Assembly: GCF_902506295.1 (NCBI RefSeq)
Contig: NZ_LR733312.1
Location: 1,403,670 to 1,467,669 of the forward strand
Length of the DNA stretch: 64,000 bases
Reading direction: 5' to 3'
From: Luteimonas sp. 9C
GTDB taxonomy: Bacteria > Pseudomonadota > Gammaproteobacteria > Xanthomonadales > Xanthomonadaceae
Part shown: piece after piece, positions 1-64,000 of the stretch
Numbering within the stretch: position 1 is the first letter of the stretch
Layout of the letters: each line of letters starts with the position of its first letter
Position numbers and translations under genes: made by a program
Notes under the pieces: generated by a model
The model's input: only the letters and a program-made list of their open reading frames with translations
The model's database searches: none
Told to the model about the DNA's origin: nothing

Positions 1-170
1 AGGACGCGCCACGGCAATCGATCCTGCCCGGTCCGTCGCGCCGGGATGGCGCGTGCGCCGGTGCGCAGCAACGAAGTGCGGTGCTCCTCTTCAGGTTCTC
101 CTGGCCCACCGTCCGCCCCATGCGTGGCCGGCTGCGGAGCGCGCTCGGCTAACGGAGACGTAACGCCTGA

Positions 171-836
171 ATGCGCGTTCCGGGACACACTCGGGCCATG
201 CCATGTCCAGACCGCCACCTCGATCTCGGCTGCGGCGACGCGCCGCGCAACCCCTACGGCCGTGCCCAGCTGTGCGGCATCGACATCCGCGCACCTGAGG
301 GAGATGTCGCCCACGAACACCGCACCGCGAATCTCGTTGTCGGGCCGATTCCCTACCCCGACGACAGCTTCGGATCGGTGTCGGCATTCGATTTCATCGA
401 ACACGTGCCGCGGATCTTTCCCGACGGCCAGGGCGGCACGCGCTTTCCCTTCATCGAGCTGATGAACGAGATCTGGCGCGTACTGGCGCACGACGGCCGG
501 CTGTATGCGTTGACGCCGGCGTTTCCGCATACCGATGCGTTCGTCGACCCGACCCACGTCAACACCATCACCGACGAGAGCCATACGTACTTCTGCGGCC
601 CGTCACCCGACGGCCGCATGTACGGGTTCCACGGCCATTTCGAGATCGTGCGGGTGGTCCGCACGGAACGTGGCGCGGCCTACAGCGCCCTAGCCGGGTC
701 GCCGGAGAACCACGGTCCACGCAAGCTCGCCGCACGCGCCGTGCGCCGCTGGCTGCGGTGGCTGCGCGGCCGCGCGTATACGCCGCGCGCGCCCTACGTG
801 CTGTGGGAACTGCGCGCGGTCAAGTCCGCCCGCTGA
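171..836 (+). CDS. Class I SAM-dependent methyltransferase
   Basis: Predicted 221-residue soluble methyltransferase of unknown substrate. A glycine-rich SAM-binding motif (HLDLGCGDAPRNPYG) lies right at the N-terminus (about residues 17-31), followed by an acidic strand end (GIDIRAPEG) and the post-motif segment FDFIEHVPR, as in Methyltransf_11-type proteins with a D/EH after strand 4. The ATG at 171 has a GGAG 13 bases upstream, which is far; an ATG at 198 would start only seven residues before motif I and is possible. The last 40 residues are basic. The gene converges on the MFS gene with a 6-base gap. Family assignment is firm; the substrate cannot be told from sequence. Confidence 0.8.
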   Translation: MRVPGHTRAMPCPDRHLDLGCGDAPRNPYGRAQLCGIDIRAPEGDVAHEHRTANLVVGPIPYPDDSFGSVSAFDFIEHVPRIFPDGQGGTRFPFIELMNEIWRVLAHDGRLYALTPAFPHTDAFVDPTHVNTITDESHTYFCGPSPDGRMYGFHGHFEIVRVVRTERGAAYSALAGSPENHGPRKLAARAVRRWLRWLRGRAYTPRAPYVLWELRAVKSAR

Positions 837-842
837 AACGCG

Positions 843-2270
843 TCAGCCCTGATCGCTGGTCTCGACCACGCGCCCGGGGATGCGATGGGTGCGGCCGAGC
901 TGGGCGAAGATCGCCGCCGACGCCAGCGTCAGCGCGCCGATGCAGACGAAGGTCCAGCGGAACGCCGCGAGCACCGGTGCATCGCCGGCCGGCGCGCCGC
1001 TGAAGGCGCCGAGCAGACCACCGGCGGTAGCGACGCCCAAACTCATCGCCAGCATCATCACCATCGACAGCAGGCTGTTGCCGGCGCTCGCTTCCGGTCC
1101 GCCGAGATCGCGCAGCGCGAGGGTGTTCATGGCGGTGAACTGCAGGGAATTGACCGCACCGAAGATCGCGAACTGCACGATGTGCAGCCAGGTCGGCTGG
1201 CCCACGTCGACCAGCGCGAAGCTCGCCATCGTCAGGCCGGTCAGCACGGTGTTGACAACCAGCACGTTGCGGTAGCCGAAGCGCTGGACCAGGGGCACGA
1301 CGATGCGCTTGGAGAACATGCCGGCCAGCGCGACGGGAATCATCATCAGGCCGGCGTGCGTGGGCGGATATCCCAATGCGACCTGCAGCAGCAGCGGAAT
1401 CATGTAGGGCATGCCGCTGCTGCCCAGGCGCGCGAACAGGTTGCCGAGCAGGCCGACGCTGAAGGTGCGCGTGCGGAACAGCGTCAGCGGAAACAGCGGG
1501 GCGACCGCTCGCGCCGCATGCAGCCAGTACGCGACCAGCGCCGCGAGACCGGTGACCAGCAGCACGACCAGCGCCGCATGCCGCGCGGCGTTGCCCGACA
1601 GGGCCTCGACCGACAGCGAGATCGCGATCATGCCGAACGCCAGCAACGCATAGCCCGGCAGATCGAAGCGCGACACCGGCGCACGCAGGTCGGGCATCCA
1701 TTTCAGGGCCGCGATCGCGCCGAGCACGCCCAGCGGCAGATTGATCAGGAAGATCCAGTGCCAGGACGCGACATCGGCCAGCCAGCCGCCGAGCGCCGGG
1801 CCGATCAGCGGCCCGATCAAGCCGGGCACGGTGACGAAGCTCATCGCGGCGAGGAACGCCGTGCGCGGCACCGCGCGCAACACGGACAGCCGGCCGACGG
1901 GCAGCATCATGGCGCCGCCGATGCCCTGCAGCACCCGCGCGGCGACCAGCGCGTCGAGATCCTGGGACAGCGCGCAGGCCAGCGAGCCGGCCGAGAACAG
2001 TACGATCGCCGCGACGAACAGACGCCGCGTGCCGAAGCGGTCGGCGAGCCAGCCCGATGCGGGAATCAGCATCGCCACCGTCAGCGCGTAGGCGACGACG
2101 ACCGACTGCATCCGCAGCGGCGACTGCCCCAGGTCGACCGCCATCGAAGGCAGCGCGGTGTTGACGATCGTGGTGTCCAGCATCTGCATGAACACCGCCG
2201 CGGCCACCAGCCACAGCATCGGCCGGAACGGCCGCAGCAGCGCCGCATCACGTTCGCGCGGGTCGCTCAT
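843..2270 (-). CDS. MFS drug-type exporter, DHA2 (EmrB/QacA) family
   Basis: Predicted 475-residue inner-membrane proton-coupled exporter. The N-terminal helix carries the DHA2 signature around DTTIVNTALP, and helices 2-3 carry the loop motif GWLADRFGTRR typical of MFS proteins. About 14 hydrophobic segments are present, matching the 14-TM DHA2 class. The ATG overlaps the stop codon of the hutG-like gene by 4 bases (ATGA), so the two are co-transcribed and probably translationally coupled. A longer reading in the same frame up to 2789 runs through hutG in another frame and is not real. There is no membrane-fusion partner gene beside it, so a tripartite pump is not supported here. The substrate is unknown. 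Confidence 0.88.
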   Translation of the reverse strand: MSDPRERDAALLRPFRPMLWLVAAAVFMQMLDTTIVNTALPSMAVDLGQSPLRMQSVVVAYALTVAMLIPASGWLADRFGTRRLFVAAIVLFSAGSLACALSQDLDALVAARVLQGIGGAMMLPVGRLSVLRAVPRTAFLAAMSFVTVPGLIGPLIGPALGGWLADVASWHWIFLINLPLGVLGAIAALKWMPDLRAPVSRFDLPGYALLAFGMIAISLSVEALSGNAARHAALVVLLVTGLAALVAYWLHAARAVAPLFPLTLFRTRTFSVGLLGNLFARLGSSGMPYMIPLLLQVALGYPPTHAGLMMIPVALAGMFSKRIVVPLVQRFGYRNVLVVNTVLTGLTMASFALVDVGQPTWLHIVQFAIFGAVNSLQFTAMNTLALRDLGGPEASAGNSLLSMVMMLAMSLGVATAGGLLGAFSGAPAGDAPVLAAFRWTFVCIGALTLASAAIFAQLGRTHRIPGRVVETSDQG

Positions 2271-3064
2271 GCGGCGCGCGCGTACCCGATCGCGTCCGCG
2301 ATCAACGTGTGCAACAGCGGCTGCAGGCGGGCCGCGCGAGCACCGTCCCAGGCGAACGTCGCTTCGTCCATGTAGCAGCGCTGGCTGATCTCCAGCTGCA
2401 CCGCTTCGATCCCGTCCTGCGGGCGTCCGTAGTGCCGGGTGATGTGGCCGCCCTTGAAACGGCCGTTGGCGACGAAGCCGAAGGCCGACTGCGCCGCCAG
2501 CAGCGCGGTCATCCGCGCTTCCAGCGCCGGACTGCAGCTCGCGCCGCTGGCCGTGCCGAGATTGAGATCGGGCAGCGGACCTTCGAAGAGGAACGGCAGC
2601 GTGCCGCGGATCGAATGCGCTTCCCACAGCACCACCCGGCCATGCGCGGTGCGCAGGCGTTCGAGCTCGGCGGCGAGTGCGGCGTGATACGGACGCCAGT
2701 AGGTGTCGACGCGCGTGGTGATTTCCTGGGGCGTCGGCTCGGCGCCCGGCGCGTACACCGGGCCGCCATCGAAGCGCACCACCGGACACAGGCCCGTCGT
2801 GTTCTGGCCCGGATACAGCGAGACGTCGTCTTCGGACCGGTTCAGATCCACGACATAACGCGACTGCGTCGGGACCAGCATCGAGGCGCCGAGTGTGCGC
2901 GCGAATGCGTAGAGGTCGGCGACATGCCAGTCGGTGTCCGGCACGCGGCGGGCTTTATCGGTCAGCCGCGACGCGATCGCGTCGGGCACACGCGTGCCGT
3001 TGTGCGGAATGCTGATCAGCAGCGGCGCGTCGCCGCGATGGAGGTCGAACAGGTCGGTGCGCAT
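2267..3064 (-). CDS. hutG: N-formylglutamate deformylase (amidohydrolase)
   Basis: Predicted 265-residue cytosolic zinc hydrolase converting N-formylglutamate to glutamate and formate, the last step of the five-step histidine degradation route. The family signature is clear: ISIPHNGT near residue 20, DTDWHVADLY, RYVVDLNRSEDD, and the C-terminal GGHITRHYG plus QLEISQRCYMDE. Length is normal for the family. No other hut gene (hutH, U, I) is in the window, and the gene is coupled by ATGA to an MFS exporter, so it may act on a different formylated or acylated amino acid. The function name is by family; the pathway is inferred. Confidence 0.85.
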   Translation of the reverse strand: MRTDLFDLHRGDAPLLISIPHNGTRVPDAIASRLTDKARRVPDTDWHVADLYAFARTLGASMLVPTQSRYVVDLNRSEDDVSLYPGQNTTGLCPVVRFDGGPVYAPGAEPTPQEITTRVDTYWRPYHAALAAELERLRTAHGRVVLWEAHSIRGTLPFLFEGPLPDLNLGTASGASCSPALEARMTALLAAQSAFGFVANGRFKGGHITRHYGRPQDGIEAVQLEISQRCYMDEATFAWDGARAARLQPLLHTLIADAIGYARAA

Positions 3065-3115
3065 CGGCGCATTGTAGGCGCGGTCCGGGGATGCCGGCGT
3101 CCGCGCCGGGGGCGC

Positions 3116-4507
3116 TCAACGCATCAGCACCACTTCCTCGGCGCTGGTGGGGTGGATCGCGACGGTGTCGTGCAGATCGTCGAGGGTCGCGCCCATCTTC
3201 AGCGCGACCGCGAACCCCTGCAGGATCTCGTCGGCCGCATCGCCGAGCAGATGGATGCCGACCACGCGACGTTCGTCGCCGACGCAGATGAGCTTGAACA
3301 GGCTGCGCTGGGTCGACTCGGCCAGCGCCTCGCGCATCGGGCGGAAATTGCTGCGATAGACGTGCACGTCGTCGCCATGCACCTCGCGCGCCTGCGCCTC
3401 GGTCAGACCCACCATCGCCAGCGGCGGATGCGAGAACACCACCGACGGCACGTTGTCGGCATCGAGCTTCGCGTCGGGCTTGCCGCCGAACAGGCGATCG
3501 CAGAGCCGGCGGGCCGCGGCGATCGCCACCGGGGTCAACGTGGGGCCGCAGCCGCAGATGTCACCGACCGCATACACGCCCGGCGCAGGCGTGGCCTGCC
3601 AGGCGTCGACGGGAATGTTGCCGCCCGCATCCGGCGTGATGCCGACACTGTCCAGTCCGAGATCCCCGGTGTTGGGCCGGCGCCCGGTCGCGAACAGCAC
3701 CGCGTCGTAGCCGCTCCGCAGGCTGCCGTCGACGGCCTCGAGCTGCAGGCGGCCGTCGGCTTCGCGGTGCAGGGCCTTGAGCCCGTAGCCGAACACCAGA
3801 TCGATGCCCTGCTGGCAGTAGTTCTCCTGCAGTTGGGTGACGAGTTCGGCATCGGCCTGGCGCAGCAGGCGCTGCTCGCGCACGCAGATATCGACCTGGC
3901 TGCCCAGCGCCTGCAGCACGCCACCGAGTTCGATGGCGATGTAGCCGCCGCCGATGATCGCCACCCGCGGCGGCGCATCGCACCAGCGGAAGAAGTCGTC
4001 GGAGATCGCACCCAGTTCGGCACCCGGGACATCGGGGCGCACCGGATGGGAGCCGGCGGCCAGCACGATGTGCGGCGCGGTCAGACAGGTGCCGTCTTCG
4101 CATTCGACGCGATCTTGCCCGGCCAGCCGCCCGCGCGACGGCAGCACCAGAATCCCGTCGCGGTCGAGCCGCTTGCGGTAGCTCTCGTGGATGCCGTGGA
4201 TGTAGCGCTGACGGTCGGTGATGAACTTCGGCCAGTCGAAGCCGCCGCGCCCGTCCGCCGGCAGGTCGAACCCCAGTTGCGCGGCCTGCCGGATGCGCTG
4301 CCCCAGATCGGCCGCCAGCCACATGGCCTTCTTCGGCACGCAGCCCACGTTGACGCAGGTACCGCCCAGCAGCTGCGGCTCGAGCACCGCGACGCGCTGG
4401 CCGTATTCGGCCGCGCGGAACGCCGCGGCCAGTCCGCCGGAACCGCCGCCGATGACGATGAGGTCGAAGTGCAACAGCGCGGCGTCGTCGTGTCGATCAG
4501 CGCTCAT
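3116..4507 (-). CDS. gor: Glutathione-disulfide reductase
   Basis: Predicted 463-residue FAD- and NADPH-dependent flavoenzyme that reduces glutathione disulfide. Visible features in order: FAD-binding GGGSGGLAAAFRA near residue 20, redox-active disulfide in GGTCVNVGCVPKK, the NAD(P)H-binding fold at IIGGGYIAIELGG, the second FAD motif in YAVGDICG, and the C-terminal HPTSAEE loop with the catalytic base His-Glu. Length is close to the usual 450 residues. The ATG overlaps the stop of the upstream amino-acid oxidase gene by 4 bases, so the two form an operon. A glutathione-linked Kef-type transporter lies about 7 kb away but is not in the same operon. Confidence 0.92.
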   Translation of the reverse strand: MSADRHDDAALLHFDLIVIGGGSGGLAAAFRAAEYGQRVAVLEPQLLGGTCVNVGCVPKKAMWLAADLGQRIRQAAQLGFDLPADGRGGFDWPKFITDRQRYIHGIHESYRKRLDRDGILVLPSRGRLAGQDRVECEDGTCLTAPHIVLAAGSHPVRPDVPGAELGAISDDFFRWCDAPPRVAIIGGGYIAIELGGVLQALGSQVDICVREQRLLRQADAELVTQLQENYCQQGIDLVFGYGLKALHREADGRLQLEAVDGSLRSGYDAVLFATGRRPNTGDLGLDSVGITPDAGGNIPVDAWQATPAPGVYAVGDICGCGPTLTPVAIAAARRLCDRLFGGKPDAKLDADNVPSVVFSHPPLAMVGLTEAQAREVHGDDVHVYRSNFRPMREALAESTQRSLFKLICVGDERRVVGIHLLGDAADEILQGFAVALKMGATLDDLHDTVAIHPTSAEEVVLMR

Positions 4508-5751
4508 GCGAACCGCGCCGGTGCGTAGGGCGCAGGGTCGAAGCGCGGCGCGCGGCCGCAGATCAGATCGCTCATCAGGTGTCCGGTTGCCACGCTCATG
4601 CTGACCCCGAGCATGCCATGCCCGGTCGCGAGCCAGAGGTGACGATGGCCCGGCGCACGCCCCAGGATCGGCACGTCGTCGACGCTGACCGGGCGCCAGC
4701 CGTACCACTCTTCCTCGCGCACCGGACCGACCGGTTCGATCAGGTATTCCCGCGCAGACCGCTCCAGCGCATCGAGCCGCACCCGGTTGAGCGAGCGGTC
4801 GTAGCCGGAGAATTCCATCGTGCTGCCGAGCCGGAATCCGCTGTCCCATACGGTGACGCAGACGCTGCGCTCATGCAGCACCATCGGCCTGCGCGGCGCG
4901 ATCGCAGGACGCGAATAGGTGATGGAGTACCCCTTCCCGGGCTGTACCGGCACCCGCAACCGCAAGGACTTCGCCAGCAGCGGTGACCAGGCGCCGGTCG
5001 CCAGCAGCAGATCCCGACCCGCGAATGCGCCGGCGCTCGTCGCAGCGCGCACGCCGTCGCCGGTCTCTTCGATCGAATGCACCTCGCAGTGTTCGACCAG
5101 TTGCCCGCCCAGCGCGCGGAACGCCTGCGCGAGTCCCGCGACATAACGATCGGGACGCAGGCGCGCGTCGCCGGGAAAGCGGATCGCGCCGACCACGCCT
5201 TCGCGCAATGCCGGTTCCTGACGCAGATAGTCGGGGCCGTCGATGCGTTCGACCGCGACCCCGAGCGCGCGCAACTGCGTGGCCTCGTCTTCGAACCCAT
5301 CGAAATCGGCGCGGTCGCGGTAAACGTAGTCGACGCCGGAGGCCTCGAATTCGCAGTCGATGCCCAAGGTCTCCAGCCACGCCGGAAATGTATCGCGGGA
5401 CGCTTCGAGAATCGTCGAACGCGCGTGCATCGCGCGCAGCCAGTCGGTCCGGTTGCAATGGCCGGCGAACCCGAGCATCCAGCGCCACAGCGCCGGATCC
5501 ACGCGGGGACTCACCCGGAACGGCGCGTCGGGCATCAGCATCCAGCGCAACGCTTTCGCCACAGTGCCGGGCGCGGTGAGGGGCGCGGCGTGACTCGGGG
5601 TGATCGTGCCGCAATTGCCGTGCGAACTGCCGCAACCCGCGGTACCGGCCTCGAGCACGCGCACGCTGCGGCCCGCCTGCAGCAGCGCGATGCCACTGGC
5701 GAGACCGATGACCCCACCGCCGACGATCAGCACGTCGTCCCGCGCACTCAC
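4504..5751 (-). CDS. D-amino-acid dehydrogenase-like FAD oxidoreductase
   Basis: Predicted 415-residue member of the DAO/DadA family, oxidising an amine or D-amino acid with FAD. The N-terminal dinucleotide fold is VLIVGGGVIGLASGIALLQ. The GxGSS-HGN-G region (residues about 40-48) and the C-terminal WYGWRPVSVDDVPILGR plus ATGHGMLGVSMS are typical of DadA proteins, which usually run to 410-435 residues. It is the first gene of an overlapping pair with glutathione reductase. No alanine racemase (dadX) is beside it, so a role in D-alanine catabolism is not shown; other substrates, for example hydroxyproline or opine-type amino acids, are possible. Confidence 0.82.
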   Translation of the reverse strand: MSARDDVLIVGGGVIGLASGIALLQAGRSVRVLEAGTAGCGSSHGNCGTITPSHAAPLTAPGTVAKALRWMLMPDAPFRVSPRVDPALWRWMLGFAGHCNRTDWLRAMHARSTILEASRDTFPAWLETLGIDCEFEASGVDYVYRDRADFDGFEDEATQLRALGVAVERIDGPDYLRQEPALREGVVGAIRFPGDARLRPDRYVAGLAQAFRALGGQLVEHCEVHSIEETGDGVRAATSAGAFAGRDLLLATGAWSPLLAKSLRLRVPVQPGKGYSITYSRPAIAPRRPMVLHERSVCVTVWDSGFRLGSTMEFSGYDRSLNRVRLDALERSAREYLIEPVGPVREEEWYGWRPVSVDDVPILGRAPGHRHLWLATGHGMLGVSMSVATGHLMSDLICGRAPRFDPAPYAPARFA

Positions 5752-5761
5752 GCCGGCGCCC

Positions 5762-6997
5762 TCACGGCAGCGCGGGGATGCGCCGCCAACCCGGGCGACG
5801 CCCGTAGGTCAGCCAGCGCCAGGTCCACTCCATCGGTCCATAGCGGTGGTGCGACAGCCACGCATGACTGATCACGATCTGCAGCGCGAAGACGCCCAGC
5901 ACGATGCCGGTCTGCGCCGCGCGGCCCGGTGCGCCGAACAGGCCGGCGCCGTAGCCGTAGAACAGCAGCGAGCACAGCAGCGACTGGCCGAGGTAATGCG
6001 TCAGGGCCATGCGCCCCACCGGCGCGAACACGCCGAGCACGCGCGCGCCTGCGTTGCTGGTCCAGGCGAGCACGACCAGCGCGACATAGGCCAGTGACAG
6101 GGGCAGCGCGCCGCACAGCATCAGGCCCTGCGCGAGGACCGCGCGTGGATCCATCGCACCGAGGGGGAACGTCGTGCCCACGCTGACCGCGACCGCGGTG
6201 AACGCCAGGCCGGCCGGCAGGGTGAACGCCAGCAGGCGCCACCAGAACCGTCGATGCGCAGCCGGCGCCTGCAGCCAGCCGCCGGACATCAGCCAGCTGC
6301 CGACCAGGAACACGCCCAGCACCATCGGCACGAGCATCGTCTGGCCCATCAGCCCCATCTGCGCGTAGTCGCCAACCCGCTGGACCAGCACGGCGATGAA
6401 GCCCCCCTCGGGATACACCGTCGCCGCACGTGCGGCGCTGGCCGCCATCGGTGCGGACATCTCGGCGAGCACGGTGTCGGGCAGCATGAACATGATCGCG
6501 GCGAACACCAGATACAGCGCGGCGATGCCGGCGTAGAGGGCCAGTCCGGTGAGCAGCTGCCATTTCGGCGCCATCGCGCGCATCGCCATCAGGGCCGCGC
6601 CGGCGATCGCATAGGTATGCAGGATGTCGCCGGGCCACAACAGCACGATGTGCAGCACACCGAACAGCAGCAACGCCGCCATCCGGCGCAGGAACACGCG
6701 CTCGACCGACAGTCCGGCGGCAGCGATGCGTCCGCTCATCAGCACGAAGCCCATGCCGAACAGCAGCGAGAACATCGTCCAGAACTTGCCGGCGACGAAC
6801 ACGTGCACGCCCCACGCGACCGCGTAATCGAGCCCCGCGGCATCGGGCGCGATGCCCGAGCCCATCTGTTGCATCGGCCGGTTGAACCATTCGATGTTCA
6901 TCGCGAACACGCCGAGCAGCGCGATCCCGCGCAGCACGTCCATCACTTCGAGACGCTGACCGGTGGGTACCGGTCCGAGCGCGGCCTGGGTCTGCAT
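5762..6997 (-). CDS. DUF418-family membrane protein
   Basis: Predicted 411-residue inner-membrane protein with about nine or ten hydrophobic helices. The N-terminus RLEVMDVLRGIALLGVFAMN and the C-terminal block GRMALTHYLGQSLL, with TGIVLGVFALQI and the final GPMEWTWRWLTYG, are hallmarks of the YeiB/DUF418 family. The family's biochemical role is not established; some members are linked to transport or envelope acyl transfer. The start at 6997 is the ATG just before the conserved N-terminus. It lies 59 bases downstream of the SlyD-like gene on the same strand and 10 bases upstream of the DadA-like gene, so a long minus-strand transcript is possible. Confidence 0.85.
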   Translation of the reverse strand: MQTQAALGPVPTGQRLEVMDVLRGIALLGVFAMNIEWFNRPMQQMGSGIAPDAAGLDYAVAWGVHVFVAGKFWTMFSLLFGMGFVLMSGRIAAAGLSVERVFLRRMAALLLFGVLHIVLLWPGDILHTYAIAGAALMAMRAMAPKWQLLTGLALYAGIAALYLVFAAIMFMLPDTVLAEMSAPMAASAARAATVYPEGGFIAVLVQRVGDYAQMGLMGQTMLVPMVLGVFLVGSWLMSGGWLQAPAAHRRFWWRLLAFTLPAGLAFTAVAVSVGTTFPLGAMDPRAVLAQGLMLCGALPLSLAYVALVVLAWTSNAGARVLGVFAPVGRMALTHYLGQSLLCSLLFYGYGAGLFGAPGRAAQTGIVLGVFALQIVISHAWLSHHRYGPMEWTWRWLTYGRRPGWRRIPALP

Positions 6998-7056
6998 CCT
7001 GCGATCCTCGCGATGTGAATCGCCGCCGGCGTCGATGCCGGCGGCATGGTGCCGGG

Positions 7057-7536
7057 TCAGTGCTGGTGGCCGCCCTCGCCGTGCACGTGGCCGTGCTCGA
7101 CTTCCTCGGTCGAGGCTTCGCGCACTTCGACGATCTCGATGTCGAACTGCAGATCCTTGCCGGCCATCGGATGGTTGAGGTCCACATCGACGACGCTCAT
7201 GCCGACCTTCTCGATCGTCACCGCGCGCGGTCCGAAGCTCGTGTTGAGCACGACCTGCATGCCCGGAGCGATCTTCTGGTCGCCGAAGTGCTTCTTGGGC
7301 ACGCGCTGGCTCATGCCGTCGCGGCGCTCGCCGTAGGCATCGGCTGCGGTCACGTCGGCCTTGAAGGTGTCGCCGGCCTCGTGGCCGTCCATCGCCTTTT
7401 CCAGACCCGGAATGATGTTGCCGTGTCCGAACAGGATCGCCAGCGGCTCGCGCTCGCGCGACGTTTCCACCGGCTCGCCGCCGGCCTCTGCGACGCTGTA
7501 GTGGAAACGGACGACGCGGTCTTTCTCGATCTTCAT
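7057..7536 (-). CDS. slyD: FKBP-type peptidyl-prolyl isomerase, SlyD-like
   Basis: Predicted 159-residue cytosolic FKBP-fold prolyl isomerase and chaperone. The FKBP half-motif GHGNIIPGLEKAMDG and the inserted chaperone flap (about residues 70-130, including DLNHPMAGKDLQFDIEI) match SlyD. The C-terminus ends in a short His-rich tail (HGHVHGEGGHQH), much shorter than the E. coli metal-binding tail but likely able to bind nickel or zinc. Start is the ATG directly before KIEKDRVVRFHY. The gene is divergent from an NlpC/P60 lipoprotein gene with about 90 bases between the starts. Confidence 0.88.
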   Translation of the reverse strand: MKIEKDRVVRFHYSVAEAGGEPVETSREREPLAILFGHGNIIPGLEKAMDGHEAGDTFKADVTAADAYGERRDGMSQRVPKKHFGDQKIAPGMQVVLNTSFGPRAVTIEKVGMSVVDVDLNHPMAGKDLQFDIEIVEVREASTEEVEHGHVHGEGGHQH

Positions 7537-7625
7537 TGCTGGAATATCCGGATAGCGCGGCAGCGCCGCTTGAGGAGGATGTGTGGCTGGGGCAGGATGC
7601 CGCGATGCAATCCACCGGGCGCCCC

Positions 7626-8195
7626 ATGCACGCAACCCCACATTATCCGGACTCCGGCACGCCGGCGCCAATCGCCGGCTGCCGCTGGCTGTTTCCGCTG
7701 CTCGTGGGATGCCTCGCACTGGCCGGCTGCGGTCGTGACGACGTGCGCCCCACCGCGCCGGCCGCGAAGCCACAGGCCGCGACCCGCACGTGGACCCCGG
7801 TCGCTCCGGCCGATCCGGCGGCCGCGAACGCAGTGCTGATGCGGGCGATCAGCCTCGTCGGCACGCCTTACCGCTACGGGGGCAACACGCCCGAGGGCGG
7901 CTTCGACTGCAGCGGGCTGGTGAATTACGTGTTCCGCGACATGCTCGACCTGCGCCTGCCGCGCACCTCGCGCGAACTGTTCGCCTACCAGGGCCCGAAG
8001 ATCGAACCCACCCGCCTGGCCACCGGCGACCTGGTGTTCTTCGGCAGCGGCGGCAGCGTGAGCCATGTCGGCATCTATGTCGGCGAAGGCCGCTTCGTCC
8101 ACGCGCCGAGCACCGGCGGCACCGTGCGGCTGGACCACCTGGACGGCAGCTACTGGGTGCGGAACTACTCCGGCTCCAAGCGCGTCCTGCACTAG
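7626..8195 (+). CDS. NlpC/P60-family cell-wall peptidase, lipoprotein
   Basis: Predicted 189-residue cell-envelope endopeptidase that cleaves peptidoglycan stem peptides. A hydrophobic signal ending in LALAGC (lipobox, Cys about residue 36) predicts an outer-membrane or periplasmic lipoprotein. The NlpC/P60 domain fills the C-terminal 115 residues: catalytic Cys in FDCSGLVNYVF, catalytic His in SHVGIYVGEGRFVHAP. The ATG at 7626 is chosen because it puts the signal peptide near the start; an ATG at 7605 would add seven residues. A paralogue with the same domain follows 351 bases downstream. Confidence 0.88.
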   Translation: MHATPHYPDSGTPAPIAGCRWLFPLLVGCLALAGCGRDDVRPTAPAAKPQAATRTWTPVAPADPAAANAVLMRAISLVGTPYRYGGNTPEGGFDCSGLVNYVFRDMLDLRLPRTSRELFAYQGPKIEPTRLATGDLVFFGSGGSVSHVGIYVGEGRFVHAPSTGGTVRLDHLDGSYWVRNYSGSKRVLH

Positions 8196-8546
8196 CGGGC
8201 CGGACCGGCGCCCGGCGCCGCACGCGGTGGCGGATTGGGCCGCGTCAGCCCGTGCGCAGCCAGACTGACGACCCGAGCGGGCGGAACCGTCTCCGGATGT
8301 CCCGCTGGCGCGGCTTGCGTCAGGACGGATTTCGTCCCGTTCAGCCTTCTCCGCATTCAGACTTTCACATCGTGATGGCACCGGCAATGGCACGGCGCTG
8401 AAACTGAAGTCCCTGCACGCGCTCTTCACGATTTCCGTTCAAAAACGAGGACTTGTACGCATTCATTAATTTTTGTTTAACAACTTTCACATCTTCGTCC
8501 GGTAGCTTCCCCCGCTGGTCCGCGACAATGTGAAACCCACGTGACG
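8196..8546. other. Intergenic region with AT-rich block and short direct repeats
   Basis: No gene is visible in these 351 bases between two NlpC/P60 genes. Around 8450-8495 the sequence turns AT-rich (ATTAATTTTTGTTTAACA), unlike the rest of the window, and is the likely promoter area for the second gene. The pair CGCATTCA plus ACTTTCACATC occurs twice, at 8351-8370 and, with a wider gap, at 8459-8493. What binds there is unknown. Confidence 0.4.
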
Positions 8547-9194
8547 ATGACAGACGCAACGCCAGGCGCCCGCGCCAAACGCCACAGCCGCCTTCGCACT
8601 GCCCTTGTCGCCAGTGTTCTCGCCTTCTCCGCAGCACCCGTTTTCGCAGGCCCAGGCCTTGCCGGCGACTCCGCCGACCAGATCGAAGCGACCACCTCGG
8701 TCGCCCGCGCGCTCACCACACCGACCGCGCAGCTCGCCCAGCCTGAAATGCTGCTGGCCAGCGACATCAACCAGCTCATTGCAATGGACGTCGACAAGCC
8801 GGTGCAGGCCGATGGCCGCGTCGAGGGCCTGCTCAAGCGCGCCCTGAGCTTCATCGGCACTCCCTACCGCTGGGGCGGCTCCAGCCCGGACAGCGGCTTC
8901 GACTGCAGCGGCCTCGTGGGTTACGTGTTCCGCACCGCGCTGGGCATCGACCTGCCGCGCGTCTCCCGCGACATGGCGCAGAACGGCGAGCGCGTCGAGC
9001 GCACCGCCCTGACCGCCGGCGACCTGGTGTTCTTCGGCCGTCGCGGCAACCGCATCGACCACGTCGGCATCTATCTGGGTGACGGCCGCTTCGTGCATGC
9101 CCCGCGCACCGGCAAGGACGTGATGGTCTCCGAGCTCGACTCGGGCTACTGGGCCAGCCGCTTCCAGTCCGCGCGCCGCGTCGCCGGCGTCTGA
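8547..9194 (+). CDS. NlpC/P60-family secreted peptidoglycan endopeptidase
   Basis: Predicted 215-residue exported peptidase. A basic N-terminus, hydrophobic stretch and AFSAAPVFA-G site suggest a Sec signal peptide cleaved near residue 35, with no lipobox, so the mature protein is periplasmic or secreted. About 55 residues of linker precede the NlpC/P60 domain, which has Cys in FDCSGLVGYVF and His in DHVGIYLGDGRFVHAP. The domain is close to that of the upstream lipoprotein, so this is a tandem duplication with diverged targeting. A GTG six bases upstream (8541) is an alternative start. A strong terminator follows at 9216. Confidence 0.88.
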   Translation: MTDATPGARAKRHSRLRTALVASVLAFSAAPVFAGPGLAGDSADQIEATTSVARALTTPTAQLAQPEMLLASDINQLIAMDVDKPVQADGRVEGLLKRALSFIGTPYRWGGSSPDSGFDCSGLVGYVFRTALGIDLPRVSRDMAQNGERVERTALTAGDLVFFGRRGNRIDHVGIYLGDGRFVHAPRTGKDVMVSELDSGYWASRFQSARRVAGV

Positions 9195-9215
9195 GGGTTG
9201 ATACCCTGACCCGGG

Positions 9216-9239
9216 AAGGCCGCCGAAAGGCGGCCTTTT
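9216..9239 (+). terminator. Rho-independent terminator after NlpC/P60 gene
   Basis: Nine-base-pair stem AAGGCCGCC/GGCGGCCTT with a GAAA tetraloop followed by TTTT, 21 bases after the stop codon at 9194. Confidence 0.85.
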
Positions 9240-9246
9240 GCTTTGT

Positions 9247-9278
9247 GGGAACAGCTTCTGTTCGCGGGAACAGCTTCT
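9247..9278. repeat. 13-base direct repeat pair
   Basis: GGGAACAGCTTCT occurs at 9247-9259 and again at 9266-9278, six bases apart, in the gap after the NlpC/P60 terminator. No function is evident. Confidence 0.6.
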
Positions 9279-9282
9279 CGAG

Positions 9283-9308
9283 GCCCTCCCCCGCTTGCGG
9301 GGGAGGGC
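9283..9308. repeat. 26-base near-perfect palindrome, intergenic repeat type
   Basis: Two 12-base arms (GCCCTCCCCCGC and its complement) separated by TT. C-rich/G-rich arms of this kind resemble the CCCTCTCCC-type intergenic elements found at 39552-39663 in this window. The resemblance is by eye. Confidence 0.6.
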
Positions 9309-9315
9309 TTTGGTC

Positions 9316-9379
9316 CTCCAGCACCTGACACCTCCAGCGCTTGATACTTCCAGCGCTAATACGTCCAAAGCCGGATACG
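9316..9379. repeat. Four degenerate 16-base tandem repeats
   Basis: Units at 9316-9331, 9332-9347, 9348-9363 and 9364-9379 share the pattern (C/T)TCCAGCGC-TGATAC with drift in the last unit. A partial fifth copy may start at 9380. It is non-coding and lies between convergent genes. Confidence 0.55.
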
Positions 9380-9427
9380 TCACCAGCGATGCAGGCTGAC
9401 ATCAGCCTTGCGCGAGCGCCGGAACAG

Positions 9428-9455
9428 AAAAAGGCCGCCCGAAGGCGGCCTTTTT
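9428..9455 (-). terminator. Terminator for rhlE (bidirectional in form)
   Basis: Twelve-base-pair stem AAAAAGGCCGCC/GGCGGCCTTTTT with a CGAA loop. On the minus strand it gives a GC stem followed by TTTTT, about 55 bases after the rhlE stop at 9510. It would work in both directions. Confidence 0.8.
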
Positions 9456-9509
9456 CATCAACGCGGATCGAACACGACCCGGACCGTCAGGCCCGCGCCG
9501 CGCTCTGCA

Positions 9510-10886
9510 TCACGCGCGGCTGTCGCGGCGTTCCTGCGGACGGCCGGCACCCGGACGGTGCTGCTTCGGGCCCGCGTGCGCATGCGCGCTGCGGTCCGCC
9601 GGCTTGCCGTGACCCCGGTTGCCCGGCTTGCGCGGAGCGCGCTCGCCACCGGGCTTCTGCTCGCCCATGCGTGCACCCGGACGACCGGCAGACGGCTGAC
9701 GACGCTGACCGCCACCGTTCTTCGGGATCGGCGTGTCGAGACGCACCGGCTGGCTGGGCTCGAAGCCGGGCACGGCGGTCAGGTCGATCTCGGCCTTGAG
9801 CATGCGCTGGATCTGGCGCAGCAGACCGCCCTCTTCTGGCGAGACCAGCGACAGCGCCTCACCCGTCGAACCGTTGCGGCCGGTGCGGCCGATCCGGTGC
9901 ACGTAGTCCTCGGCCACCATCGGCAGATCGTGGTTGATCACCAGCGGCAGGTTCGGAATGTCGAGACCGCGCGCCGCGACGTCGGTGGCGACCAGGATGC
10001 GGGCACGACCGGACTTGAACATGTCGAGCGCCTTCTGGCGCTGCGCCTGGCTCTTGTTGCCGTGGATCGCGACCGCCGGCAGGCCGGACTCCGCCAGCTG
10101 CTCGGCCAGACGATTGCAGCCGTGCTTGGTCTTGCCGAACACCAGCACCTGGTCGGTGTGGCGCTTGGACAGCAGGTCGACCAGCAGATCACGCTTGCGG
10201 CTGTTGTCGACCGGATGCGCGCGGTGCGCGATGGTGTCGGCGATCGTGCTGTTCTGCGCGACCTGCACCTGCTGCGGATCGCGCATGAACTCCAGCGCCA
10301 TCGCCTTGATGCGCGGCTCGAACGTGGCCGAGAACAGCAGCGTCTGACGCTGCTTCGGCACGCGGTTCATGATGCGCTTCATCTGCGGCAGGAAGCCCAT
10401 ATCGAGCATGCGGTCGGCTTCGTCCAGCACCAGCACCTCGACGGCGTCGAGCTTGGCGTGGCCGCTGTCCATATGGTCGAGCAGGCGACCGGGGCAGGCG
10501 ATCAGCACGTCCACGCCACGGCGCAGGTTGTCGATCTGCGGCTGCATGCCGGCGCCGCCGAAGATAGTCGTGACGTTCAGACGCAGGTGGCGGCCGTAGG
10601 TCTTGAGGTTGTCGGCCACCTGCACCGCGAGCTCGCGGGTCGGCACCAGGATCAGCGCGCGCGGCTTGCGCGGGCCCTTGGGCGGCGTTTCCTTGGCGAG
10701 ACGCTGCAGCAGCGGCAGACCGAACGCAGCGGTTTTGCCGGTGCCGGTCTGGGCGCCGCCCAGGACGTCGTTGCCGCCGAGGATCAGCGGAATAGCCTGC
10801 GCCTGGATCGGCGTCGGCGTGTTGTAGTCGTTGTCGGCGAGCGCGCGCAGCAGCGCGGGCGACAGCCCGAGGTCTTCAAAGGTCAT
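9510..10886 (-). CDS. rhlE: DEAD-box ATP-dependent RNA helicase, RhlE type
   Basis: Predicted 458-residue cytosolic RNA helicase involved in RNA remodelling, ribosome assembly or cold response. All core motifs are visible: Q motif near TPTPIQAQAIP, AQTGTGKT, PTRELAVQV, DEADRMLDMGF, FSAT, HGNKSQ, VATDVAARGLDIP and HRIGRTGR. The two RecA domains span about residues 1-370; the last 80 residues are a basic, Gly/Arg/Pro-rich tail typical of RhlE. The start is fixed by an AAGGAGT ribosome-binding site at 10894-10900, eight bases before the ATG. The reading frame continues upstream to 11300 but that part looks non-coding. Confidence 0.93.
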   Translation of the reverse strand: MTFEDLGLSPALLRALADNDYNTPTPIQAQAIPLILGGNDVLGGAQTGTGKTAAFGLPLLQRLAKETPPKGPRKPRALILVPTRELAVQVADNLKTYGRHLRLNVTTIFGGAGMQPQIDNLRRGVDVLIACPGRLLDHMDSGHAKLDAVEVLVLDEADRMLDMGFLPQMKRIMNRVPKQRQTLLFSATFEPRIKAMALEFMRDPQQVQVAQNSTIADTIAHRAHPVDNSRKRDLLVDLLSKRHTDQVLVFGKTKHGCNRLAEQLAESGLPAVAIHGNKSQAQRQKALDMFKSGRARILVATDVAARGLDIPNLPLVINHDLPMVAEDYVHRIGRTGRNGSTGEALSLVSPEEGGLLRQIQRMLKAEIDLTAVPGFEPSQPVRLDTPIPKNGGGQRRQPSAGRPGARMGEQKPGGERAPRKPGNRGHGKPADRSAHAHAGPKQHRPGAGRPQERRDSRA

Positions 10887-11329
10887 GCTTGGAACTCCTT
10901 GCGCTTCCGCACGCCACCGCCTGCGAATCGTGCGGACGCACGAACACCGGGACGGACACGCTGGGAAGTCTTGCTCGGAGCTATCCACAAACCGCGCTGC
11001 GAGCAATGATGAAACGGCTGCCGGATGCTCCGGGCCGTGGTCTGCGCGACGAAAGACGTGCGGGATAAGTCCGCACGGATCAGGAATCGATCGATGCGGC
11101 AGGCGTACCAGGATCGTATCTGCCGGCGCGGAGCGCGTCGGACAGGGGCAGCCGTGTTGCAGAACGGGGCAGAGTCTACGCCAATTCAGGCTGCGGCTCC
11201 AGTCACGTTGCGCACGCCGCGACAGCCGGCGCTCAGCCGCAGCGGCCTCGCCTCCGTGCGGGCCCCGCGGATGCTGGGCGGTGGTCCGGCGCTGTGTCAC
11301 CCTTCACGCATCCTCCACTGGACGCAGCC
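10887..11329. other. Divergent intergenic region between rhlE and doxX-like gene
   Basis: These 443 bases hold no convincing gene in either strand. Apart from the rhlE ribosome-binding site at 10894-10900 I see no clear promoter, hairpin or repeat. The length leaves room for a long rhlE leader, which is known for some cold-regulated helicase genes, but no sequence mark confirms that here. Confidence 0.4.
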
Positions 11330-11692
11330 ATGGCCTTCCGTTCCAGCACGCCCACGCCGCCGATGCTGCTCGCGCGCGTGCTGATGGCCAGTCTGTTCAT
11401 CGTGCTCGGTGGCTGGCGGGTCTGGGGCGCGCTCAATGGCCTGCCGCTCGCCAACGCCACGCTGGTGCTCAGTGTGGGCGAGCTGGTGCTGGGCCTGCTG
11501 CTGCTCGGCGGCTGGCGCCTGCGCGGGGTCGCGCTGGCCGCCGCGGCGCTGATGGTCGCCGACGCCTTGCTCTCGCATCCAGTCTGGTCGACGCGCGCGG
11601 CTGCGCTCGACGGCCAGCTGCTCCACTTCATGAAGAACATCGCGCTCGCCGGCGGCTTCCTGCTGTTGTCGGCGACCGCGTCCAGGAAATAA
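11330..11692 (+). CDS. DoxX-family small membrane protein
   Basis: Predicted 120-residue inner-membrane protein with four hydrophobic helices (about residues 12-30, 42-62, 66-84, 98-117). The first helix, LLARVLMASLFIVLGGWRVW, and the helix spacing are typical of the DoxX family, whose members include thiosulfate:quinone oxidoreductase subunits and redox-stress membrane proteins. The ATG at 11330 is preferred over one 12 codons upstream because it directly precedes the conserved part. The gene ends 3 bases before the Kef-type transporter start, so the two are almost certainly co-transcribed. DoxX may be a redox partner or sensor for the transporter; that is inference. Confidence 0.78.
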   Translation: MAFRSSTPTPPMLLARVLMASLFIVLGGWRVWGALNGLPLANATLVLSVGELVLGLLLLGGWRLRGVALAAAALMVADALLSHPVWSTRAAALDGQLLHFMKNIALAGGFLLLSATASRK

Positions 11693-11695
11693 GCC

Positions 11696-13552
11696 ATGGC
11701 CACCGAGGCCCACGAAACCACCAGCCAGCTGATCCAGGTCGTCGCGCTGCTGGGCGCGGCCGTTGTCGCGGTGCCGCTGTTCCGCAAGCTCCGGCTCGGC
11801 TCGGTGCTCGGGTATCTGGCCGCGGGCTTGGCGATCGGGCCGTTCGGCTTCGGCTGGTTTTCCGATCCGCAATCGATCCTGCACGTCGCCGAGCTCGGCG
11901 TAGTGATGTTCCTGTTCGTCATCGGCCTGGAAATGCGGCCCTCGCACCTGTGGAGTCTGCGCCGGCAGATCTTCGGGCTCGGCGCGCTGCAGATCGTCTT
12001 GAGCATCACCGCGCTCACCCTGCTCGGCAAGGCATTCGGTTTTCCGTGGCCGATCGCGTTCGTCGGCGCCGCGGGGTTCGTGATGACCTCGACCGCGGTG
12101 GTGATGCAGCTGCTGTCGGAGCGCGGCGAGACCGCCCTGCCCCATGGCCAGAAGATCGTCTCGGTGCTGCTGTTCGAGGACCTGCTGATCGTGCCGCTGC
12201 TCGCGCTGCTCGCGTTCCTGGCACCGACGCCCGAGACCGCGGCCGACGCGCCCTCGCGCTGGACCTCGATCGCGATCGGCATCGGCTCGCTGGTGGCGCT
12301 GATCGTCGCCGGCATCTACCTGCTCAACCCGATGTTCCGCATCCTCGCCGCGGCCAAGGCGCGCGAGGTCATGACCGCGGCCGCGTTGCTGGTGGTGCTC
12401 GGCGCGGCGCTGCTGATGCAGCTCGGCGGCCTGTCGATGGCGATGGGCGCGTTCCTCGCGGGTGTGCTGCTGTCGGAGTCCTCGTTCCGGCACCAGATCG
12501 AAGCCGACATCGAACCCTTCCGCGGCATCCTGCTGGGCCTGTTCTTCCTCGGCGTCGGCATGGCGCTGAACCTGACGGTGGTCGCGGCGCACTGGCCGTT
12601 GATCGTCGGCGGCGTGTGTGCGGCGATGGCGACCAAGGCGCTGTGCATCTACCTCGTCGCGCGCGTGACGCGCAGTTCGCATCCCGAGGCGCTGGAGCGC
12701 GCGGTGCTGATGGCGCAGGGCGGCGAGTTCGCGTTCGTGCTGTTCTCCACCGCGGCGGCGACCGGCCTGATCGACGCCGAGGTCAACGCGAACCTCACCG
12801 CGATCGTCGTGCTGTCGATGGCGCTGACACCGCTGGTCGTGTTGATGACCCAGCGCTTCATCGTCAAGGCCAGGGCCACGCGGCCGGACGACGTGGAAGA
12901 CGTCGCGGACCAGAGCGGCAGCGTGCTGATCATCGGTTTCGGCCGCTTCGGCCAGGTCATGAGCCAGTCGCTGCTGGCGCGCAATGTCGATGTCACGATC
13001 ATCGACACCGACATCGAGATGATCCAGAGCGCCGCCGAGTTCGGCTTCAAGGTCTACTACGGCGACGGCACCCGCCTCGACGTGTTGCACGCATCGGGCG
13101 CCCGCACCGCGCGGGCGATCGCGATCTGCATCGACGACCGCGCCGCCGCCGACCGCATCGTCGAACTGGCCCGGCACGAGTTCGCCCAGGCCAAGCTGAT
13201 GGTGCGCGCGTTCGACCGCGCGCATGCACTCAAGCTCGTCAATGCCGGGGTGGACGTGCAGGTGCGCGAGACCTTCGAGTCGGCAGTGCAGTTCGGCGCC
13301 GCGGTGCTGCGCGAGCTCGGCGTGCCGGAAGAAGACGCCGACGCGATCGCCACCCAGGTCCGCCGCCTCGATGCCGAGCGCTTCGAACTGGAAACCGCCA
13401 GCAACGACACCCGCGCCGGCATTCCGCTGATCATCAAGAACACGAACACGCCGGGCCCCAAACCGACCCCGCTGACGCGCCCGCGGCGCGAGAGCAGGCG
13501 GCTCAACGATGTCGCGGCGGCACCGCCCGGGCCCGACGCCCCGGCGGCCTAA
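11696..13552 (+). CDS. Kef-type potassium/proton antiporter (KefB/KefC family)
   Basis: Predicted 618-residue CPA2 cation:proton antiporter, expected to release potassium and acidify the cytosol during electrophile stress. Residues 1-390 form about 12 helices of the Na/H-exchanger fold (GLEMRPSHLW, FEDLLIVPLL). Residues about 405-525 are an RCK/TrkA-N domain with the nucleotide motif IIGFGRFGQVM, where glutathione adducts act in KefC. A poorly conserved, proline-rich tail follows. No KefF/KefG quinone-reductase subunit gene is adjacent; a DoxX-like gene takes that place. KefB and KefC cannot be separated by eye. Confidence 0.88.
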   Translation: MATEAHETTSQLIQVVALLGAAVVAVPLFRKLRLGSVLGYLAAGLAIGPFGFGWFSDPQSILHVAELGVVMFLFVIGLEMRPSHLWSLRRQIFGLGALQIVLSITALTLLGKAFGFPWPIAFVGAAGFVMTSTAVVMQLLSERGETALPHGQKIVSVLLFEDLLIVPLLALLAFLAPTPETAADAPSRWTSIAIGIGSLVALIVAGIYLLNPMFRILAAAKAREVMTAAALLVVLGAALLMQLGGLSMAMGAFLAGVLLSESSFRHQIEADIEPFRGILLGLFFLGVGMALNLTVVAAHWPLIVGGVCAAMATKALCIYLVARVTRSSHPEALERAVLMAQGGEFAFVLFSTAAATGLIDAEVNANLTAIVVLSMALTPLVVLMTQRFIVKARATRPDDVEDVADQSGSVLIIGFGRFGQVMSQSLLARNVDVTIIDTDIEMIQSAAEFGFKVYYGDGTRLDVLHASGARTARAIAICIDDRAAADRIVELARHEFAQAKLMVRAFDRAHALKLVNAGVDVQVRETFESAVQFGAAVLRELGVPEEDADAIATQVRRLDAERFELETASNDTRAGIPLIIKNTNTPGPKPTPLTRPRRESRRLNDVAAAPPGPDAPAA

Positions 13553-13562
13553 TCGTGGACAT

Positions 13563-13589
13563 CCGGGGCAATGCATTGCATCGCCCCGG
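13563..13589. terminator. Hairpin between convergent genes
   Basis: Seven-base-pair stem CCGGGGC/GCCCCGG around a 13-base loop, overlapping a perfect 12-base palindrome (GCAATGCATTGC, 13568-13579). It lies between the Kef stop and the M1-fusion stop. There is no T tract, so terminator function is only plausible. Confidence 0.35.
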
Positions 13590-13599
13590 AGCCTGACCG

Positions 13600-16500
13600 C
13601 TACAGCGTCACCCGCCGCCGGTTGTCCGACGAGACCCGGTCGATCAGCTTGTTGTAGGGATCGAAGCCGGCCTCGAACGGCGCCTCGTCGACCGTCACCG
13701 TGATCACCGGATCGGCGGTCGTGATGTGGTGGCGCTCCAGGTACAGCACTTTCTCGTCACGTTCCTTGCCCGACGGCCCGCGTGCAAATACGCCGACCTC
13801 GATCCAGTCGTCGAGCACGCCCGCTGTCTCGCGACCGGTGCCATCGGCGTAGCGCTTGGCCGCGTGCAGAGTCAGCGTGACGTCATAGCGGCCATCGTCG
13901 CGACGCTTCGCCGCGGTCGCCACGACCCGGTTGTCGTAGAAACTCATCGTCTCGAACAGGTCGGTGATCAGCGTCTGCTGGTCGGGGCGCGCTTCGGCAC
14001 GGATGTAGTCCAGCAGTTCGCGCGACGTCGTGTACGGCGGCTGCTGGTAGGCCTTGTCCTCGAGGAACCGCTTGAGCGCGCGATTGAGCGCGGCCTCGCC
14101 CATCTCCTCGCGCAGGCGATAGAACACCAGCGAGCCCTTCTGGTAGTGGATGTACTGCTGGTTCTCCACCCGGTAGAGCGGCAGTTCCTCCAGACGCTCG
14201 CCGCCGCGGCCGCCGAGATACCGGTCCAGTTCGTACTTCAGGAACTGGCGCATGCGCGGCCGCCCGTATTCCTGCTCCATCACCATCAGCGCCGAGTACT
14301 GCGACAGGGATTCGGACAGCATCGTCGCGCCCTGCACGTTCGCGCCGATCACCTGATGTGCCCACCACTGGTGCGCGACCTCGTGCGCGGTGACGTAGAA
14401 CACGTAGTCGAGCTTGTCAGCGTCACGCAGATCGGCAATGAAGCCGATCGACTCCGAGTACGGCACCGTGTTCGCGAACGCCTGGGCGAAGCTGCCGTAG
14501 CCCGGGAACTCGATGATGCGCAACTGGCGGTGCTGGTACGGCGTGAAGTTGGCCTCGTAATACACCAGCGACTTCTGCGTCGCCTCGATCATCCGGTCGA
14601 CGTTGAACGGATGCTTGGAATCGAAATACACCTCGATCGGAATGTCCTTGTACATGCCCTTGCGGACGTCCCAGCGCGCGGACAGGAAGGCGTAGAAATT
14701 CAGCATCGGGCGATCCATCGCGTAGCTGAAGCAGCGACGCCCGTCGCGTTCGAACTCGCGCTCGATGTAGCCCGGTGCCAGCGCGATCTGGTCGGGCGCG
14801 GTGCAGATCGTGGTGCTGAAATCGATCCAGTCGGCGTCGTCGGTCAGATAGGTGTTCGCGCGGGCGGCTTCGTCCTCGAGCTTAGGCATGCGTCGCGGCT
14901 CGCCAAGGTCACGCTTGCGCCGCTCGTTGCGGTCGCTGATCTCGGCGCGCGCGTTGTAACCGAACTGCGGAAACATGCCGCTGTTGAAGAAGCTGCCGTT
15001 CTCGACGAACTGCGTCTGCGCCTGGGTGCTGGTGATGCCGGTCGGATGGAAGTCGACCCTGAAGCGGAACTCGCGCGTCTCGCCCGGCGCCAGCGGTGTG
15101 GCGAGCCGGTAGATGCGATAGCCCAGCGACTCGTCGTGCTTGGCGAGCGTCTGCCCACCGAGATCCACGTCGACCAGCGCACGGTCGTCGCTCATGCCGA
15201 TGTGCACGTCGGTGATCGGCCCGGCATGCGGGTTGCGCACGGTGTAGACCAGCGTGCCGGTCATCGATTGCGTTTCGGGGCGCAGGTCGATGTCCGAGCG
15301 GCTCGCGATGATGCGCGGCTGCGGCAACGACTCGTACTGCTTGTAGTCGCGCTCGTAGCGGGCCTGCAGATCGAGCTGGCCATCGGGCGAGACGAAATCG
15401 TTGCGGACGTTGGTGTTCCAGAACAGCACGCCACCGACCGCTGCGAACACGAGTACCGCCGCCGCGAACGCCAGGCCGAGGCCGCCACGCAACTGCGCAC
15501 GCATGCCGGCCAAACGCTGGCGCCAGCCACCATCCACGCCGCGCACCCACAACGCCGCCGCGAGCAGCAACAGCGCTGCGACGAACAGACCCCAATAGCC
15601 CTGGAATGCCAGCTGGCCGGCGAGGAAGTGCCCGTACCCGTTCATGTCGGAATACGGCGCGTTCGGCCACGCGCCGATCGTGTAGAGGTTGTGGGTGAAG
15701 TCGAGCATGCCGAGCACGGTCTGGGCGACGAGCACCAGCACCAGCAGGCCGTAGCCGATGAACTTGTTGTTGGCGAAGACCTGCAACGCCAGCGCCAGCC
15801 CGCCCATGATCACGTAGGGAATCGAGTCGAACACCAGCGCCTGCGCGTAGACCAGCGGCTCAAGCTGCACGCTGCCCTTGAACAGCTGGATCGTCATCGC
15901 CATTGCCATGCCGATCATCTGGAACAGCGCGATCACCACCAGCAGGGTCAGGAACTTCGCCAGCAGCGGAATGCGGTTGGGCACCGGCATCGCGTCGACC
16001 ACTTCGTTGAGCTTGGCGCTGCGCTCCTTCCACACCAGTTCACCGGCGTAGAACATCACCACGATCAGCAGCAGGAAGCTGTAGCTGCCGCGCAGCGCAT
16101 CGAGCATCTGCGAGGTGACCGGATAGACCGACGTGCCATACATCGATTGCTGGAACAGCGCAGACGGCACGAAGTTGAGGATGCCGAACAGCAGCATCAC
16201 CAGGAACGGCACACTGCGCAGCACGCCGGCGGTGTCGAAGCGCACCTGTCGCCAGGTCTGTGACCACGCGGTCGCCGCGCCGAACACCGGCTGCACACGG
16301 ATCGGTGCGCGCGACGGCACGACCGCCGCCACCGTGGCTGGCGGCGGCACGCGGAGGCGTTTGAACAGGTTGCGCCCGGTGCCGCTGCGTTCGGTCCGGA
16401 AGAGTGCGAAGGTCGCCGCGAACAGCGCCAGTGACACGCCCAGCCACAGCGCACGGTTGGCGAGCATGTACCCGGCCAGTGCTGGCAGGCCGGAATTGCG

Positions 16501-17181
16501 TTCCTCGGCCGACCAGTACCGCACCGTGCGCGACAGCGCGCGCGCGCCCAGCGGTTCGACCAGCGTCGCCAGCCAGATGTTCTCGATGTCCTTGATCAGC
16601 GTCGCGCTGACGCCGTACACCACGAAGAAAGCCAGCACGCCGATGTAGACCCACAGGATCGAACGCGTGGTGACCGCCAGCAACGCCAGCAATGCGGTGA
16701 CGAAGAGCAGGTTTGGCAGCACAAGCACACCGAGCGACCACACATACGGCTGCAACGACGCCGGCCCCAGGCGTGCGGGATCGATCCACGGCATGAACTG
16801 CGCGACGAACAGCCCGATGGCGATGACGGCGAACACGGCCAGGCTCGCCAGCAGGGCTGCACCGATGCGGCCGAGCAGGTAGTCGCGCCGGCGCACAGGC
16901 CCCGAGAACAGCAGGTCCGCGGTGCCCTGCTCGAAATCGCGCAGCAGCGCGGTGCTGACGAAGATCGGCACGATCAGCATCGTCAGCAGGGTGAACGCGC
17001 CGAAAAGCTGCGCGACGACGACCGGCGCGTTGCGATGCACGTTGCCGATCGCGCCGCCGATCTGCACGGCGTCGCTGGAGGCGGCGCCGAACCCGAGCAG
17101 CGCGAACAGGACCGCGAGGAACCAGAGCAGCGGCGAGCGGAGCTGCTGGCGCAGCTCGAAACGGAAGAATTCGAGAATCAT
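13600..17181 (-). CDS. ABC transporter permease fused to M1 aminopeptidase domain
   Basis: Predicted 1193-residue protein joining two ABC-2-type permease halves to a peptidase. Residues 1-300 and about 340-615 each contain about six helices; a further helix near 640 leads into a large periplasmic part. The M1-type zinc site is HEVAHQWW (His933, Glu934, His937) with Glu957 as the likely third ligand, one residue later than the usual HExxH-x18-E spacing. The matching ATPase gene is 13 bases upstream. Homologous fusions occur in Bacteroidetes and xanthomonads; the transported substrate is not known. The domain order suggests peptide handling at the outer face of the membrane. Confidence 0.88.
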   Translation of the reverse strand: MILEFFRFELRQQLRSPLLWFLAVLFALLGFGAASSDAVQIGGAIGNVHRNAPVVVAQLFGAFTLLTMLIVPIFVSTALLRDFEQGTADLLFSGPVRRRDYLLGRIGAALLASLAVFAVIAIGLFVAQFMPWIDPARLGPASLQPYVWSLGVLVLPNLLFVTALLALLAVTTRSILWVYIGVLAFFVVYGVSATLIKDIENIWLATLVEPLGARALSRTVRYWSAEERNSGLPALAGYMLANRALWLGVSLALFAATFALFRTERSGTGRNLFKRLRVPPPATVAAVVPSRAPIRVQPVFGAATAWSQTWRQVRFDTAGVLRSVPFLVMLLFGILNFVPSALFQQSMYGTSVYPVTSQMLDALRGSYSFLLLIVVMFYAGELVWKERSAKLNEVVDAMPVPNRIPLLAKFLTLLVVIALFQMIGMAMAMTIQLFKGSVQLEPLVYAQALVFDSIPYVIMGGLALALQVFANNKFIGYGLLVLVLVAQTVLGMLDFTHNLYTIGAWPNAPYSDMNGYGHFLAGQLAFQGYWGLFVAALLLLAAALWVRGVDGGWRQRLAGMRAQLRGGLGLAFAAAVLVFAAVGGVLFWNTNVRNDFVSPDGQLDLQARYERDYKQYESLPQPRIIASRSDIDLRPETQSMTGTLVYTVRNPHAGPITDVHIGMSDDRALVDVDLGGQTLAKHDESLGYRIYRLATPLAPGETREFRFRVDFHPTGITSTQAQTQFVENGSFFNSGMFPQFGYNARAEISDRNERRKRDLGEPRRMPKLEDEAARANTYLTDDADWIDFSTTICTAPDQIALAPGYIEREFERDGRRCFSYAMDRPMLNFYAFLSARWDVRKGMYKDIPIEVYFDSKHPFNVDRMIEATQKSLVYYEANFTPYQHRQLRIIEFPGYGSFAQAFANTVPYSESIGFIADLRDADKLDYVFYVTAHEVAHQWWAHQVIGANVQGATMLSESLSQYSALMVMEQEYGRPRMRQFLKYELDRYLGGRGGERLEELPLYRVENQQYIHYQKGSLVFYRLREEMGEAALNRALKRFLEDKAYQQPPYTTSRELLDYIRAEARPDQQTLITDLFETMSFYDNRVVATAAKRRDDGRYDVTLTLHAAKRYADGTGRETAGVLDDWIEVGVFARGPSGKERDEKVLYLERHHITTADPVITVTVDEAPFEAGFDPYNKLIDRVSSDNRRRVTL

Positions 17182-17194
17182 GGCGGGCTCCGGC

Positions 17195-18106
17195 TCAGAC
17201 GGCCGGCGCTGCGGCGGCCTTCTGCCGTGCCTGCAGGCGCAGGCGCTGGAAGTACACGTCTTCGAGATCCGGATCGATCTGCACAAAGCCGTCTTCCGGG
17301 CGTTTCGCACTGTGCACGTGGATCACCGGCTGGCCGGCGACCAGCCGCGTCGACAGCACCGTGTGCGCGGCCTCGTAGCCGGACAGCGCCTCCTTGCTCA
17401 CCTGCTTGCGCCAGACCTGTTGCGACAACGCGTCGATCGCGTCGCTGGGCCGTCCGGTCAGCAGCACCTGACCACGGTTCATGATCGCCATCGTCGGACA
17501 CAGATCGGTGACATCCTCGACGATGTGCGTCGACAGGATCACGACGACATCCTCGCCGATCGCCGCCAGCAGATTGAGGAAGCGATTGCGCTCCTCGGGG
17601 TCGAGTCCCGCGGTGGGCTCGTCGACGATCACCAGGCGCGGATTGCCGAGCAGCGCCTGGGCGATGCCGAAGCGCTGGCGCATACCGCCGGAGAACGTGC
17701 CGAGCTTGCGCTTGCGCGCACCCCACAGGTTCACCTGCGCAAGCAGGCCGTCGACGACCTCGCGTCGCTGTTTGCGTTCGCTCAGGCCCTTGAGCACCGC
17801 GAAGTGTTCGAGCAAATCCAGCGCGCTCACCTTGGGGTACACGCCGAAATCCTGCGGCAGGTAACCGAGCTGGCGACGCACGGCATCCTTGTCGCGCAGG
17901 ACATCGATCGGACCGTCGCTGCCGTCGAGCGTGGCGCTGCCGCCGTCGGCCGACTGCAGCGTCGCCAGCGTGCGCATCAGCGACGACTTGCCGGCGCCAT
18001 TAGGGCCCAGCAGGCCGAACATGCCGCGCGGGATGTCGAGTGTCACGCCGTCGAGTGCGCGTACGCCGTTGGCATAGGTCTTGGTCAGGTCACGGATCGC
18101 GAGCAT
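17195..18106 (-). CDS. ABC transporter ATP-binding protein
   Basis: Predicted 303-residue cytosolic ATPase energising the permease-peptidase encoded next to it. Motifs: Walker A GPNGAGKS (about residue 34), Q-loop LPQDFG, signature FSGGMRQR, Walker B LVIVDEPTAGLDP and switch STHIVED. The C-terminal 70 residues form an extension common to ABC-2-type exporters. The start is the ATG before LAIRDLTKTYANG. It is the first gene of a two-gene minus-strand operon and is divergent from the M13 lipoprotein gene. Confidence 0.92.
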   Translation of the reverse strand: MLAIRDLTKTYANGVRALDGVTLDIPRGMFGLLGPNGAGKSSLMRTLATLQSADGGSATLDGSDGPIDVLRDKDAVRRQLGYLPQDFGVYPKVSALDLLEHFAVLKGLSERKQRREVVDGLLAQVNLWGARKRKLGTFSGGMRQRFGIAQALLGNPRLVIVDEPTAGLDPEERNRFLNLLAAIGEDVVVILSTHIVEDVTDLCPTMAIMNRGQVLLTGRPSDAIDALSQQVWRKQVSKEALSGYEAAHTVLSTRLVAGQPVIHVHSAKRPEDGFVQIDPDLEDVYFQRLRLQARQKAAAAPAV

Positions 18107-18360
18107 CGGTCTTCTCCCTGTGCCATCGGCACAACGGCTCGATCCTCACCTGTCCCACCCGCCCGCGCATGGGTCGAACGTCACCCGTCGGCGAACAGCC
18201 CATCGCCACGAACCGCAAAGCCGCTCACGGCGGGGCCTTGACCATGCCCGGGCGACCCGCCGTACGCATGACCTTCGACACCCCCGACGGCCCCGGGGCA
18301 GGCGTAGAGTGCGCCCACACCGGGCGCCGCCCGGCGGTCCTTCCTCTACGGAGATTCCAC

Positions 18361-20472
18361 GTGATTGCCTTCGCTCCCAAGCGCCTGCTGCTGACCTGTT
18401 CGGTGGTGCTGGCGCTGTCCGCCTGTTCGGGCGGCCAGGACACCCCGCCGGCCACGGCCGCCGCCCCGGCGCCGGACGCCGCCGCCTCGCCGAAGCTGAC
18501 GCTCGACGAAAGCACCCTGCCCGGCGTCAACCGCTTCGAGATCGGTGATCTCGACACCAGCAAGAACGCGTGCACCGATTTCGATGCCTACGCCAACGGC
18601 AAGTGGCTGGCCGCCAACGCCATTCCCGGCGACCGCACGTCGTGGGGCGCGTTCGAAATGCTCGACGAGCGTTCGACCGCAGTCCAGCGCCAACTGGCCG
18701 AACAGGCAGCGGCCGATTCCGCGGCCACCGGCGTGGAGAAGATCGTCGGTGACTTCTGGGCCACCGGCATGGACGCAGCCAAGATCAACGCCCAGGGCAT
18801 CGAGCCGCTGAAGGACCGCCTGGCCGCGATCGAAGCGCTGGCCGACGGCCCGGCGGTGGCCGAGTACCTGCGCCAGATCTACGCGCGCGGCGAAGGCGGC
18901 CTGTTCGGCTTCGGCCCCGAGGCCGACTTCGATGTGCCGACGATGAACATCGCCTACGCGATGCAGGGGGGGCTGGGCCTGCCCGACACCACGTATTACA
19001 CCGATGCCGACAAGGCGCAGGTGCGCGAGCAGTACGTGGCGCACATCGCCAAGACGCTCGAGCTGTCGGGCGTGCCGGCCGCCGACGCGGCGACGCAGGC
19101 CAAGTCGGTGCTGGCGTTCGAAACGCGTCTGGCGTCGAAGTCCAAGTCCAGCGTCGAGATGTCGCGTGACGTGAAGCTGTTCTACAACCCGGTCACGCCG
19201 GCCGAGGCCGATGCGCTGACCCCGAACTTCCCGTGGACGGCGTTCTTCGAGTCGCAGGGTGTCGCGGTGCCGGAGAAGTTCTCGCTGGCGATCCCCGACT
19301 TCCACAAGGAAGTCAGCGCGATGCTCGGCGACACACCGGTCGCCGACTGGCAGAGCTATCTGCGCTACCACCTCGTCGACGGCGCCGCGCCCTACCTGGG
19401 CGATGCGTTCGTGCAGGAGAACTTCGACTTCTACGGCAACAAGCTGCGCGGCCAGAAGGATCTGAAGGCACGCGAGAAGCGCGTGCTCGACACGCTCAAC
19501 GACCAGGCCGGCGAGACGCTGGGGCAGCTGTACGTGCAGGTCGCGTTCCCGGCCGAGTCCAAGGCGCGCATGGAAACGCTGGTCAAGAACCTCAGCGAAT
19601 CGCTGAAGGTGCGCATCGAGAACCTGGCCTGGATGAGCGACGAGACCAAGGCCAAGGCGATGGAGAAGTGGGCCTCGTTCACGCCGAAGATCGGCTATCC
19701 CGAGAAGTGGCGCGCGTGGGACGGCCTGTCGACTTCGCGCGACAGCTACATCGGCAACGTGCTGGCCGCGACCGAGTTCAATTACAAGTGGATGCTGTCG
19801 AAGATCGGCCAGCCGGTCGACAAGACCGAGTGGGGCATGACGCCGCAGACGGTCAACGCCTACTACAACCCGTTGCAGAACGAGATCGTGTTCCCGGCCG
19901 CGATCCTGCAGCCGCCGTTCTTCGATCCCAATGCCTCGGATGAAATGAACTACGGCGGCATCGGCGCGGTGATCGGTCACGAAATGACCCACGGCTACGA
20001 CGACCAGGGCAGCCGTTTCGGCCCGACCGGCAAGTTCGAGAACTGGTGGACCCAGGCCGACTCGACCGGCTTCACCGGTCGCACCGATCTGCTGACCTCG
20101 CAGTTCAACGCATATGAAGCCGCGCCGGGCAAGCACGTCGACGGAAAGCTCACCCTCGGCGAGAACATCGCCGACCTCGGCGGTCTGGCCACGGCGTACG
20201 ACGCGATGAAGCAGGCGGCCGGCGACACGCCCGACCCAATGACCGACGGCCTGAGCCGCGACCAGCGCTTCTTCCTCAACTGGGCCACCGTGTGGCGTCG
20301 CAACTTCACGCCGCAGGAACTCGACGTGCGGTTGAAGACCGACTCGCACGCACCGGCGAACTTCCGCGCCGTCGGCGCGCCGTCGAACCTGCCCGCGTTC
20401 GCGGCCGCGTTCGAGTGCAAGGCCGGCGATCCGATGGTGCGCAGCGGCGACCAGCAGGTCGTGATCTGGTGA
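18361..20472 (+). CDS. pepO: M13-family zinc metallopeptidase, lipoprotein (PepO/neprilysin-like)
   Basis: Predicted 703-residue extracytoplasmic endopeptidase. The signal ends in the lipobox LSAC (about residues 18-21), so the protein is lipid-anchored. The substrate-binding NAYY motif, the zinc site HEMTH (His540, Glu541, His544) followed by GYDDQGS, and the third-ligand motif ENIADLGG are all intact. Length fits the family (about 650-750). The GTG at 18361 is chosen because GGAG at 18350-18353 is seven bases upstream and the signal peptide begins right after; longer upstream readings lack a signal. A strong terminator follows, separating it from its paralogue. Confidence 0.93.
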   Translation: MIAFAPKRLLLTCSVVLALSACSGGQDTPPATAAAPAPDAAASPKLTLDESTLPGVNRFEIGDLDTSKNACTDFDAYANGKWLAANAIPGDRTSWGAFEMLDERSTAVQRQLAEQAAADSAATGVEKIVGDFWATGMDAAKINAQGIEPLKDRLAAIEALADGPAVAEYLRQIYARGEGGLFGFGPEADFDVPTMNIAYAMQGGLGLPDTTYYTDADKAQVREQYVAHIAKTLELSGVPAADAATQAKSVLAFETRLASKSKSSVEMSRDVKLFYNPVTPAEADALTPNFPWTAFFESQGVAVPEKFSLAIPDFHKEVSAMLGDTPVADWQSYLRYHLVDGAAPYLGDAFVQENFDFYGNKLRGQKDLKAREKRVLDTLNDQAGETLGQLYVQVAFPAESKARMETLVKNLSESLKVRIENLAWMSDETKAKAMEKWASFTPKIGYPEKWRAWDGLSTSRDSYIGNVLAATEFNYKWMLSKIGQPVDKTEWGMTPQTVNAYYNPLQNEIVFPAAILQPPFFDPNASDEMNYGGIGAVIGHEMTHGYDDQGSRFGPTGKFENWWTQADSTGFTGRTDLLTSQFNAYEAAPGKHVDGKLTLGENIADLGGLATAYDAMKQAAGDTPDPMTDGLSRDQRFFLNWATVWRRNFTPQELDVRLKTDSHAPANFRAVGAPSNLPAFAAAFECKAGDPMVRSGDQQVVIW

Positions 20473-20497
20473 TCCACACGGCACCGCGGTAACAGAG

Positions 20498-20526
20498 AAG
20501 CCCGGCAGCGATGCCGGGCTTTTTTT
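20498..20526 (+). terminator. Rho-independent terminator after M13 lipoprotein gene
   Basis: Ten-base-pair stem AAGCCCGGCA/TGCCGGGCTT with GCGA loop and a run of seven T, 25 bases after the stop. Confidence 0.9.
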
Positions 20527-20597
20527 CGGACCTGCCACGCCTCTTGATCCGGGCGACGACTGCACGTTGCTTTTGACACCTCTTCTTCGGGAGATGT

Positions 20598-20636
20598 CGA
20601 TGCGCGCAGCGCATCGGGTGATGGATGGCATCACCC
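20598..20636. repeat. Two abutting hairpins upstream of second M13 gene
   Basis: CGATGCGC-GCA-GCGCATCG (20598-20616) is followed directly by GGGTGATG-GATGG-CATCACCC (20616-20636). Both have perfect 8-base stems. They lie about 125 bases before the second M13 gene and upstream of its likely promoter, so they are more likely DNA sites than part of the mRNA leader. Confidence 0.5.
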
Positions 20637-20723
20637 TCGAACCGGTTGAGGCGAGTCCGTCACCGCTGCTTCCACCGCACATCCCTGAACGCGAAATGCC
20701 GCACCGTCGCGCATCCCACGGCT

Positions 20724-20732
20724 TGCTAGACT
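20724..20732 (+). promoter_or_regulatory. Candidate extended -10 promoter element
   Basis: TGCTAGACT has the TGn-extended -10 form and sits 31 bases before the ATG at 20763. No good -35 hexamer is seen 16-18 bases upstream. Confidence 0.4.
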
Positions 20733-20762
20733 TGCGCGATTCATGCCCGCACGGACTCCGCA

Positions 20763-22787
20763 ATGCCGATCCAGCACACACTCGCCCGCCCCGCCCTGCT
20801 CGCCGCTTCGATCGCACTGCTGGTCGGCCTGAGTTCCGATGCCGACGCGCAGCGCCGCCGCGCCGCCGCGCCGAAGGGTCCGCCGCCCGTCACCGCGTGC
20901 ACCGATCTCTACAGCTTCGCCAACAAGGACTGGCTGGCCGCGAACATGGTCGTCGCCGGCCAGGGCACGCGTTCCGCCCTCGGCGAGCTGCAGGCGCTCG
21001 CGCTCACCCAGCAGCACGATCTGCTCAATGCCGCGATGACGTCGCCGCAGAACGACGTGCAGCGCCTGCTCGGCGATTTCTGGGCCAGTGGCCTGGACGA
21101 GGCCGCGGTCGAAGCCGATGGCGCCAAGCCGATTGCGCCGCTGATCGCGCGCATCGACGGCATCCGTCGCACGCGCGACATCGCGCCGGCGCTAGCCGCG
21201 TTGCACCAGGTCGGCATTCCTGTGCTGTTCCAGTTCGGCGCCGAAGTGGACCTCGCCGATCTCAACCGTCACGTCGGCTACTTCACCCAGGGCGGTCTCG
21301 GTCTGCCGGATCCCGCGTACTACAGCCGCGGCGACGCCGAGACCCAGCAGATCGTCGCGCAGTACACGCAGTACGTGCGCAACATCCTTGCGCTGACCGG
21401 TACCGCCGAGGACCGCCTCGATGCCGAAACCGCGCTGGTGATCGACCTGGAGCGCCGCATCGCGGCCGCGTCCACGCCGCTGGCCGATCTGCGCGATCCG
21501 CGCAGCCAGTACGCTCTGGTCGACACCGCCGGTCTCGACAAGCAGTACCGCCGCCTGCAGCTGGGCGAATTCCTCGCCGCGCAGGGTGTGCAGGCGACGC
21601 AGGTGTCGCTGGCCAACCCGGCGCTGTTCGCGCAGCTTGACACGCTGGTCAATTCGCTCAAGGCCGAGCAGTGGAAGGCGTACCTGCGCTTCCATATCGG
21701 CAATGCGATGGCGCCGTACCTGTCCAAGAGCTTCCGCGACGCCGAGTTCGATTTCCACGGCCGCATCCTGCGCGGCGAAAGCGCACAGCCCGAGCGCCGG
21801 CAGCTGGTACTGGGCGCGATCAACCGCGCAGCCGGCCCGATGATGTCGCGCGAATACGTGGCCGCGTACCTCCCGGACACCACGCGCGCGCGCGCCGAGA
21901 CCATCGCCGGCCAGGTGCGTGACGCGCTGGGCCGTGGCGTCGAGCGCAACAGCTGGATGACCCCGGCCGCGAAGACCGAGGCCAAGGCCAAGCTCGCCGC
22001 GCTGAAGATCGAGATCGGCGCGCCGGTGCAGGACATCGACTACACCGTGCAGCCGATGGGCCGTGCCAGCTTCGGCAGCAACATGCTGATCGCCTCCACC
22101 TGGCGCCATGCACAGGAAATGCGTCGTATCGGCCAGGCCAATGCGGCCCGCCGCTGGGACGTGCTGCCGCAGACGCCGGCCCTGGCCTACGACCTGGCGC
22201 AGAACCGCCTGATCGTGTCGGCCGCCGTGCTGCAGCCGCCGGTGCTCGACGTGGCGGCCGATGCCGCCACGCATTACGGCACCTACGGTGCGCTGGTCGG
22301 CCACGAACTGAGCCGCGCGATCGACATCAAGGGCAAGCTGGTCGACAGCACCGGCACCGTGCGCACCTGGTGGAGCACCGACGATGACGCCGGCTGGCTC
22401 ACCGCCACCGACAAGCTCGTCGCGCAGTACAACGGTTACGGCTACCCGGGTCTGTCGGGCACGCAGGTCAACGGCGCGCTGACACGGGACGAGAACGCCG
22501 CCGATCTCGCCGGCGTGGAGCTCGCCTGGGACGCTCTGCAGCAGGCGAGTCCCGAACTCGCGCAGTCCGGCAAGGAAGCGTTCTTCCGTGGCTGGGCGCA
22601 GCTGTGGCGCCAGCAGTCGGCCGTGGATACCGCGACCCGCAATGCCGCGACCAGCGTGCATGCCCCGGGCCAGTGGCGCGCGAACGGCCCGGTGTCGAAC
22701 CTGCCGGCCTATACCGAAACCTTCAAGTGCAGCGCGAACAACGCGATGACCCGCAAGGCCGAAGACCAGGTGCGCATCTGGCGCTGA
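20763..22787 (+). CDS. M13-family peptidase homologue with degenerate zinc site (likely pseudoenzyme)
   Basis: Predicted 674-residue exported protein with a Sec-type signal (cleavage near ADA-Q, residue 29) and the full M13 fold, paralogous to the preceding gene. At the zinc site it reads HELSR (22302-22316, residues 514-518): the second His is Arg, and the following GxDDQG is AIDIKG. The substrate motif NAYY is replaced by LAYD. The third-ligand motif survives as ENAADLAG. Several conserved positions changed together, so a single sequencing error does not explain it. The frame is open throughout, so the protein is probably made and may bind rather than cut peptides. An altered-metal enzyme is the alternative. 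Confidence 0.85.
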   Translation: MPIQHTLARPALLAASIALLVGLSSDADAQRRRAAAPKGPPPVTACTDLYSFANKDWLAANMVVAGQGTRSALGELQALALTQQHDLLNAAMTSPQNDVQRLLGDFWASGLDEAAVEADGAKPIAPLIARIDGIRRTRDIAPALAALHQVGIPVLFQFGAEVDLADLNRHVGYFTQGGLGLPDPAYYSRGDAETQQIVAQYTQYVRNILALTGTAEDRLDAETALVIDLERRIAAASTPLADLRDPRSQYALVDTAGLDKQYRRLQLGEFLAAQGVQATQVSLANPALFAQLDTLVNSLKAEQWKAYLRFHIGNAMAPYLSKSFRDAEFDFHGRILRGESAQPERRQLVLGAINRAAGPMMSREYVAAYLPDTTRARAETIAGQVRDALGRGVERNSWMTPAAKTEAKAKLAALKIEIGAPVQDIDYTVQPMGRASFGSNMLIASTWRHAQEMRRIGQANAARRWDVLPQTPALAYDLAQNRLIVSAAVLQPPVLDVAADAATHYGTYGALVGHELSRAIDIKGKLVDSTGTVRTWWSTDDDAGWLTATDKLVAQYNGYGYPGLSGTQVNGALTRDENAADLAGVELAWDALQQASPELAQSGKEAFFRGWAQLWRQQSAVDTATRNAATSVHAPGQWRANGPVSNLPAYTETFKCSANNAMTRKAEDQVRIWR

Positions 22788-22811
22788 GCCACCGCCACGT
22801 CGCGACACTGG

Positions 22812-22842
22812 AATGCGCCGGCTCGTCCGGCGCATTTTTTTT
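22812..22842 (+). terminator. Rho-independent terminator after second M13 gene
   Basis: Ten-base-pair stem AATGCGCCGG/CCGGCGCATT with a five-base loop and a run of eight or more T. Confidence 0.92.
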
Positions 22843-22964
22843 GAACCGATGCGTGATCGAGTCTGCGGAGCGGCAGCCCGTCCGGCACCCGGCGTCAGCC
22901 GGTCCGGCGTCGACACGACGGGCGGCGCGCGGCGCTGCCCGTCGTTCCGGATGCCCGTGCGCCG

Positions 22965-23618
22965 TCAGACCCGGCGCACGTGGCGTTTGCCGCCGCCGCG
23001 GCTGAAGGGTGGACGCCCGCGCCAGTGCTGCAGCAGCAGCCAGCCGAACAGCATGCCGCCCAGGTGGGCGAAATGGGCGACGCCCGAGCGCGTGCCGGTG
23101 ATGCCGAGCACGAGCTCGACCAGGCCGTAGACGATGACCAGCGTCCGGGCGCGCATCGGGATCGGCGGAAACAGCAGCACCAGCCGCTGGTTGGGGAACA
23201 GCACACCGTAGGCCAGCAGCAGGCCGAACACGCCACCCGATGCACCGAGCGTGGGATACGGAAACGCCCCCTGCGCGAGTGACCAGCTGACCACGCCGAG
23301 CTGGCACAGGCCCGCGCCGACCACGCAGACCAGGTAATAGGTCACGAAGCGCCGCGTTCCCCACGTGTGTTCGAGCTGCGAGCCGAACATCGCCAGCGCC
23401 AGCATGTTGAACGCCAGGTGGCCGATGGAGCGCGGGTCGTGCATGAAACCGTAGGTCACCAGCTGCCACGGCTGGAACCCCAGCCCGCCCGCATCCGCGC
23501 CGCCCAGCGGCCACAGCATGAACGCCGCCAGCGCGTTGCCGATCGACAACTGCAGCACGAACACGACGACATTGATGGCCAGGATCACTTTGACGGCCAG
23601 TGGCAACCTCGGGAACAT
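22965..23618 (-). CDS. Rhomboid-family intramembrane serine protease
   Basis: Predicted 217-residue six-helix inner-membrane protease. Helix 2 carries GHLAFNMLALAMFG with the conserved His and Asn of the oxyanion region, helix 4 the catalytic Ser in GASGGVFGLL, and helix 6 the catalytic His in HFAHLGGMLFG. The extreme C-terminus is basic and glycine-rich. The start is the ATG with GAGGAG seven bases upstream on the minus strand. A TATCAT element at 23643-23648 could be its -10. Substrates are unknown. Confidence 0.92.
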   Translation of the reverse strand: MFPRLPLAVKVILAINVVVFVLQLSIGNALAAFMLWPLGGADAGGLGFQPWQLVTYGFMHDPRSIGHLAFNMLALAMFGSQLEHTWGTRRFVTYYLVCVVGAGLCQLGVVSWSLAQGAFPYPTLGASGGVFGLLLAYGVLFPNQRLVLLFPPIPMRARTLVIVYGLVELVLGITGTRSGVAHFAHLGGMLFGWLLLQHWRGRPPFSRGGGKRHVRRV

Positions 23619-23679
23619 CCGGACTCCTCGTTTTCGGGCGCCATGATACCGGCGCGACCGTGTAGGGCATCGTGCCGGA

Positions 23680-24045
23680 TCAGCCGTGTGCGTCGGGTCC
23701 CCACAGCGCGGCGTCGAGCGTGTCGTCGATCGGCATCCGCACCCGGCCACGCGTCACCGCAACGCCCTCGGCGCGCAGGCGTCGCGCCTGTTCGCGGAAC
23801 CCGGGCGAGCCATCGGCAAATGCGATGCGTCCGTCACTGCGCACGATGCGATGCCACGGCAGGTCCGGATCACCGTGATCACGCAGGACCCGCGCGACCA
23901 GCCGCGCGCGCCCCGGCAGACCGGCCCGGCGGGCGATGTGTCCGTAGCCGGCGACGCGGCCGGCGGGCACCGCGCGGATCGCGGCGAGGATGCGGGCGCG
24001 GGAGATCGCGTAAGCGTCTTCGGCTTCCTGGCTTTTGACCGCCAT
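23680..24045 (-). CDS. Alkyltransferase-like (ATL) protein, MGMT family
   Basis: Predicted 121-residue DNA-binding protein related to O6-alkylguanine-DNA alkyltransferase. The helix-turn-helix region VPAGRVAGYGHIARRAG and the active-site segment are present, but the alkyl-accepting PCHR is PWHR (about residues 63-66). Known ATL proteins have exactly this Cys-to-Trp change: they bind O6-alkylguanine lesions and hand them to nucleotide excision repair rather than removing the alkyl group. The protein is the C-terminal domain alone, the usual size for bacterial ATLs. It lies 14 bases from the next small gene on the same strand. Confidence 0.88.
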   Translation of the reverse strand: MAVKSQEAEDAYAISRARILAAIRAVPAGRVAGYGHIARRAGLPGRARLVARVLRDHGDPDLPWHRIVRSDGRIAFADGSPGFREQARRLRAEGVAVTRGRVRMPIDDTLDAALWGPDAHG

Positions 24046-24058
24046 GCGCCGGCCGAGA

Positions 24059-24280
24059 TCAGGTCCGACGCGACTGGCGCGTGGCGTGCACGACGCGTCC
24101 GATGACGTAGAGCACGAGGCCGCTCAGGAATCCACCCTGCGCGCCCCACATCAGCAACTGGAACGACGTGCCCTTCGCCGACGGCATCATCGCGAACAGC
24201 GCGACAGCGCAGCCCAGTCCAATGACGATCAGGACCAGTCCGCATTTCAGATAGAGATTGGTAAGACCGAGCCGTGACAC
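24059..24280 (-). CDS. Small two-helix membrane protein, hypothetical
   Basis: Predicted 73-residue protein with two hydrophobic helices (about residues 8-30 and 40-62) and a basic C-terminus, likely an inner-membrane protein. It matches no family I recognise. The GTG at 24280 is preferred because GAGGA at 24288-24292 lies seven bases upstream; a TTG at 24319 and a GTG at 24286 are less well placed. It sits between the ATL gene and the Pit gene on the same strand. It may be co-transcribed with the ATL gene; no functional link is evident. Confidence 0.6.
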   Translation of the reverse strand: MSRLGLTNLYLKCGLVLIVIGLGCAVALFAMMPSAKGTSFQLLMWGAQGGFLSGLVLYVIGRVVHATRQSRRT

Positions 24281-24347
24281 GGGCACATCCTCATGCAGGG
24301 TGCGCGACGACTCTAGCAAACGGCCGACGCGCGCCGGCCGCTGCGGA

Positions 24348-25475
24348 TCAGACCCAGCCGAAGTGGTGGAACATCCGGAACAGGCCGTAGGCGATGCCGC
24401 CGGACATCGGGATCGTCAGGATCCACGCCCAGATCATCTTGTTGACCACCGTCCACTTGATCGCGTTGAGGCGCTTGGCCGTGCCCACGCCCATGATCGC
24501 GGCGGAGATGTTGTGGGTGGTGGACACCGGAATACCCATCGACGAGGCGGCCAGGATCACCGAAGCGGCGCTGGTCTCGGCCGCGAAGCCGTGGATCGGG
24601 TGCAGCTTGACCAGCTTGTGGCCCAGCGTCTTGATGATGCGCCAGCCGCCCGCCGCGGTGCCGGCCGCCATGACCAGGGCGCAGGTGATCTTGATCCACA
24701 GATCGATGTCGCCTTCCGCCAGCGCCGCATCGGAGGGATGCAGGAACGCCAGCCAGGCCGGCAGGTTGTCCAGCGTGCCGACGCTCTGCGCGCTGACCAG
24801 GGTCAGGGCGACGATGCCCATCGTCTTCTGCGCATCGTTCATGCCGTGCGCGAAGCCCATGCCGGCGGCCGAGACGATCTGGCTCTTGCCGAAGAACGCG
24901 TTGACCCAGCGCGGCCGCGCGACGCGAGCGAGCACGCCGCCGCTGCGCGCCAGCATCGAGATCACGAAGAACAGCACGCCCATCATCAGGAAGCCCGCCG
25001 CGAACCCGAGCACCGGCGAACTGACCATCGGCACGATGACCTTCCACAGCACACCCGCGCTGTGCCAGACCGGCTGGGCGGGCTCGGACCAGATCACCAC
25101 GTCGAGATTGTTCGACGCAGCCGCCAGCGCCGCGCCGATCAGACCGCCGATCAGCGCGTGCGACGACGACGACGGCAGACCCCACCACCAGGTGATCAGG
25201 TTCCAGACGATGCCGCCCAGCAGCGCGCAGAGGATCAGCTGCGATCCCACGTCGACCACGCCGGCGTCGATCAGCCCGGAGGAAATGGTCTTCGCGACGG
25301 CGGTGCCCATCAGCGCGCCGACCAGGTTCATCGACGCAGCCAGGCCCACCGCCTGCATCGGCGAGAGCACCTTGGTGGCGACCACGGTCGCGATGGAATT
25401 GGCGGTGTCGTGGAAACCGTTGATGTATTCGAACACCAGCGCGGTCGCGACCACGATCAGCACGAGGGTCAGCAT
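24348..25475 (-). CDS. pit: Inorganic phosphate transporter, Pit family
   Basis: Predicted 375-residue inner-membrane metal-phosphate:proton symporter. The duplicated Pit signature is visible as EYINGFHDTANSIATVV in the first helix pair and GMGFAHGMNDAQKTMGI in the second half, with the SSSSHALIGGLIGA and STTHNISAAIMG segments. Length matches the shorter bacterial Pit proteins. It lies 13 bases downstream of a DUF47 gene, the common Pit accessory arrangement, which indicates a low-affinity phosphate uptake operon. Confidence 0.92.
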   Translation of the reverse strand: MLTLVLIVVATALVFEYINGFHDTANSIATVVATKVLSPMQAVGLAASMNLVGALMGTAVAKTISSGLIDAGVVDVGSQLILCALLGGIVWNLITWWWGLPSSSSHALIGGLIGAALAAASNNLDVVIWSEPAQPVWHSAGVLWKVIVPMVSSPVLGFAAGFLMMGVLFFVISMLARSGGVLARVARPRWVNAFFGKSQIVSAAGMGFAHGMNDAQKTMGIVALTLVSAQSVGTLDNLPAWLAFLHPSDAALAEGDIDLWIKITCALVMAAGTAAGGWRIIKTLGHKLVKLHPIHGFAAETSAASVILAASSMGIPVSTTHNISAAIMGVGTAKRLNAIKWTVVNKMIWAWILTIPMSGGIAYGLFRMFHHFGWV

Positions 25476-25488
25476 GTCCGTCGGCCCG

Positions 25489-26115
25489 TCAGGAGTTCTT
25501 GAGCACGATCTCGTAGGCGACCACGCCCGCCTCGCGGCAGCGGTCAATCGCCTTCTCGAGAATCTCGAAAAACTCCTTGAGCAGGAACATCTGCAGCGGA
25601 TCGAGCTTGCCCGAGTAGATGTCGCGGTAGAGCTCGAGCATCAGCCGGTCGGCTTCGTTCTCCAGCGCGCGCAGCTCGTCGTTGAGCGCCTTCATCGGCT
25701 CGAGCTTCATGCTGCGAAGCGTCTTGACCATCTTCACCACGACGGCCGACGCCTGTTCGAGCATCGCCGCGCGCGGCGCGAAGTCGATGTGTTCCAGATG
25801 CATGGTCGCCAGCGAGTAGCGATCGGCGAACTTCTCGATCTGCTTGGGAATCTTGTACAGCGCCGAACCCAGTGCTTCGATGTCCTCGCGCTCGATCGGC
25901 GTGATGAAGCTGTCGACCAGCGCCTGGCTGATCTTCTCCGACGCCTCGCGCTCGCGCATGCGCGCCAGCTTGAACGCATCCAGCGCCGGCTGGCGGTCGG
26001 ATGCCCGGAGCATCGCGTGGAGGGCGACGGCGCTGTCGTGCGCGGCCACCGCGGCCTCCTCGAGCAGCGTGTAGAACTGGTTGCCTTGGCCGAAGATCGT
26101 TTGCAGGGAGAACAT
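25489..26115 (-). CDS. DUF47 (PhoU-like) Pit accessory protein
   Basis: Predicted 208-residue cytosolic, almost entirely helical protein of the DUF47/PhoU-like family. It begins MFSLQTIFGQGNQFYTLLEE and contains EREDIEALGSALYKIPKQIEKFADR, as in other Pit accessory proteins. Related proteins next to Pit genes are thought to modulate phosphate or polyphosphate handling; the biochemical activity is not settled. It is the first gene of the operon, with Pit 13 bases downstream. Confidence 0.9.
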   Translation of the reverse strand: MFSLQTIFGQGNQFYTLLEEAAVAAHDSAVALHAMLRASDRQPALDAFKLARMREREASEKISQALVDSFITPIEREDIEALGSALYKIPKQIEKFADRYSLATMHLEHIDFAPRAAMLEQASAVVVKMVKTLRSMKLEPMKALNDELRALENEADRLMLELYRDIYSGKLDPLQMFLLKEFFEILEKAIDRCREAGVVAYEIVLKNS

Positions 26116-26242
26116 GCCGGACGCCTTGAAGTCGCGCGTCCGGGACCGGACGCTCTGCGCAAGGCGCGGATTATGACGGTTCCATGACAGTGGGGGCCAG
26201 TCCGGGCGCGCCCGGGGGGACCGCGGTCGTCACATCGCAGCC

Positions 26243-26251
26243 TGCTATAGT
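26243..26251 (+). promoter_or_regulatory. Candidate extended -10 promoter element
   Basis: TGCTATAGT, a close match to TGn-TATAAT, lies about 130 bases before the CNNM/CorC gene. No strong -35 is seen. Confidence 0.45.
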
Positions 26252-26380
26252 CCGGCCCGCGCCCCTTGCGCTGTTCATCTTTCACATGGACGACGACTCT
26301 AGACCGCCCCCCGCGACGCACACCGCAACCGCCTCCCTCGATGCCCCGCATCGCCCGTTTTCCGGCAGGAGGCCCCGGCA

Positions 26381-27694
26381 ATGCTCGAACTGATCCTCAT
26401 CGTCCTGGCCCTGATCGCCTGCAACGCGTTCTTCGCGCTGTCGGAGATGTCGGTGGTCACGTCGCGCAAGCCGCGCCTGAAGCAGATGGCGGGCGAGCAC
26501 CGCAGCGCGCGCGCCGCGCTGGAGCTGGCCGAACACCCGGAACGCTTCCTGTCGACCGTGCAGGTCGGCATCACGACGATCGGCGTGCTCACCGGCATGC
26601 TCGGCGGCGACGCGCTGGGCAGCCTGATCGGCACGTGGCTCGCGGCCAGCCTGCCGATCCTGGGCACCTACGCCTCGACCGTCGGCACCGTGCTCGCCGT
26701 CAGCCTGATCACGTTCCTGACCATCGTCTTCGGCGAACTGCTGCCCAAGCGCCTGGCGCTTCTCGCACCCGAGCGGCTGGCGTCGCTCGTGGCCCTGCCC
26801 ATGCACTGGCTCTCGCGGATCGCCACGCCTGCGGTGTGGCTGCTCAGCGCCAGCGTGCGCGGCCTGCTGAAGCTGTTGCGCCTCGACAAGACCGAGGCCG
26901 CGCAGGTGTCGGAAGAGGAGATCCGCATGCTCGTGAGCGAAGGCCACGAGCAGGGCGTGATCGACGCCGACGAGCGGAACATGGTCAACCGCGTGCTGAC
27001 GCTTGGCGATCGCGACGCCGAGAGCCTGATGACGCCGCGCACGCGCATCGCCTGGCTCGACATCTCGGCCGGGTTCGAGGAAAACCTGGCCGAAATGCGC
27101 GAGACGCCCTATTCGCGCTACCCCGTGTTCCGCGGCAGCGATGCCGACGTGGTGGGCGTGCTCGAGATCAAGTCGCTGATCGACCGCCTCGAGAAGAAGG
27201 AATTCGACCTCTTCAAGTACCTGCGCGAGCCCTTGTTCGTGTCTGAATCGACGCCGGCGATGAAGCTGCTCGAGATCCTGCGCGAGAACCAGCAGTCGCT
27301 GGCGCTGGTGGTCGACGAGTACGGCGACATCACCGGCATGGTCACGCTCAACGACGTCATGGAGGCGGTCATCGGCCGCACCCAGAGCAGTGGCCTGGAC
27401 GCGACGCCGCTGGTGGTGATGCGCGAGGACGGCTCCATGCTGGTCGACGGCACGCTCACCACCGGTGCGTTGCGGGAACTGCTGGGCGGCGGCCCGCTGC
27501 CGGGCGAGGACGAGCACGTCTTCCATACCGCGGCCGGCATGACCATTGCGCGCTTCAGCCGCATCCCCAACGTGGCCGAACACTTCGAGTGGCAGGGCTG
27601 GCGGATCGAGATCGTGGATCTCGACGGACCGCGGGTCGACAAGCTGCTGCTGCAGCGCATTCCGGATGCGGACGCGGATCCGGATGACGCCTGA
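26381..27694 (+). CDS. CNNM/CorC-family membrane protein (DUF21-CBS-CorC_HlyC)
   Basis: Predicted 437-residue inner-membrane protein, often annotated hemolysin, now linked to magnesium or cobalt transport. Residues 1-190 form the DUF21 domain with about four helices (SEMSVVTSRKPRLKQM, FGELLPKRLAL). Two CBS domains cover about 205-330 (MTPRTRIAWLD, LVVDEYGDITGMVTLNDV). The C-terminal CorC_HlyC domain spans about 345-430. AGGAGG at 26367-26372 is eight bases before the ATG and fixes the start. The last 11 bases overlap the ExoD-family gene. Confidence 0.92.
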   Translation: MLELILIVLALIACNAFFALSEMSVVTSRKPRLKQMAGEHRSARAALELAEHPERFLSTVQVGITTIGVLTGMLGGDALGSLIGTWLAASLPILGTYASTVGTVLAVSLITFLTIVFGELLPKRLALLAPERLASLVALPMHWLSRIATPAVWLLSASVRGLLKLLRLDKTEAAQVSEEEIRMLVSEGHEQGVIDADERNMVNRVLTLGDRDAESLMTPRTRIAWLDISAGFEENLAEMRETPYSRYPVFRGSDADVVGVLEIKSLIDRLEKKEFDLFKYLREPLFVSESTPAMKLLEILRENQQSLALVVDEYGDITGMVTLNDVMEAVIGRTQSSGLDATPLVVMREDGSMLVDGTLTTGALRELLGGGPLPGEDEHVFHTAAGMTIARFSRIPNVAEHFEWQGWRIEIVDLDGPRVDKLLLQRIPDADADPDDA

Positions 27695-28313
27695 GATCCC
27701 CTCGCGCGAGGAAGCCAGCACACGGGAACTGCTCGCCGCGATGGCCCTGGGCGATCCGGACGACCAGCTGCGCTTCACCGATCTGCTGATCGGACTGGGC
27801 AAACGCGTGTTCGGCATGATGCTGTTCGTCGCCACGCTGCCCGCCTTCATCCCGGTGCCGGGCGTCGGCGGCGCGATCGGCGGACCGCTGGTGGTGCTGG
27901 TCGGCGTGCAGCTGCTGATGGGCCTGCGCAAGCCGTGGCTGCCGCGGTTCATCGCCGAGCGCGGCCCGCACCGCAGCGCCGTGCAACGCTTCGAGACCGT
28001 CGTCGAGCCCTGGCTCCGCCGCGTGGAGCGCGTCAGCCGGCCGCGCCTGCCGGGCGTTCTGGACCATCGTGCCGCGGCGATGTTCACCGGCCTGCAACTG
28101 GTGCTGCTGGGCGTGCTGCTGGCGCTGCCGATCCCGTTCACCAACTACGTGTTCGGCCTGCTGCTGCTGGCCTATGCACTGGCCCTGCTGGAACGCGACG
28201 GCGCGCTGATGCTCTGGACCTGGGCGGGCGGCGTGGTCGCGATCGCGTTCTTCGGCGTGCTCAGCGGCACGCTGGCGACTGCCGCAAGCGAGTGGCTGGC
28301 CCGGCTGTTCTGA
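27684..28313 (+). CDS. Exopolysaccharide synthesis protein ExoD family
   Basis: Predicted 209-residue inner-membrane protein. The motif FIPVPGVGGAIGGPLVVLVGVQLLMG (about residues 53-78), then KPWLPRF, and three C-terminal hydrophobic helices are typical of ExoD. In Rhizobium ExoD affects polysaccharide production and alkaline tolerance; here the role is unproven. The ATG at 27684 overlaps the CNNM/CorC gene by 11 bases, indicating translational coupling, and an envelope or ion-stress theme for the pair is possible. Confidence 0.85.
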   Translation: MTPEIPSREEASTRELLAAMALGDPDDQLRFTDLLIGLGKRVFGMMLFVATLPAFIPVPGVGGAIGGPLVVLVGVQLLMGLRKPWLPRFIAERGPHRSAVQRFETVVEPWLRRVERVSRPRLPGVLDHRAAAMFTGLQLVLLGVLLALPIPFTNYVFGLLLLAYALALLERDGALMLWTWAGGVVAIAFFGVLSGTLATAASEWLARLF

Positions 28314-28335
28314 GCACGCGTGCGTGGCAGACGGT

Positions 28336-28620
28336 CTAACGGGACCGGCCGCTCGCCTCCAGCAGCAGTGCGCGACGCCGCGCCGCATGTTCGTCCGCAC
28401 CGATCCGCCCGTGCGACCGCAATGCGTCCAGCGCGGCCAGCCGCGCGTGCGTCGGCAGTGCGGGAGCCCCTTCCTCGTGCTCGACGGTTTCCGGCGGCCA
28501 GACGCGCCGGTGGGCGAGCACCAGACGCACGCTGACGACGCCGACCACGGCCCAGACGACCAGGCCGGACAGCAGGCAGAACATCTCCAGGGGAGACCAC
28601 GTACCCATTGCGACATCCAT
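28336..28620 (-). CDS. Small membrane-anchored protein with SHOCT-like tail
   Basis: Predicted 94-residue protein with one hydrophobic helix near the N-terminus (about residues 12-32). The C-terminal 30 residues (LAALDALRSHGRIGADEHAARR) look like a SHOCT domain, a short helical oligomerisation element found at protein ends. The ATG at 28620 or the in-frame ATG four codons later could be the start; neither has a clear ribosome-binding site. It converges on ExoD with a 22-base gap. No function can be assigned. Confidence 0.6.
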   Translation of the reverse strand: MDVAMGTWSPLEMFCLLSGLVVWAVVGVVSVRLVLAHRRVWPPETVEHEEGAPALPTHARLAALDALRSHGRIGADEHAARRRALLLEASGRSR

Positions 28621-28825
28621 GCGCTCTCGGGGGCATGAGCATACCGCTGCCGGGCTCCAGCAGCGTGTCGCATCGCAAGCGCGCGTCGGACGTCTTGGTC
28701 GGCCGATGCAACTTGCCGCGGCGGTCACCCGGGCGCGAGGCCCGGCCGCTCTACCGCCGGGTGCCGGTCAAAGCCCGGACACCGCGCGCACGCCAGACCC
28801 AGGCCGGCGCCCGGGCCGCGCGCCC

Positions 28826-30958
28826 TCACCCCAGCAGCGCATCGAACGCCCGCGCCGTCAGCGGATGGCCGAGCCAGAATCCCTGACCGAGGTCGCAGCC
28901 GCGATCGCGCAGCACGTCGAACTGGCCCGCCTGCTCGACCCCTTCGGCGACGACCGTGATGCCGATCGAGTGCGCCATCGAAATGATCGCGGTGGTCAGC
29001 GCCAGATCATCGGGGTCGCGCAGCACGTCGGCGACGAAACTGCGATCGATCTTGACGCCGTCCACCGGCACGCGGCGCAGATGGGTCAGGCCGGAGAAAC
29101 CGGTCCCGAAATCGTCGAGCCAGATCTTGACGCCCAGCGCGCGCAGCGCACCCAGCAGCTGCCCGACGCGTGCCTCGTCGCCGATCACGGCGGTCTCGGT
29201 CAGTTCCAGATGCAGATGGTGCGGCGACAGGCCCGACTCGCGCAGCGCCGCTTCGACCTCCACGGCGAACGCCGCGCCGCGCAGCTGGCGCGGCGACACG
29301 TTGACCGCGACGAACAGCTCGGCTGCCGCCGGGAAGCGCTGCTGCCACGCGCGCGCCTCGACGCAGGCGGCATGCAGGACCTGCGGCCCGATCACGTCGA
29401 TCAGACCGCTCTGCTCGGCGACGTCGATGAACACCGGCGGTGCGACATGGCCGAATTCCGGATGCGTCCAGCGCAGCAGTGCTTCCACGCCGACCAGCCC
29501 CTTGTCCGCCATCCGGAATACCGGCTGGTAGGCCAGGCTCAGCTCACCGCGCTCCCACGCGCCGCGCAGTTCGTGTTCCATGTGCATGCGCCGCTCGACC
29601 GCCTGGTCGATGGCCAGGCTGTAGAAACGGTGGCAGTTCTTGCCGGCCAGCTTGGCCTGGTACATCGCGATGTCACCGTTCTTGAGCAGCATCGCCGCGC
29701 TGGCGGCGTCGTCGGGGAACACGGTGATGCCGATCGAGATGCCGAGGAACACGCGGCGGCCTTCGATCTCGATCGGGCGCGCGACCTCCTCCGCCAGCCG
29801 CGTCGCCAGCTGGCCGGCGACTGCGCGCAGGTCGGCGCCGTCGGATTCGGGCAACTGCAGCAGCACGACGAACTCGTCGCCGCCGAACCGCGCCAGCAGG
29901 GCATCGGCGACATCGAACTCGCGCACCGCGGCGTCGATGCGCGCGGTGAACTGGATCAGCGCGGCGTCGCCCGCGTCGTGACCGAGGGTGTCGTTGACGC
30001 GCTTGAAGTCGTCGACGTCGGCGAACAGCAGCGCCAGCCGTCCCGCGGCGCCCTGCATCTCCAGCAGACGCTGGTCCAGCGTCTCGCGCAGCGCGAGCCG
30101 GTTGGCCAGGCCGGTCAGCGAATCGGTATAGGCCATCCGGCGGATGTCGCGGTCGTGGCGCGCGATGCTGTCGCGCATGCGGTCGAAGGCGCGGACCAGA
30201 TCGCCGATCTCGTCGCGCCGGGTGTCCACCGGTACCACCACGTCGTAGTGCCCCGCCTCGATGCGTTGGGCGGCATCGGCCAGCTCGCGCACCGGGCGCA
30301 CCAGCCGGCGCTGCAGCATCGCCGCGACGAGCGCACCGAGCGCGACCAGCACGACCAGCAGCAGGCCGACCGCGACCAGATGGCGTCGCGCGATCTCGTC
30401 CAGACGCGCCTGCATGGTCGCGACCATGGCGTCCTCGTCCTGCTTCGCCGTCGCCAGCGAATAGCCGATGCGCACGCCACCCAGCCGCTGGTCGCCGATC
30501 CGGATCGGCATCGACACGTCGAGCATGCGGCCGTCGCTCTGCATGTGCTGGCCCGGCGCGGCCAGGACTTCGAGTGCGAACGCATCGTCCATGCGCTGGC
30601 CGTAGCGCTCGATGTCGCGGCTGCCGTCGTGGACGATGTTGCCCTCGACGTCGTAGACCATCACGTAGCTGACGTCGGGCTGGCGCAGCACGTTGCCGAC
30701 CGAGGCGCCGATGGCTTCCAGGTCGAAGTAGTACAGCGGGTTGACCAGTGCATCGGCGAGCTGCGCCGAGACCGCCTCGCCCCGCACCAGCAACCGCTGC
30801 GACGCGAGCGCATGCATCGAGCGCTGGCTCAACGCGAGGATCTGCTTCTGCGCCTGGTCCTGCTGCTGCAGCACCAGGGCCACCGCGACGAGACCGGCCA
30901 GTACCGCGGCGCCCGCCAGCGCCAGGAACGTGGCCTGCAGGCCGGTCGGCAGCTTCAT
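28826..30958 (-). CDS. Membrane GGDEF-EAL cyclic-di-GMP protein
   Basis: Predicted 710-residue inner-membrane protein that makes and/or breaks cyclic-di-GMP. A first helix (about 8-30), a 160-residue periplasmic sensor, a second helix (195-214) and a HAMP linker (215-270) precede GGDEF at 359-363 and EAL at 492-494. The catalytic residues of both domains look intact (RFGGDEF; EALLRW, VNVSPRQL, LTET, DDFGTG, VKID, AEGVE). The RxxD product-inhibition site is missing (V-x-x-A). Its ATG overlaps the stop of the PhnD-like gene by 4 bases, so the binding protein is the likely input partner for the periplasmic sensor. Confidence 0.9.
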   Translation of the reverse strand: MKLPTGLQATFLALAGAAVLAGLVAVALVLQQQDQAQKQILALSQRSMHALASQRLLVRGEAVSAQLADALVNPLYYFDLEAIGASVGNVLRQPDVSYVMVYDVEGNIVHDGSRDIERYGQRMDDAFALEVLAAPGQHMQSDGRMLDVSMPIRIGDQRLGGVRIGYSLATAKQDEDAMVATMQARLDEIARRHLVAVGLLLVVLVALGALVAAMLQRRLVRPVRELADAAQRIEAGHYDVVVPVDTRRDEIGDLVRAFDRMRDSIARHDRDIRRMAYTDSLTGLANRLALRETLDQRLLEMQGAAGRLALLFADVDDFKRVNDTLGHDAGDAALIQFTARIDAAVREFDVADALLARFGGDEFVVLLQLPESDGADLRAVAGQLATRLAEEVARPIEIEGRRVFLGISIGITVFPDDAASAAMLLKNGDIAMYQAKLAGKNCHRFYSLAIDQAVERRMHMEHELRGAWERGELSLAYQPVFRMADKGLVGVEALLRWTHPEFGHVAPPVFIDVAEQSGLIDVIGPQVLHAACVEARAWQQRFPAAAELFVAVNVSPRQLRGAAFAVEVEAALRESGLSPHHLHLELTETAVIGDEARVGQLLGALRALGVKIWLDDFGTGFSGLTHLRRVPVDGVKIDRSFVADVLRDPDDLALTTAIISMAHSIGITVVAEGVEQAGQFDVLRDRGCDLGQGFWLGHPLTARAFDALLG

Positions 30959-31884
30959 TCCACCTCCGCCACGACCCGCGCGACGCCGGCGCGCAGCACG
31001 TCGAGCTCGACGCGCGTGCCGGCATCCATCGGCAGGAACGCGGTGGTGCTGAAGAACTGGCGCAGCGCGTCGGCCGCAGCGGGATCCGCGCTCGCCTCGA
31101 TCAGCACCTCGCGCAGGCGCGCGGTCACGCGGGCATCGAGATCACCGCGCACCATTTCGATCGCGCGCGGGAACGGGGCGCTCTCGCCGATGATCACGAA
31201 GTCGCGCTTGAACGACGCCGGCACGCGACGGTCGCTGTCCCAGTCGAGATTGCTCATCGCGCCGGCGGCGACCAGGCGCTTGTGCACCCACGAGGACATG
31301 TTGAGCTCCGAGCGTGCGAACAGGTAGCCGACCGAGCGCGCCTCGGGCTGGTCGCGCGGCGACAGCAGGATCTCGAGCTTCATGCCGCGGTCGAGCAGCT
31401 CGGCGGCCGGCACGAAGTAGGCACTGGTCGACTGCCGGTTCTGGAACACGATGCTGCGCCCGCGCAGGTCGTCGAGCGATTGGATGCCGCTGTCGCGCCG
31501 GGCGAAATAGAGCGTGTTGTAGTGGCTGACGCCATTGCGCTCGGTCAGCAGCAGCGGCAGCGCGCCCGCCCGCGATTCGAGCAGCGTCGCGCCGCCGGCG
31601 GTCTCGGTGACCCAGTCCACACGCCCGCGCCGCAGGTAGCTCTGCATCTGCTGCGCGTCGCGCGCCATGAGCACGCGGCCTTCGGTGATGCCGACATCGC
31701 CCATCCGCGCGACCACGTAGTCGAGCAGCGGCTTGAGCTGTTCGTAGTGCGCCTTGGGATCGTCACTGATGCGGCCCAGCACCAGCACATTACGCGGCTC
31801 CGCGGCCTGCACGGGCCCGGCGACCGCCATCACCGCCAGCAGCGCACCCGCCAGGAGCCGTCGAAGGAAGTGGCGCGGGTCCAA
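30955..31884 (-). CDS. PhnD-like periplasmic binding protein (phosphate/phosphonate type)
   Basis: Predicted 309-residue periplasmic protein of the PhnD/PBP2 fold. The signal peptide ends near PVQAA (residue 28). The lobe-crossing segment YFARRDSGIQSLDDLRGRSI and NRQSTSAYFVPA are typical of phosphonate/phosphite-type binding proteins. No ABC permease or ATPase gene is nearby. Instead it overlaps the GGDEF-EAL gene by ATGA, so it is probably a sensory ligand-binding partner. The start codon is TTG at 31884, with no other start that keeps the signal peptide. The ligand is not known. Confidence 0.85.
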   Translation of the reverse strand: MDPRHFLRRLLAGALLAVMAVAGPVQAAEPRNVLVLGRISDDPKAHYEQLKPLLDYVVARMGDVGITEGRVLMARDAQQMQSYLRRGRVDWVTETAGGATLLESRAGALPLLLTERNGVSHYNTLYFARRDSGIQSLDDLRGRSIVFQNRQSTSAYFVPAAELLDRGMKLEILLSPRDQPEARSVGYLFARSELNMSSWVHKRLVAAGAMSNLDWDSDRRVPASFKRDFVIIGESAPFPRAIEMVRGDLDARVTARLREVLIEASADPAAADALRQFFSTTAFLPMDAGTRVELDVLRAGVARVVAEVE

Positions 31885-31954
31885 TGCAGGTCCGGATGCG
31901 GGGGCGGAGCGGCAAGCCTAGCGGAAGCGATTCGCCTGCGACAGACGCCGCGCC

Positions 31955-32737
31955 TCAGCCGCCGTTGCGGTCGGTCGCCAGACGGGCCATGCGCTGGGCG
32001 TCGGCGAGGATGCCGCGCAACAGGCGCACTTCCTTCTGGTCCAGACCGGTGCGCACGAACAGGCGCCGCAGCTTGCGCATGGCCGAATCCGGCGCGCGGC
32101 CCTTGTGGAAGTCGATGTCCTCGAGCGTGTCCGCCAGCTGGCCGAAGAAGCCTTCCAGCTCGGCATGCGGTACCGCGTCGGGATTGACCGGCGCGAGCGC
32201 GGCAGGCGCATCGCCCCCGGCCTCGCCCAGCAGCGCCAGCCGCACCTCGTAACTCAGCACCTGCACCGCCGCGGCCAGGTTCAACGAGCTGTAGTCCGGG
32301 TTGGCCGGGATGTGCACCGCGGCGTGGCACAGCTGCAGTTCCTCGTTCTCCAGCCCGGTGCGCTCGCGACCGAACACCAGGGCGACCTCGCCACCGGCCA
32401 CGGCTTCCGAGTGCGCGGACGCCGCGGCGTCACGGGGCCGCAGTTCCCGCAGCTGCACCCGGCGACTGCGTGCGGTGCAGCCCAGCACCAGTCTGCAGTC
32501 GGCGACGGCCTCGGCCAGCGTCGCCACTTCGACCGCGGCGTTGAGCACGTCTTCGGCGCCGGCGGCCATCATGTCGGCTTCGTTGTGAGGGTATTTCTGC
32601 GGTGCCACTAGCACCAGCCGGTGCAGCCCCATCGTCTTGATGGCCCGCGCGGCGGAGCCGATGTTGCCGGGATGCTGGGTGCCGACGAGCACGATGCGGA
32701 TGCGGGTGGCGGGGCCGGCCGCGGTGGCGGTGTCCAT
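31955..32737 (-). CDS. trmJ: tRNA 2'-O-methyltransferase TrmJ
   Basis: Predicted 260-residue SPOUT-fold enzyme that methylates the 2'-O of tRNA position 32 using SAM. Signatures: GTQHPGNIGSAARAIKTMG at the N-terminus, FGRERTGLENEEL in the middle, and the knotted SAM-site segment PANPDYSSLNLAAAVQVLSY. Length is close to E. coli TrmJ (246). The ATG at 32737 is preferred, with AGAG just upstream; the ATG at 32767 would add ten unrelated residues. It is divergent from suhB, as in many gammaproteobacteria. Confidence 0.9.
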   Translation of the reverse strand: MDTATAAGPATRIRIVLVGTQHPGNIGSAARAIKTMGLHRLVLVAPQKYPHNEADMMAAGAEDVLNAAVEVATLAEAVADCRLVLGCTARSRRVQLRELRPRDAAASAHSEAVAGGEVALVFGRERTGLENEELQLCHAAVHIPANPDYSSLNLAAAVQVLSYEVRLALLGEAGGDAPAALAPVNPDAVPHAELEGFFGQLADTLEDIDFHKGRAPDSAMRKLRRLFVRTGLDQKEVRLLRGILADAQRMARLATDRNGG

Positions 32738-32775
32738 GTCGGACTCTGGATTCAGGGGCGCTTGCATGGCGCGAA

Positions 32776-32784
32776 TGGTAAACT
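32776..32784 (+). promoter_or_regulatory. Candidate extended -10 promoter for suhB
   Basis: TGGTAAACT, of the TGn-TANNNT type, lies 69 bases before the suhB ATG in the trmJ-suhB divergent gap. No clear -35 is visible. Confidence 0.35.
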
Positions 32785-32853
32785 GCGCGGCCGGCCTGGC
32801 GCCGGTCCTGCTCTTTTCCCCCTCGATCCTGCCCGCGCCCGGAGTCGTCCGCG

Positions 32854-33684
32854 ATGCTTCAACCTGCTGTCAATGTCATGGTCAAGGCGGCGCGCGCCGG
32901 CGGTGGCGTCCTGTTGCGCAACATGCACAAGCTCGACGCGCTCAACGTCGTCGAGAAGGCGCGCCACGATTACGCGAGCGAGGTCGACGGCCTCGCCGAA
33001 GAGGCGATCGTCAAGGAACTGCGGCGCGCCTATCCCGAGTACGCCGTGCTCGGCGAGGAAGGCGGCGCGAAGCCCGGCCGCGGCGGCCCGAGCCGCTACA
33101 CCTGGGTCATCGATCCGCTCGACGGCACCAGCAACTACCTGCGCGGCCTGCCCCACTGGTGCGTGTCGATCGCGCTGGTCGAAGGCGCCGAGCCGCTGCA
33201 CGCGGTCATCTTCGATCCCCTGCGCAACGAGCTCTTCACCGCCACGCGCGGTGCCGGCGCCCAGCTCAACGAGCGTCGCATCCGCGTGTCCGAACGTCGC
33301 GAGCTGACCGGCGCGATGCTGAGCACCGGCTTCGCCCCGCGCGAGCGCAAGCGCATCGGCGCCCAGCTGCGCGCCGTCGAAGCCCTGCTCGAGTCGGCCG
33401 AGGATGTGCGTCGCACCGGGTCGGCGGCACTGGACCTGGCCTATGTCGCCGCGGCCCGGACCGACGGCTATTTCGAAGCCGGCGTCCACCCCTGGGACAT
33501 CGCGGCCGGCGTGCTGCTGGTCCGCGAGGCCGGCGGCCGCATCAGCGATTTCAAGGGCGCCACCACGGGTCCGATGCACGTGGCATTCGCCGGCGGCCGC
33601 CAGATCGTCGCAGGCAACGTGCACATCGTGGCGCCGCTGCAGAAGACCCTCGTCGATTCGGGCTACGCGAAAGAATTCGCGTAA
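32854..33684 (+). CDS. suhB: Inositol-1-monophosphatase family protein SuhB
   Basis: Predicted 276-residue magnesium-dependent phosphatase; in E. coli SuhB also joins the rRNA transcription antitermination complex. Metal-binding motifs are present: [14 protein letters not shown] and HPWDIAAG. The opening [17 protein letters not shown] matches SuhB proteins closely. It is divergent from trmJ and followed by a strong terminator, so it is monocistronic. Confidence 0.92.
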
Positions 33685-33705
33685 GACGCCCCATTCGCTG
33701 CATCG

Positions 33706-33733
33706 AAAGGCCGCGCGCAAGCGCGGCCTTTTT
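33706..33733 (+). terminator. Rho-independent terminator after suhB
   Basis: Eleven-base-pair stem AAAGGCCGCGC/GCGCGGCCTTT with a GCAA tetraloop and trailing T tract, 21 bases after the stop. Confidence 0.92.
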
Positions 33734-33829
33734 CGTGGGCCGCGATCCGCATCACGACCGGCACGGCCGATCGGCGTCGCCGACGGGCGTGCCGTCCTGC
33801 GATTGCCCGCCGACGAAAACCCGCGCATG

Positions 33830-33853
33830 AAAAAGCCGCGCGATGCGCGGCTT
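33830..33853 (-). terminator. Rho-independent terminator after secF
   Basis: On the minus strand AAGCCGCGC-ATC-GCGCGGCTT followed by TTT; the stop of secF is at 33900. It would end the queA-tgt-yajC-secD-secF transcript. Confidence 0.88.
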
Positions 33854-33899
33854 CTCCATGCAGACGCGCGACCCGCGTCGCGCGGGCCGGATGTCCGGA

Positions 33900-34865
33900 T
33901 CAGGGACGACGCGCGAGCGCCTCTTCGTCCTTGGCCTTGGGCAGCAGATCCTGCTTGGTGACCCGCAGCATGCCGTAGGTCAGCAGCGGACACGCGATCA
34001 GGATCGACGAGGCCGTGGCGACGACGGCGCCGAGCATCTGCGTCAGCGCCAGGCCTTCGAGCGAGCCGCCGCCGTAGAGGAACAGGGCCAGCACCGAGAG
34101 GAAGAACACCAGCGAAGTAATGATGGTGCGCGAGAGCGTCTGGTTGATCGACCGGTTGAACACTTCCAGCGGATCGGCGCGCAGACCGCGGAAGTTCTCG
34201 CGGACGCGGTCGAAGACCACGATGGTGTCGTTGATCGAGAAGCCCATTACCGACAGCAGGCCGGCGAGCACGGTCAGGTCGAACTCGCGCCCGGTCAGCG
34301 CGAACAGGCCGGCGACCACCGCCACGTCGAACAGCGTGGTGATGCTGGCGACGACCGCGAACTTCCATTCGAAGCGGAAGCTGATGTACAGCAGGAAGCC
34401 CACCAGCACGAAGACCGCCGCATAGATCGCGTTCTTGCGCAGGTCTCCCGAGACCTGGGCGCCGATGGATTCGGTGCTCAGGATCTGACCGGGATTCTCG
34501 GCCGTCGTCGCCGCTTCCAGCACGTGCCGCGCCAGTTCGGTGTTGTCGGCGATGTGCGCAATGTCGTCGGCCGCGCGGACCCGGATCAGCAGGTCGTTGC
34601 CGCTGCCGTAGGTCTGCACCTGGGCATTCTCGATCTCGGCAGCCTGCAGGCGCTCGCGCACCTCGTCGACACTCACCGGGTTCTCGAAGCGCACGTTCAC
34701 CGCGGTGCCGCCGGTGAAGTCGAGCGCGAAGTTGAAGCCCTTGAGGCCGATCGCCGCAAAGGCGCCGACGAACATCAGCAGCGCGATCGTGATGAACACA
34801 TGGCGGAACCGCATGAAGTCGATGCGGGTGTCCGCGGGCACGAGGGACAACGGGAAAATTTTCAT
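33900..34865 (-). CDS. secF: Protein translocase subunit SecF
   Basis: Predicted 321-residue inner-membrane protein that, with SecD, drives late steps of Sec export using the proton gradient. Six helices, a periplasmic P4 domain (about residues 60-135) and the conserved LDFTGGT, GFSINDTIVVFDRVREN and RSINQTLSRTIITS motifs are visible. Length is normal. It is the last gene of the cluster, 13 bases after secD, and is followed by a terminator. Confidence 0.96.
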   Translation of the reverse strand: MKIFPLSLVPADTRIDFMRFRHVFITIALLMFVGAFAAIGLKGFNFALDFTGGTAVNVRFENPVSVDEVRERLQAAEIENAQVQTYGSGNDLLIRVRAADDIAHIADNTELARHVLEAATTAENPGQILSTESIGAQVSGDLRKNAIYAAVFVLVGFLLYISFRFEWKFAVVASITTLFDVAVVAGLFALTGREFDLTVLAGLLSVMGFSINDTIVVFDRVRENFRGLRADPLEVFNRSINQTLSRTIITSLVFFLSVLALFLYGGGSLEGLALTQMLGAVVATASSILIACPLLTYGMLRVTKQDLLPKAKDEEALARRP

Positions 34866-34878
34866 GGGGTCTCTCCCG

Positions 34879-36762
34879 TCAGATCGCCAGGGACTTGAGC
34901 TTCTTGCGCGGCGCGTAGATCAACGTGACCAGCGCGCGCGAGACGACGATTGCAGTAAACATCGAGGCGACGATACCGATCACCAGCGTGACCGCGAAGC
35001 CCTGCAGCGGACCGGTACCGAAGGCGTACAACGCGATGCCCGCGATCATGCCGGTGAGGTTGGAGTCGAAGATCGTGTCCGAGGCCTTTTCGTAACCGGT
35101 CACGATCGCCGCCTTGGGCGGCATGCCCGCGCGCAGTTCTTCGCGGATGCGCTCGTTGATCAGCACGTTGGCGTCGACCGACAGGCCGATCGACAGCGCC
35201 AGACCGGCGAACCCGGGCAGCGACATGGTGGCGCCGAACAGCGACATCACGGCCACCACGATCAGCAGGTTCAGCACCAGCGCCAGGCAGGTCACGATGC
35301 CGAACATGCGGTAATAGAGCATGAAGAAGATCAGGGTGAACACGAACGCGTAGAGCACCGCGGTCAGGCCGCGCTCGACGTTCTCCGCGCCCAGGCTCGG
35401 ACCCACGACGCGTTCCTCGACGAAGTCCATCGGCGCGGCCAGCGCGCCGGCCTTGAGCTGCTGGGCGAGATCGTTGGCTTCCTCGCGGCTCAAGCCGGTC
35501 GTCTGGAACTCGCGACCGAACACGCCACGGATCGTCGAGGAACTGATCACCCGCTCGACGCTGCGCGCAGAACGCACTTCCTCGCCATCGACGATGCGCA
35601 CGGTCGGAATGCGCTCGACGTAGACGATGCCCAGACGCTGTCCGACGTTCTGCAGCGTGTGGTCGAGCATGCGCTTGCCGCCGGCGCTGTTGAGCGTGAT
35701 GCCCACGGCCGGGGTGCCGGTCTGCGAATCCGTCTGCGGATTGGCGTTGATCAGCTGGTCACCCGCGACCAGGATGCGACGCGACAGCAACAGCGGCTGG
35801 CCGGCCTCGTTGTAGTAGATGCGCGAATCGGCCGGGATGTTGCCCGACGCGACGGCGGCGGCAGCCTGGTTCTCGTCGCCGGTGACGGCGCGGAATTCCA
35901 GCGTGGCGGTGGCGCCGATCAGGCGCTTGGCCTCGGCGGTGTCCTGCAGGCCGGGCAGCTGGATGACCAGACGGTCCTCGCCCTGGCGCTGCAGCACCGG
36001 TTCGGCGACGCCGATGGAGTTGATGCGGTTGGAGATCACCGTGCGGTTCTGCTCTACCGCATCGGTGGCGATGCGTCCGATCTCCCCCGAGGACAGGCGC
36101 ACGGTGATGCGGTTGCCGTCGGCCAGCACCTGCGGGCCGCTGCCGGCCACTGCCTGGCCCGACGCGCTGGCGAGGCTGTTGATGATCTGGGTGCGCGCGG
36201 CGTTGACGTCCGCGCCCTCGACCAGCACCACGCCGATCGTATTGTCGGCGCGCCGCTCGACGCTGGAATACCCGATGCGCGCATCGCGCAGCACCGTGCG
36301 GATGCCGTCGGCATAGCCTTCCACGCGCTTCTGCAGCGCCGCGGCCTGGTCGACCTGCATCACAAAGTGCACGCCGCCCTGCAGGTCGAGACCCAGCGAC
36401 ATCGGTCGCGCGCCGAGGTTCTCGAGCCATTCGGGCACCGTCGAGGCGAGATTCAGCGCCACCGAGTAGCCCTCGCCCAGCGCCGGACGCAGCGTGTCGG
36501 ATGCGAGCGTCTGCGCATCGGAATCGGGCAGCCGCACCAGCAGGTGGTTCTCGTCGATCTCGGTACCCACCGGAGTCACGCCGGCGGTGGCGAGCAGGCC
36601 GTCGACACGCGCCTTCAGCGCCTCGTCGATGCGCGACTCGCTGGTGCTGGGTGTGATCTGCACCGACGGATTCTTCTGGTAGGCATTGGGCAACGCATAC
36701 AGCGTGGCCACCACCAGCACGACCAGGATGAGGGCGTATTTCCAGCGCGGGAATTCAAGCAT
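34879..36762 (-). CDS. secD: Protein translocase subunit SecD
   Basis: Predicted 627-residue inner-membrane partner of SecF. One N-terminal helix, a large periplasmic region (about residues 30-445) with the P1 head motif LGLDLQGGVHFVMQVD and the domain around IVIQLPGLQDTAEAKR, then five helices with SVDANVLINERIREE and GPLQGFAVTLVIGI. Length fits the E. coli protein (615). It lies 77 bases downstream of yajC. Confidence 0.96.
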   Translation of the reverse strand: MLEFPRWKYALILVVLVVATLYALPNAYQKNPSVQITPSTSESRIDEALKARVDGLLATAGVTPVGTEIDENHLLVRLPDSDAQTLASDTLRPALGEGYSVALNLASTVPEWLENLGARPMSLGLDLQGGVHFVMQVDQAAALQKRVEGYADGIRTVLRDARIGYSSVERRADNTIGVVLVEGADVNAARTQIINSLASASGQAVAGSGPQVLADGNRITVRLSSGEIGRIATDAVEQNRTVISNRINSIGVAEPVLQRQGEDRLVIQLPGLQDTAEAKRLIGATATLEFRAVTGDENQAAAAVASGNIPADSRIYYNEAGQPLLLSRRILVAGDQLINANPQTDSQTGTPAVGITLNSAGGKRMLDHTLQNVGQRLGIVYVERIPTVRIVDGEEVRSARSVERVISSSTIRGVFGREFQTTGLSREEANDLAQQLKAGALAAPMDFVEERVVGPSLGAENVERGLTAVLYAFVFTLIFFMLYYRMFGIVTCLALVLNLLIVVAVMSLFGATMSLPGFAGLALSIGLSVDANVLINERIREELRAGMPPKAAIVTGYEKASDTIFDSNLTGMIAGIALYAFGTGPLQGFAVTLVIGIVASMFTAIVVSRALVTLIYAPRKKLKSLAI

Positions 36763-36839
36763 TGCCTTGCCTCGGACGCCGCACTGGGGCGGCGCCTGGA
36801 GAGATGACGGAACCGGAGATCAACGATCGGCGATCGGGA

Positions 36840-37178
36840 TCAGGCGGACTTCAGCGTGCCCTTGGGCAGCACGTTGCCGACCGCGCCCTTCTGCACGCGG
36901 ATCTCGACGCGCTCGGCGACTTCGATCGTCAGGAAGCTGTCGCCGATGTTGCGCACCACGCCGGCGATGCCGCCGTTGGTGATGACTTCGTCGCCGACCG
37001 ACAGCTTCTCGAGCATCGCGCGGTGTTCCTTGGTGCGCTTCATCTGCGGGCGGATCATCAGGAAGTACATGATCGCGATCAGGATGATCGGGAAGGCCAG
37101 CGTCGACAGCAGGCTCGGGCCGGGTGCGGCACCGGCGGCGGCGTGGGCGGGGGCGATCACAAGGTCCAGCAGGTTCAT
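36840..37178 (-). CDS. yajC: Preprotein translocase accessory subunit YajC
   Basis: Predicted 112-residue single-helix inner-membrane protein associated with SecDF. A hydrophobic segment (about residues 25-45) is followed by MIRPQMKRTKEH and the cytosolic VGDEVITNGGIAGVV and LPKGTLKS motifs. The ATG at 37178 is preferred over one four codons upstream because it precedes the conserved part and has GGA upstream; either is possible. Standard position between tgt and secD. Confidence 0.94.
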   Translation of the reverse strand: MNLLDLVIAPAHAAAGAAPGPSLLSTLAFPIILIAIMYFLMIRPQMKRTKEHRAMLEKLSVGDEVITNGGIAGVVRNIGDSFLTIEVAERVEIRVQKGAVGNVLPKGTLKSA

Positions 37179-37294
37179 CGGAGCATCCATGGGTCGATAA
37201 CAGACAGCGGGCGATTATGGCACGGCCGGGCCGGGACGCAGGCCGGGCAGCGGGTGAATGGGCGGTGACGGCACCTGAAACGCGCCGGGGCGAC

Positions 37295-38431
37295 TCAGGC
37301 GCCCGGATTCCCCGCCCGGGCGCTGTAGAAAGACTCCCGGAACGCGGCAAAGGTTCCCGCGGCGATCGCGGCGCGCATGTCGGCCATGAGCCTCTGGTAG
37401 TACCAGAGGTTGTGCAGCGTGCCGAGCATCGGCCCCAGCATTTCCCCGCAACGGTCCAGGTGCCGCAGGTAGGCGCGGGTGAAACCGCCGCTGCAGGCCT
37501 CGCAGCCGCAGCCTTCCTCGATGGGGCGCAGATCCTGCTCGAACTTCGCGTTGCGGATGCGGATCACGCCGGTGGAGGTGAAGAAATGCCCGTTGCGCGC
37601 GTTGCGGGTGGGCATCACGCAGTCGAACATGTCGACGCCGCGGGCAACGGCTTCGACCAGGTCTTCCGGCCGGCCGACGCCCATCAGATAGCGCGGGCGG
37701 TCTTGCGGCAGCTGCGGCGCGGTGTGGTCGAGCATCGCGTTGCGCTCGTCCTCGGTCTCGCCGACGGCCAGACCGCCGATCGCATAGCCGTCGAAACCGA
37801 TGTCCTTCAGACCCTCGGCCGAACGCGTGCGCAGGTCGTGGTGCACGCCGCCCTGGACGATGCCGAACAGCGCGGCATCGTTGCCCTCGTGCGCGCGTTT
37901 GGAGCGCGCGGCCCAGCGCAGCGACAACTCCATCGATTTCTCGACCACCCGTGGATGCACCGGCTTGCCGTCGATCTGCACCGGCGGGCACTCGTCGAAG
38001 ATCATCACGATGTCCGAATCGAGCACCTTCTGGATGCGCATGCTCTCCTCGGGGCCGAGGAACACTTTCGCGCCGTCCGTCGGCGCCGCGAACGTCACGC
38101 CTTCCTCGGTGATCTTGCGCTTGTGCGCCAGCGAGAAGACCTGGAACCCGCCGGAATCGGTGAGGATCGGCTTGTCCCAGCGCGCGAACCCGTGCAGGCC
38201 GCCATGCGCTTCGATGACGTCCAGACCCGGGCGCAGGTACAGATGGAAGGTATTGCCGAGGATGATCTCGGCGCCCAGCGCGCGGATCTGGTGCGGCAGC
38301 ACCCCCTTGACCGTGCCGTAGGTGCCGACGGGCATGAAGGCCGGAGTTTCGATGGTGCCGCGCGGGAACGTCAGGCGCCCGCGGCGCGCAACGCCGTCGG
38401 TGGTGATCAGCTCGAACTGCAATCTGGACAT
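37295..38431 (-). CDS. tgt: tRNA-guanine transglycosylase (queuine/preQ1 exchange)
   Basis: Predicted 378-residue enzyme that replaces guanine 34 with preQ1 in GUN-anticodon tRNAs, the first tRNA-bound step of queuosine synthesis. The substrate loop [10 protein letters not shown], catalytic Asp in [16 protein letters not shown], and the zinc site [18 protein letters not shown] near the C-terminus are present. Length is typical. It lies 25 bases downstream of queA on the same strand. Confidence 0.96.
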
Positions 38432-38456
38432 GAAGACTCGTGGACGCGGGCGATGG

Positions 38457-39497
38457 TCAGGCGGCGGGCGCGTGCGCGCCCCACAGCAACATCGCGTCGC
38501 CGTAGGAGAAGAAGCGGTATTCGGCGCGCACGGCGTGGTCGTAGGCCGAGAACACGCGGTCCTTGCCGGCGAACGCCGAGACCAGCATCAGCAGCGTGGA
38601 TTCGGACAGATGGAAGTTGGTCACCATCGCGTCGACGCTGCGGATGCGGTAGCCGGGAAAGATGAAGATCTGCGTCTCGCCGGCAAAGGGATGCAGCTCG
38701 CCGTCGACGCTGGCGCTTTCCAGCGCGCGCACGACCGTCGTGCCGACCGCGATCACCCGGCCACCCGCCTCGCGCGTGCGGCGGATCTGCGCGACGAGTT
38801 CGGCGCCGACGTTGAGCCACTCGCTGTGCATGCGGTGCTCGCGCACGTCCTCGACGCGCATCGGCAGGAACGTGCCGGCGCCGACATGCAGGGTGACGTG
38901 GCCGAATTCGACGCCGCGATCGCGCAGGCGCGCCAGCAGCGCGTCGTCGAAATGCAGGCCCGCCGTGGGCGCGGCGACCGCGCCGATTTCGCGCGCGAAC
39001 ACGGTCTGGTAGCGCTCGGCGTCGTCCTGTCCCGGCTCGCGCCGGATGTAGGGCGGCAGCGGCATGCGCCCGGCCTTGAGCAGCCAGGCCTCGAGCGTGT
39101 CGTCGAGTTCGAAGCGCAGGTGGTAGAAGCCCTCGTCGCGCGACAGCACCTCGGCGCAGCCGCCAGCATCGAGCTGGATGCGGCCGCCGGGCCTGGGCGA
39201 CTTGCTCGCGCCGATCTGCGCGCGTGCCTCGTTGCCGGGCAGCAGGCGCTCGATCAGGATTTCCACGCGCCCGCCGCTGTCCTTCTGCCCGAACAGCCGC
39301 GCCGGAATCACCCGCGTGTCGTTGAAGACCAGCAGGTCCCCGGGCTGCAGCAGGTCCGGCAGGTCGCGGACCTGCCGATCCTCGAACGCGCCGTCGCCTG
39401 GCGGCACGACCAGCAGGCGGCTGGCCGAGCGCTCGGCCAGGGGCGCCTGGGCGATCAGGTGCTCGGGCAGGTCGAAGTGGAAGTCGGACTTCTTCAA
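38457..39497 (-). CDS. queA: S-adenosylmethionine:tRNA ribosyltransferase-isomerase
   Basis: Predicted 346-residue enzyme that transfers and isomerises the ribose of SAM onto preQ1-tRNA, the step after Tgt. Signatures: [12 protein letters not shown] at the N-terminus, [28 protein letters not shown] and [15 protein letters not shown]. It is the first gene of the cluster, with a repeat-rich gap upstream. Confidence 0.96.
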
Positions 39498-39551
39498 GGG
39501 TCGGACGGGGGGGGTTGCGGGCGGACATTGTAATGAACGCGGCAGCCTGAG

Positions 39552-39663
39552 CCCCTCTCCCCCGGGAGAGGGGTTGGGGTGAGGGCAGCTTTCCCGCGAG
39601 CGCCGCCCTCACCCCACCATCGGCATCCGCCGATGGTCCTCCCCTCTCCCCTAGGGAGAGGGG
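39552..39663. repeat. Composite inverted-repeat intergenic element
   Basis: Three nested symmetries: a palindrome CCCCTCTCCC-CC-GGGAGAGGGG at 39552-39573, TGGGGTGAGGG (39575-39585) pairing with CCCTCACCCCA (39606-39616), and CCCCTCTCCCCTAGGGAGAGGGG (split as 39641-39651 and 39653-39663). A fourth hairpin, ACCATCGGC/GCCGATGGT, lies at 39616-39637. Arms of this CCCTCTCCC type are familiar from intergenic repeats of xanthomonads and other proteobacteria. It sits upstream of queA and downstream of the Lrp gene. Confidence 0.7.
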
Positions 39664-39694
39664 CCAGCGCGTCTTCCGCAAGCGGAAGACAGAT

Positions 39695-40126
39695 TCATCT
39701 TTCGAACTTCGTCGACAGGATGATCGACGAGGTCGTCCGCTCCACACCCTCGATGCAACCGATGCGGTCGGTCAGTTCGTCCATGTCGGCGACCGTCGGC
39801 ACCACGCCCAGCGCAATCAGGTCGTAGGGGCCGCTGACCGAATGCAGGGCCCGGACCGCGCTGATCGCGCGCAACGCGGTGATCACCGGCGTCATCTGTC
39901 GCGGCCGTACGGTGATCATGATCTGGGCGCGGATATGGCCCTGCTCGAAATCGTCGCGCACACGCACCGTGTAACCGCTGATGACGCCCGCGCGCTCCAG
40001 CCGCTCGATCCGGCTCTGCACCGTGGTGCGCGACAGGCCGAGACGGCGCGCGATCTCCGCGGTCGACAGGCGCGCGTTCTCCCGCAGCAGGATCAGCAGC
40101 TGGACATTGGCGGATTCGGTGGACAT
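39695..40126 (-). CDS. Lrp/AsnC-family transcriptional regulator
   Basis: Predicted 143-residue regulator: an N-terminal helix-turn-helix (STAEIARRLGLSRTTVQSRIERLERAGVI split over residues 21-49) and a C-terminal RAM ligand-binding domain with GPYDLIALG (about residues 99-107). Proteins of this family bind amino acids and assemble as octamers or higher. It is divergent from a class III aminotransferase gene, its likely target. A perfect inverted repeat directly upstream of its start suggests autoregulation. Ligand is unknown. Confidence 0.9.
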   Translation of the reverse strand: MSTESANVQLLILLRENARLSTAEIARRLGLSRTTVQSRIERLERAGVISGYTVRVRDDFEQGHIRAQIMITVRPRQMTPVITALRAISAVRALHSVSGPYDLIALGVVPTVADMDELTDRIGCIEGVERTTSSIILSTKFER

Positions 40127-40138
40127 GGGCGCGGCCTG

Positions 40139-40157
40139 TTTCGGCGATCTGCCGAAA
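40139..40157 (-). promoter_or_regulatory. Candidate Lrp/AsnC operator
   Basis: Perfect inverted repeat TTTCGGC-GATCT-GCCGAAA, 13 bases upstream of the regulator start. A TAGAAT -10-like hexamer (40157-40162, minus strand) adjoins it, so a bound protein would cover the transcription start. Confidence 0.5.
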
Positions 40158-40176
40158 TTCTACGCATCCCTCGGCG

Positions 40177-40200
40177 TTCCGTCGCTTCCGTTCGACGGAA
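40177..40200. promoter_or_regulatory. Second inverted repeat in the lrp-aminotransferase gap
   Basis: TTCCGTCG-N8-CGACGGAA, in the divergent gap about 110 bases before the aminotransferase start and just upstream of a GATAAT -10-like element at 40208-40213. It is a possible activator or second operator site. Confidence 0.4.
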
Positions 40201-40309
40201 TCGTCCAGATAATGGAGAGACCGCCGGTTCGACCCGCGGCCGCCCGGCATCGCCGGCCGCGGCCAGCGTCCGATGCCGGCCCTCCCCGACGTTTAAAGGA
40301 GTGCACCGC

Positions 40310-41809
40310 ATGTCCGTGACCCAGATCCTCGCCCCGCTGCGCGCCCATGGCGGCGCGCGCCGCACCACCGGTCTGCCGGACGATGTGCTCGAGCGCTTCG
40401 CCGCCACGCACCCCGACCTCGTCGAGGCCGCACGCGCCGCCGCCGATGCGCACGCCACCCTGGCGCAGGACTTCGCCGAGCTGCTCGACCTGGACGAGGA
40501 TGCGCAGGCGCGCGCCGTACAGGCCGGCTACATCAATTTCTATCCCGGCGATGCGGTGAATCCGTACGTCGCGCTGACCGCACGCGGCCCGTGGATCGTC
40601 ACGCTCAAGGGCGCGGTGCTCCACGATTCGGGCGGCTACGGCATGCTCGGCTTCGGCCACACGCCGAAGGCGGTGATCGAGGCGATGGCGCAGCCGGTGC
40701 CGATGGCCAACATCATGACGCCGAGCCTGTCGCAGCTGAAACTCGACCGCGCCCTGCGCCGCGAGATCGGCCATACCCGCGACGGCGGCTGTCCCTTCAG
40801 CCACTTCCTGTGCCTGAATTCCGGCTCCGAATCGGTCGGCCTGGCCGCGCGCATCGCCGACATCAACACCCGCACCCAGACCGATCCGGGCGGCCGCCAC
40901 GCCGGCCGCACGATCAAGCGCATCGTGGTCAAGGGCAGCTTCCACGGCCGCACCGAACGCCCGGCGCTGTACTCCGATTCCTCGCGCGCGACCTACAAGA
41001 AGTACCTGGCGAGCTTCCGCGACGAGAACTCGCTGATCACGGTTCCGCCCTACGACGCCGACGCGCTGCGCCAGGCGTTCGCCGATGCCGATGCGAACGG
41101 CTGGTTCGTCGAGGCCGTGTTCCTGGAGCCGGTGATGGGCGAAGGCGACCCGGGCCGCGCGTTGCCGCCGGCGTTCTATGCCGTCGCGCGCGAACTCACC
41201 CGCGCCCACGGCAGCCTGCTGCTAGTCGATTCGATCCAGGCCGGCCTGCGTGCGCACGGCGTGCTGTCGGTCGTCGACTACCCCGGCTTCGAGGGTCTCG
41301 ACGCGCCGGACATGGAGACGTATTCGAAGGCGCTCAACGCCGGCCAGTACCCGCTGTCGGTGCTCGCCGTGACGCAGCACACCGCGCAGCTCTACAAGAG
41401 CGGCGTCTACGGCAACACGATGACCGCCAATCCGCGTGCGCTGGACGTCGCCTGCGCGGTGCTCGCGCAGCTCACGCCCGACGTGCGCGCCAACATCCGC
41501 GACGCCGGCCGCAAGTCGGTCGAGGCGCTCGAGGCACTGAAGGCCGAGCTCGGCGGGCTGATCACCAAGGTCCAGGGCACCGGCCTGCTGTTCTCCTGCG
41601 AACTCGCGCCGCAGTTCAAGTGCTACGGCGCCGGCTCGACCGAGGAATGGCTGCGCGAACAGGGCCTGGGCGTGATCCACGGCGGCACCAACTCGCTGCG
41701 CTTCACGCCGCACTTCAACATCGACGACGCGGAGATCGCGCTGATGGTGTCGATGGTTGGCAAGGCGCTGCGCGAAGGTCCGCAACACAAGGCGGCCGCG
41801 GCGGCGTAA
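40310..41809 (+). CDS. Class III PLP-dependent aminotransferase
   Basis: Predicted 499-residue cytosolic transaminase. The fold-type I core is clear: LNSGSESVGLAARIADINT (phosphate-binding glycine/serine region), DSIQAGLRAHG (Asp binding the pyridine nitrogen; the usual DEVQTG is changed) and the Schiff-base Lys in ETYSKALNAGQYP. About 90 extra residues at the N-terminus make it longer than typical 400-450-residue family members. AAAGGAG at 40295-40301 is nine bases before the ATG. Divergent from an Lrp/AsnC regulator, so amino-acid-responsive control is likely. Substrate (for example lysine or another omega-amine) is not determinable by eye. Confidence 0.85.
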   Translation: MSVTQILAPLRAHGGARRTTGLPDDVLERFAATHPDLVEAARAAADAHATLAQDFAELLDLDEDAQARAVQAGYINFYPGDAVNPYVALTARGPWIVTLKGAVLHDSGGYGMLGFGHTPKAVIEAMAQPVPMANIMTPSLSQLKLDRALRREIGHTRDGGCPFSHFLCLNSGSESVGLAARIADINTRTQTDPGGRHAGRTIKRIVVKGSFHGRTERPALYSDSSRATYKKYLASFRDENSLITVPPYDADALRQAFADADANGWFVEAVFLEPVMGEGDPGRALPPAFYAVARELTRAHGSLLLVDSIQAGLRAHGVLSVVDYPGFEGLDAPDMETYSKALNAGQYPLSVLAVTQHTAQLYKSGVYGNTMTANPRALDVACAVLAQLTPDVRANIRDAGRKSVEALEALKAELGGLITKVQGTGLLFSCELAPQFKCYGAGSTEEWLREQGLGVIHGGTNSLRFTPHFNIDDAEIALMVSMVGKALREGPQHKAAAAA

Positions 41810-41836
41810 ACCACCGCGCCCCACCCGCCATCAGAC

Positions 41837-41863
41837 AAGCCGCCGGTCACCCGGCGGCTTTTT
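41837..41863 (+). terminator. Rho-independent terminator after aminotransferase gene
   Basis: Twelve-base stem AAGCCGCCGG/CCGGCGGCTT (10 perfect pairs counted) with TCAC loop and five T, 28 bases after the stop. Confidence 0.9.
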
Positions 41864-41890
41864 CTTTCGATCAGGCAAAGTCCCGCGGGC

Positions 41891-42496
41891 TCATTCCACG
41901 AACGCGTCCACCGAGGCGCGGATCAGCCCGCGCGCCTCGTCTGCATCGCCCCAGCCCGACAGCTCGACACGGTTGCCGCCCGCCGGCAGGTCCTTGTAGA
42001 CCCGGAAGAACGCTTCGATGCGCGCGCGTTCCATCGCCGGCAGATCGTCGAGCGTGCGGACGTCCGCATACGTCGGGTCCACATCGTCGGCCGGCACGCC
42101 GATGATCTTCTGGTCGGCGTCGCCGCCATCGACCATGCGCAGCACGCCCAGCGGCCGGAAACGGACCAGTACGCCCGGCGGCAACGGCGCACGGGTCAGC
42201 ACCAGGGCGTCGAGCGGATCGCCGTCACCGGCCAGCGTGCCGGGCAGCGCGCCGTAGTTCGCCGGATACGCCATCGGCATCGACAGGAAGCGGTCGACAT
42301 GGATCCGGCCCTGCGCGTCGCTTTCGTACTTGATGAAGCCGCCGGCCGGAATCTCGACCCGCAACACGGCCTCGTCCGGCGCGTTCGCCGGTTGGCGATC
42401 GTGCGCGGGTGGTGTCGCCGCAAACACGCCGAACGGCATGCCGCATGCTAATGCTGCGCCGAGCAGCGCTGTAGAGACGCAAGCACGCATGCGCAT
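41891..42496 (-). CDS. Exported family I inorganic pyrophosphatase
   Basis: Predicted 201-residue pyrophosphatase. Unlike the cytosolic housekeeping enzyme it starts with a Sec-type signal (RACVSTALLGAALACGM to about FAA, residue 27), so it should act in the periplasm. Catalytic residues are retained: EIPAG and KYE near the start, DGDPLD at 91-96, and Asp123, Asp128 and Lys130 matching Asp97, Asp102 and Lys104 of the E. coli enzyme. The ATG at 42496 overlaps the stop of the metallophosphatase gene by one base (TGATG). It is the last gene of the phosphate-scavenging cluster and would split released pyrophosphate to phosphate. Confidence 0.85.
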   Translation of the reverse strand: MRMRACVSTALLGAALACGMPFGVFAATPPAHDRQPANAPDEAVLRVEIPAGGFIKYESDAQGRIHVDRFLSMPMAYPANYGALPGTLAGDGDPLDALVLTRAPLPPGVLVRFRPLGVLRMVDGGDADQKIIGVPADDVDPTYADVRTLDDLPAMERARIEAFFRVYKDLPAGGNRVELSGWGDADEARGLIRASVDAFVE

Positions 42497-43920
42497 CACC
42501 CCCAGCACCGGTCGGCGCGGCCCTTGAGCGTCTCGTCACGCGCGCAGTCGCGCGGGGCGATGCGGCCTTCGGTGATCTCGTGCAGCGTGCGCGTCTGCGG
42601 CGTGGCGCCGCGGAGTTCGAACGCATCGTAGAGGCGGCCGGTCGCGGTGCGCGATTCGTAATGCAGCGTATCGCCGTCGAGGCGGATGACCTGGAACAGC
42701 TGGGTGTCCTCGGCGGTCGGCGCCATGTCGCGACGTGCATCGTCCGAGAGCCTGTACTGCTTCGCCCCGACCACCGACACCAGATACTGCGGCGTCGCGC
42801 GCGTCGGGTCTTCGCCGGCACGGCGGCCGTAGACGTGATCGTGGCCCTGCAGCACCAGATCGACGCGTCGGCGTTCCAGCACCGGCAGCACCCGCTCGCG
42901 CAGCGCCACGTTGTCGCGGTCCTGGCGCGGCGAATACATAGGCTGGTGGATCAGTGCGATCGACCAGGGATGCGGGTTGGCGGCCAGCGTGCGATCGAGC
43001 CACACGGCCTGTGCTTCGGCGGTGCCGAGATCGAGCGCAGAGGTGCCGTCGAGCACGACCACGCGCACGTTCTGGTAGTCGAACCAGTAGCTGGTAGCTT
43101 CGGCGCCCGGAGCGCCGTTGGCCGGCAGCGCGAACGCATGCGACCAGTGGCCGCCGAGCACGCGTCGCTCCTGCGGCGTGTCCTCGAACTCCTCCCGGTA
43201 CTCGTGATTGCCGGGCGCGGGCGCGTTGACGACCATCGTCGCCAGCGGGCCGACCGCGTCGAACCACTCGCCCCACTCGTTGTCGTCCTCGCCATCGCCG
43301 CCGCTGACCAGGTCGCCGGCGAACAGCGCGAGCTTCGCGTCGGGGGCCTGCCGGTGCGCTTCTCGCAGCACGCGTGTGCTCAGGCTGGCGTTCTTGTTCT
43401 GGGTGTCGCCGAAGTACAGCAGCGTCAGCGGTGCATCAGCCGCAGCCGCGGTGCGCGTGTGCATCCACGGGCTCCAGGTGCCGACGCCCTGCACGCGCCA
43501 GGCATAGAGCGTGTCCGGCTGCAGGCCATCGACATGGGCATGATGGAATTCGGCCGCGCCGTTCTCCCCCGCCAGGGTGCTGCTGCGCGCCGCGACGCGG
43601 CGACGCGGCCCCATGTCCGGTGAGTCGCCGGCAACGACGATCTCCACGACCGGCGCATCGATGACGGGCGACGGCTGCGCCGGCAACGCCGTCCGCCAGG
43701 ACACGCCGAAGCCCGTCGCCGCGTCCTGCGCGGGCGTGGCGACGATGCGGTCGGGGAACACGCCGGGGGCGTAGCGGATGACGCCCTTGGGCACCAGCGT
43801 ATTGGGTTCGACTTCGGTCTGGCCCGGGCGCGCCGCGGCGAGGCTGGCGGCCGAACACAGCGCCGCGAGCCCGAGGGCCAGCGGCAGCGCGAGGCGACGA
43901 TGCCGACGTGCGCGCCTCAT
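42496..43920 (-). CDS. Purple-acid-phosphatase-type metallophosphoesterase, exported
   Basis: Predicted 474-residue exported phosphatase. A signal peptide (to about residue 30) is followed by a fibronectin-like N-terminal domain (about 55-160) as in purple acid phosphatases, then the calcineurin-like domain: GD at 171-172, GDLV at 202-205, GNHEY at 237-241, His325 in HQP and GHDH at 359-362, which supply the dimetal ligands. The start at 43920 overlaps the upstream phytase-like gene by ATGA. Context with a TonB receptor and pyrophosphatase supports phosphate release from an organic ester; the substrate is inferred. Confidence 0.87.
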   Translation of the reverse strand: MRRARRHRRLALPLALGLAALCSAASLAAARPGQTEVEPNTLVPKGVIRYAPGVFPDRIVATPAQDAATGFGVSWRTALPAQPSPVIDAPVVEIVVAGDSPDMGPRRRVAARSSTLAGENGAAEFHHAHVDGLQPDTLYAWRVQGVGTWSPWMHTRTAAAADAPLTLLYFGDTQNKNASLSTRVLREAHRQAPDAKLALFAGDLVSGGDGEDDNEWGEWFDAVGPLATMVVNAPAPGNHEYREEFEDTPQERRVLGGHWSHAFALPANGAPGAEATSYWFDYQNVRVVVLDGTSALDLGTAEAQAVWLDRTLAANPHPWSIALIHQPMYSPRQDRDNVALRERVLPVLERRRVDLVLQGHDHVYGRRAGEDPTRATPQYLVSVVGAKQYRLSDDARRDMAPTAEDTQLFQVIRLDGDTLHYESRTATGRLYDAFELRGATPQTRTLHEITEGRIAPRDCARDETLKGRADRCWG

Positions 43921-45068
43921 GCGCCACGCCCGCATGCCGGCAGTCCGATCGCCTGTGCGATCTGCGCCCAGTCCAGCGCGACCACGCCCTGGTCGTCGTG
44001 CACGGCGTAGAGCACGCCGTCGGGGAAGCGCGTCGTCGCTACATCGTGCAGCCAGATGCCGTCGGTGTTGGCGACCTGGCGGCCGGTCACCGCGCCGACG
44101 TGCGCCAGCGTCTTGCGGTCGAACAGATGGAACACGGTGCGTCCCTTGCCCTGCTCGGTGGTGATCCACCAGCCGCCGCCGCCCGCACAGGTCTTGAGCA
44201 TGATGCCTTCGGCCTGCGCGCCGAACACGTCGCGACCGATCGTCCGGCCGGCGAAGCGGCCTTCGAGGTCGTAGACCTTCAGTTCGTTGGCGTAGGTCTC
44301 GTCCTCTTCGGCGATCAGCAGGCGATCGTTCGCCGCATCGCCCCAGATCGATTCGACCACGCGCAGCGCACCGTCCGGTGTCGCATCGCCGAACGCGCCC
44401 AGTGTCTCGATCGCGAACCCCTCGCCGTCGAAGCGCATCGCATACCGGTGCACGCGGCGGTCGAGCTGCGCGAGCGGCGGCAGGATGTCGTGGCCCTGGG
44501 CATCTTCGCCGTCGTGGTAGGAATCGGTGACGTAGAGCGTGTACCCGGTGTCGAGCGTGCGCACCCACAGACCGTAGGGTTTGACCAGATCGTCGGCGGC
44601 GAACGTTGCGACGTGGCCGAAGTCCGGCAGGCGCAACACCTGCACGCGGTGGTTGTCGCGCTCGACGACGAATAGCAGGTCGTCGATCACCGCGATGCCA
44701 TTGGGCCGGTCGAACTGTCCTTCGCCGGTCCCGAGCGTACCGAACGTGCGCAGCGTCTCTCCGGTGGCGCCGTCGTAGATCACCAGGCGATCGGTGGCCT
44801 TCGCGGTCGCGATGACCCACGTCGTGCCGTCGGGCGCGGTCCACGCGGTCGGGGAATCGATGTTGTCGTCAGCCGTCAGCGCGGTGACGAACGCCTCGTC
44901 CACGACCGGTACGTCGCGTGCGGTATCGATCGGCGCGGGCGCGGTGGCCTGCGGGTCGACCGCCATGGCGACAGGTGCGTCGGGCGCCTGCGCGCAGGCG
45001 GTCAGGGCGCTGGCGATCGCCAGCGCGCAACCGCGCAGGGCGATTTCGGGAATGGAATGTCGTCGCAT
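43917..45068 (-). CDS. Beta-propeller phytase-like lipoprotein
   Basis: Predicted 383-residue lipoprotein (lipobox LTAC, Cys25). The mature part looks like a beta-propeller: TADDNIDSPTAW (residues 65-76), DRLVIYDGATG, RPNGIAVIDDLLFVVERDN, AEEDETYANELKVYD and AQAEGIMLKT (285-293) resemble the repeated blades of bacterial 3-phytases, which hydrolyse myo-inositol hexakisphosphate. I cannot confirm that the calcium-dependent catalytic residues are all there, so a binding or lactonase-type propeller remains possible. It lies 55 bases after the TonB receptor and overlaps the metallophosphatase by ATGA. Confidence 0.72.
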   Translation of the reverse strand: MRRHSIPEIALRGCALAIASALTACAQAPDAPVAMAVDPQATAPAPIDTARDVPVVDEAFVTALTADDNIDSPTAWTAPDGTTWVIATAKATDRLVIYDGATGETLRTFGTLGTGEGQFDRPNGIAVIDDLLFVVERDNHRVQVLRLPDFGHVATFAADDLVKPYGLWVRTLDTGYTLYVTDSYHDGEDAQGHDILPPLAQLDRRVHRYAMRFDGEGFAIETLGAFGDATPDGALRVVESIWGDAANDRLLIAEEDETYANELKVYDLEGRFAGRTIGRDVFGAQAEGIMLKTCAGGGGWWITTEQGKGRTVFHLFDRKTLAHVGAVTGRQVANTDGIWLHDVATTRFPDGVLYAVHDDQGVVALDWAQIAQAIGLPACGRGA

Positions 45069-45123
45069 GAGAAAACCTCGATCGGAATCGGCGGCGCGCG
45101 TCGCGCAGGCCGCCGGCAGGACA

Positions 45124-47664
45124 TCAGAAGCGCAGCTTCACGCCTGCGGTGTAGGTGCGGCCGTACAGCTCGTTCTGCAGCGTCTGCGCTGGCGAACCCT
45201 GGTAGAGCTCCAAGGGTTCGTCGAGCAGATTGGACGCTTCGAGATAGACGCCCCAGCGGTCGTCGACCTTGTAGTCGAGGCTGAAATCGAGCTGGGTATT
45301 CTCGGCCACCCAGATGTCGAAATCGCTGTCGCTGCTGTCGACGGAATCGATGTACTCGCTGCGGCGCACGGCCGCGAGGCGGGTGCTCAGACCGCCCGTC
45401 TCGTAGCCGAGGTACGCGCTGTAGAGACGATCCGACGCATTGGGCAGGGTGAAGCTGCGGCCGTCGAGTGTGTATTCGGTGTCGAGCCAGGTCGCGCTGA
45501 AGCCCAGCAGCAGACCGCTGGCGAAGTGCTGCTGCCAGTTCAGCTCGGCGCCGTACACCGTGGCCTTGTCGCCATTGACCGGCATGGTCACGTCGAAACC
45601 CTGGTACTCGGGGTTGTCGCGCGTGGTCACATCGACGATGTAGTCGTCGATGTTCTTGTAGAACAGGCCGGCCGAGACGATGCCGGTCTCGCCGAGGTAA
45701 CGCTCGATGGAGATGTCGAGGTTGCGCGACCTGTAGGGATCGAGCGCGGGATTGCCCAGTTCCACTTCCTCTTCGTCGCGATTGATACGGGTCCGCGGCG
45801 AGATGCTGCCGAACGACGGACGCGCGATCGTGGTCGTGTACGCGCCGCGCACCACCCAGTCGTCCATGTCGTAACGCAGGTGCAGGCCGGGCAGCACGCT
45901 GGTGTAGCTGCTGGAGACCTCACGGGTACTGATGGCGCCGATCGTCTCCTCGTCGGCGAGATCGACGACGTTGCCGGTGGCCTCGAATTCGGTGCGCTCG
46001 ACACGCGCGCCTGCGATGACGCGCAGCCGGTCGAAATCCATCGTCGCCATCAGGTAACCCGCCAGGACGTCTTCGCTCGCCACGTAGTCCTCGATCAGCG
46101 AGACCTCGGTGTTGGCGGCGACGTCCTGCGGGCGTGCGCTGTATTCGGACAGGCGATCACGCAGGTAGCTGTTCATCGCGCTCGAACTGATGCCGTCACC
46201 CATGTCGCCGTGCGTGTAGCGCGGTGCGCCCGTGGTCCAGCTGCCGAGGTTGATGTCCGGGCCGCGGCGCAGTTCGTTCTCGTCGATATCGACGTTGCGA
46301 TCGCGCCACCGCCCCAGCAGACCGGCCTTCCAGATCACGAAATCGCCGGCAAAGGTGAAGTTCGCCTGTGCGCTGTATTCCTCGTCGTCCACCCAGATCG
46401 GGGCGACCACGAAGCGGTTGAACTGGTAGTTGTCGTTGTCGAGCCAGCCGCCGGCCGGGCTGTCGCTGATGGTGTAGCGCGGAATCGGTCGCGACGTGTC
46501 CATCTCGATGGAGACGTCACCGGCGCCGTCGTAGTCGAAGCGCGCCTCGACTTCGTCGAGCACGCGCTCGCGGGTCTTGGTGAAGCCCAGCTTGTAATCG
46601 ACGGCCGAGCCGGCACCGAAGCGGTTCTCGCCGCCGGCGCTCACGGTGAAGGTGTCCTCTTCCTTGGTGCGGAACCGGACGCGGCGGCTGAAGTCGTTCG
46701 GGTCGATCCCGTTGACGGTGTAGGTACCGTCCGTGTTCGTCGTGATGTCGCCCTCGCCCACCGGGATGATGCTGTTCTGACGGGTTTCGGCGTCGGTGAA
46801 GTCGGTGTAGAGCGTGCGCAGGTAGTAGCTGTGGCCATCGCCGGGACGCCAGTCCAGGTTGAGGTTCACGCCGGTCCGCTCGCGATTGATGCTGTACTTG
46901 CGCTGCTGGATCTCGATCGGTGTCAAACCGTCGCGCGCGTCCACCTTGTCGTATTCGACTTCGATGTTGTCCGACTCGTAGGTGCGGTCCTGGTGGCTCA
47001 CGCCCAGCGCGACACCGAAGGCGTCGTCGGCGAAGCGGTCGCTGTAGTTGAACGCGGCCTTGGGGCTGGTCTCGCCGCTCAGGCTCTGGTGGCTCATGTC
47101 CGCCCTAGCCCGGATGTCGCGGCCCTTGCGGTCGAACGCGGACGCCGATTCCACCAGGATCGCGCCACCGATCGCGTCGCCGGGCATGTCCGGCGTCGGC
47201 GCCTTGACCACGGTCAGCCGTTCGGTGGAATCGGACGGAATCACGTCCAGCGGCGCCGCGCGGCTGGAATCTTCCGGTGTGCCGATGGCGACGCCGTCGA
47301 CGCTGACGCTGTTGAACGCCGCGTCCAGTCCGCGCACCACGACGAAGCGGCCTTCGCCCTGGTCGCGGGTGACGCTGATGCCCGGCAGACGCGACAGCGA
47401 TTCGCCGACGTTCTTGTCCGGGTACTGGCCCATCGAATCCGACGCCACCGTGTCCTGGATCGCATCGGACGCGCGCTTGAAGTCGATCGCGCGCATCTGC
47501 GATTCGAGCTGGGCGCGGACTTCGAGCGTGTCGAGATCGACCGGATCGGCGAGCGCGCTGCCGTCGGGCGACGGCCCGGGCGTCTGCGCATGGAGCGGAA
47601 GCGTCGCGGCGCCTGCAGCCAGCACGAGCGCGATCGCCACGTGCAGGGGGTGTGGGTTGGACAT
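45124..47664 (-). CDS. TonB-dependent outer-membrane receptor
   Basis: Predicted 846-residue outer-membrane receptor. A Sec signal ends near LHAQ (residue 27). A TonB-box-like segment (DLDTLEVRA, about 43-51) leads into the plug domain (about 60-170, with PDKNVGESLSRLPGISV and VVRGLDAAFNSVSVDGV), then a 22-strand barrel that ends in the outer-membrane Phe of VKLRF. It belongs to the large receptors common in Caulobacter and xanthomonads that import carbohydrates or other nutrients. The two downstream phosphatase-type genes suggest a phosphorylated ligand such as phytate. A Pho-box-like site is 55 bases upstream of the start. Confidence 0.92.
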   Translation of the reverse strand: MSNPHPLHVAIALVLAAGAATLPLHAQTPGPSPDGSALADPVDLDTLEVRAQLESQMRAIDFKRASDAIQDTVASDSMGQYPDKNVGESLSRLPGISVTRDQGEGRFVVVRGLDAAFNSVSVDGVAIGTPEDSSRAAPLDVIPSDSTERLTVVKAPTPDMPGDAIGGAILVESASAFDRKGRDIRARADMSHQSLSGETSPKAAFNYSDRFADDAFGVALGVSHQDRTYESDNIEVEYDKVDARDGLTPIEIQQRKYSINRERTGVNLNLDWRPGDGHSYYLRTLYTDFTDAETRQNSIIPVGEGDITTNTDGTYTVNGIDPNDFSRRVRFRTKEEDTFTVSAGGENRFGAGSAVDYKLGFTKTRERVLDEVEARFDYDGAGDVSIEMDTSRPIPRYTISDSPAGGWLDNDNYQFNRFVVAPIWVDDEEYSAQANFTFAGDFVIWKAGLLGRWRDRNVDIDENELRRGPDINLGSWTTGAPRYTHGDMGDGISSSAMNSYLRDRLSEYSARPQDVAANTEVSLIEDYVASEDVLAGYLMATMDFDRLRVIAGARVERTEFEATGNVVDLADEETIGAISTREVSSSYTSVLPGLHLRYDMDDWVVRGAYTTTIARPSFGSISPRTRINRDEEEVELGNPALDPYRSRNLDISIERYLGETGIVSAGLFYKNIDDYIVDVTTRDNPEYQGFDVTMPVNGDKATVYGAELNWQQHFASGLLLGFSATWLDTEYTLDGRSFTLPNASDRLYSAYLGYETGGLSTRLAAVRRSEYIDSVDSSDSDFDIWVAENTQLDFSLDYKVDDRWGVYLEASNLLDEPLELYQGSPAQTLQNELYGRTYTAGVKLRF

Positions 47665-47718
47665 GGGGAGTTCCGGCGTTGGGAGGTGAACGTCGGATGC
47701 GTACGCTATGTCGGCTGC

Positions 47719-47736
47719 GTGTCATCGCGGTGACAG
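47719..47736 (-). promoter_or_regulatory. Candidate Pho box upstream of TonB receptor
   Basis: On the minus strand CTGTCAC-CGCG-ATGACAC matches the two 7-base repeats and 4-base spacer of PhoB sites (first repeat 6 of 7, second about 5 of 7). A weak -10-like CATAGC follows 8 bases downstream (47705-47710). The same bases also form an inverted repeat TGTCA-N6-TGACA, so a different regulator is possible. Confidence 0.45.
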
Positions 47737-47827
47737 CTGGACGCGCAATTGCGAAACCGGCGCGCCGTGCCACGACGTGCTGTCCGCTTTCCGTCACACT
47801 TCCGCCGATGCCACGCAGGAAACCGTC

Positions 47828-48460
47828 ATGAAAACCGTCGAAGTCCGTCATCCGCTGGTGCAGCACAAGCTCGGCCTGATGCGCCGCGCGGACAACAGCA
47901 CCAAGACCTTCCGCGAACTGTCGGCCGAGGTGGCGACGCTGCTGACCTACGAGGCGACCGCGGACCTGGAGACCGAGGACGCCGAAGTCGAAGGCTGGGC
48001 GGGCACCGTGCGCGTCCGCCGCATCAAGGGGCGCAAGATCACCCTGGTGCCGATCCTGCGCGCGGGCATCGGCATGCTGCCGGGCGTGCTCGATCTCATT
48101 CCAGCGGCCAAGGTCAGCGTGGTGGGCATCAAGCGCGACGAGGATTCGCTCGAAGCCGTGCCCTATTACGAGAACCTGGTCGGCGACATGGCCGACCGCA
48201 CCGCGCTGGTCCTCGATCCGATGCTGGCCACCGGCGGCACACTGATCGCGACGGTGTCGATGCTCAAGGCCGCCGGCGCGAGCCGGATCAAGGGCCTGTT
48301 CCTGGTGGCCGCGCCCGAAGGCCTACGCGCGCTCGAAGCCGTGCATCCGGATGTCGAGGTCTATACCGCCTCGATCGACGAACGCCTCAACGAGAAGGGC
48401 TACATCCTGCCCGGCCTGGGCGATGCCGGCGACAAGATCTTCGGCACCCGGGTGGATTGA
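47828..48460 (+). CDS. upp: Uracil phosphoribosyltransferase
   Basis: Predicted 210-residue cytosolic enzyme converting uracil and PRPP to UMP in pyrimidine salvage. It starts [19 protein letters not shown], carries [14 protein letters not shown] and the PRPP-loop [12 protein letters not shown], and ends [14 protein letters not shown], all family marks. AGGA at 47817-47820 is seven bases before the ATG, which fixes the start. Divergent from the TonB receptor; monocistronic in appearance. Confidence 0.96.
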
Positions 48461-48566
48461 GGCTCATCGCCGGCTGACGCGCGGTATAGCGCACGCGCTT
48501 CGGCCACGCGGATCATGTCCGCCATGCAGGAGCGCGCGATGCGGCATGGCCGGTCACGCGTCGATC

Positions 48567-48590
48567 GCGTGCAGGCGCGCGCCTGCACGC
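48567..48590. repeat. Perfect 24-base palindrome between convergent genes
   Basis: Arms GCGTGCAGGCGC and its exact complement with no spacer, midway between the stops of upp (48460) and the MAPEG gene (48635). It could end transcription from both sides, though there is no T tract, or serve as a protein site. Confidence 0.55.
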
Positions 48591-48634
48591 ATCCGCTGTC
48601 TGCAGCAGGGCCTGCGTTTCCGCAGACCTGCGCG

Positions 48635-49038
48635 TCAGGCGACGAGCATCGCGCCGATGACGAAACGCCAGATGCCGAACGCGGCCATCGCCAGCAGCGT
48701 GACGAAGGTGAGCAGCGCGCCGGTCGCGCGGCCGAACGAATAGCCCGCCGAGCCGCCCAGTCCGATCGCGTGCAGCACGCGCCCCACCAGCAGCGCGATG
48801 CCGAAGATCCACAGCAGCGTGGTGTCGATCGCCGCCAGTTCCAGCAACGCGAGCATCAGCAACGCCAGCGGCACGTACTCGCCGAAGTTGCCGTGCACAC
48901 GCACCTTGCGCGTCAGCGCGGCATCGCCGCCCGTGCCCACCCCGACCTTGTGCACGTTGCGGTGCAGGACCACGCGGAAGGTCAGCACGAGGTAGAGCAC
49001 CACGTGCAGGGAGGCGATCAGAAGCGAGATGCGTGGCG

Positions 49039-49042
<4 letters not shown>
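48635..49042 (-). CDS. MAPEG-family membrane protein
   Basis: Predicted 135-residue four-helix membrane protein of the MAPEG (membrane-associated eicosanoid/glutathione metabolism) family, like E. coli Yec[21 protein letters not shown] carries the family's RxxxNxxE-type glutathione-site pattern (residues about 48-56), and [11 protein letters not shown] follows in helix 3. Possible glutathione transferase or peroxidase activity; untested for this group. The ATG overlaps the stop of the MBL-fold gene by 4 bases. Confidence 0.85.
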
Positions 49043-49947
<905 letters not shown>

Positions 49948-49992
49948 GACGCCTCCCGCGTCAGACCGGTGGCCGATTGTAGGCGCAGTGGA

Positions 49993-51777
49993 TCAGCGCG
50001 CGACCGCTTCCACCTTCGCCGCGCCGACCGGATTGCGCGGATCGCTGCCGCCGGTGAGGGTGCCGTTCGCGCGGTTCCACTCGACGGTCTGCAGATTGCC
50101 CCAGACGTGGCTGGAGCCACGACCACCGGCCGCGCGATCGCCGGGCAGATCGACGGTGTGACCCATCGCGCGCAGCTTCGCCGCCGTCTCGGCGGAGAAC
50201 GCATCGGACTCGGCCGAGATCCGGTCCGGCATCCACTGGTGGTGGTAGCGCGGCAACGCCGCGACCGACTGCGCATCGAGGCCGGCATCAAAGCCGAGGA
50301 TGCCCAGCAGCACCATGGTGATGATGCGGCTGCCGCCGGGCGTGCCGAGCACGGCGACCCGGTCGTCGGACACGAGGAAGGTCGGGGTCATCGAGCTCAG
50401 CGGGCGTTTGCCCGGCGCCGGCGCATTCGCATCGAAGCCCATCACGCCGAACGCATTCGGCACGCCGGGCTGCAGCGCGAAATCGTCCATCTCGTTGTTG
50501 AGCAGCACTCCGGTGCCGGGCGCGACGAGACCGCTGCCGAACAGCAGATTGACCGTCTGTGTCACCGCGGCGCGGTTGCCGGCGGCGTCGACGATCGAGA
50601 AATGCGTGGTTTCCTCGTCCTCGAGCGGCGTCGCCGCGCCGGAAAGAAGATCGCTCGGCGTGGCCTTCTCCGGATTGATCGTCGCGCGCAGGCCGGCGGC
50701 GTAGTCGCGGCTACGCAGGGTGCGCTGCGGAATCGTCACGAAGTCCGGATCGCCCAGGTAGAAGGTGCGATCGCGGAACGCGCGGCGCATCGATTCGACG
50801 ACCAGGTGCGTGCGTGCGGCATCGTCGAGCTGGGTCAGATCATACGGCTCGAGGATCTGCAGCATCTGCGCCATCGCGATGCCGCCCGACGACGGCGGCG
50901 GCGCGGTGACCACCTCCCAGTCGTGATAGCGGAAGCGGATCGGTTCGCGTTCGACGATCTTGTAGGCCGCCAGGTCCGCCGCGGTCCATTCGCCACCTTC
51001 GGCGTTGACGCCGGCCACGAGCTTCGCGCCCGTCTCGCCGCCGTAGAACCCCTCGAAGCCGCGCGCGGCCAGCAGCCGCAGGGTATTCGCGAGCTCGGGC
51101 TGGCGGAAGATGTCGCCTTCCTTCGGGGCCTGGCCATCGGCGAGGAACACCGCGCGCGTGCCGGGGTAACGCTCCATCACCGCGCGCCGCGACTGGTAGC
51201 CGCGTGCGAACCGCGCATAGACCGGGAAGCCTTCCTCGGCGATGCGGATCGCCGGCGCCAGCGACTGCGACAGCGGCAGCGCGCCGTAGGTCTCGGCGAT
51301 GTGCACGAATGCCGCAGGCAGGCCGGGAATGCCGGCCGACCACGGCCCGTTCTCGGCGCGGTCCCGGTCGAAGCTGCCGTCGGCGGCGCGGTAACGGTCC
51401 GAGTGGGCGCTGGCCGGCGCGGTCTCGCGCGCGTCCACGAAGACGTCGCGGCCGGACCGGGCGTCGTGCAGCAGGAAGAACCCGCCACCGCCGAGACCCG
51501 ACGAGATCGGCTCGACCACCGACAGCACGGCCGAGGTCGCGACCGCGGCATCGAACGCATTGCCGCCCTCGCGCATGACCTGCAGGCCGGCGTCTGTCGC
51601 CAGCGCATGCGCCGAGGCGACCGCGTTGCCGGGCGGCGTGGCGGCGTGCTGCGCAGCGCCGGCGACGGGCGTATCCGGCGCGCGGACATCGCGCGCGCAC
51701 GACGGCGCGACCACCAGCAGCAGACCTGACAGCAGCAACGCCGGCAGGCCGGTGAACGCGACGCGGGAACGGCTCAT
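49993..51777 (-). CDS. ggt: Gamma-glutamyltransferase
   Basis: Predicted 594-residue periplasmic enzyme that splits glutathione and other gamma-glutamyl compounds. The N-terminus has a signal with a possible lipobox at APSC (residue 27). The proenzyme self-cleaves before the nucleophilic Thr in EETTHFSIVD (about residue 393), giving large and small subunits; PLSSMTPTF and GTPGGSRIITMV in the small subunit are conserved. Length is typical. Its ATG overlaps the ferredoxin stop by 4 bases, an odd pairing with no obvious biochemical link. Confidence 0.93.
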   Translation of the reverse strand: MSRSRVAFTGLPALLLSGLLLVVAPSCARDVRAPDTPVAGAAQHAATPPGNAVASAHALATDAGLQVMREGGNAFDAAVATSAVLSVVEPISSGLGGGGFFLLHDARSGRDVFVDARETAPASAHSDRYRAADGSFDRDRAENGPWSAGIPGLPAAFVHIAETYGALPLSQSLAPAIRIAEEGFPVYARFARGYQSRRAVMERYPGTRAVFLADGQAPKEGDIFRQPELANTLRLLAARGFEGFYGGETGAKLVAGVNAEGGEWTAADLAAYKIVEREPIRFRYHDWEVVTAPPPSSGGIAMAQMLQILEPYDLTQLDDAARTHLVVESMRRAFRDRTFYLGDPDFVTIPQRTLRSRDYAAGLRATINPEKATPSDLLSGAATPLEDEETTHFSIVDAAGNRAAVTQTVNLLFGSGLVAPGTGVLLNNEMDDFALQPGVPNAFGVMGFDANAPAPGKRPLSSMTPTFLVSDDRVAVLGTPGGSRIITMVLLGILGFDAGLDAQSVAALPRYHHQWMPDRISAESDAFSAETAAKLRAMGHTVDLPGDRAAGGRGSSHVWGNLQTVEWNRANGTLTGGSDPRNPVGAAKVEAVAR

Positions 51778-52028
51778 GACGCCTCCTGCTGCAGGCGCGC
51801 CAGCTTGGCGAGCAACTGCACCTGGGTTTCGGGGATATCGGGATCGGGGTCGATGCATTCGACCGGACAGACGACCACGCACTGCGGCTCGTCGAAGTGG
51901 CCCACGCATTCGGTGCAGCGGGCGGGGTCGATGACGTAGATCGTCTCGCCCTGCGAAATCGCCTGGTTCGGGCAGGCCGGCTCGCAGACGTCGCAGTTGA
52001 CGCAGAGCGCGTTGATCTTCAGTGACAT
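51774..52028 (-). CDS. 2[4Fe-4S] ferredoxin, YfhL type
   Basis: Predicted 84-residue electron carrier. It starts MSLKINALCVNCDVCEPACPNQAI with the first CxxCxxCxxxCP cluster motif, and a second motif has the insertion between cysteines (CTECVGHFDEPQCVVVCP) found in YfhL and Allochromatium-type ferredoxins. Its redox partner is unknown. A TACAAT -10-like element is only 6 bases before the ATG, so the mRNA may be leaderless. The long structured gap upstream is described separately. Confidence 0.93.
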   Translation of the reverse strand: MSLKINALCVNCDVCEPACPNQAISQGETIYVIDPARCTECVGHFDEPQCVVVCPVECIDPDPDIPETQVQLLAKLARLQQEAS

Positions 52029-52034
52029 GTGCGC

Positions 52035-52040
52035 ATTGTA
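52035..52040 (-). promoter_or_regulatory. Candidate -10 element for leaderless ferredoxin mRNA
   Basis: TACAAT on the minus strand, 6 bases before the ATG at 52028, predicts a transcription start at or next to the start codon. No ribosome-binding site is visible there. Confidence 0.35.
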
Positions 52041-52042
52041 GG

Positions 52043-52142
52043 GGGTGCGCCGTGGCGCCGGCGTTCCATGGGTGGAACTCGGTCCACCGCGCACCCTCCA
52101 GATACGACAACGCCACCGGGCCTGCGCGCGGTGGCGTTGTCG
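52043..52142. repeat. Nested and tandem hairpins upstream of ferredoxin gene
   Basis: A 14-base-pair perfect stem with a 10-base loop spans 52105-52142 (arms CGACAACGCCACCG and complement). Next to it GGGTGCGC (52043-52050) pairs with GCGCACCC (52089-52096) around an inner hairpin GGTGGA/TCCACC (52071-52088). Downstream of the lipoprotein stop (52187), the large hairpin may be a terminator without a T tract. Confidence 0.5.
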
Positions 52143-52186
52143 AAGCGCGGCGGGCCGGACGCGCCGGCCGCCGCCGTGCCCTTGGA

Positions 52187-52744
52187 TCAGGCCGCGTTGT
52201 CGATGAACACGTATTCCGAACCGGTCGGCTCGACCACGGCCTTGACGCGCTCGCTGTCGGCCGCGCTGCCGATGAACAGCACGCGCACGCCGTTCATCGT
52301 GCCGGCGCCGACCTTGGCGAACGACGCGACGACCAGATCGGCGGTGCGCGCCGAATCCAGGCCGGCGAAGATCAGCAGGTTACCGCGGGTGATGCCGCGC
52401 GCGACGTCCTGCTCGGCCTTCTCGAGCAGACGCTCGTAGGCGCCGTCGACCGGCGTCGACATCGTCGGGTCGCCATCGGCGGTGGTGGCAGCGGCGTCCG
52501 CCGGCGGCGCGTCGGCCGCAGGGGCGACCGGCGGCGGCACCAGGTACACGTAAGGCGAGTTGTTGACGCCTTCCATGTGGCGGCCGGCCACGTCGTTGAG
52601 ATAGGCGTTCCACGCCGTCTTGTCCTCGGTGGTGGGCACCGCGACCGGCGCGGCTTCGACCTGCTGCGGCTCTTCCTTCTTGCCACAGGCGATGACCGGC
52701 AGGACGAGGCAGGCGATCAGCATTGCGCGGGTGATGGACTTCAT
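52187..52744 (-). CDS. Hypothetical lipoprotein
   Basis: Predicted 185-residue exported lipoprotein (signal to lipobox VIAC, Cys20). After a proline/alanine-rich stretch (about 75-95) the last 80 residues (ARGITRGNLLIFAGLDSARTADL, then GVRVLFIGSAADSERVKAVV) look like an alternating strand-helix domain that may bind a nucleotide or partner. I do not recognise the family. It is 41 bases downstream of coaD on the same strand, and a hairpin region follows it. Confidence 0.75.
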   Translation of the reverse strand: MKSITRAMLIACLVLPVIACGKKEEPQQVEAAPVAVPTTEDKTAWNAYLNDVAGRHMEGVNNSPYVYLVPPPVAPAADAPPADAAATTADGDPTMSTPVDGAYERLLEKAEQDVARGITRGNLLIFAGLDSARTADLVVASFAKVGAGTMNGVRVLFIGSAADSERVKAVVEPTGSEYVFIDNAA

Positions 52745-52785
52745 GGCATTCCCTCTTGGTGTGCTCGGGTGTTTGATGGGCAACG

Positions 52786-53355
<570 letters not shown>

Positions 53356-53949
53356 TCAGCCGGCGCGCCGGTAGAGCGCGCAGTGCGCTTCGCGGGTCTG
53401 CAGCTCGCGATGCAGCTGCCACCCCATTCCGGGCGACGCCGGCCGCTCGGCGGAAGACTCGACGTACAGCCAGGCCTCGGCCGCCAGCGCCGGGGCGAGC
53501 GCTGCGAACGCCTGTGCCCACAGGTCGGCGGCGAACGGCGGATCGACGAAGGCGATGTCGATGCTGGCGGCAGGCAACGCCGCGGCCATCGACACCGCAT
53601 CGCCGCGTCGGACCGCGACCACCTCGCCGCCCGGCAGGCGCGCGGCCGTGGCGGTGAGCGCGGCGGCGAGGCCGGGGTCGCGTTCCACCAGCACCGCACC
53701 CGCGGCGCCGCGCGACACCGCCTCCAGACCCAGCGCGCCGGTGCCGGCGAACAGGTCGAGCACGCGCGCACCGGGCAGCGCCGGCTGCAGCCAGTTGAAC
53801 AGCGTCTCGCGGACCCGGTCCGAGGTCGGCCGCAGCCCGGCCACATCCGGCACGTCCAGACGCGTGCCACGCCAGCGGCCACCGACGATGCGCACGCGTC
53901 CAGGGCCGGAGTTCCGGCTTGCGTTCGATGGCGGAGTGCGCGGCTTCAT
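53356..53949 (-). CDS. rsmD: 16S rRNA (guanine966-N2)-methyltransferase
   Basis: Predicted 197-residue enzyme methylating G966 in the small-subunit rRNA. RIVGGRWRGTRL near the start, RPTSDRVRETLFNWL, SAM motif LDLFAGTGALGLEAVSRGA and the catalytic DPPF (about residues 131-134) are family marks. The ATG at 53949 is chosen just before a short basic lead-in; a slightly later start is possible. It is divergent from ftsY, a conserved arrangement. Confidence 0.94.
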   Translation of the reverse strand: MKPRTPPSNASRNSGPGRVRIVGGRWRGTRLDVPDVAGLRPTSDRVRETLFNWLQPALPGARVLDLFAGTGALGLEAVSRGAAGAVLVERDPGLAAALTATAARLPGGEVVAVRRGDAVSMAAALPAASIDIAFVDPPFAADLWAQAFAALAPALAAEAWLYVESSAERPASPGMGWQLHRELQTREAHCALYRRAG

Positions 53950-53984
53950 GCGCGTGCGCCCGCTCGGGGCGCCTGAAAGGCGGG

Positions 53985-53993
53985 TGATACCAT
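53985..53993 (+). promoter_or_regulatory. Candidate extended -10 promoter for ftsY
   Basis: TGATACCAT, of TGn-TANNNT form, predicts a transcription start near 54000. That start lies after the ATG at 53992, which argues for the internal ATG at 54031. Confidence 0.4.
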
Positions 53994-54030
53994 GCGCGCC
54001 ATTCTCCCCCATCCCCGACCCGACCGCCGC

Positions 54031-55355
<1,325 letters not shown>

Positions 55356-55359
<4 letters not shown>

Positions 55360-56660
55360 GCGACCCTGCGCCGGCGCAGGAGGCCGCTGCGCCGCGCCGG
55401 CTGCGCTGGCTGCGTCTGCTGCTCGCGGCGCTGGTGCTGTCGATCGTCGCCGCATTGCTGGTGCAGCTGTTGCTGCCGCCCGAGCGCGCCCTGCGCCTGG
55501 CGCTGGGACGCCTCGAACCCACCCTGGGCCTGCGCATCACGTTCCGGGGGCCCGTCGAATACCGCTTGCGCGGCACGCCCCAGCTGGTGGTTCACGACGT
55601 CAGCATCGCCGCGCCCGTTCCGGGCACGCCCGAGCGGCCGATGCTGCAGGCCGAACGCCTGCTGCTGTCGCTGCCGTGGAAGACGATCCGCAGCCGCGGC
55701 GCGGACCTCGAGATCACCCGCGTCGAACTCGACGCGCCGCGTCTGCACCTGCCGTCGCTGCTGCGCTGGCTCGATGCGCGCCCGCCAGGCGACGGCAAGG
55801 TGCCGCCGGTCACCGACGGCATTCACATCGTGCGCGGGCGTCTGGATGCCGACGGCTGGTCCGTGGACGATCTCGCCGTGGCCTTGCCCGCCCTCCATGC
55901 GGAGCGTGCGCTCGACGCGCAGGTCAGCGGCACGATGCACCTCGATGCACTGCAGGCGCCGTTCCGGCTGCGGCTGCACGCGGATCGCGCCGTGGGCGCA
56001 CGCGATCTGGAGGCGCGCGGCACGCTCGCGCTCGTACATGCCGCCGGGCGGCTCGAGACCACGTTGCAGGCCGACGCCACGCGCGTCGATGCCGATAAAC
56101 CCGGCTTCGCGCTGTCGCCGCTGCGCCTTGCGCTGGACGCGCGCTGGCAGGGCACCGACGCTGCCGAACCGCTGGCGTTCGTGCTCGGCCTGCACGGCGC
56201 GCTGCATGCCGGTGGCGACGGCGACGGGCTGGACTTCGCGCCGATGGGGCTGGCCCTGCGCGGCGCCGGCGCGGTGCCGGACCTGCTCGCCGGCGGCCGC
56301 GTGGCGCTCGGCGGACGACTCCACCTCGCACTCGATGGCCGCATCGCCACGTGGCCGGATGCATGGCCGGCCCTGACGCCGCCGCTTTCGGACTCGACAC
56401 AGCCGCTGCCGTTCGCGTTGCGTTACGACGGTCCGGTGGATGCGTCGGCGCCGGTCGCACTGCGGCTCGACCACGAACGGGCACGCTTCGATGGCGAGGC
56501 CCGCATCGCTGCGCTGCTCGGCTGGCTGGATGCACGCGCCACCGGCTCGCCGCTGCCACCGCTGCGCGGGCAGCTGAGCGCCGATCGCATGGACGTGTCC
56601 GGCGCGATGCTGGAGGGCGTGGAGATCACGTTCGACGATGGCGGCGAGACGCCGCCGTGA
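55356..56660 (+). CDS. AsmA-like envelope protein
   Basis: Predicted 434-residue membrane-anchored periplasmic protein. One helix (about residues 17-41) is followed by a long region of amphipathic beta strands (DLEITRVELDAPRLHLPSLL, GRLDADGWSVDDLAVAL) typical of AsmA-family bridge proteins, which take part in outer-membrane lipid handling. The protein is short for the family (E. coli AsmA 617), and its last 15 residues are acidic. The GTG at 55356 overlaps ftsY by four bases, and its own stop overlaps mutY by four bases, so it sits in a tightly coupled three-gene unit. Confidence 0.75.
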
Positions 56661-57736
56661 GCGCGCGCCTCGATTACGCGACGCGTCTGCTGGCGTGGTT
56701 CGACGTGCACGGCCGCCATGACCTGCCGTGGCAGCACCCGCGCACGCCGTATCGCGTGTGGCTGTCGGAAATCATGTTGCAGCAAACCCAGGTGCGGGTC
56801 GTGATTCCGTACTTCGAGCGTTTCGTCGATGCGCTGCCCGATGTGCGCGCACTCGCCGACGCGCCGCAGGACACCGTGCTCGCGCTGTGGTCGGGCCTGG
56901 GCTACTACGCCCGTGCGCGCAACCTGCACGCCGCCGCGCAGCGCTGCGCCGACCTGCACGATGGCGACCTCCCGCGCGATCTCGACGCCCTGCTCGCCCT
57001 GCCCGGCATCGGCCGCAGCACGGCCGGCGCGATCCTGTCGCAGGCCTGGGGCGATCCGTTCCCGATCCTCGACGGCAACGTCAAACGTGTACTCGCGCGG
57101 CGTCACGCGGTCGAAGGCTGGCCTGCGCAGCCGAAGATCGAAAAGCAGCTGTGGGCGATCGCCGCGACGCTGCTGCCGGACACGCGACTGGCCGACTACA
57201 CCCAGGCGCAGATGGATTTCGGCGCGACGCTGTGCACGCGCCACAACCCTGCGTGCCTGCTGTGCCCGGTCAGCGAGGACTGCGCCGCGTTCGCGCAGGG
57301 GCGCGTCGACGAACTGCCGACGCCGCGGCCGACCAAAGCCCTGCCCGAGCGCGACGCCAGCGTGCTGTTGCTCGAAGATGCCAAGGGCCGCGTGTTGCTG
57401 GAGAAGCGCCCGCCGACCGGCATCTGGGCGGCGTTGTGGTCGCTGCCGCAGGCCGACGACGATGCGGGTGCAGTCGACTGGCTGCGCACGCAGGCACCGG
57501 GCCTCGTCGACGCCGTCGATCTCGACACGCCGCACCGCCTGCTGCCGGTGCAGCACGGCTTCACCCATTTCAAGCTGCGCCTGCAGCCGCTGCACTGGCC
57601 GGGCCTCCCGGCTCGTCATCGCGTGGGCGACAATGACCGACTGCGCTGGGTGGCACGCGACGAACTCGCGACGCTCGGCATTCCCGCCCCGATCCGCACG
57701 CTGCTGCTCGCGCCGCGCATCGCACTGGAGGATTGA
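56657..57736 (+). CDS. mutY: A/G-specific adenine glycosylase MutY
   Basis: Predicted 359-residue DNA repair glycosylase removing adenine opposite 8-oxoguanine. Substrate-recognition [23 protein letters not shown], helix-hairpin-helix [12 protein letters not shown], catalytic Asp region [11 protein letters not shown], and the iron-sulfur cluster cysteines C-x6-C-x2-C-x5-C ([18 protein letters not shown]) are all intact. A Nudix-like C-terminal domain (about 230-350) reads the 8-oxoguanine. The GTG start overlaps the AsmA-like stop. yggX follows 2 bases later, as in many gammaproteobacteria. Confidence 0.95.
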
Positions 57737-57738
57737 CC

Positions 57739-58014
57739 ATGAGCCGACGCGTCTTCTGCGTCCACGACCAGACCGAAACCGACGGCCTGGATTTCATTCC
57801 CTGGCCCGGCGAACTCGGCAAGCAGGTCTTCGCCGACATCGGCAAGCCGGCCTGGGCGCGCTGGCTGGCGCACCAGACCATGCTGATCAACGAGAACCGG
57901 CTCTCGCCGCTGGACCCCAAGCACCGCGCCTTCCTCGAAGGCGAGATGCGCAAGTACCTCTTCGAACGCCAGACCGGCAGCGTGGCCGGTTACGTGCCGA
58001 CGTCCGACGCCTGA
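57739..58014 (+). CDS. yggX: Probable Fe(2+)-trafficking protein
   Basis: Predicted 91-residue cytosolic protein linked to iron handling and protection of iron-sulfur clusters from oxidation. [30 protein letters not shown] and the C-terminal EMRKYLFE match the family, with the conserved N-terminal Cys. GGAGG at 57727-57731 is seven bases before the ATG. Its last 25 bases overlap the convergent lipoprotein gene on the other strand. Confidence 0.95.
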
Positions 58015-58463
58015 TCCATCGCGGGCGCGTCCGCGGGATTGCGCTTCTCGGCCGCGCGGATCGCCTTGATGTCCAGCGGCCGGATCTGCTGGATGTGGCA
58101 CGGGATGCTGACCGATGCACGGCTGCGCACCAGCACCTTGTCGAAGCGCGCATTGACCCGGCTCATGTTGCTGGTCAGGCCGATCGCCGACGTGGAGGTC
58201 AGATCCTGGCACCGCCCGGACAGGTCCAGCAGCCAGGCCTCGCTCGGGCGCGTCCACACCGCGAGCGCCGAATCACCGAGCGGCGTCCAGCCGTTGATCG
58301 AACCGTAATAGCGGAAGTGATTGACCGCTTCGCCTGCATGCGCGTCGTAGAGCGCGTACTTCTCCGCATCGGTGGTGCGCGGAAAGGTCCCGCAGGCGGC
58401 GAGTGCGAGGACCGCGAGCAGCGCTGCTGCGCTGCGAAGACGGCGGCGGACGGTCGAGACCAT
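57990..58463 (-). CDS. DUF6491-like lipoprotein
   Basis: Predicted 157-residue lipoprotein (signal with lipobox LAAC, Cys about 24). The segments [36 protein letters not shown] and a pair of cysteines near [15 protein letters not shown] resemble DUF6491 proteins of xanthomonads, as I recall them; function is unknown. The start is the ATG just before [10 protein letters not shown]. It runs convergent with yggX and overlaps it by 25 bases. Confidence 0.75.
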
Positions 58464-58621
58464 GACGGGCTCCTGCGGATGCACGGTTGCGGAGAGGCTT
58501 CGATGATGCGCCCGGCATGTGCCGCGCACCCGGCAGTCCGTCGCCGACGTTCAGCCGCGGGCCGGCTCGCCCGCGCTCCGGCTGACGGTTACGCTGTCGC
58601 GCCCGCCCTGCTGGATCCACC

Positions 58622-59347
58622 GTGTCGAACGCGACCGCACCCGCCCGCCATCGCCAGGCCCTGATCTTCGCCGCGGGTCTGGGCGAGCGCATGCGGCCGC
58701 TGACCGACACCACGCCCAAGCCGCTGCTGGCGGCAGGCGGCAAGCCGCTGATCGTCTGGCATCTGGAAAAATTCGCCGCGCTCGGCGTGCGCGATGTCGT
58801 GGTCAACGTGTCCTGGCTCGCCGACCGTTTCGCACCGACGCTCGGCGACGGCAGCCGCTGGGGACTGCGGCTGCGCTGGTCGCACGAAGGCGCGCCGCCG
58901 CTGGAGACCGGCGGCGGCATGCTGCACGCGCTGCGTCTGCTCGACGATGCGCCCTTCATCGCGGTCAACGGCGACATCTGGAGCGACTACGACTTTGCGC
59001 ACCTGCCGGCCGAGCCCGAAGGCGATGCGCATCTGGTACTCGTCGACAACCCGGCGCACAACCCCGACGGCGATTTCGCGCTGGTCGATTCGCGTGTGCG
59101 CAGCGATGGCGCGACGAAGCTGACGTTCTCGGGCATCGGCGTCTACCGCGCCGCGCTGCTGCACGGCTGGCGCGACATCGTTGGCAACGCGCCCGGTGTC
59201 GACGCCGAACCGCCACGCTTCAAGCTCGCGCCGTTGCTGCGGGCGTCGATGACCGCCGGGCGCGTGACCGGTGCGCACCACACGGGTCGCTGGACCGACG
59301 TCGGCACGCCGGAGCGGCTGGCGCAGCTGGATGCGGCGCTGCGCTGA
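58622..59347 (+). CDS. murU: N-acetylmuramate alpha-1-phosphate uridylyltransferase MurU
   Basis: Predicted 241-residue nucleotidyltransferase of the cell-wall recycling bypass that makes UDP-MurNAc from MurNAc 1-phosphate. The signature ALIFAAGLGERMRPLTDTTPKPLL, VNGDIWSDYDF and FSGIGVYRAALL fit MurU and related sugar-phosphate nucleotidyltransferases. The GTG at 58622 is the first start. The kinase partner AmgK, which is adjacent in Pseudomonas, is not in this window, so the exact substrate is inferred by similarity. It converges on hda. Confidence 0.82.
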   Translation: MSNATAPARHRQALIFAAGLGERMRPLTDTTPKPLLAAGGKPLIVWHLEKFAALGVRDVVVNVSWLADRFAPTLGDGSRWGLRLRWSHEGAPPLETGGGMLHALRLLDDAPFIAVNGDIWSDYDFAHLPAEPEGDAHLVLVDNPAHNPDGDFALVDSRVRSDGATKLTFSGIGVYRAALLHGWRDIVGNAPGVDAEPPRFKLAPLLRASMTAGRVTGAHHTGRWTDVGTPERLAQLDAALR

Positions 59348-59419
59348 AACGCATCCCACGCGGATGCGGATGCCACGCGCCTGCGGTGCTGGTGGCGTGC
59401 GGGCAAGCGCGTCGCGCGC

Positions 59420-60121
59420 CTAATCCAGCGCCAGCACCTGCCGTACGAAGGGCACGGTGAGCCGGCGCTGCGAGGCGAGGGAGGCGTGGTCCAGGCGGTC
59501 CAGCAGCGCGGTCAGCGCGGGCAGGTCGCGGTCCACGCGGCGCAGCAACCAGTCGATCGTCGCCGTGTCGACCTGCAGGCCGCGACGCTCGGCGCGCAGG
59601 CGCAGCAACTCGTGACGGCCGGCGTCGTCGAGCACCGGCAACGGGACGCGGATGCACTGGCCGAGCCGTGAACGCAGGTCGGGCAGACCGAGCGCGAGCG
59701 CGTCCGGCGCTGCCGACGCGGTGTAGAACACTGCGCGGCCCGCATCGTGCAGGCGGTTGTGCAGATCGAACAGGGCGATCTCGTCGTCGCGGTCGCCGAC
59801 GATCGCGTCCACGTCGTCGATCGCGACCAGATCGTGACCATCGAGCGCCTGTGCGGCATCGCGCAGGCGACCGGCGATGCCGCGCAGCGGCAGATACACC
59901 GCACGACGGCCGAGGCGGTCGGCTTCGGCGCAGAGTGCGATGGCGAGGTGGGTCTTGCCGGTGCCCGATGCGCCTTCCACGTACAGGCCGCGGCGCACGC
60001 CCGCCAGTGCGAAATCCCGCAACTGCGGCACCAGCGCGACATCGTCGGCGACGAAGGTCTCGAGACGCTGGTCCGGCGGATACCGGAGCGCCAGCGGCAA
60101 CTGGGGCGAAGGACCACTCAT
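59420..60121 (-). CDS. hda: DnaA regulatory inactivator Hda
   Basis: Predicted 233-residue AAA+ protein that, with the sliding clamp, promotes DnaA-ATP hydrolysis after initiation. The clamp-binding motif QLPLALR is at the N-terminus (residues 7-13), Walker A GASGTGKTHLA near 50, Walker B DDVDAI and sensor segments follow. Usual length. It lies 7 bases downstream of the PerM-type permease gene on the same strand. Confidence 0.92.
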   Translation of the reverse strand: MSGPSPQLPLALRYPPDQRLETFVADDVALVPQLRDFALAGVRRGLYVEGASGTGKTHLAIALCAEADRLGRRAVYLPLRGIAGRLRDAAQALDGHDLVAIDDVDAIVGDRDDEIALFDLHNRLHDAGRAVFYTASAAPDALALGLPDLRSRLGQCIRVPLPVLDDAGRHELLRLRAERRGLQVDTATIDWLLRRVDRDLPALTALLDRLDHASLASQRRLTVPFVRQVLALD

Positions 60122-60128
60122 GCGCGGC

Positions 60129-61316
60129 TCAACGCTTGACGTCCGGATCTTCGGCGCCGGTCACGATGATCACCGGACGCTGCGACGCGCTGGCGGCGCC
60201 CGCGATCTCGATGTCCGGCGTGTCGCCCGCATACAGACGGCTGTGCGTGTAACGCTCGTGGGCGTAGCGCAGCAGCACGTTGCCGACCGCGGCGACCGGC
60301 AGCGCCAGCAGCATGCCGAGGAATCCGAACAGCTGGCCGCCGGCCAGCACCGCGAAGATCACCGCGACCGGATGCAGGCCGATGCGGTCACCGACCAGAC
60401 GCGGCGTGAGCACGTAGCTCTCGACCAGCTGGCCGATCGTGAACACCACGCCGATCAGGATCAGCAGCTGCCAGTCGAAGCCTTGGGTCTGCACGATGGC
60501 GGCGATCAGTGCGAGGGCGATGCCGACGGTCGCACCGAGATACGGAATGAAACTGATCAGGCCGGCGATCATGCCGATCAGCAGCCCCAGGCGCAGACCC
60601 ACCAGCGACATGCCGACCGCGTAGATCGCGCCCTGCCCCAGCATCACCAGGAACTGGCCACGCAGGAATCCGCCGAGCGACTCGCTGGTCTCGTGCGCCA
60701 GGCGGGTGACGGTGTCGATGTGGTCGCGCGGGATCAACGCCGCGACGCGCTCGACCAGCAGGTCCCAGTCGCGCATGAAATAGAACGCGAGGATCGGCAC
60801 CAGCACCAGATTGATGACCAGCGCGAGGATCGCGAAACCCGAACGCGACACGTAGGCCAGCACGGTCGCCGCCACGCCGCCGGCCTGCTGCCAGTGACCG
60901 CGGATCAGCTCGATCATGCGGTCGGTGTCCAGCCAGGCCATCACCTCGTAGCCCGTGCGCTGCTCGATCCACGGCAGCGCCGTGCCGAGCAGCCAGTCGC
61001 GGTACGCCGGCAGGCTGTCGATCAGGGTCACGATCTGCCGCTCGATCATCGGCACCAGGATGATCAGCACCAGCGCCAGCGCCAGCGTCATCAGCAGGAA
61101 CACCAGCGTCACCGCGACCGCGCGCGAGCGGCCGCGACGCTCCAGCCGGTCGACCAGCGGATCGCCCAGCCAGCCCAGCAGCAGCGCGAGCACGAACGGG
61201 GTCAGGATCGGGCCGAGCAGCCAGATCACGTAGCCCACCGCGAAGGCCACGAGACCCCATTGCAGGCGCTTGAGGAAACGCGCGATGTCGGCGTTCGCGG
61301 GGTCGGTCTGGATCAT
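60129..61316 (-). CDS. AI-2E/PerM-family membrane permease
   Basis: Predicted 395-residue inner-membrane protein with about eight helices of the AI-2E transporter (PerM/TqsA) superfamily. FLKRLQWGLVAFAVGYVIWLLGP at the start, the PYLGATVGIAL and PRLVGDRIGLHPVAVIFAVLAGGQLFG segments, are typical. Members export diverse small molecules or sodium; the substrate is not known. It lies between a DUF2066 gene and hda, a common order. Confidence 0.88.
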   Translation of the reverse strand: MIQTDPANADIARFLKRLQWGLVAFAVGYVIWLLGPILTPFVLALLLGWLGDPLVDRLERRGRSRAVAVTLVFLLMTLALALVLIILVPMIERQIVTLIDSLPAYRDWLLGTALPWIEQRTGYEVMAWLDTDRMIELIRGHWQQAGGVAATVLAYVSRSGFAILALVINLVLVPILAFYFMRDWDLLVERVAALIPRDHIDTVTRLAHETSESLGGFLRGQFLVMLGQGAIYAVGMSLVGLRLGLLIGMIAGLISFIPYLGATVGIALALIAAIVQTQGFDWQLLILIGVVFTIGQLVESYVLTPRLVGDRIGLHPVAVIFAVLAGGQLFGFLGMLLALPVAAVGNVLLRYAHERYTHSRLYAGDTPDIEIAGAASASQRPVIIVTGAEDPDVKR

Positions 61317-61349
61317 CGGGGCGTTCCGTGCGGTGCAGCGAAGAAGGGA

Positions 61350-62444
61350 TCAGCGCAGATGGAACACGGGCGTGACGCCCTCGATGTTGCCATCGGCTTC
61401 CACCAGCACGTTCTCGTCGGCCATGCGGCGGAAGCCGGTCAGACCGGTCAGCAGGTCGAGTTCGATTTCCAGTCCGATCGGCGTGGCGCGGACCGGACGG
61501 ATGCCCCGCACCACCGACATGCGCTGCAGCTGCGCGGAAAGCTTGATGTAGTCGGCGCCGCTGTTAATGCCGGAGAACACGATGGCCTGGGTCGAGGGCG
61601 CGCCGGCCGGGCTGGTGCGCGCATAACGCCTGGTCAGCGCATCGGCCGCGCCGTCGGCGCCGCTGGCCAGCGTGCGCCGCGCATCGGCGCCGGTCTCGCT
61701 CCAGCGCGCGAGCACGCGGCCGCCGTCGACGAAGATCCAGTCGGCCTTCCAGCCGGCGCCGTCGCGGTAGAGCTTGCCGATGAGCTGCATCGGCGGGTTG
61801 TAGCGGGCCGAAATACGCGCCACCGACGCCGTGTCACCGCGCCAGATCGCGCCGACCGCGGCCTGCTCGGCGGCGTTGCCGGTGGGCAGGCCGAGGCGGA
61901 AGCCGCGCTCGATCGCACGCTGCAGCGTCGGACGGGCCACATTGTTCTGCTGCAGCGCGACCAGACGCGGCCCGGAGCCGTCGTCGATTGCCAGCCACAT
62001 CACCGGCTTGGGGCGCGGGTCCGGCCACACCGGCAGGCCCAGCGCGCCGGCAACGGCATCGACGTCGTCCTGGCGGAAGCGCACGACCAGCGTGGTGGTG
62101 AAGGTCGGCGAACCGCGCGACGAGACGCCTTCGTCCTGGCGGTAGTCGTAGCCCTCGACGTACTGGGCCGCGCGGCGGAGCTCCTGCGAGACGCCCGGAC
62201 GCTGGGCGGCATTGCGGTCGCCCGACAGCTTGCCGAGCACCTGGGCCAGCGCGCGGGCGAAGCCGGCCTCGCGCTCGGATTCACCCTGGCTGCGGACCGG
62301 AATCTCGGCCGCATACAGGCCGACGGCCGCGGCCCGGTCGCCTTCCACACGTTGCGCGGAGGCGGTTCCCGACACGGCGAACGTGCCCAGCAGCGCGGCC
62401 AGCAGCCACGTCATCATGTTGAACGAGCGCTTCGGGCGGTGCAT
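61350..62444 (-). CDS. DUF2066-domain exported protein
   Basis: Predicted 364-residue exported protein with a Sec signal (cleavage near SAQ, residue 31). GFARALAQVLGKLSGDRNA, the QYVEGYDYRQDEG segment and the C-terminal ADYIKLSAQLQRMSVVRGIRPV match DUF2066, a domain encoded beside hda in many gammaproteobacteria. The biochemical role is unknown. The ATG at 62444 gives a proper signal peptide; an upstream start does not. Divergent from purM with about 145 bases between starts. Confidence 0.85.
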   Translation of the reverse strand: MHRPKRSFNMMTWLLAALLGTFAVSGTASAQRVEGDRAAAVGLYAAEIPVRSQGESEREAGFARALAQVLGKLSGDRNAAQRPGVSQELRRAAQYVEGYDYRQDEGVSSRGSPTFTTTLVVRFRQDDVDAVAGALGLPVWPDPRPKPVMWLAIDDGSGPRLVALQQNNVARPTLQRAIERGFRLGLPTGNAAEQAAVGAIWRGDTASVARISARYNPPMQLIGKLYRDGAGWKADWIFVDGGRVLARWSETGADARRTLASGADGAADALTRRYARTSPAGAPSTQAIVFSGINSGADYIKLSAQLQRMSVVRGIRPVRATPIGLEIELDLLTGLTGFRRMADENVLVEADGNIEGVTPVFHLR

Positions 62445-62551
62445 CCGGCAGGTCCTGGATCGGGGCGTCATCGAGGCGCGATGGTGCCATAAACGATGCG
62501 GACGGTTCGTGGCGACGCCGACACGCAGGCCACGACTGCAAGCCGGCCGGC

Positions 62552-62560
62552 TGCTAAAAT
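62552..62560 (+). promoter_or_regulatory. Candidate extended -10 promoter for purM
   Basis: TGCTAAAAT (TGn-TAAAAT) lies 30 bases before the purM GTG. This is the best -10 match in the window. No clear -35 is visible. Confidence 0.5.
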
Positions 62561-62590
62561 CCGCAGTCTTCCCGCCCTGCGACGGCTCCC

Positions 62591-63634
62591 GTGACCGCTC
62601 CCACTCCCCTGACCTACCGCGATGCAGGCGTCGATATCGACGCGGGCAATGAACTCGTCGAACGCATCAAGCCGCTGGTCAAGCGCAGCTTCCGGCCCGA
62701 GGTCATGGGCGGCCTGGGCGGGTTCGGCGCGCTGTTCGACCTCTCGGGCAAGTACCGCGAGCCGGTGCTGGTCTCCGGCACCGACGGCGTGGGCACCAAG
62801 CTCAAGCTGGCCCAGCAGTTCGGCCGCCACGACACGATCGGCATCGATCTGGTCGCGATGTGCGTCAACGACGTGCTGGTGCAGGGCGCCGAGCCGCTGT
62901 TCTTCCTCGACTACTTCGCCACCGGCAAGCTCGACATCGACACCACCGCGTCCGTCATCGGCGGCATCGCCCGCGGCTGCGAGCTGTCGGGCTGCGCGCT
63001 GATCGGCGGCGAGACGGCCGAGATGCCGGACATGTACGGCATCGGCGAATACGACCTGGCCGGCTTCACCGTCGGCGCGGTCGAGAAATCCGAACTGCGC
63101 GACGGCAGCCAGGTGCAGGCCGGCGACGTGCTGGTCGGCATCGCATCCAGCGGTCCGCACTCCAATGGCTACTCGCTGATCCGCCGCATCTTCGAACGCG
63201 CCGGCCGACCGGCCGATGTCGAGGTCGACGGCGTGAATCTCGTCGATGCACTGATGGCGCCGACCACGCTCTACGTCAAGCCGGTGCTGGAACTGCTGCG
63301 CGGCGACCTCGGCCCGCAGCTGCATGCGATGGCGCACGTCACCGGCGGTGGCCTGACCGAGAACATCATCCGCGTGATTCCCGACGGCCTCGGCCTGACG
63401 ATCGACGCAAAATCCTGGCCGCAGCCGCCGGTGTTCGAGTGGCTGCAGCGTGAAGGCGCGGTCGCCGACCACGAGATGTGGCGCACGTTCAACTGCGGCA
63501 TCGGCTTCGTGCTGGTGGTGCCGGCCGACAGCGTGGATGCGTTCGGTCGCGCGCTCGATGGCCTGGACCTCGCCCACTGGACGATCGGCGAAGTGGTCGA
63601 AGCCGGCGACGGCGATCGCGTCCGCATCGGCTGA
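62591..63634 (+). CDS. purM: Phosphoribosylformylglycinamidine cyclo-ligase
   Basis: Predicted 347-residue cytosolic enzyme closing the imidazole ring of AIR in purine synthesis. [33 protein letters not shown] (ATP loop), [25 protein letters not shown] and [12 protein letters not shown] are diagnostic, and the length is standard. The start is GTG at 62591. The usual partner purN is not visible within the window; the next gene downstream encodes a membrane protein. Confidence 0.96.
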
Positions 63635-63644
63635 TTCCGGCGCC

Positions 63645-64000
63645 GTGTCGGCCGGACCCGAACCCGCGTCTCCCTATGCGCCGCCGGCGACCGCATCGCC
63701 GGCGCTGCGCGTGCCGGTGCCATCTGCCGTGGCGTCCGGACAGCTGCGCACGCTCGGCGTGCTGCATCACATCCTCGGTGCACTGTCGCTCGCCGGCGCC
63801 GTGATCTTCGGCGTCATTCTGGTGTTCGGTTTCACCCAGGAAGCCGCCGAAGGCTTCGCCGATCCCGTCGGCAAGGCGACGATCGCGGTCTTCGGGGTCC
63901 TGGCCATCGGCTCGCTGATCGGCGGCGTCCTGTGCATCTGGTCCGGCCTGCATCTGTTGCGACACACGCGCCCCGGCCTGTGCACGACGGTCGCAGCGCT
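63645..64000 (+). CDS. Membrane protein of unknown function, cut by window edge
   Basis: An open frame starts at a GTG 10 bases after the purM stop and runs off the end of the window (118 codons seen). After a Pro/Ala-rich start of about 35 residues it shows two hydrophobic segments (ILGALSLAGAVIFGVILVFGF and ATIAVFGVLAIGSLIGGVLC, about residues 47-67 and 80-100). I recognise no family. Its closeness to purM suggests co-transcription. The C-terminus is missing. Confidence 0.6.
   Translation, partial: MSAGPEPASPYAPPATASPALRVPVPSAVASGQLRTLGVLHHILGALSLAGAVIFGVILVFGFTQEAAEGFADPVGKATIAVFGVLAIGSLIGGVLCIWSGLHLLRHTRPGLCTTVAA

Follow-up and report, generated by a model that had tools for sequence, protein, structure and literature searches.

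Beside the uracil phosphoribosyltransferase gene upp of Luteimonas sp. 9C lies an operon encoding a TonB-dependent outer-membrane receptor, a beta-propeller lipoprotein, a metallophosphatase and a family I inorganic pyrophosphatase. What is new here is that the receptor at this place belongs to at least five lineages, repeatedly exchanged next to enzyme sets of one kind, so that receptor and enzymes are loosely coupled modules of what is probably a PhoB-controlled phosphorus-scavenging operon. In the window, by which we mean the whole stretch of 64,000 nucleotides analysed, the receptor gene (45124..47664), the propeller lipoprotein gene (43917..45068), the metallophosphatase gene (42496..43920) and the pyrophosphatase gene (41891..42508) all lie on the minus strand. 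This layout, its spacings and an upstream Pho-box-like site had been described in a sequence-only reading, and were borne out by the open reading frames and a site scan. A gap of 55 bases separates the open reading frames of the receptor and the propeller, the phosphatase ATG overlaps the propeller stop (ATGA), and the pyrophosphatase start overlaps the phosphatase stop (TGATG); the last frame is open from a GTG at 42508, and its start is probably the ATG at about 42496. Secretion signals were recognised by eye, namely an LTAC lipobox in the propeller protein and hydrophobic N-termini in the receptor, the phosphatase and the pyrophosphatase. The divergent upp (47819..48460, plus strand; NF001097, 275 bits) is the common left flank, and a convergent class III aminotransferase gene (40334..41809, plus strand; PF00202) is the right flank in Luteimonas and Pseudoxanthomonas.

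The operon beside upp was found again in Luteimonas, Stenotrophomonas and Pseudoxanthomonas. Among the best 80 of 392 confirmed propeller loci, the phosphatase and pyrophosphatase genes were both downstream of the propeller gene in 59, upp was detected in 66, and the aminotransferase flank in 25 (only two of the 41 Stenotrophomonas-type loci); these counts favour close relatives, as the set was made of the best loci, 41 of them from Stenotrophomonas or alike, and six of the 80 end less than 3 kb past the propeller gene. The gene order, which the sequence-only reading had proposed to check around receptor orthologues, is conserved at these propeller loci, and since it recurs across genera, the arrangement is more than chance. 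Each of the three enzymes is absent from some loci, and some loci have the receptor and the propeller alone. A second set of 40 loci shares part of its genomes with the 80-locus set and includes the paralogue in the window's own genome; counts from this set, and from a pyrophosphatase survey of 149 genomes, were taken from tables by hand.

The window receptor scored 627.7 bits against TIGR01782 (cut-off 310) and carries both the Plug (PF07715) and the barrel (PF00593) domains of TonB-dependent receptors. It is of type A, and representatives of types B, C, D and E have Plug and barrel domains as well. Receptor clustering gave the at least five lineages, and at least 12 exchanges were counted on the propeller tree. 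The trees and the promoter sets comprised 53 rows, i.e., the window and 52 loci of the best 80 of 392, and left out 26 Stenotrophomonas-type loci as well as L081 and L144, which are contig ends without a receptor. The receptor types of L076, L106, L128, L148 and L149 were set by hand from tblastn pieces, and the proteins of L076, L106 and L149 were afterwards confirmed as TonB receptors. The receptor adjoins the enzymes in nearly every locus, the exception being L053, in which the propeller and phosphatase genes lie beside upp with no receptor between. L053 rules out the receptor as the sole constant member. A tblastn search with the window receptor likewise gave no match at L060, at L070 or at L069, the paralogue locus.

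The PhoB-box-like site upstream of the receptor gene, CTGTCAC-CGCG-ATGACAC (CTGTCACCGCGATGACAC; 47736-47719, minus strand), matches 12 of the 14 positions of the E. coli consensus (P = 0.005 against 200 shuffles). Just downstream, the element CGACATAGCGT (47703..47713, minus strand) is probably the -10 region and recurs in the majority of promoters in an alignment of 30; in most of these, the window box aligns with a motif of 11-bp period. A PhoB box was found at P <= 0.05 (mononucleotide shuffles) in 32 of the 53 dereplicated promoters, 21 not reaching it, against six for the reversed box, three and three for spacer-shifted boxes, three for Fur and three for CRP in the same promoters. With dinucleotide shuffles the box was recovered in 27 of the 53, namely 12 of 29 promoters of type A receptors, 7 of 9 of type B, 8 of 12 of type C, 0 of 2 of type D and 0 of 1 of type E; the P values are not independent because the 53 rows are related. 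In one intergenic region of the same genome, the box is matched at 14 of 14 positions towards the phosphate-porin gene and at 13 of 14 towards pstS. The whole genome (3.35 Mb), scanned with a pattern loosened so as to include the window site, contained nine matches, that site among them, against three for the reversed control, and five of the nine, at four loci, precede a plausible gene. These comparisons support a PhoB box, as they reveal the conserved upstream box expected of a Pho regulon, albeit not in every relative. As other candidates, Fur and CRP/Clp were rejected, being at chance level (3/53 promoters each), and a plain inverted repeat, TGTCA-N6-TGACA, was enriched in 24 of 53 promoters, fewer than the direct-repeat PhoB box. 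The inverted repeat is exact in the window, L071 and L137; the two motifs overlap and are not fully separable.

By sequence and fold, the propeller lipoprotein is related to beta-propeller phytases but divergent from them. It scored 26.3 bits for NHL and 20.0 bits for Phytase (PF02333), just under the cut-off of 21; three of six relatives passed this cut-off (23.2, 23.2 and 28.6 bits) and three failed, and searching its own genome with PF02333 brought up nothing at E <= 1. In the fold search the protein is a six-bladed propeller, of which the nearest solved folds are Bacillus 3-phytases, with NHL domains a close second some 3 Z units behind. A profile of the C-terminal half matched only 3-phytases in the PDB at E <= 0.1, and hhalign aligned the propeller with the catalytic domain of dual-domain phytases over 278 columns (E 4.4e-6); kinship to the N-terminal domain of these enzymes was rejected (39 columns, probability 4.8). 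The comparison of calcium and phosphate ligands with 3-phytases, suggested by the sequence-only reading, showed that 11 of 13 putative active-site positions are kept and are invariant in 49 sequences; the 13 were chosen among the residues invariant in four canonical phytases, and several of the other invariant residues, e.g., D183 and Y232 of L171, are not kept. The two positions lost are aspartates of canonical phytases, replaced by invariant Ser72 and Gln285.

The metallophosphatase matched PF00149 and PF16656 over cut-off, and fold searches gave it a purple acid phosphatase fold (structure model pLDDT 86.0). It has both the N-terminal domain and the metallophosphatase domain of such enzymes, the metal ligands D172, D203, N238, H325, H360 and H362 being present in 34 of 34 sequences. 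The position of the purple tyrosine, located by alignment to the kidney bean enzyme and presumably the ligand that gives the colour, is Ser in 33 of the 34 and Asn in one, and thus its description as purple-acid-type is right for the fold and the metal ligands but not for this tyrosine. As Foldseek ranked a wheat purple acid phytase first and VIA-align another structure, no substrate was read from the fold and an identity as phytase was not adopted. An identity as a XanP-type phosphoesterase was rejected too, XanP belonging to a different superfamily.

The pyrophosphatase (PF00719, 158 bits) is of family I. Of the catalytic positions of the E. coli enzyme, 14 are each shared by no fewer than 38 of 39 sequences, and a fifteenth, G128, varies. 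Signal-like N-termini were seen by eye in 65 copies from the best 80 of 392 loci (40 of the 41 Stenotrophomonas-type and 25 of the 39 others), and a second copy elsewhere in the same genome has no such signal. The remaining 15 of the 80, some of which end early, were without the gene, as were 19 of 40 propeller loci in the second set, 6 of the 19 having the phosphatase. It had been called an uncommon ending for such a cluster. Outside the group it is indeed rare, as the exported lineage occurred in 3 of 274 genomes of the class, all three Xanthomonadaceae, but within the group it is not uncommon, given its presence at 65 of the 80 loci. Nor does it follow that the enzyme finishes the job of phytate breakdown, since hydrolysis of phytate monoesters yields orthophosphate and no pyrophosphate, and since the enzyme persists at L215-L218 without a propeller gene. 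Specific phrases for a periplasmic inorganic pyrophosphatase matched only work on a house dust mite allergen in the literature; according to excerpts of one study (PMC10673610), Ppa of a Methylobacterium is part of the secretome of a co-culture.

From the families, folds, conserved residues, synteny, Pho box and receptor exchange computed above, we infer a substrate class, a direction of flow, localisations and an induction, and consider the following scheme probable as a whole. Under phosphate limitation PhoB would activate the site at 47719-47736, and the receptor would import a phosphorylated compound whose size or scarcity puts it out of reach of porins. The lipoprotein, putatively a calcium-type beta-propeller phosphohydrolase lipid-anchored in the outer membrane, would take phosphates off a polyphosphorylated molecule, for which phytate is the leading, albeit unproven, candidate. 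The periplasmic phosphatase would then strip the remaining phosphates, the exported pyrophosphatase would split pyrophosphate arriving with, or freed from, anhydride-bearing substrates, and orthophosphate would enter via PstSCAB. Of the sequence-only reading, an organophosphate-scavenging operon of Pho type, a phytase-type propeller and a conserved gene order are supported; phytate is a candidate ligand only, with Ser72 and Gln285 in place of conserved phytase aspartates.

Extracellular nucleotides or other phosphate anhydrides may instead be the substrate, from which the phosphatase-fold enzyme or the propeller would free pyrophosphate, the pyrophosphatase destroying it and so pulling the reaction. 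This accounts, unlike phytate, for the need of a pyrophosphatase; plant purple acid phosphatases accept anhydrides, and the fold matches of the metallophosphatase include a kidney bean enzyme whose entry title names adenosine divanadate as the bound ligand. Nevertheless, we regard it as unlikely, as pyrophosphatase and phosphatase each occur without the other and the four genes include no nucleosidase or nucleotidase. We are more doubtful that the core of the island is the receptor plus the exported pyrophosphatase, together forming an outer-membrane route dedicated to pyrophosphate or to compounds that bear it (e.g., inositol-pyrophosphate or metal-pyrophosphate), with the phytase-like and purple-acid-phosphatase-like enzymes added or dropped and the receptor repeatedly replaced. 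In a simpler form, which seems less likely again, pyrophosphate, pyrophosphate-bearing compounds or metal-pyrophosphate complexes are imported by the receptor and turned into two phosphates by the pyrophosphatase, the propeller and the phosphatase being optional extensions. Among 25 exported pyrophosphatases in 149 Xanthomonadaceae genomes, 21 lie, by coordinates, close downstream of a propeller gene; the other four still adjoin a TonB receptor, three with the phosphatase and one with neither enzyme. At L136 and L142 the pyrophosphatase directly follows the propeller with no phosphatase, and the catalytic residues are intact, all in keeping with such a core. Against it, the pyrophosphatase is often missing from propeller loci (15 of the best 80 of 392; 19 of 40), pyrophosphate is small enough for porins, and the box did not reach significance at any of the four pyrophosphatase loci that lack a propeller (P 0.09 to 0.52). 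Equally improbable is that the propeller is an NHL-kind binding or scaffold protein, the other enzymes releasing the phosphate; phytases outrank NHL domains in the fold search, and a scaffold would not need the 11 invariant active-site positions. Uptake of iron or another metal as chelates of phytate or pyrophosphate, with destruction of the chelator, is very improbable, for although TonB receptors classically import metal chelates and both compounds bind Fe(III), Fur boxes were at chance while PhoB boxes were in 32 of the 53 promoters.

If the preferred reading, PhoB-controlled phosphorus scavenging, is right, five lineages of orphan TonB receptors gain a testable substrate class, an exported family I pyrophosphatase is added to bacterial phosphorus scavenging, and the loci amount to a natural experiment, with receptors swapped while enzymes stay. 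Judged by titles and abstract openings, no published Pho data on this cluster were recognised. The main text of Blanvillain 2007 (PMC1790865) contains no phytase, phytate or Pho regulon, and the X. citri PhoX paper (PMC5439949) no phytase or TonB; excerpts of a Stenotrophomonas survey (PMC11138164) report that all 213 genomes have ppa and 212 of them phyA, with no cluster described there.

The single enzymes depart from their known relatives. Compared with the Bacillus 3-phytases (1poo, 1qlg, 3amr), which are free secreted enzymes, the propeller is a lipoprotein of ~21% identity with two aspartates changed. The phosphatase is 17-20% identical to kidney bean PAP and wheat PAPhy (6gja), with Ser or Asn for the purple tyrosine. 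The pyrophosphatase shares its catalytic residues with usual family I enzymes, but has an export signal, lies in a Pho-type operon and belongs to the lineage found only in Xanthomonadaceae among the 274 class genomes. As to whole systems, the operon resembles xanthosan uptake by XanT-XanP in the related genus Xanthomonas in the nutritional logic of a TonB receptor with a phosphohydrolase, although, according to excerpts of the report (PMC12807533), XanP is a 2H phosphoesterase, to which the enzymes here are unrelated. It also resembles the pairs of a TonB receptor and a beta-propeller phytase, as the receptor gene adjoins a propeller gene of phytase type. In Caulobacter we take the receptor and phytase genes to be neighbours. 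Excerpts of PMC11208175 include TonB receptors and a phytase in the PhoB regulon of that genus. At three of five loci with a canonical phytase gene, this gene has a receptor gene as its neighbour, and at one of them the gene for the alkaline phosphatase PhoX follows; tblastn found no relatives of the phosphatase or the pyrophosphatase at the five. Unlike these canonical pairs, the operon has a divergent lipoprotein propeller with Ser and Gln at two Asp positions, to which an enzyme of purple acid phosphatase fold and an exported pyrophosphatase have been added, beside a receptor whose lineage is exchangeable.

We found the order, spacing and junctions of the four minus-strand genes, in the coordinates checked, to be as the sequence-only reading had given them: 55 bases separate the receptor stop from the lipoprotein start, and the following junctions are ATGA and TGATG. 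The first encodes a TonB-dependent receptor (45124-47664; TIGR01782, 627.7 bits, cut-off 310) and the second a beta-propeller lipoprotein (43917-45068). The third product is a metallophosphatase with a purple acid phosphatase N-terminal domain and a calcineurin-like domain (42496-43920), the fourth an inorganic pyrophosphatase of family I that bears an export signal (41891-42508; PF00719, 158 bits). Two plus-strand genes flank them: upp at 47819-48460 and, at 40334-41809, one for a class III aminotransferase. Export signals were called by eye, as was the LTAC lipobox of the lipoprotein, which matched NHL repeats (26.3 bits) and, at 20.0 bits, fell below the cut-off of 21 for Phytase (PF02333), a cut-off passed by three of six relatives scanned. 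No Phytase match at E<=1 was detected in the source genome, which also carries a second pyrophosphatase lacking a signal-like start.

Among the best 80 of 392 loci confirmed in a scan of genome contigs, from Luteimonas, Stenotrophomonas, Pseudoxanthomonas, Lysobacter and other genera, the phosphatase and the pyrophosphatase both lie downstream of the propeller in 59 (phosphatase 59, pyrophosphatase 65). Counting any position in these loci, the full set of three enzymes is present in 40 of the 41 Stenotrophomonas-type loci and 20 of the other 39; 25 of the 39 have the pyrophosphatase. Of the 80 loci, 66 contain upp and 25 the aminotransferase, only two of the latter being Stenotrophomonas-type. 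A second set of 40 loci, whose genomes overlap in part with the first, gave by hand count 27 phosphatases, 21 pyrophosphatases and six phosphatases without a pyrophosphatase. Locus L073 (8981-11798) carries a tandem duplication of the phosphatase gene ahead of the pyrophosphatase (71% and 59% identity to that of the window). The record of another, L119 (JAHREJ010000009.1), is probably contaminated or mislabelled, because it is titled Bacillus subtilis SK7B5 and the locus is Stenotrophomonas-like.

The exported pyrophosphatase had seemed an uncommon ending for such a cluster, which does not hold within the family, given the 65 of 80 loci, and does hold outside it: its lineage was found in 3 of 274 genomes of a class-wide sample, all three Xanthomonadaceae, and the next best matches drop to <=50% identity. 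The enzyme is therefore common in Xanthomonadaceae and rare elsewhere. Across 149 genomes of the family, the propeller family is present in 116 and the exported pyrophosphatase in 25, 21 of which lie, by coordinates, close downstream of a propeller. The remaining four still adjoin a TonB receptor, three with the phosphatase as well and one as receptor and pyrophosphatase only.

The Pho-box-like site is supported. Most of 30 aligned receptor promoters share an 11-bp-period motif, TGTCAY-N5-TGMAAC followed by CGGACATAnCGT. A pattern derived from it, relaxed so as to take in the window's site, matched nine times in the 3.35-Mb genome versus three times when reversed. Five matches, at four loci, stand ahead of the operon, of a phosphate porin gene next to pstS, of a further TonB-type receptor and of an alpha/beta hydrolase; four have no obvious candidate gene after them. 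Against the E. coli PhoB consensus, the window's box scored 12/14 and the pstS side 13/14; at the porin, at the hydrolase and at the further receptor the score was 14/14. This consensus was significant in 32 of 53 promoters with mononucleotide shuffles and 27 with dinucleotide shuffles; the controls on the same promoters gave 6 (reversed), 3 and 3 (spacer-shifted), 3 (Fur) and 3 (CRP). No significant box was found in part of the promoters, including all four propeller-less pyrophosphatase loci.

All three further sites lie on C2 of the source genome. The receptor, large, Oar-like and with a carboxypeptidase-regulatory domain (L165:4043-7378, about 442966), is, by the perfect PhoB box ahead of it, a second candidate for a Pho-controlled receptor. 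The hydrolase (L167:3949-5151, about 1960311) has a signal-like internal start. At L166:2570-6654 (1262013) the phosphate-selective porin diverges, with several PhoB boxes between, from tandem pstS genes resembling PstS/PhoX of X. citri as described in PMC5439949.

Receptor frames beside the propeller were detected in 73 of the best 80 of 392 loci, five more being assigned by hand; L081 and L144 are contig ends. Clustered at 42% identity together with the window's, these receptors fall into five types or more, representatives of all types being TonB receptors by Pfam: A (n=55, all in operon direction), B (n=6) and C (n=10), all divergent, D (n=2) and E (n=1). Receptor type changes at least 12 times on a quick 53-row propeller tree (shuffled mean 21.8). 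The L073 propeller is 85% identical to the window's and adjoined by a divergent type B receptor; in L089 the phosphatase and pyrophosphatase are 91% and 84% identical to the window's, yet the receptor is type C and the propeller 66% identical. Because L053 (4960-8534) has propeller and phosphatase directly by upp, with no room for a receptor between, the receptor is not strictly required at the locus. A change of receptor may reflect a shift in substrate, or else evasion of phages and bacteriocins.

In the mechanism we propose, PhoB would switch the operon on, the receptor would take in a phosphorylated compound, the propeller, phosphatase and pyrophosphatase would strip it, and phosphate would then enter via Pst. 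That the pyrophosphatase finishes the job on phytate does not follow, since this step requires a source of pyrophosphate and phytate supplies none. Anhydrides (nucleotides, inositol pyrophosphates) would supply it, as would pyrophosphate taken up as such.

The source genome also encodes a second propeller paralogue (L069:6001-7332; C2, 366137-367231; 50% identical), which overlaps the next gene, an exported-looking M23 peptidase. Beside it we found neither a receptor match nor a PhoB box, the 331-base region scanned giving no PhoB match >=10. The related genome G112 (L210:6113-8416) combines a cluster of the four-gene type with a canonical propeller phytase of two domains, beside which lies a separate divergent receptor.

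In three of five canonical phytase loci of other genomes a receptor adjoins the phytase, one locus having the order receptor, phytase, PhoX; neither the purple-acid-type phosphatase nor the exported pyrophosphatase was found by tblastn in any of the five. Given such loci, and the TonB receptors and phytase that belong to the Caulobacter PhoB regulon according to PMC11208175, the general idea of a Pho-type receptor with a phytase is already known. To this the present cluster adds a divergent family of propellers, a pyrophosphatase that is exported and a receptor that can be exchanged.
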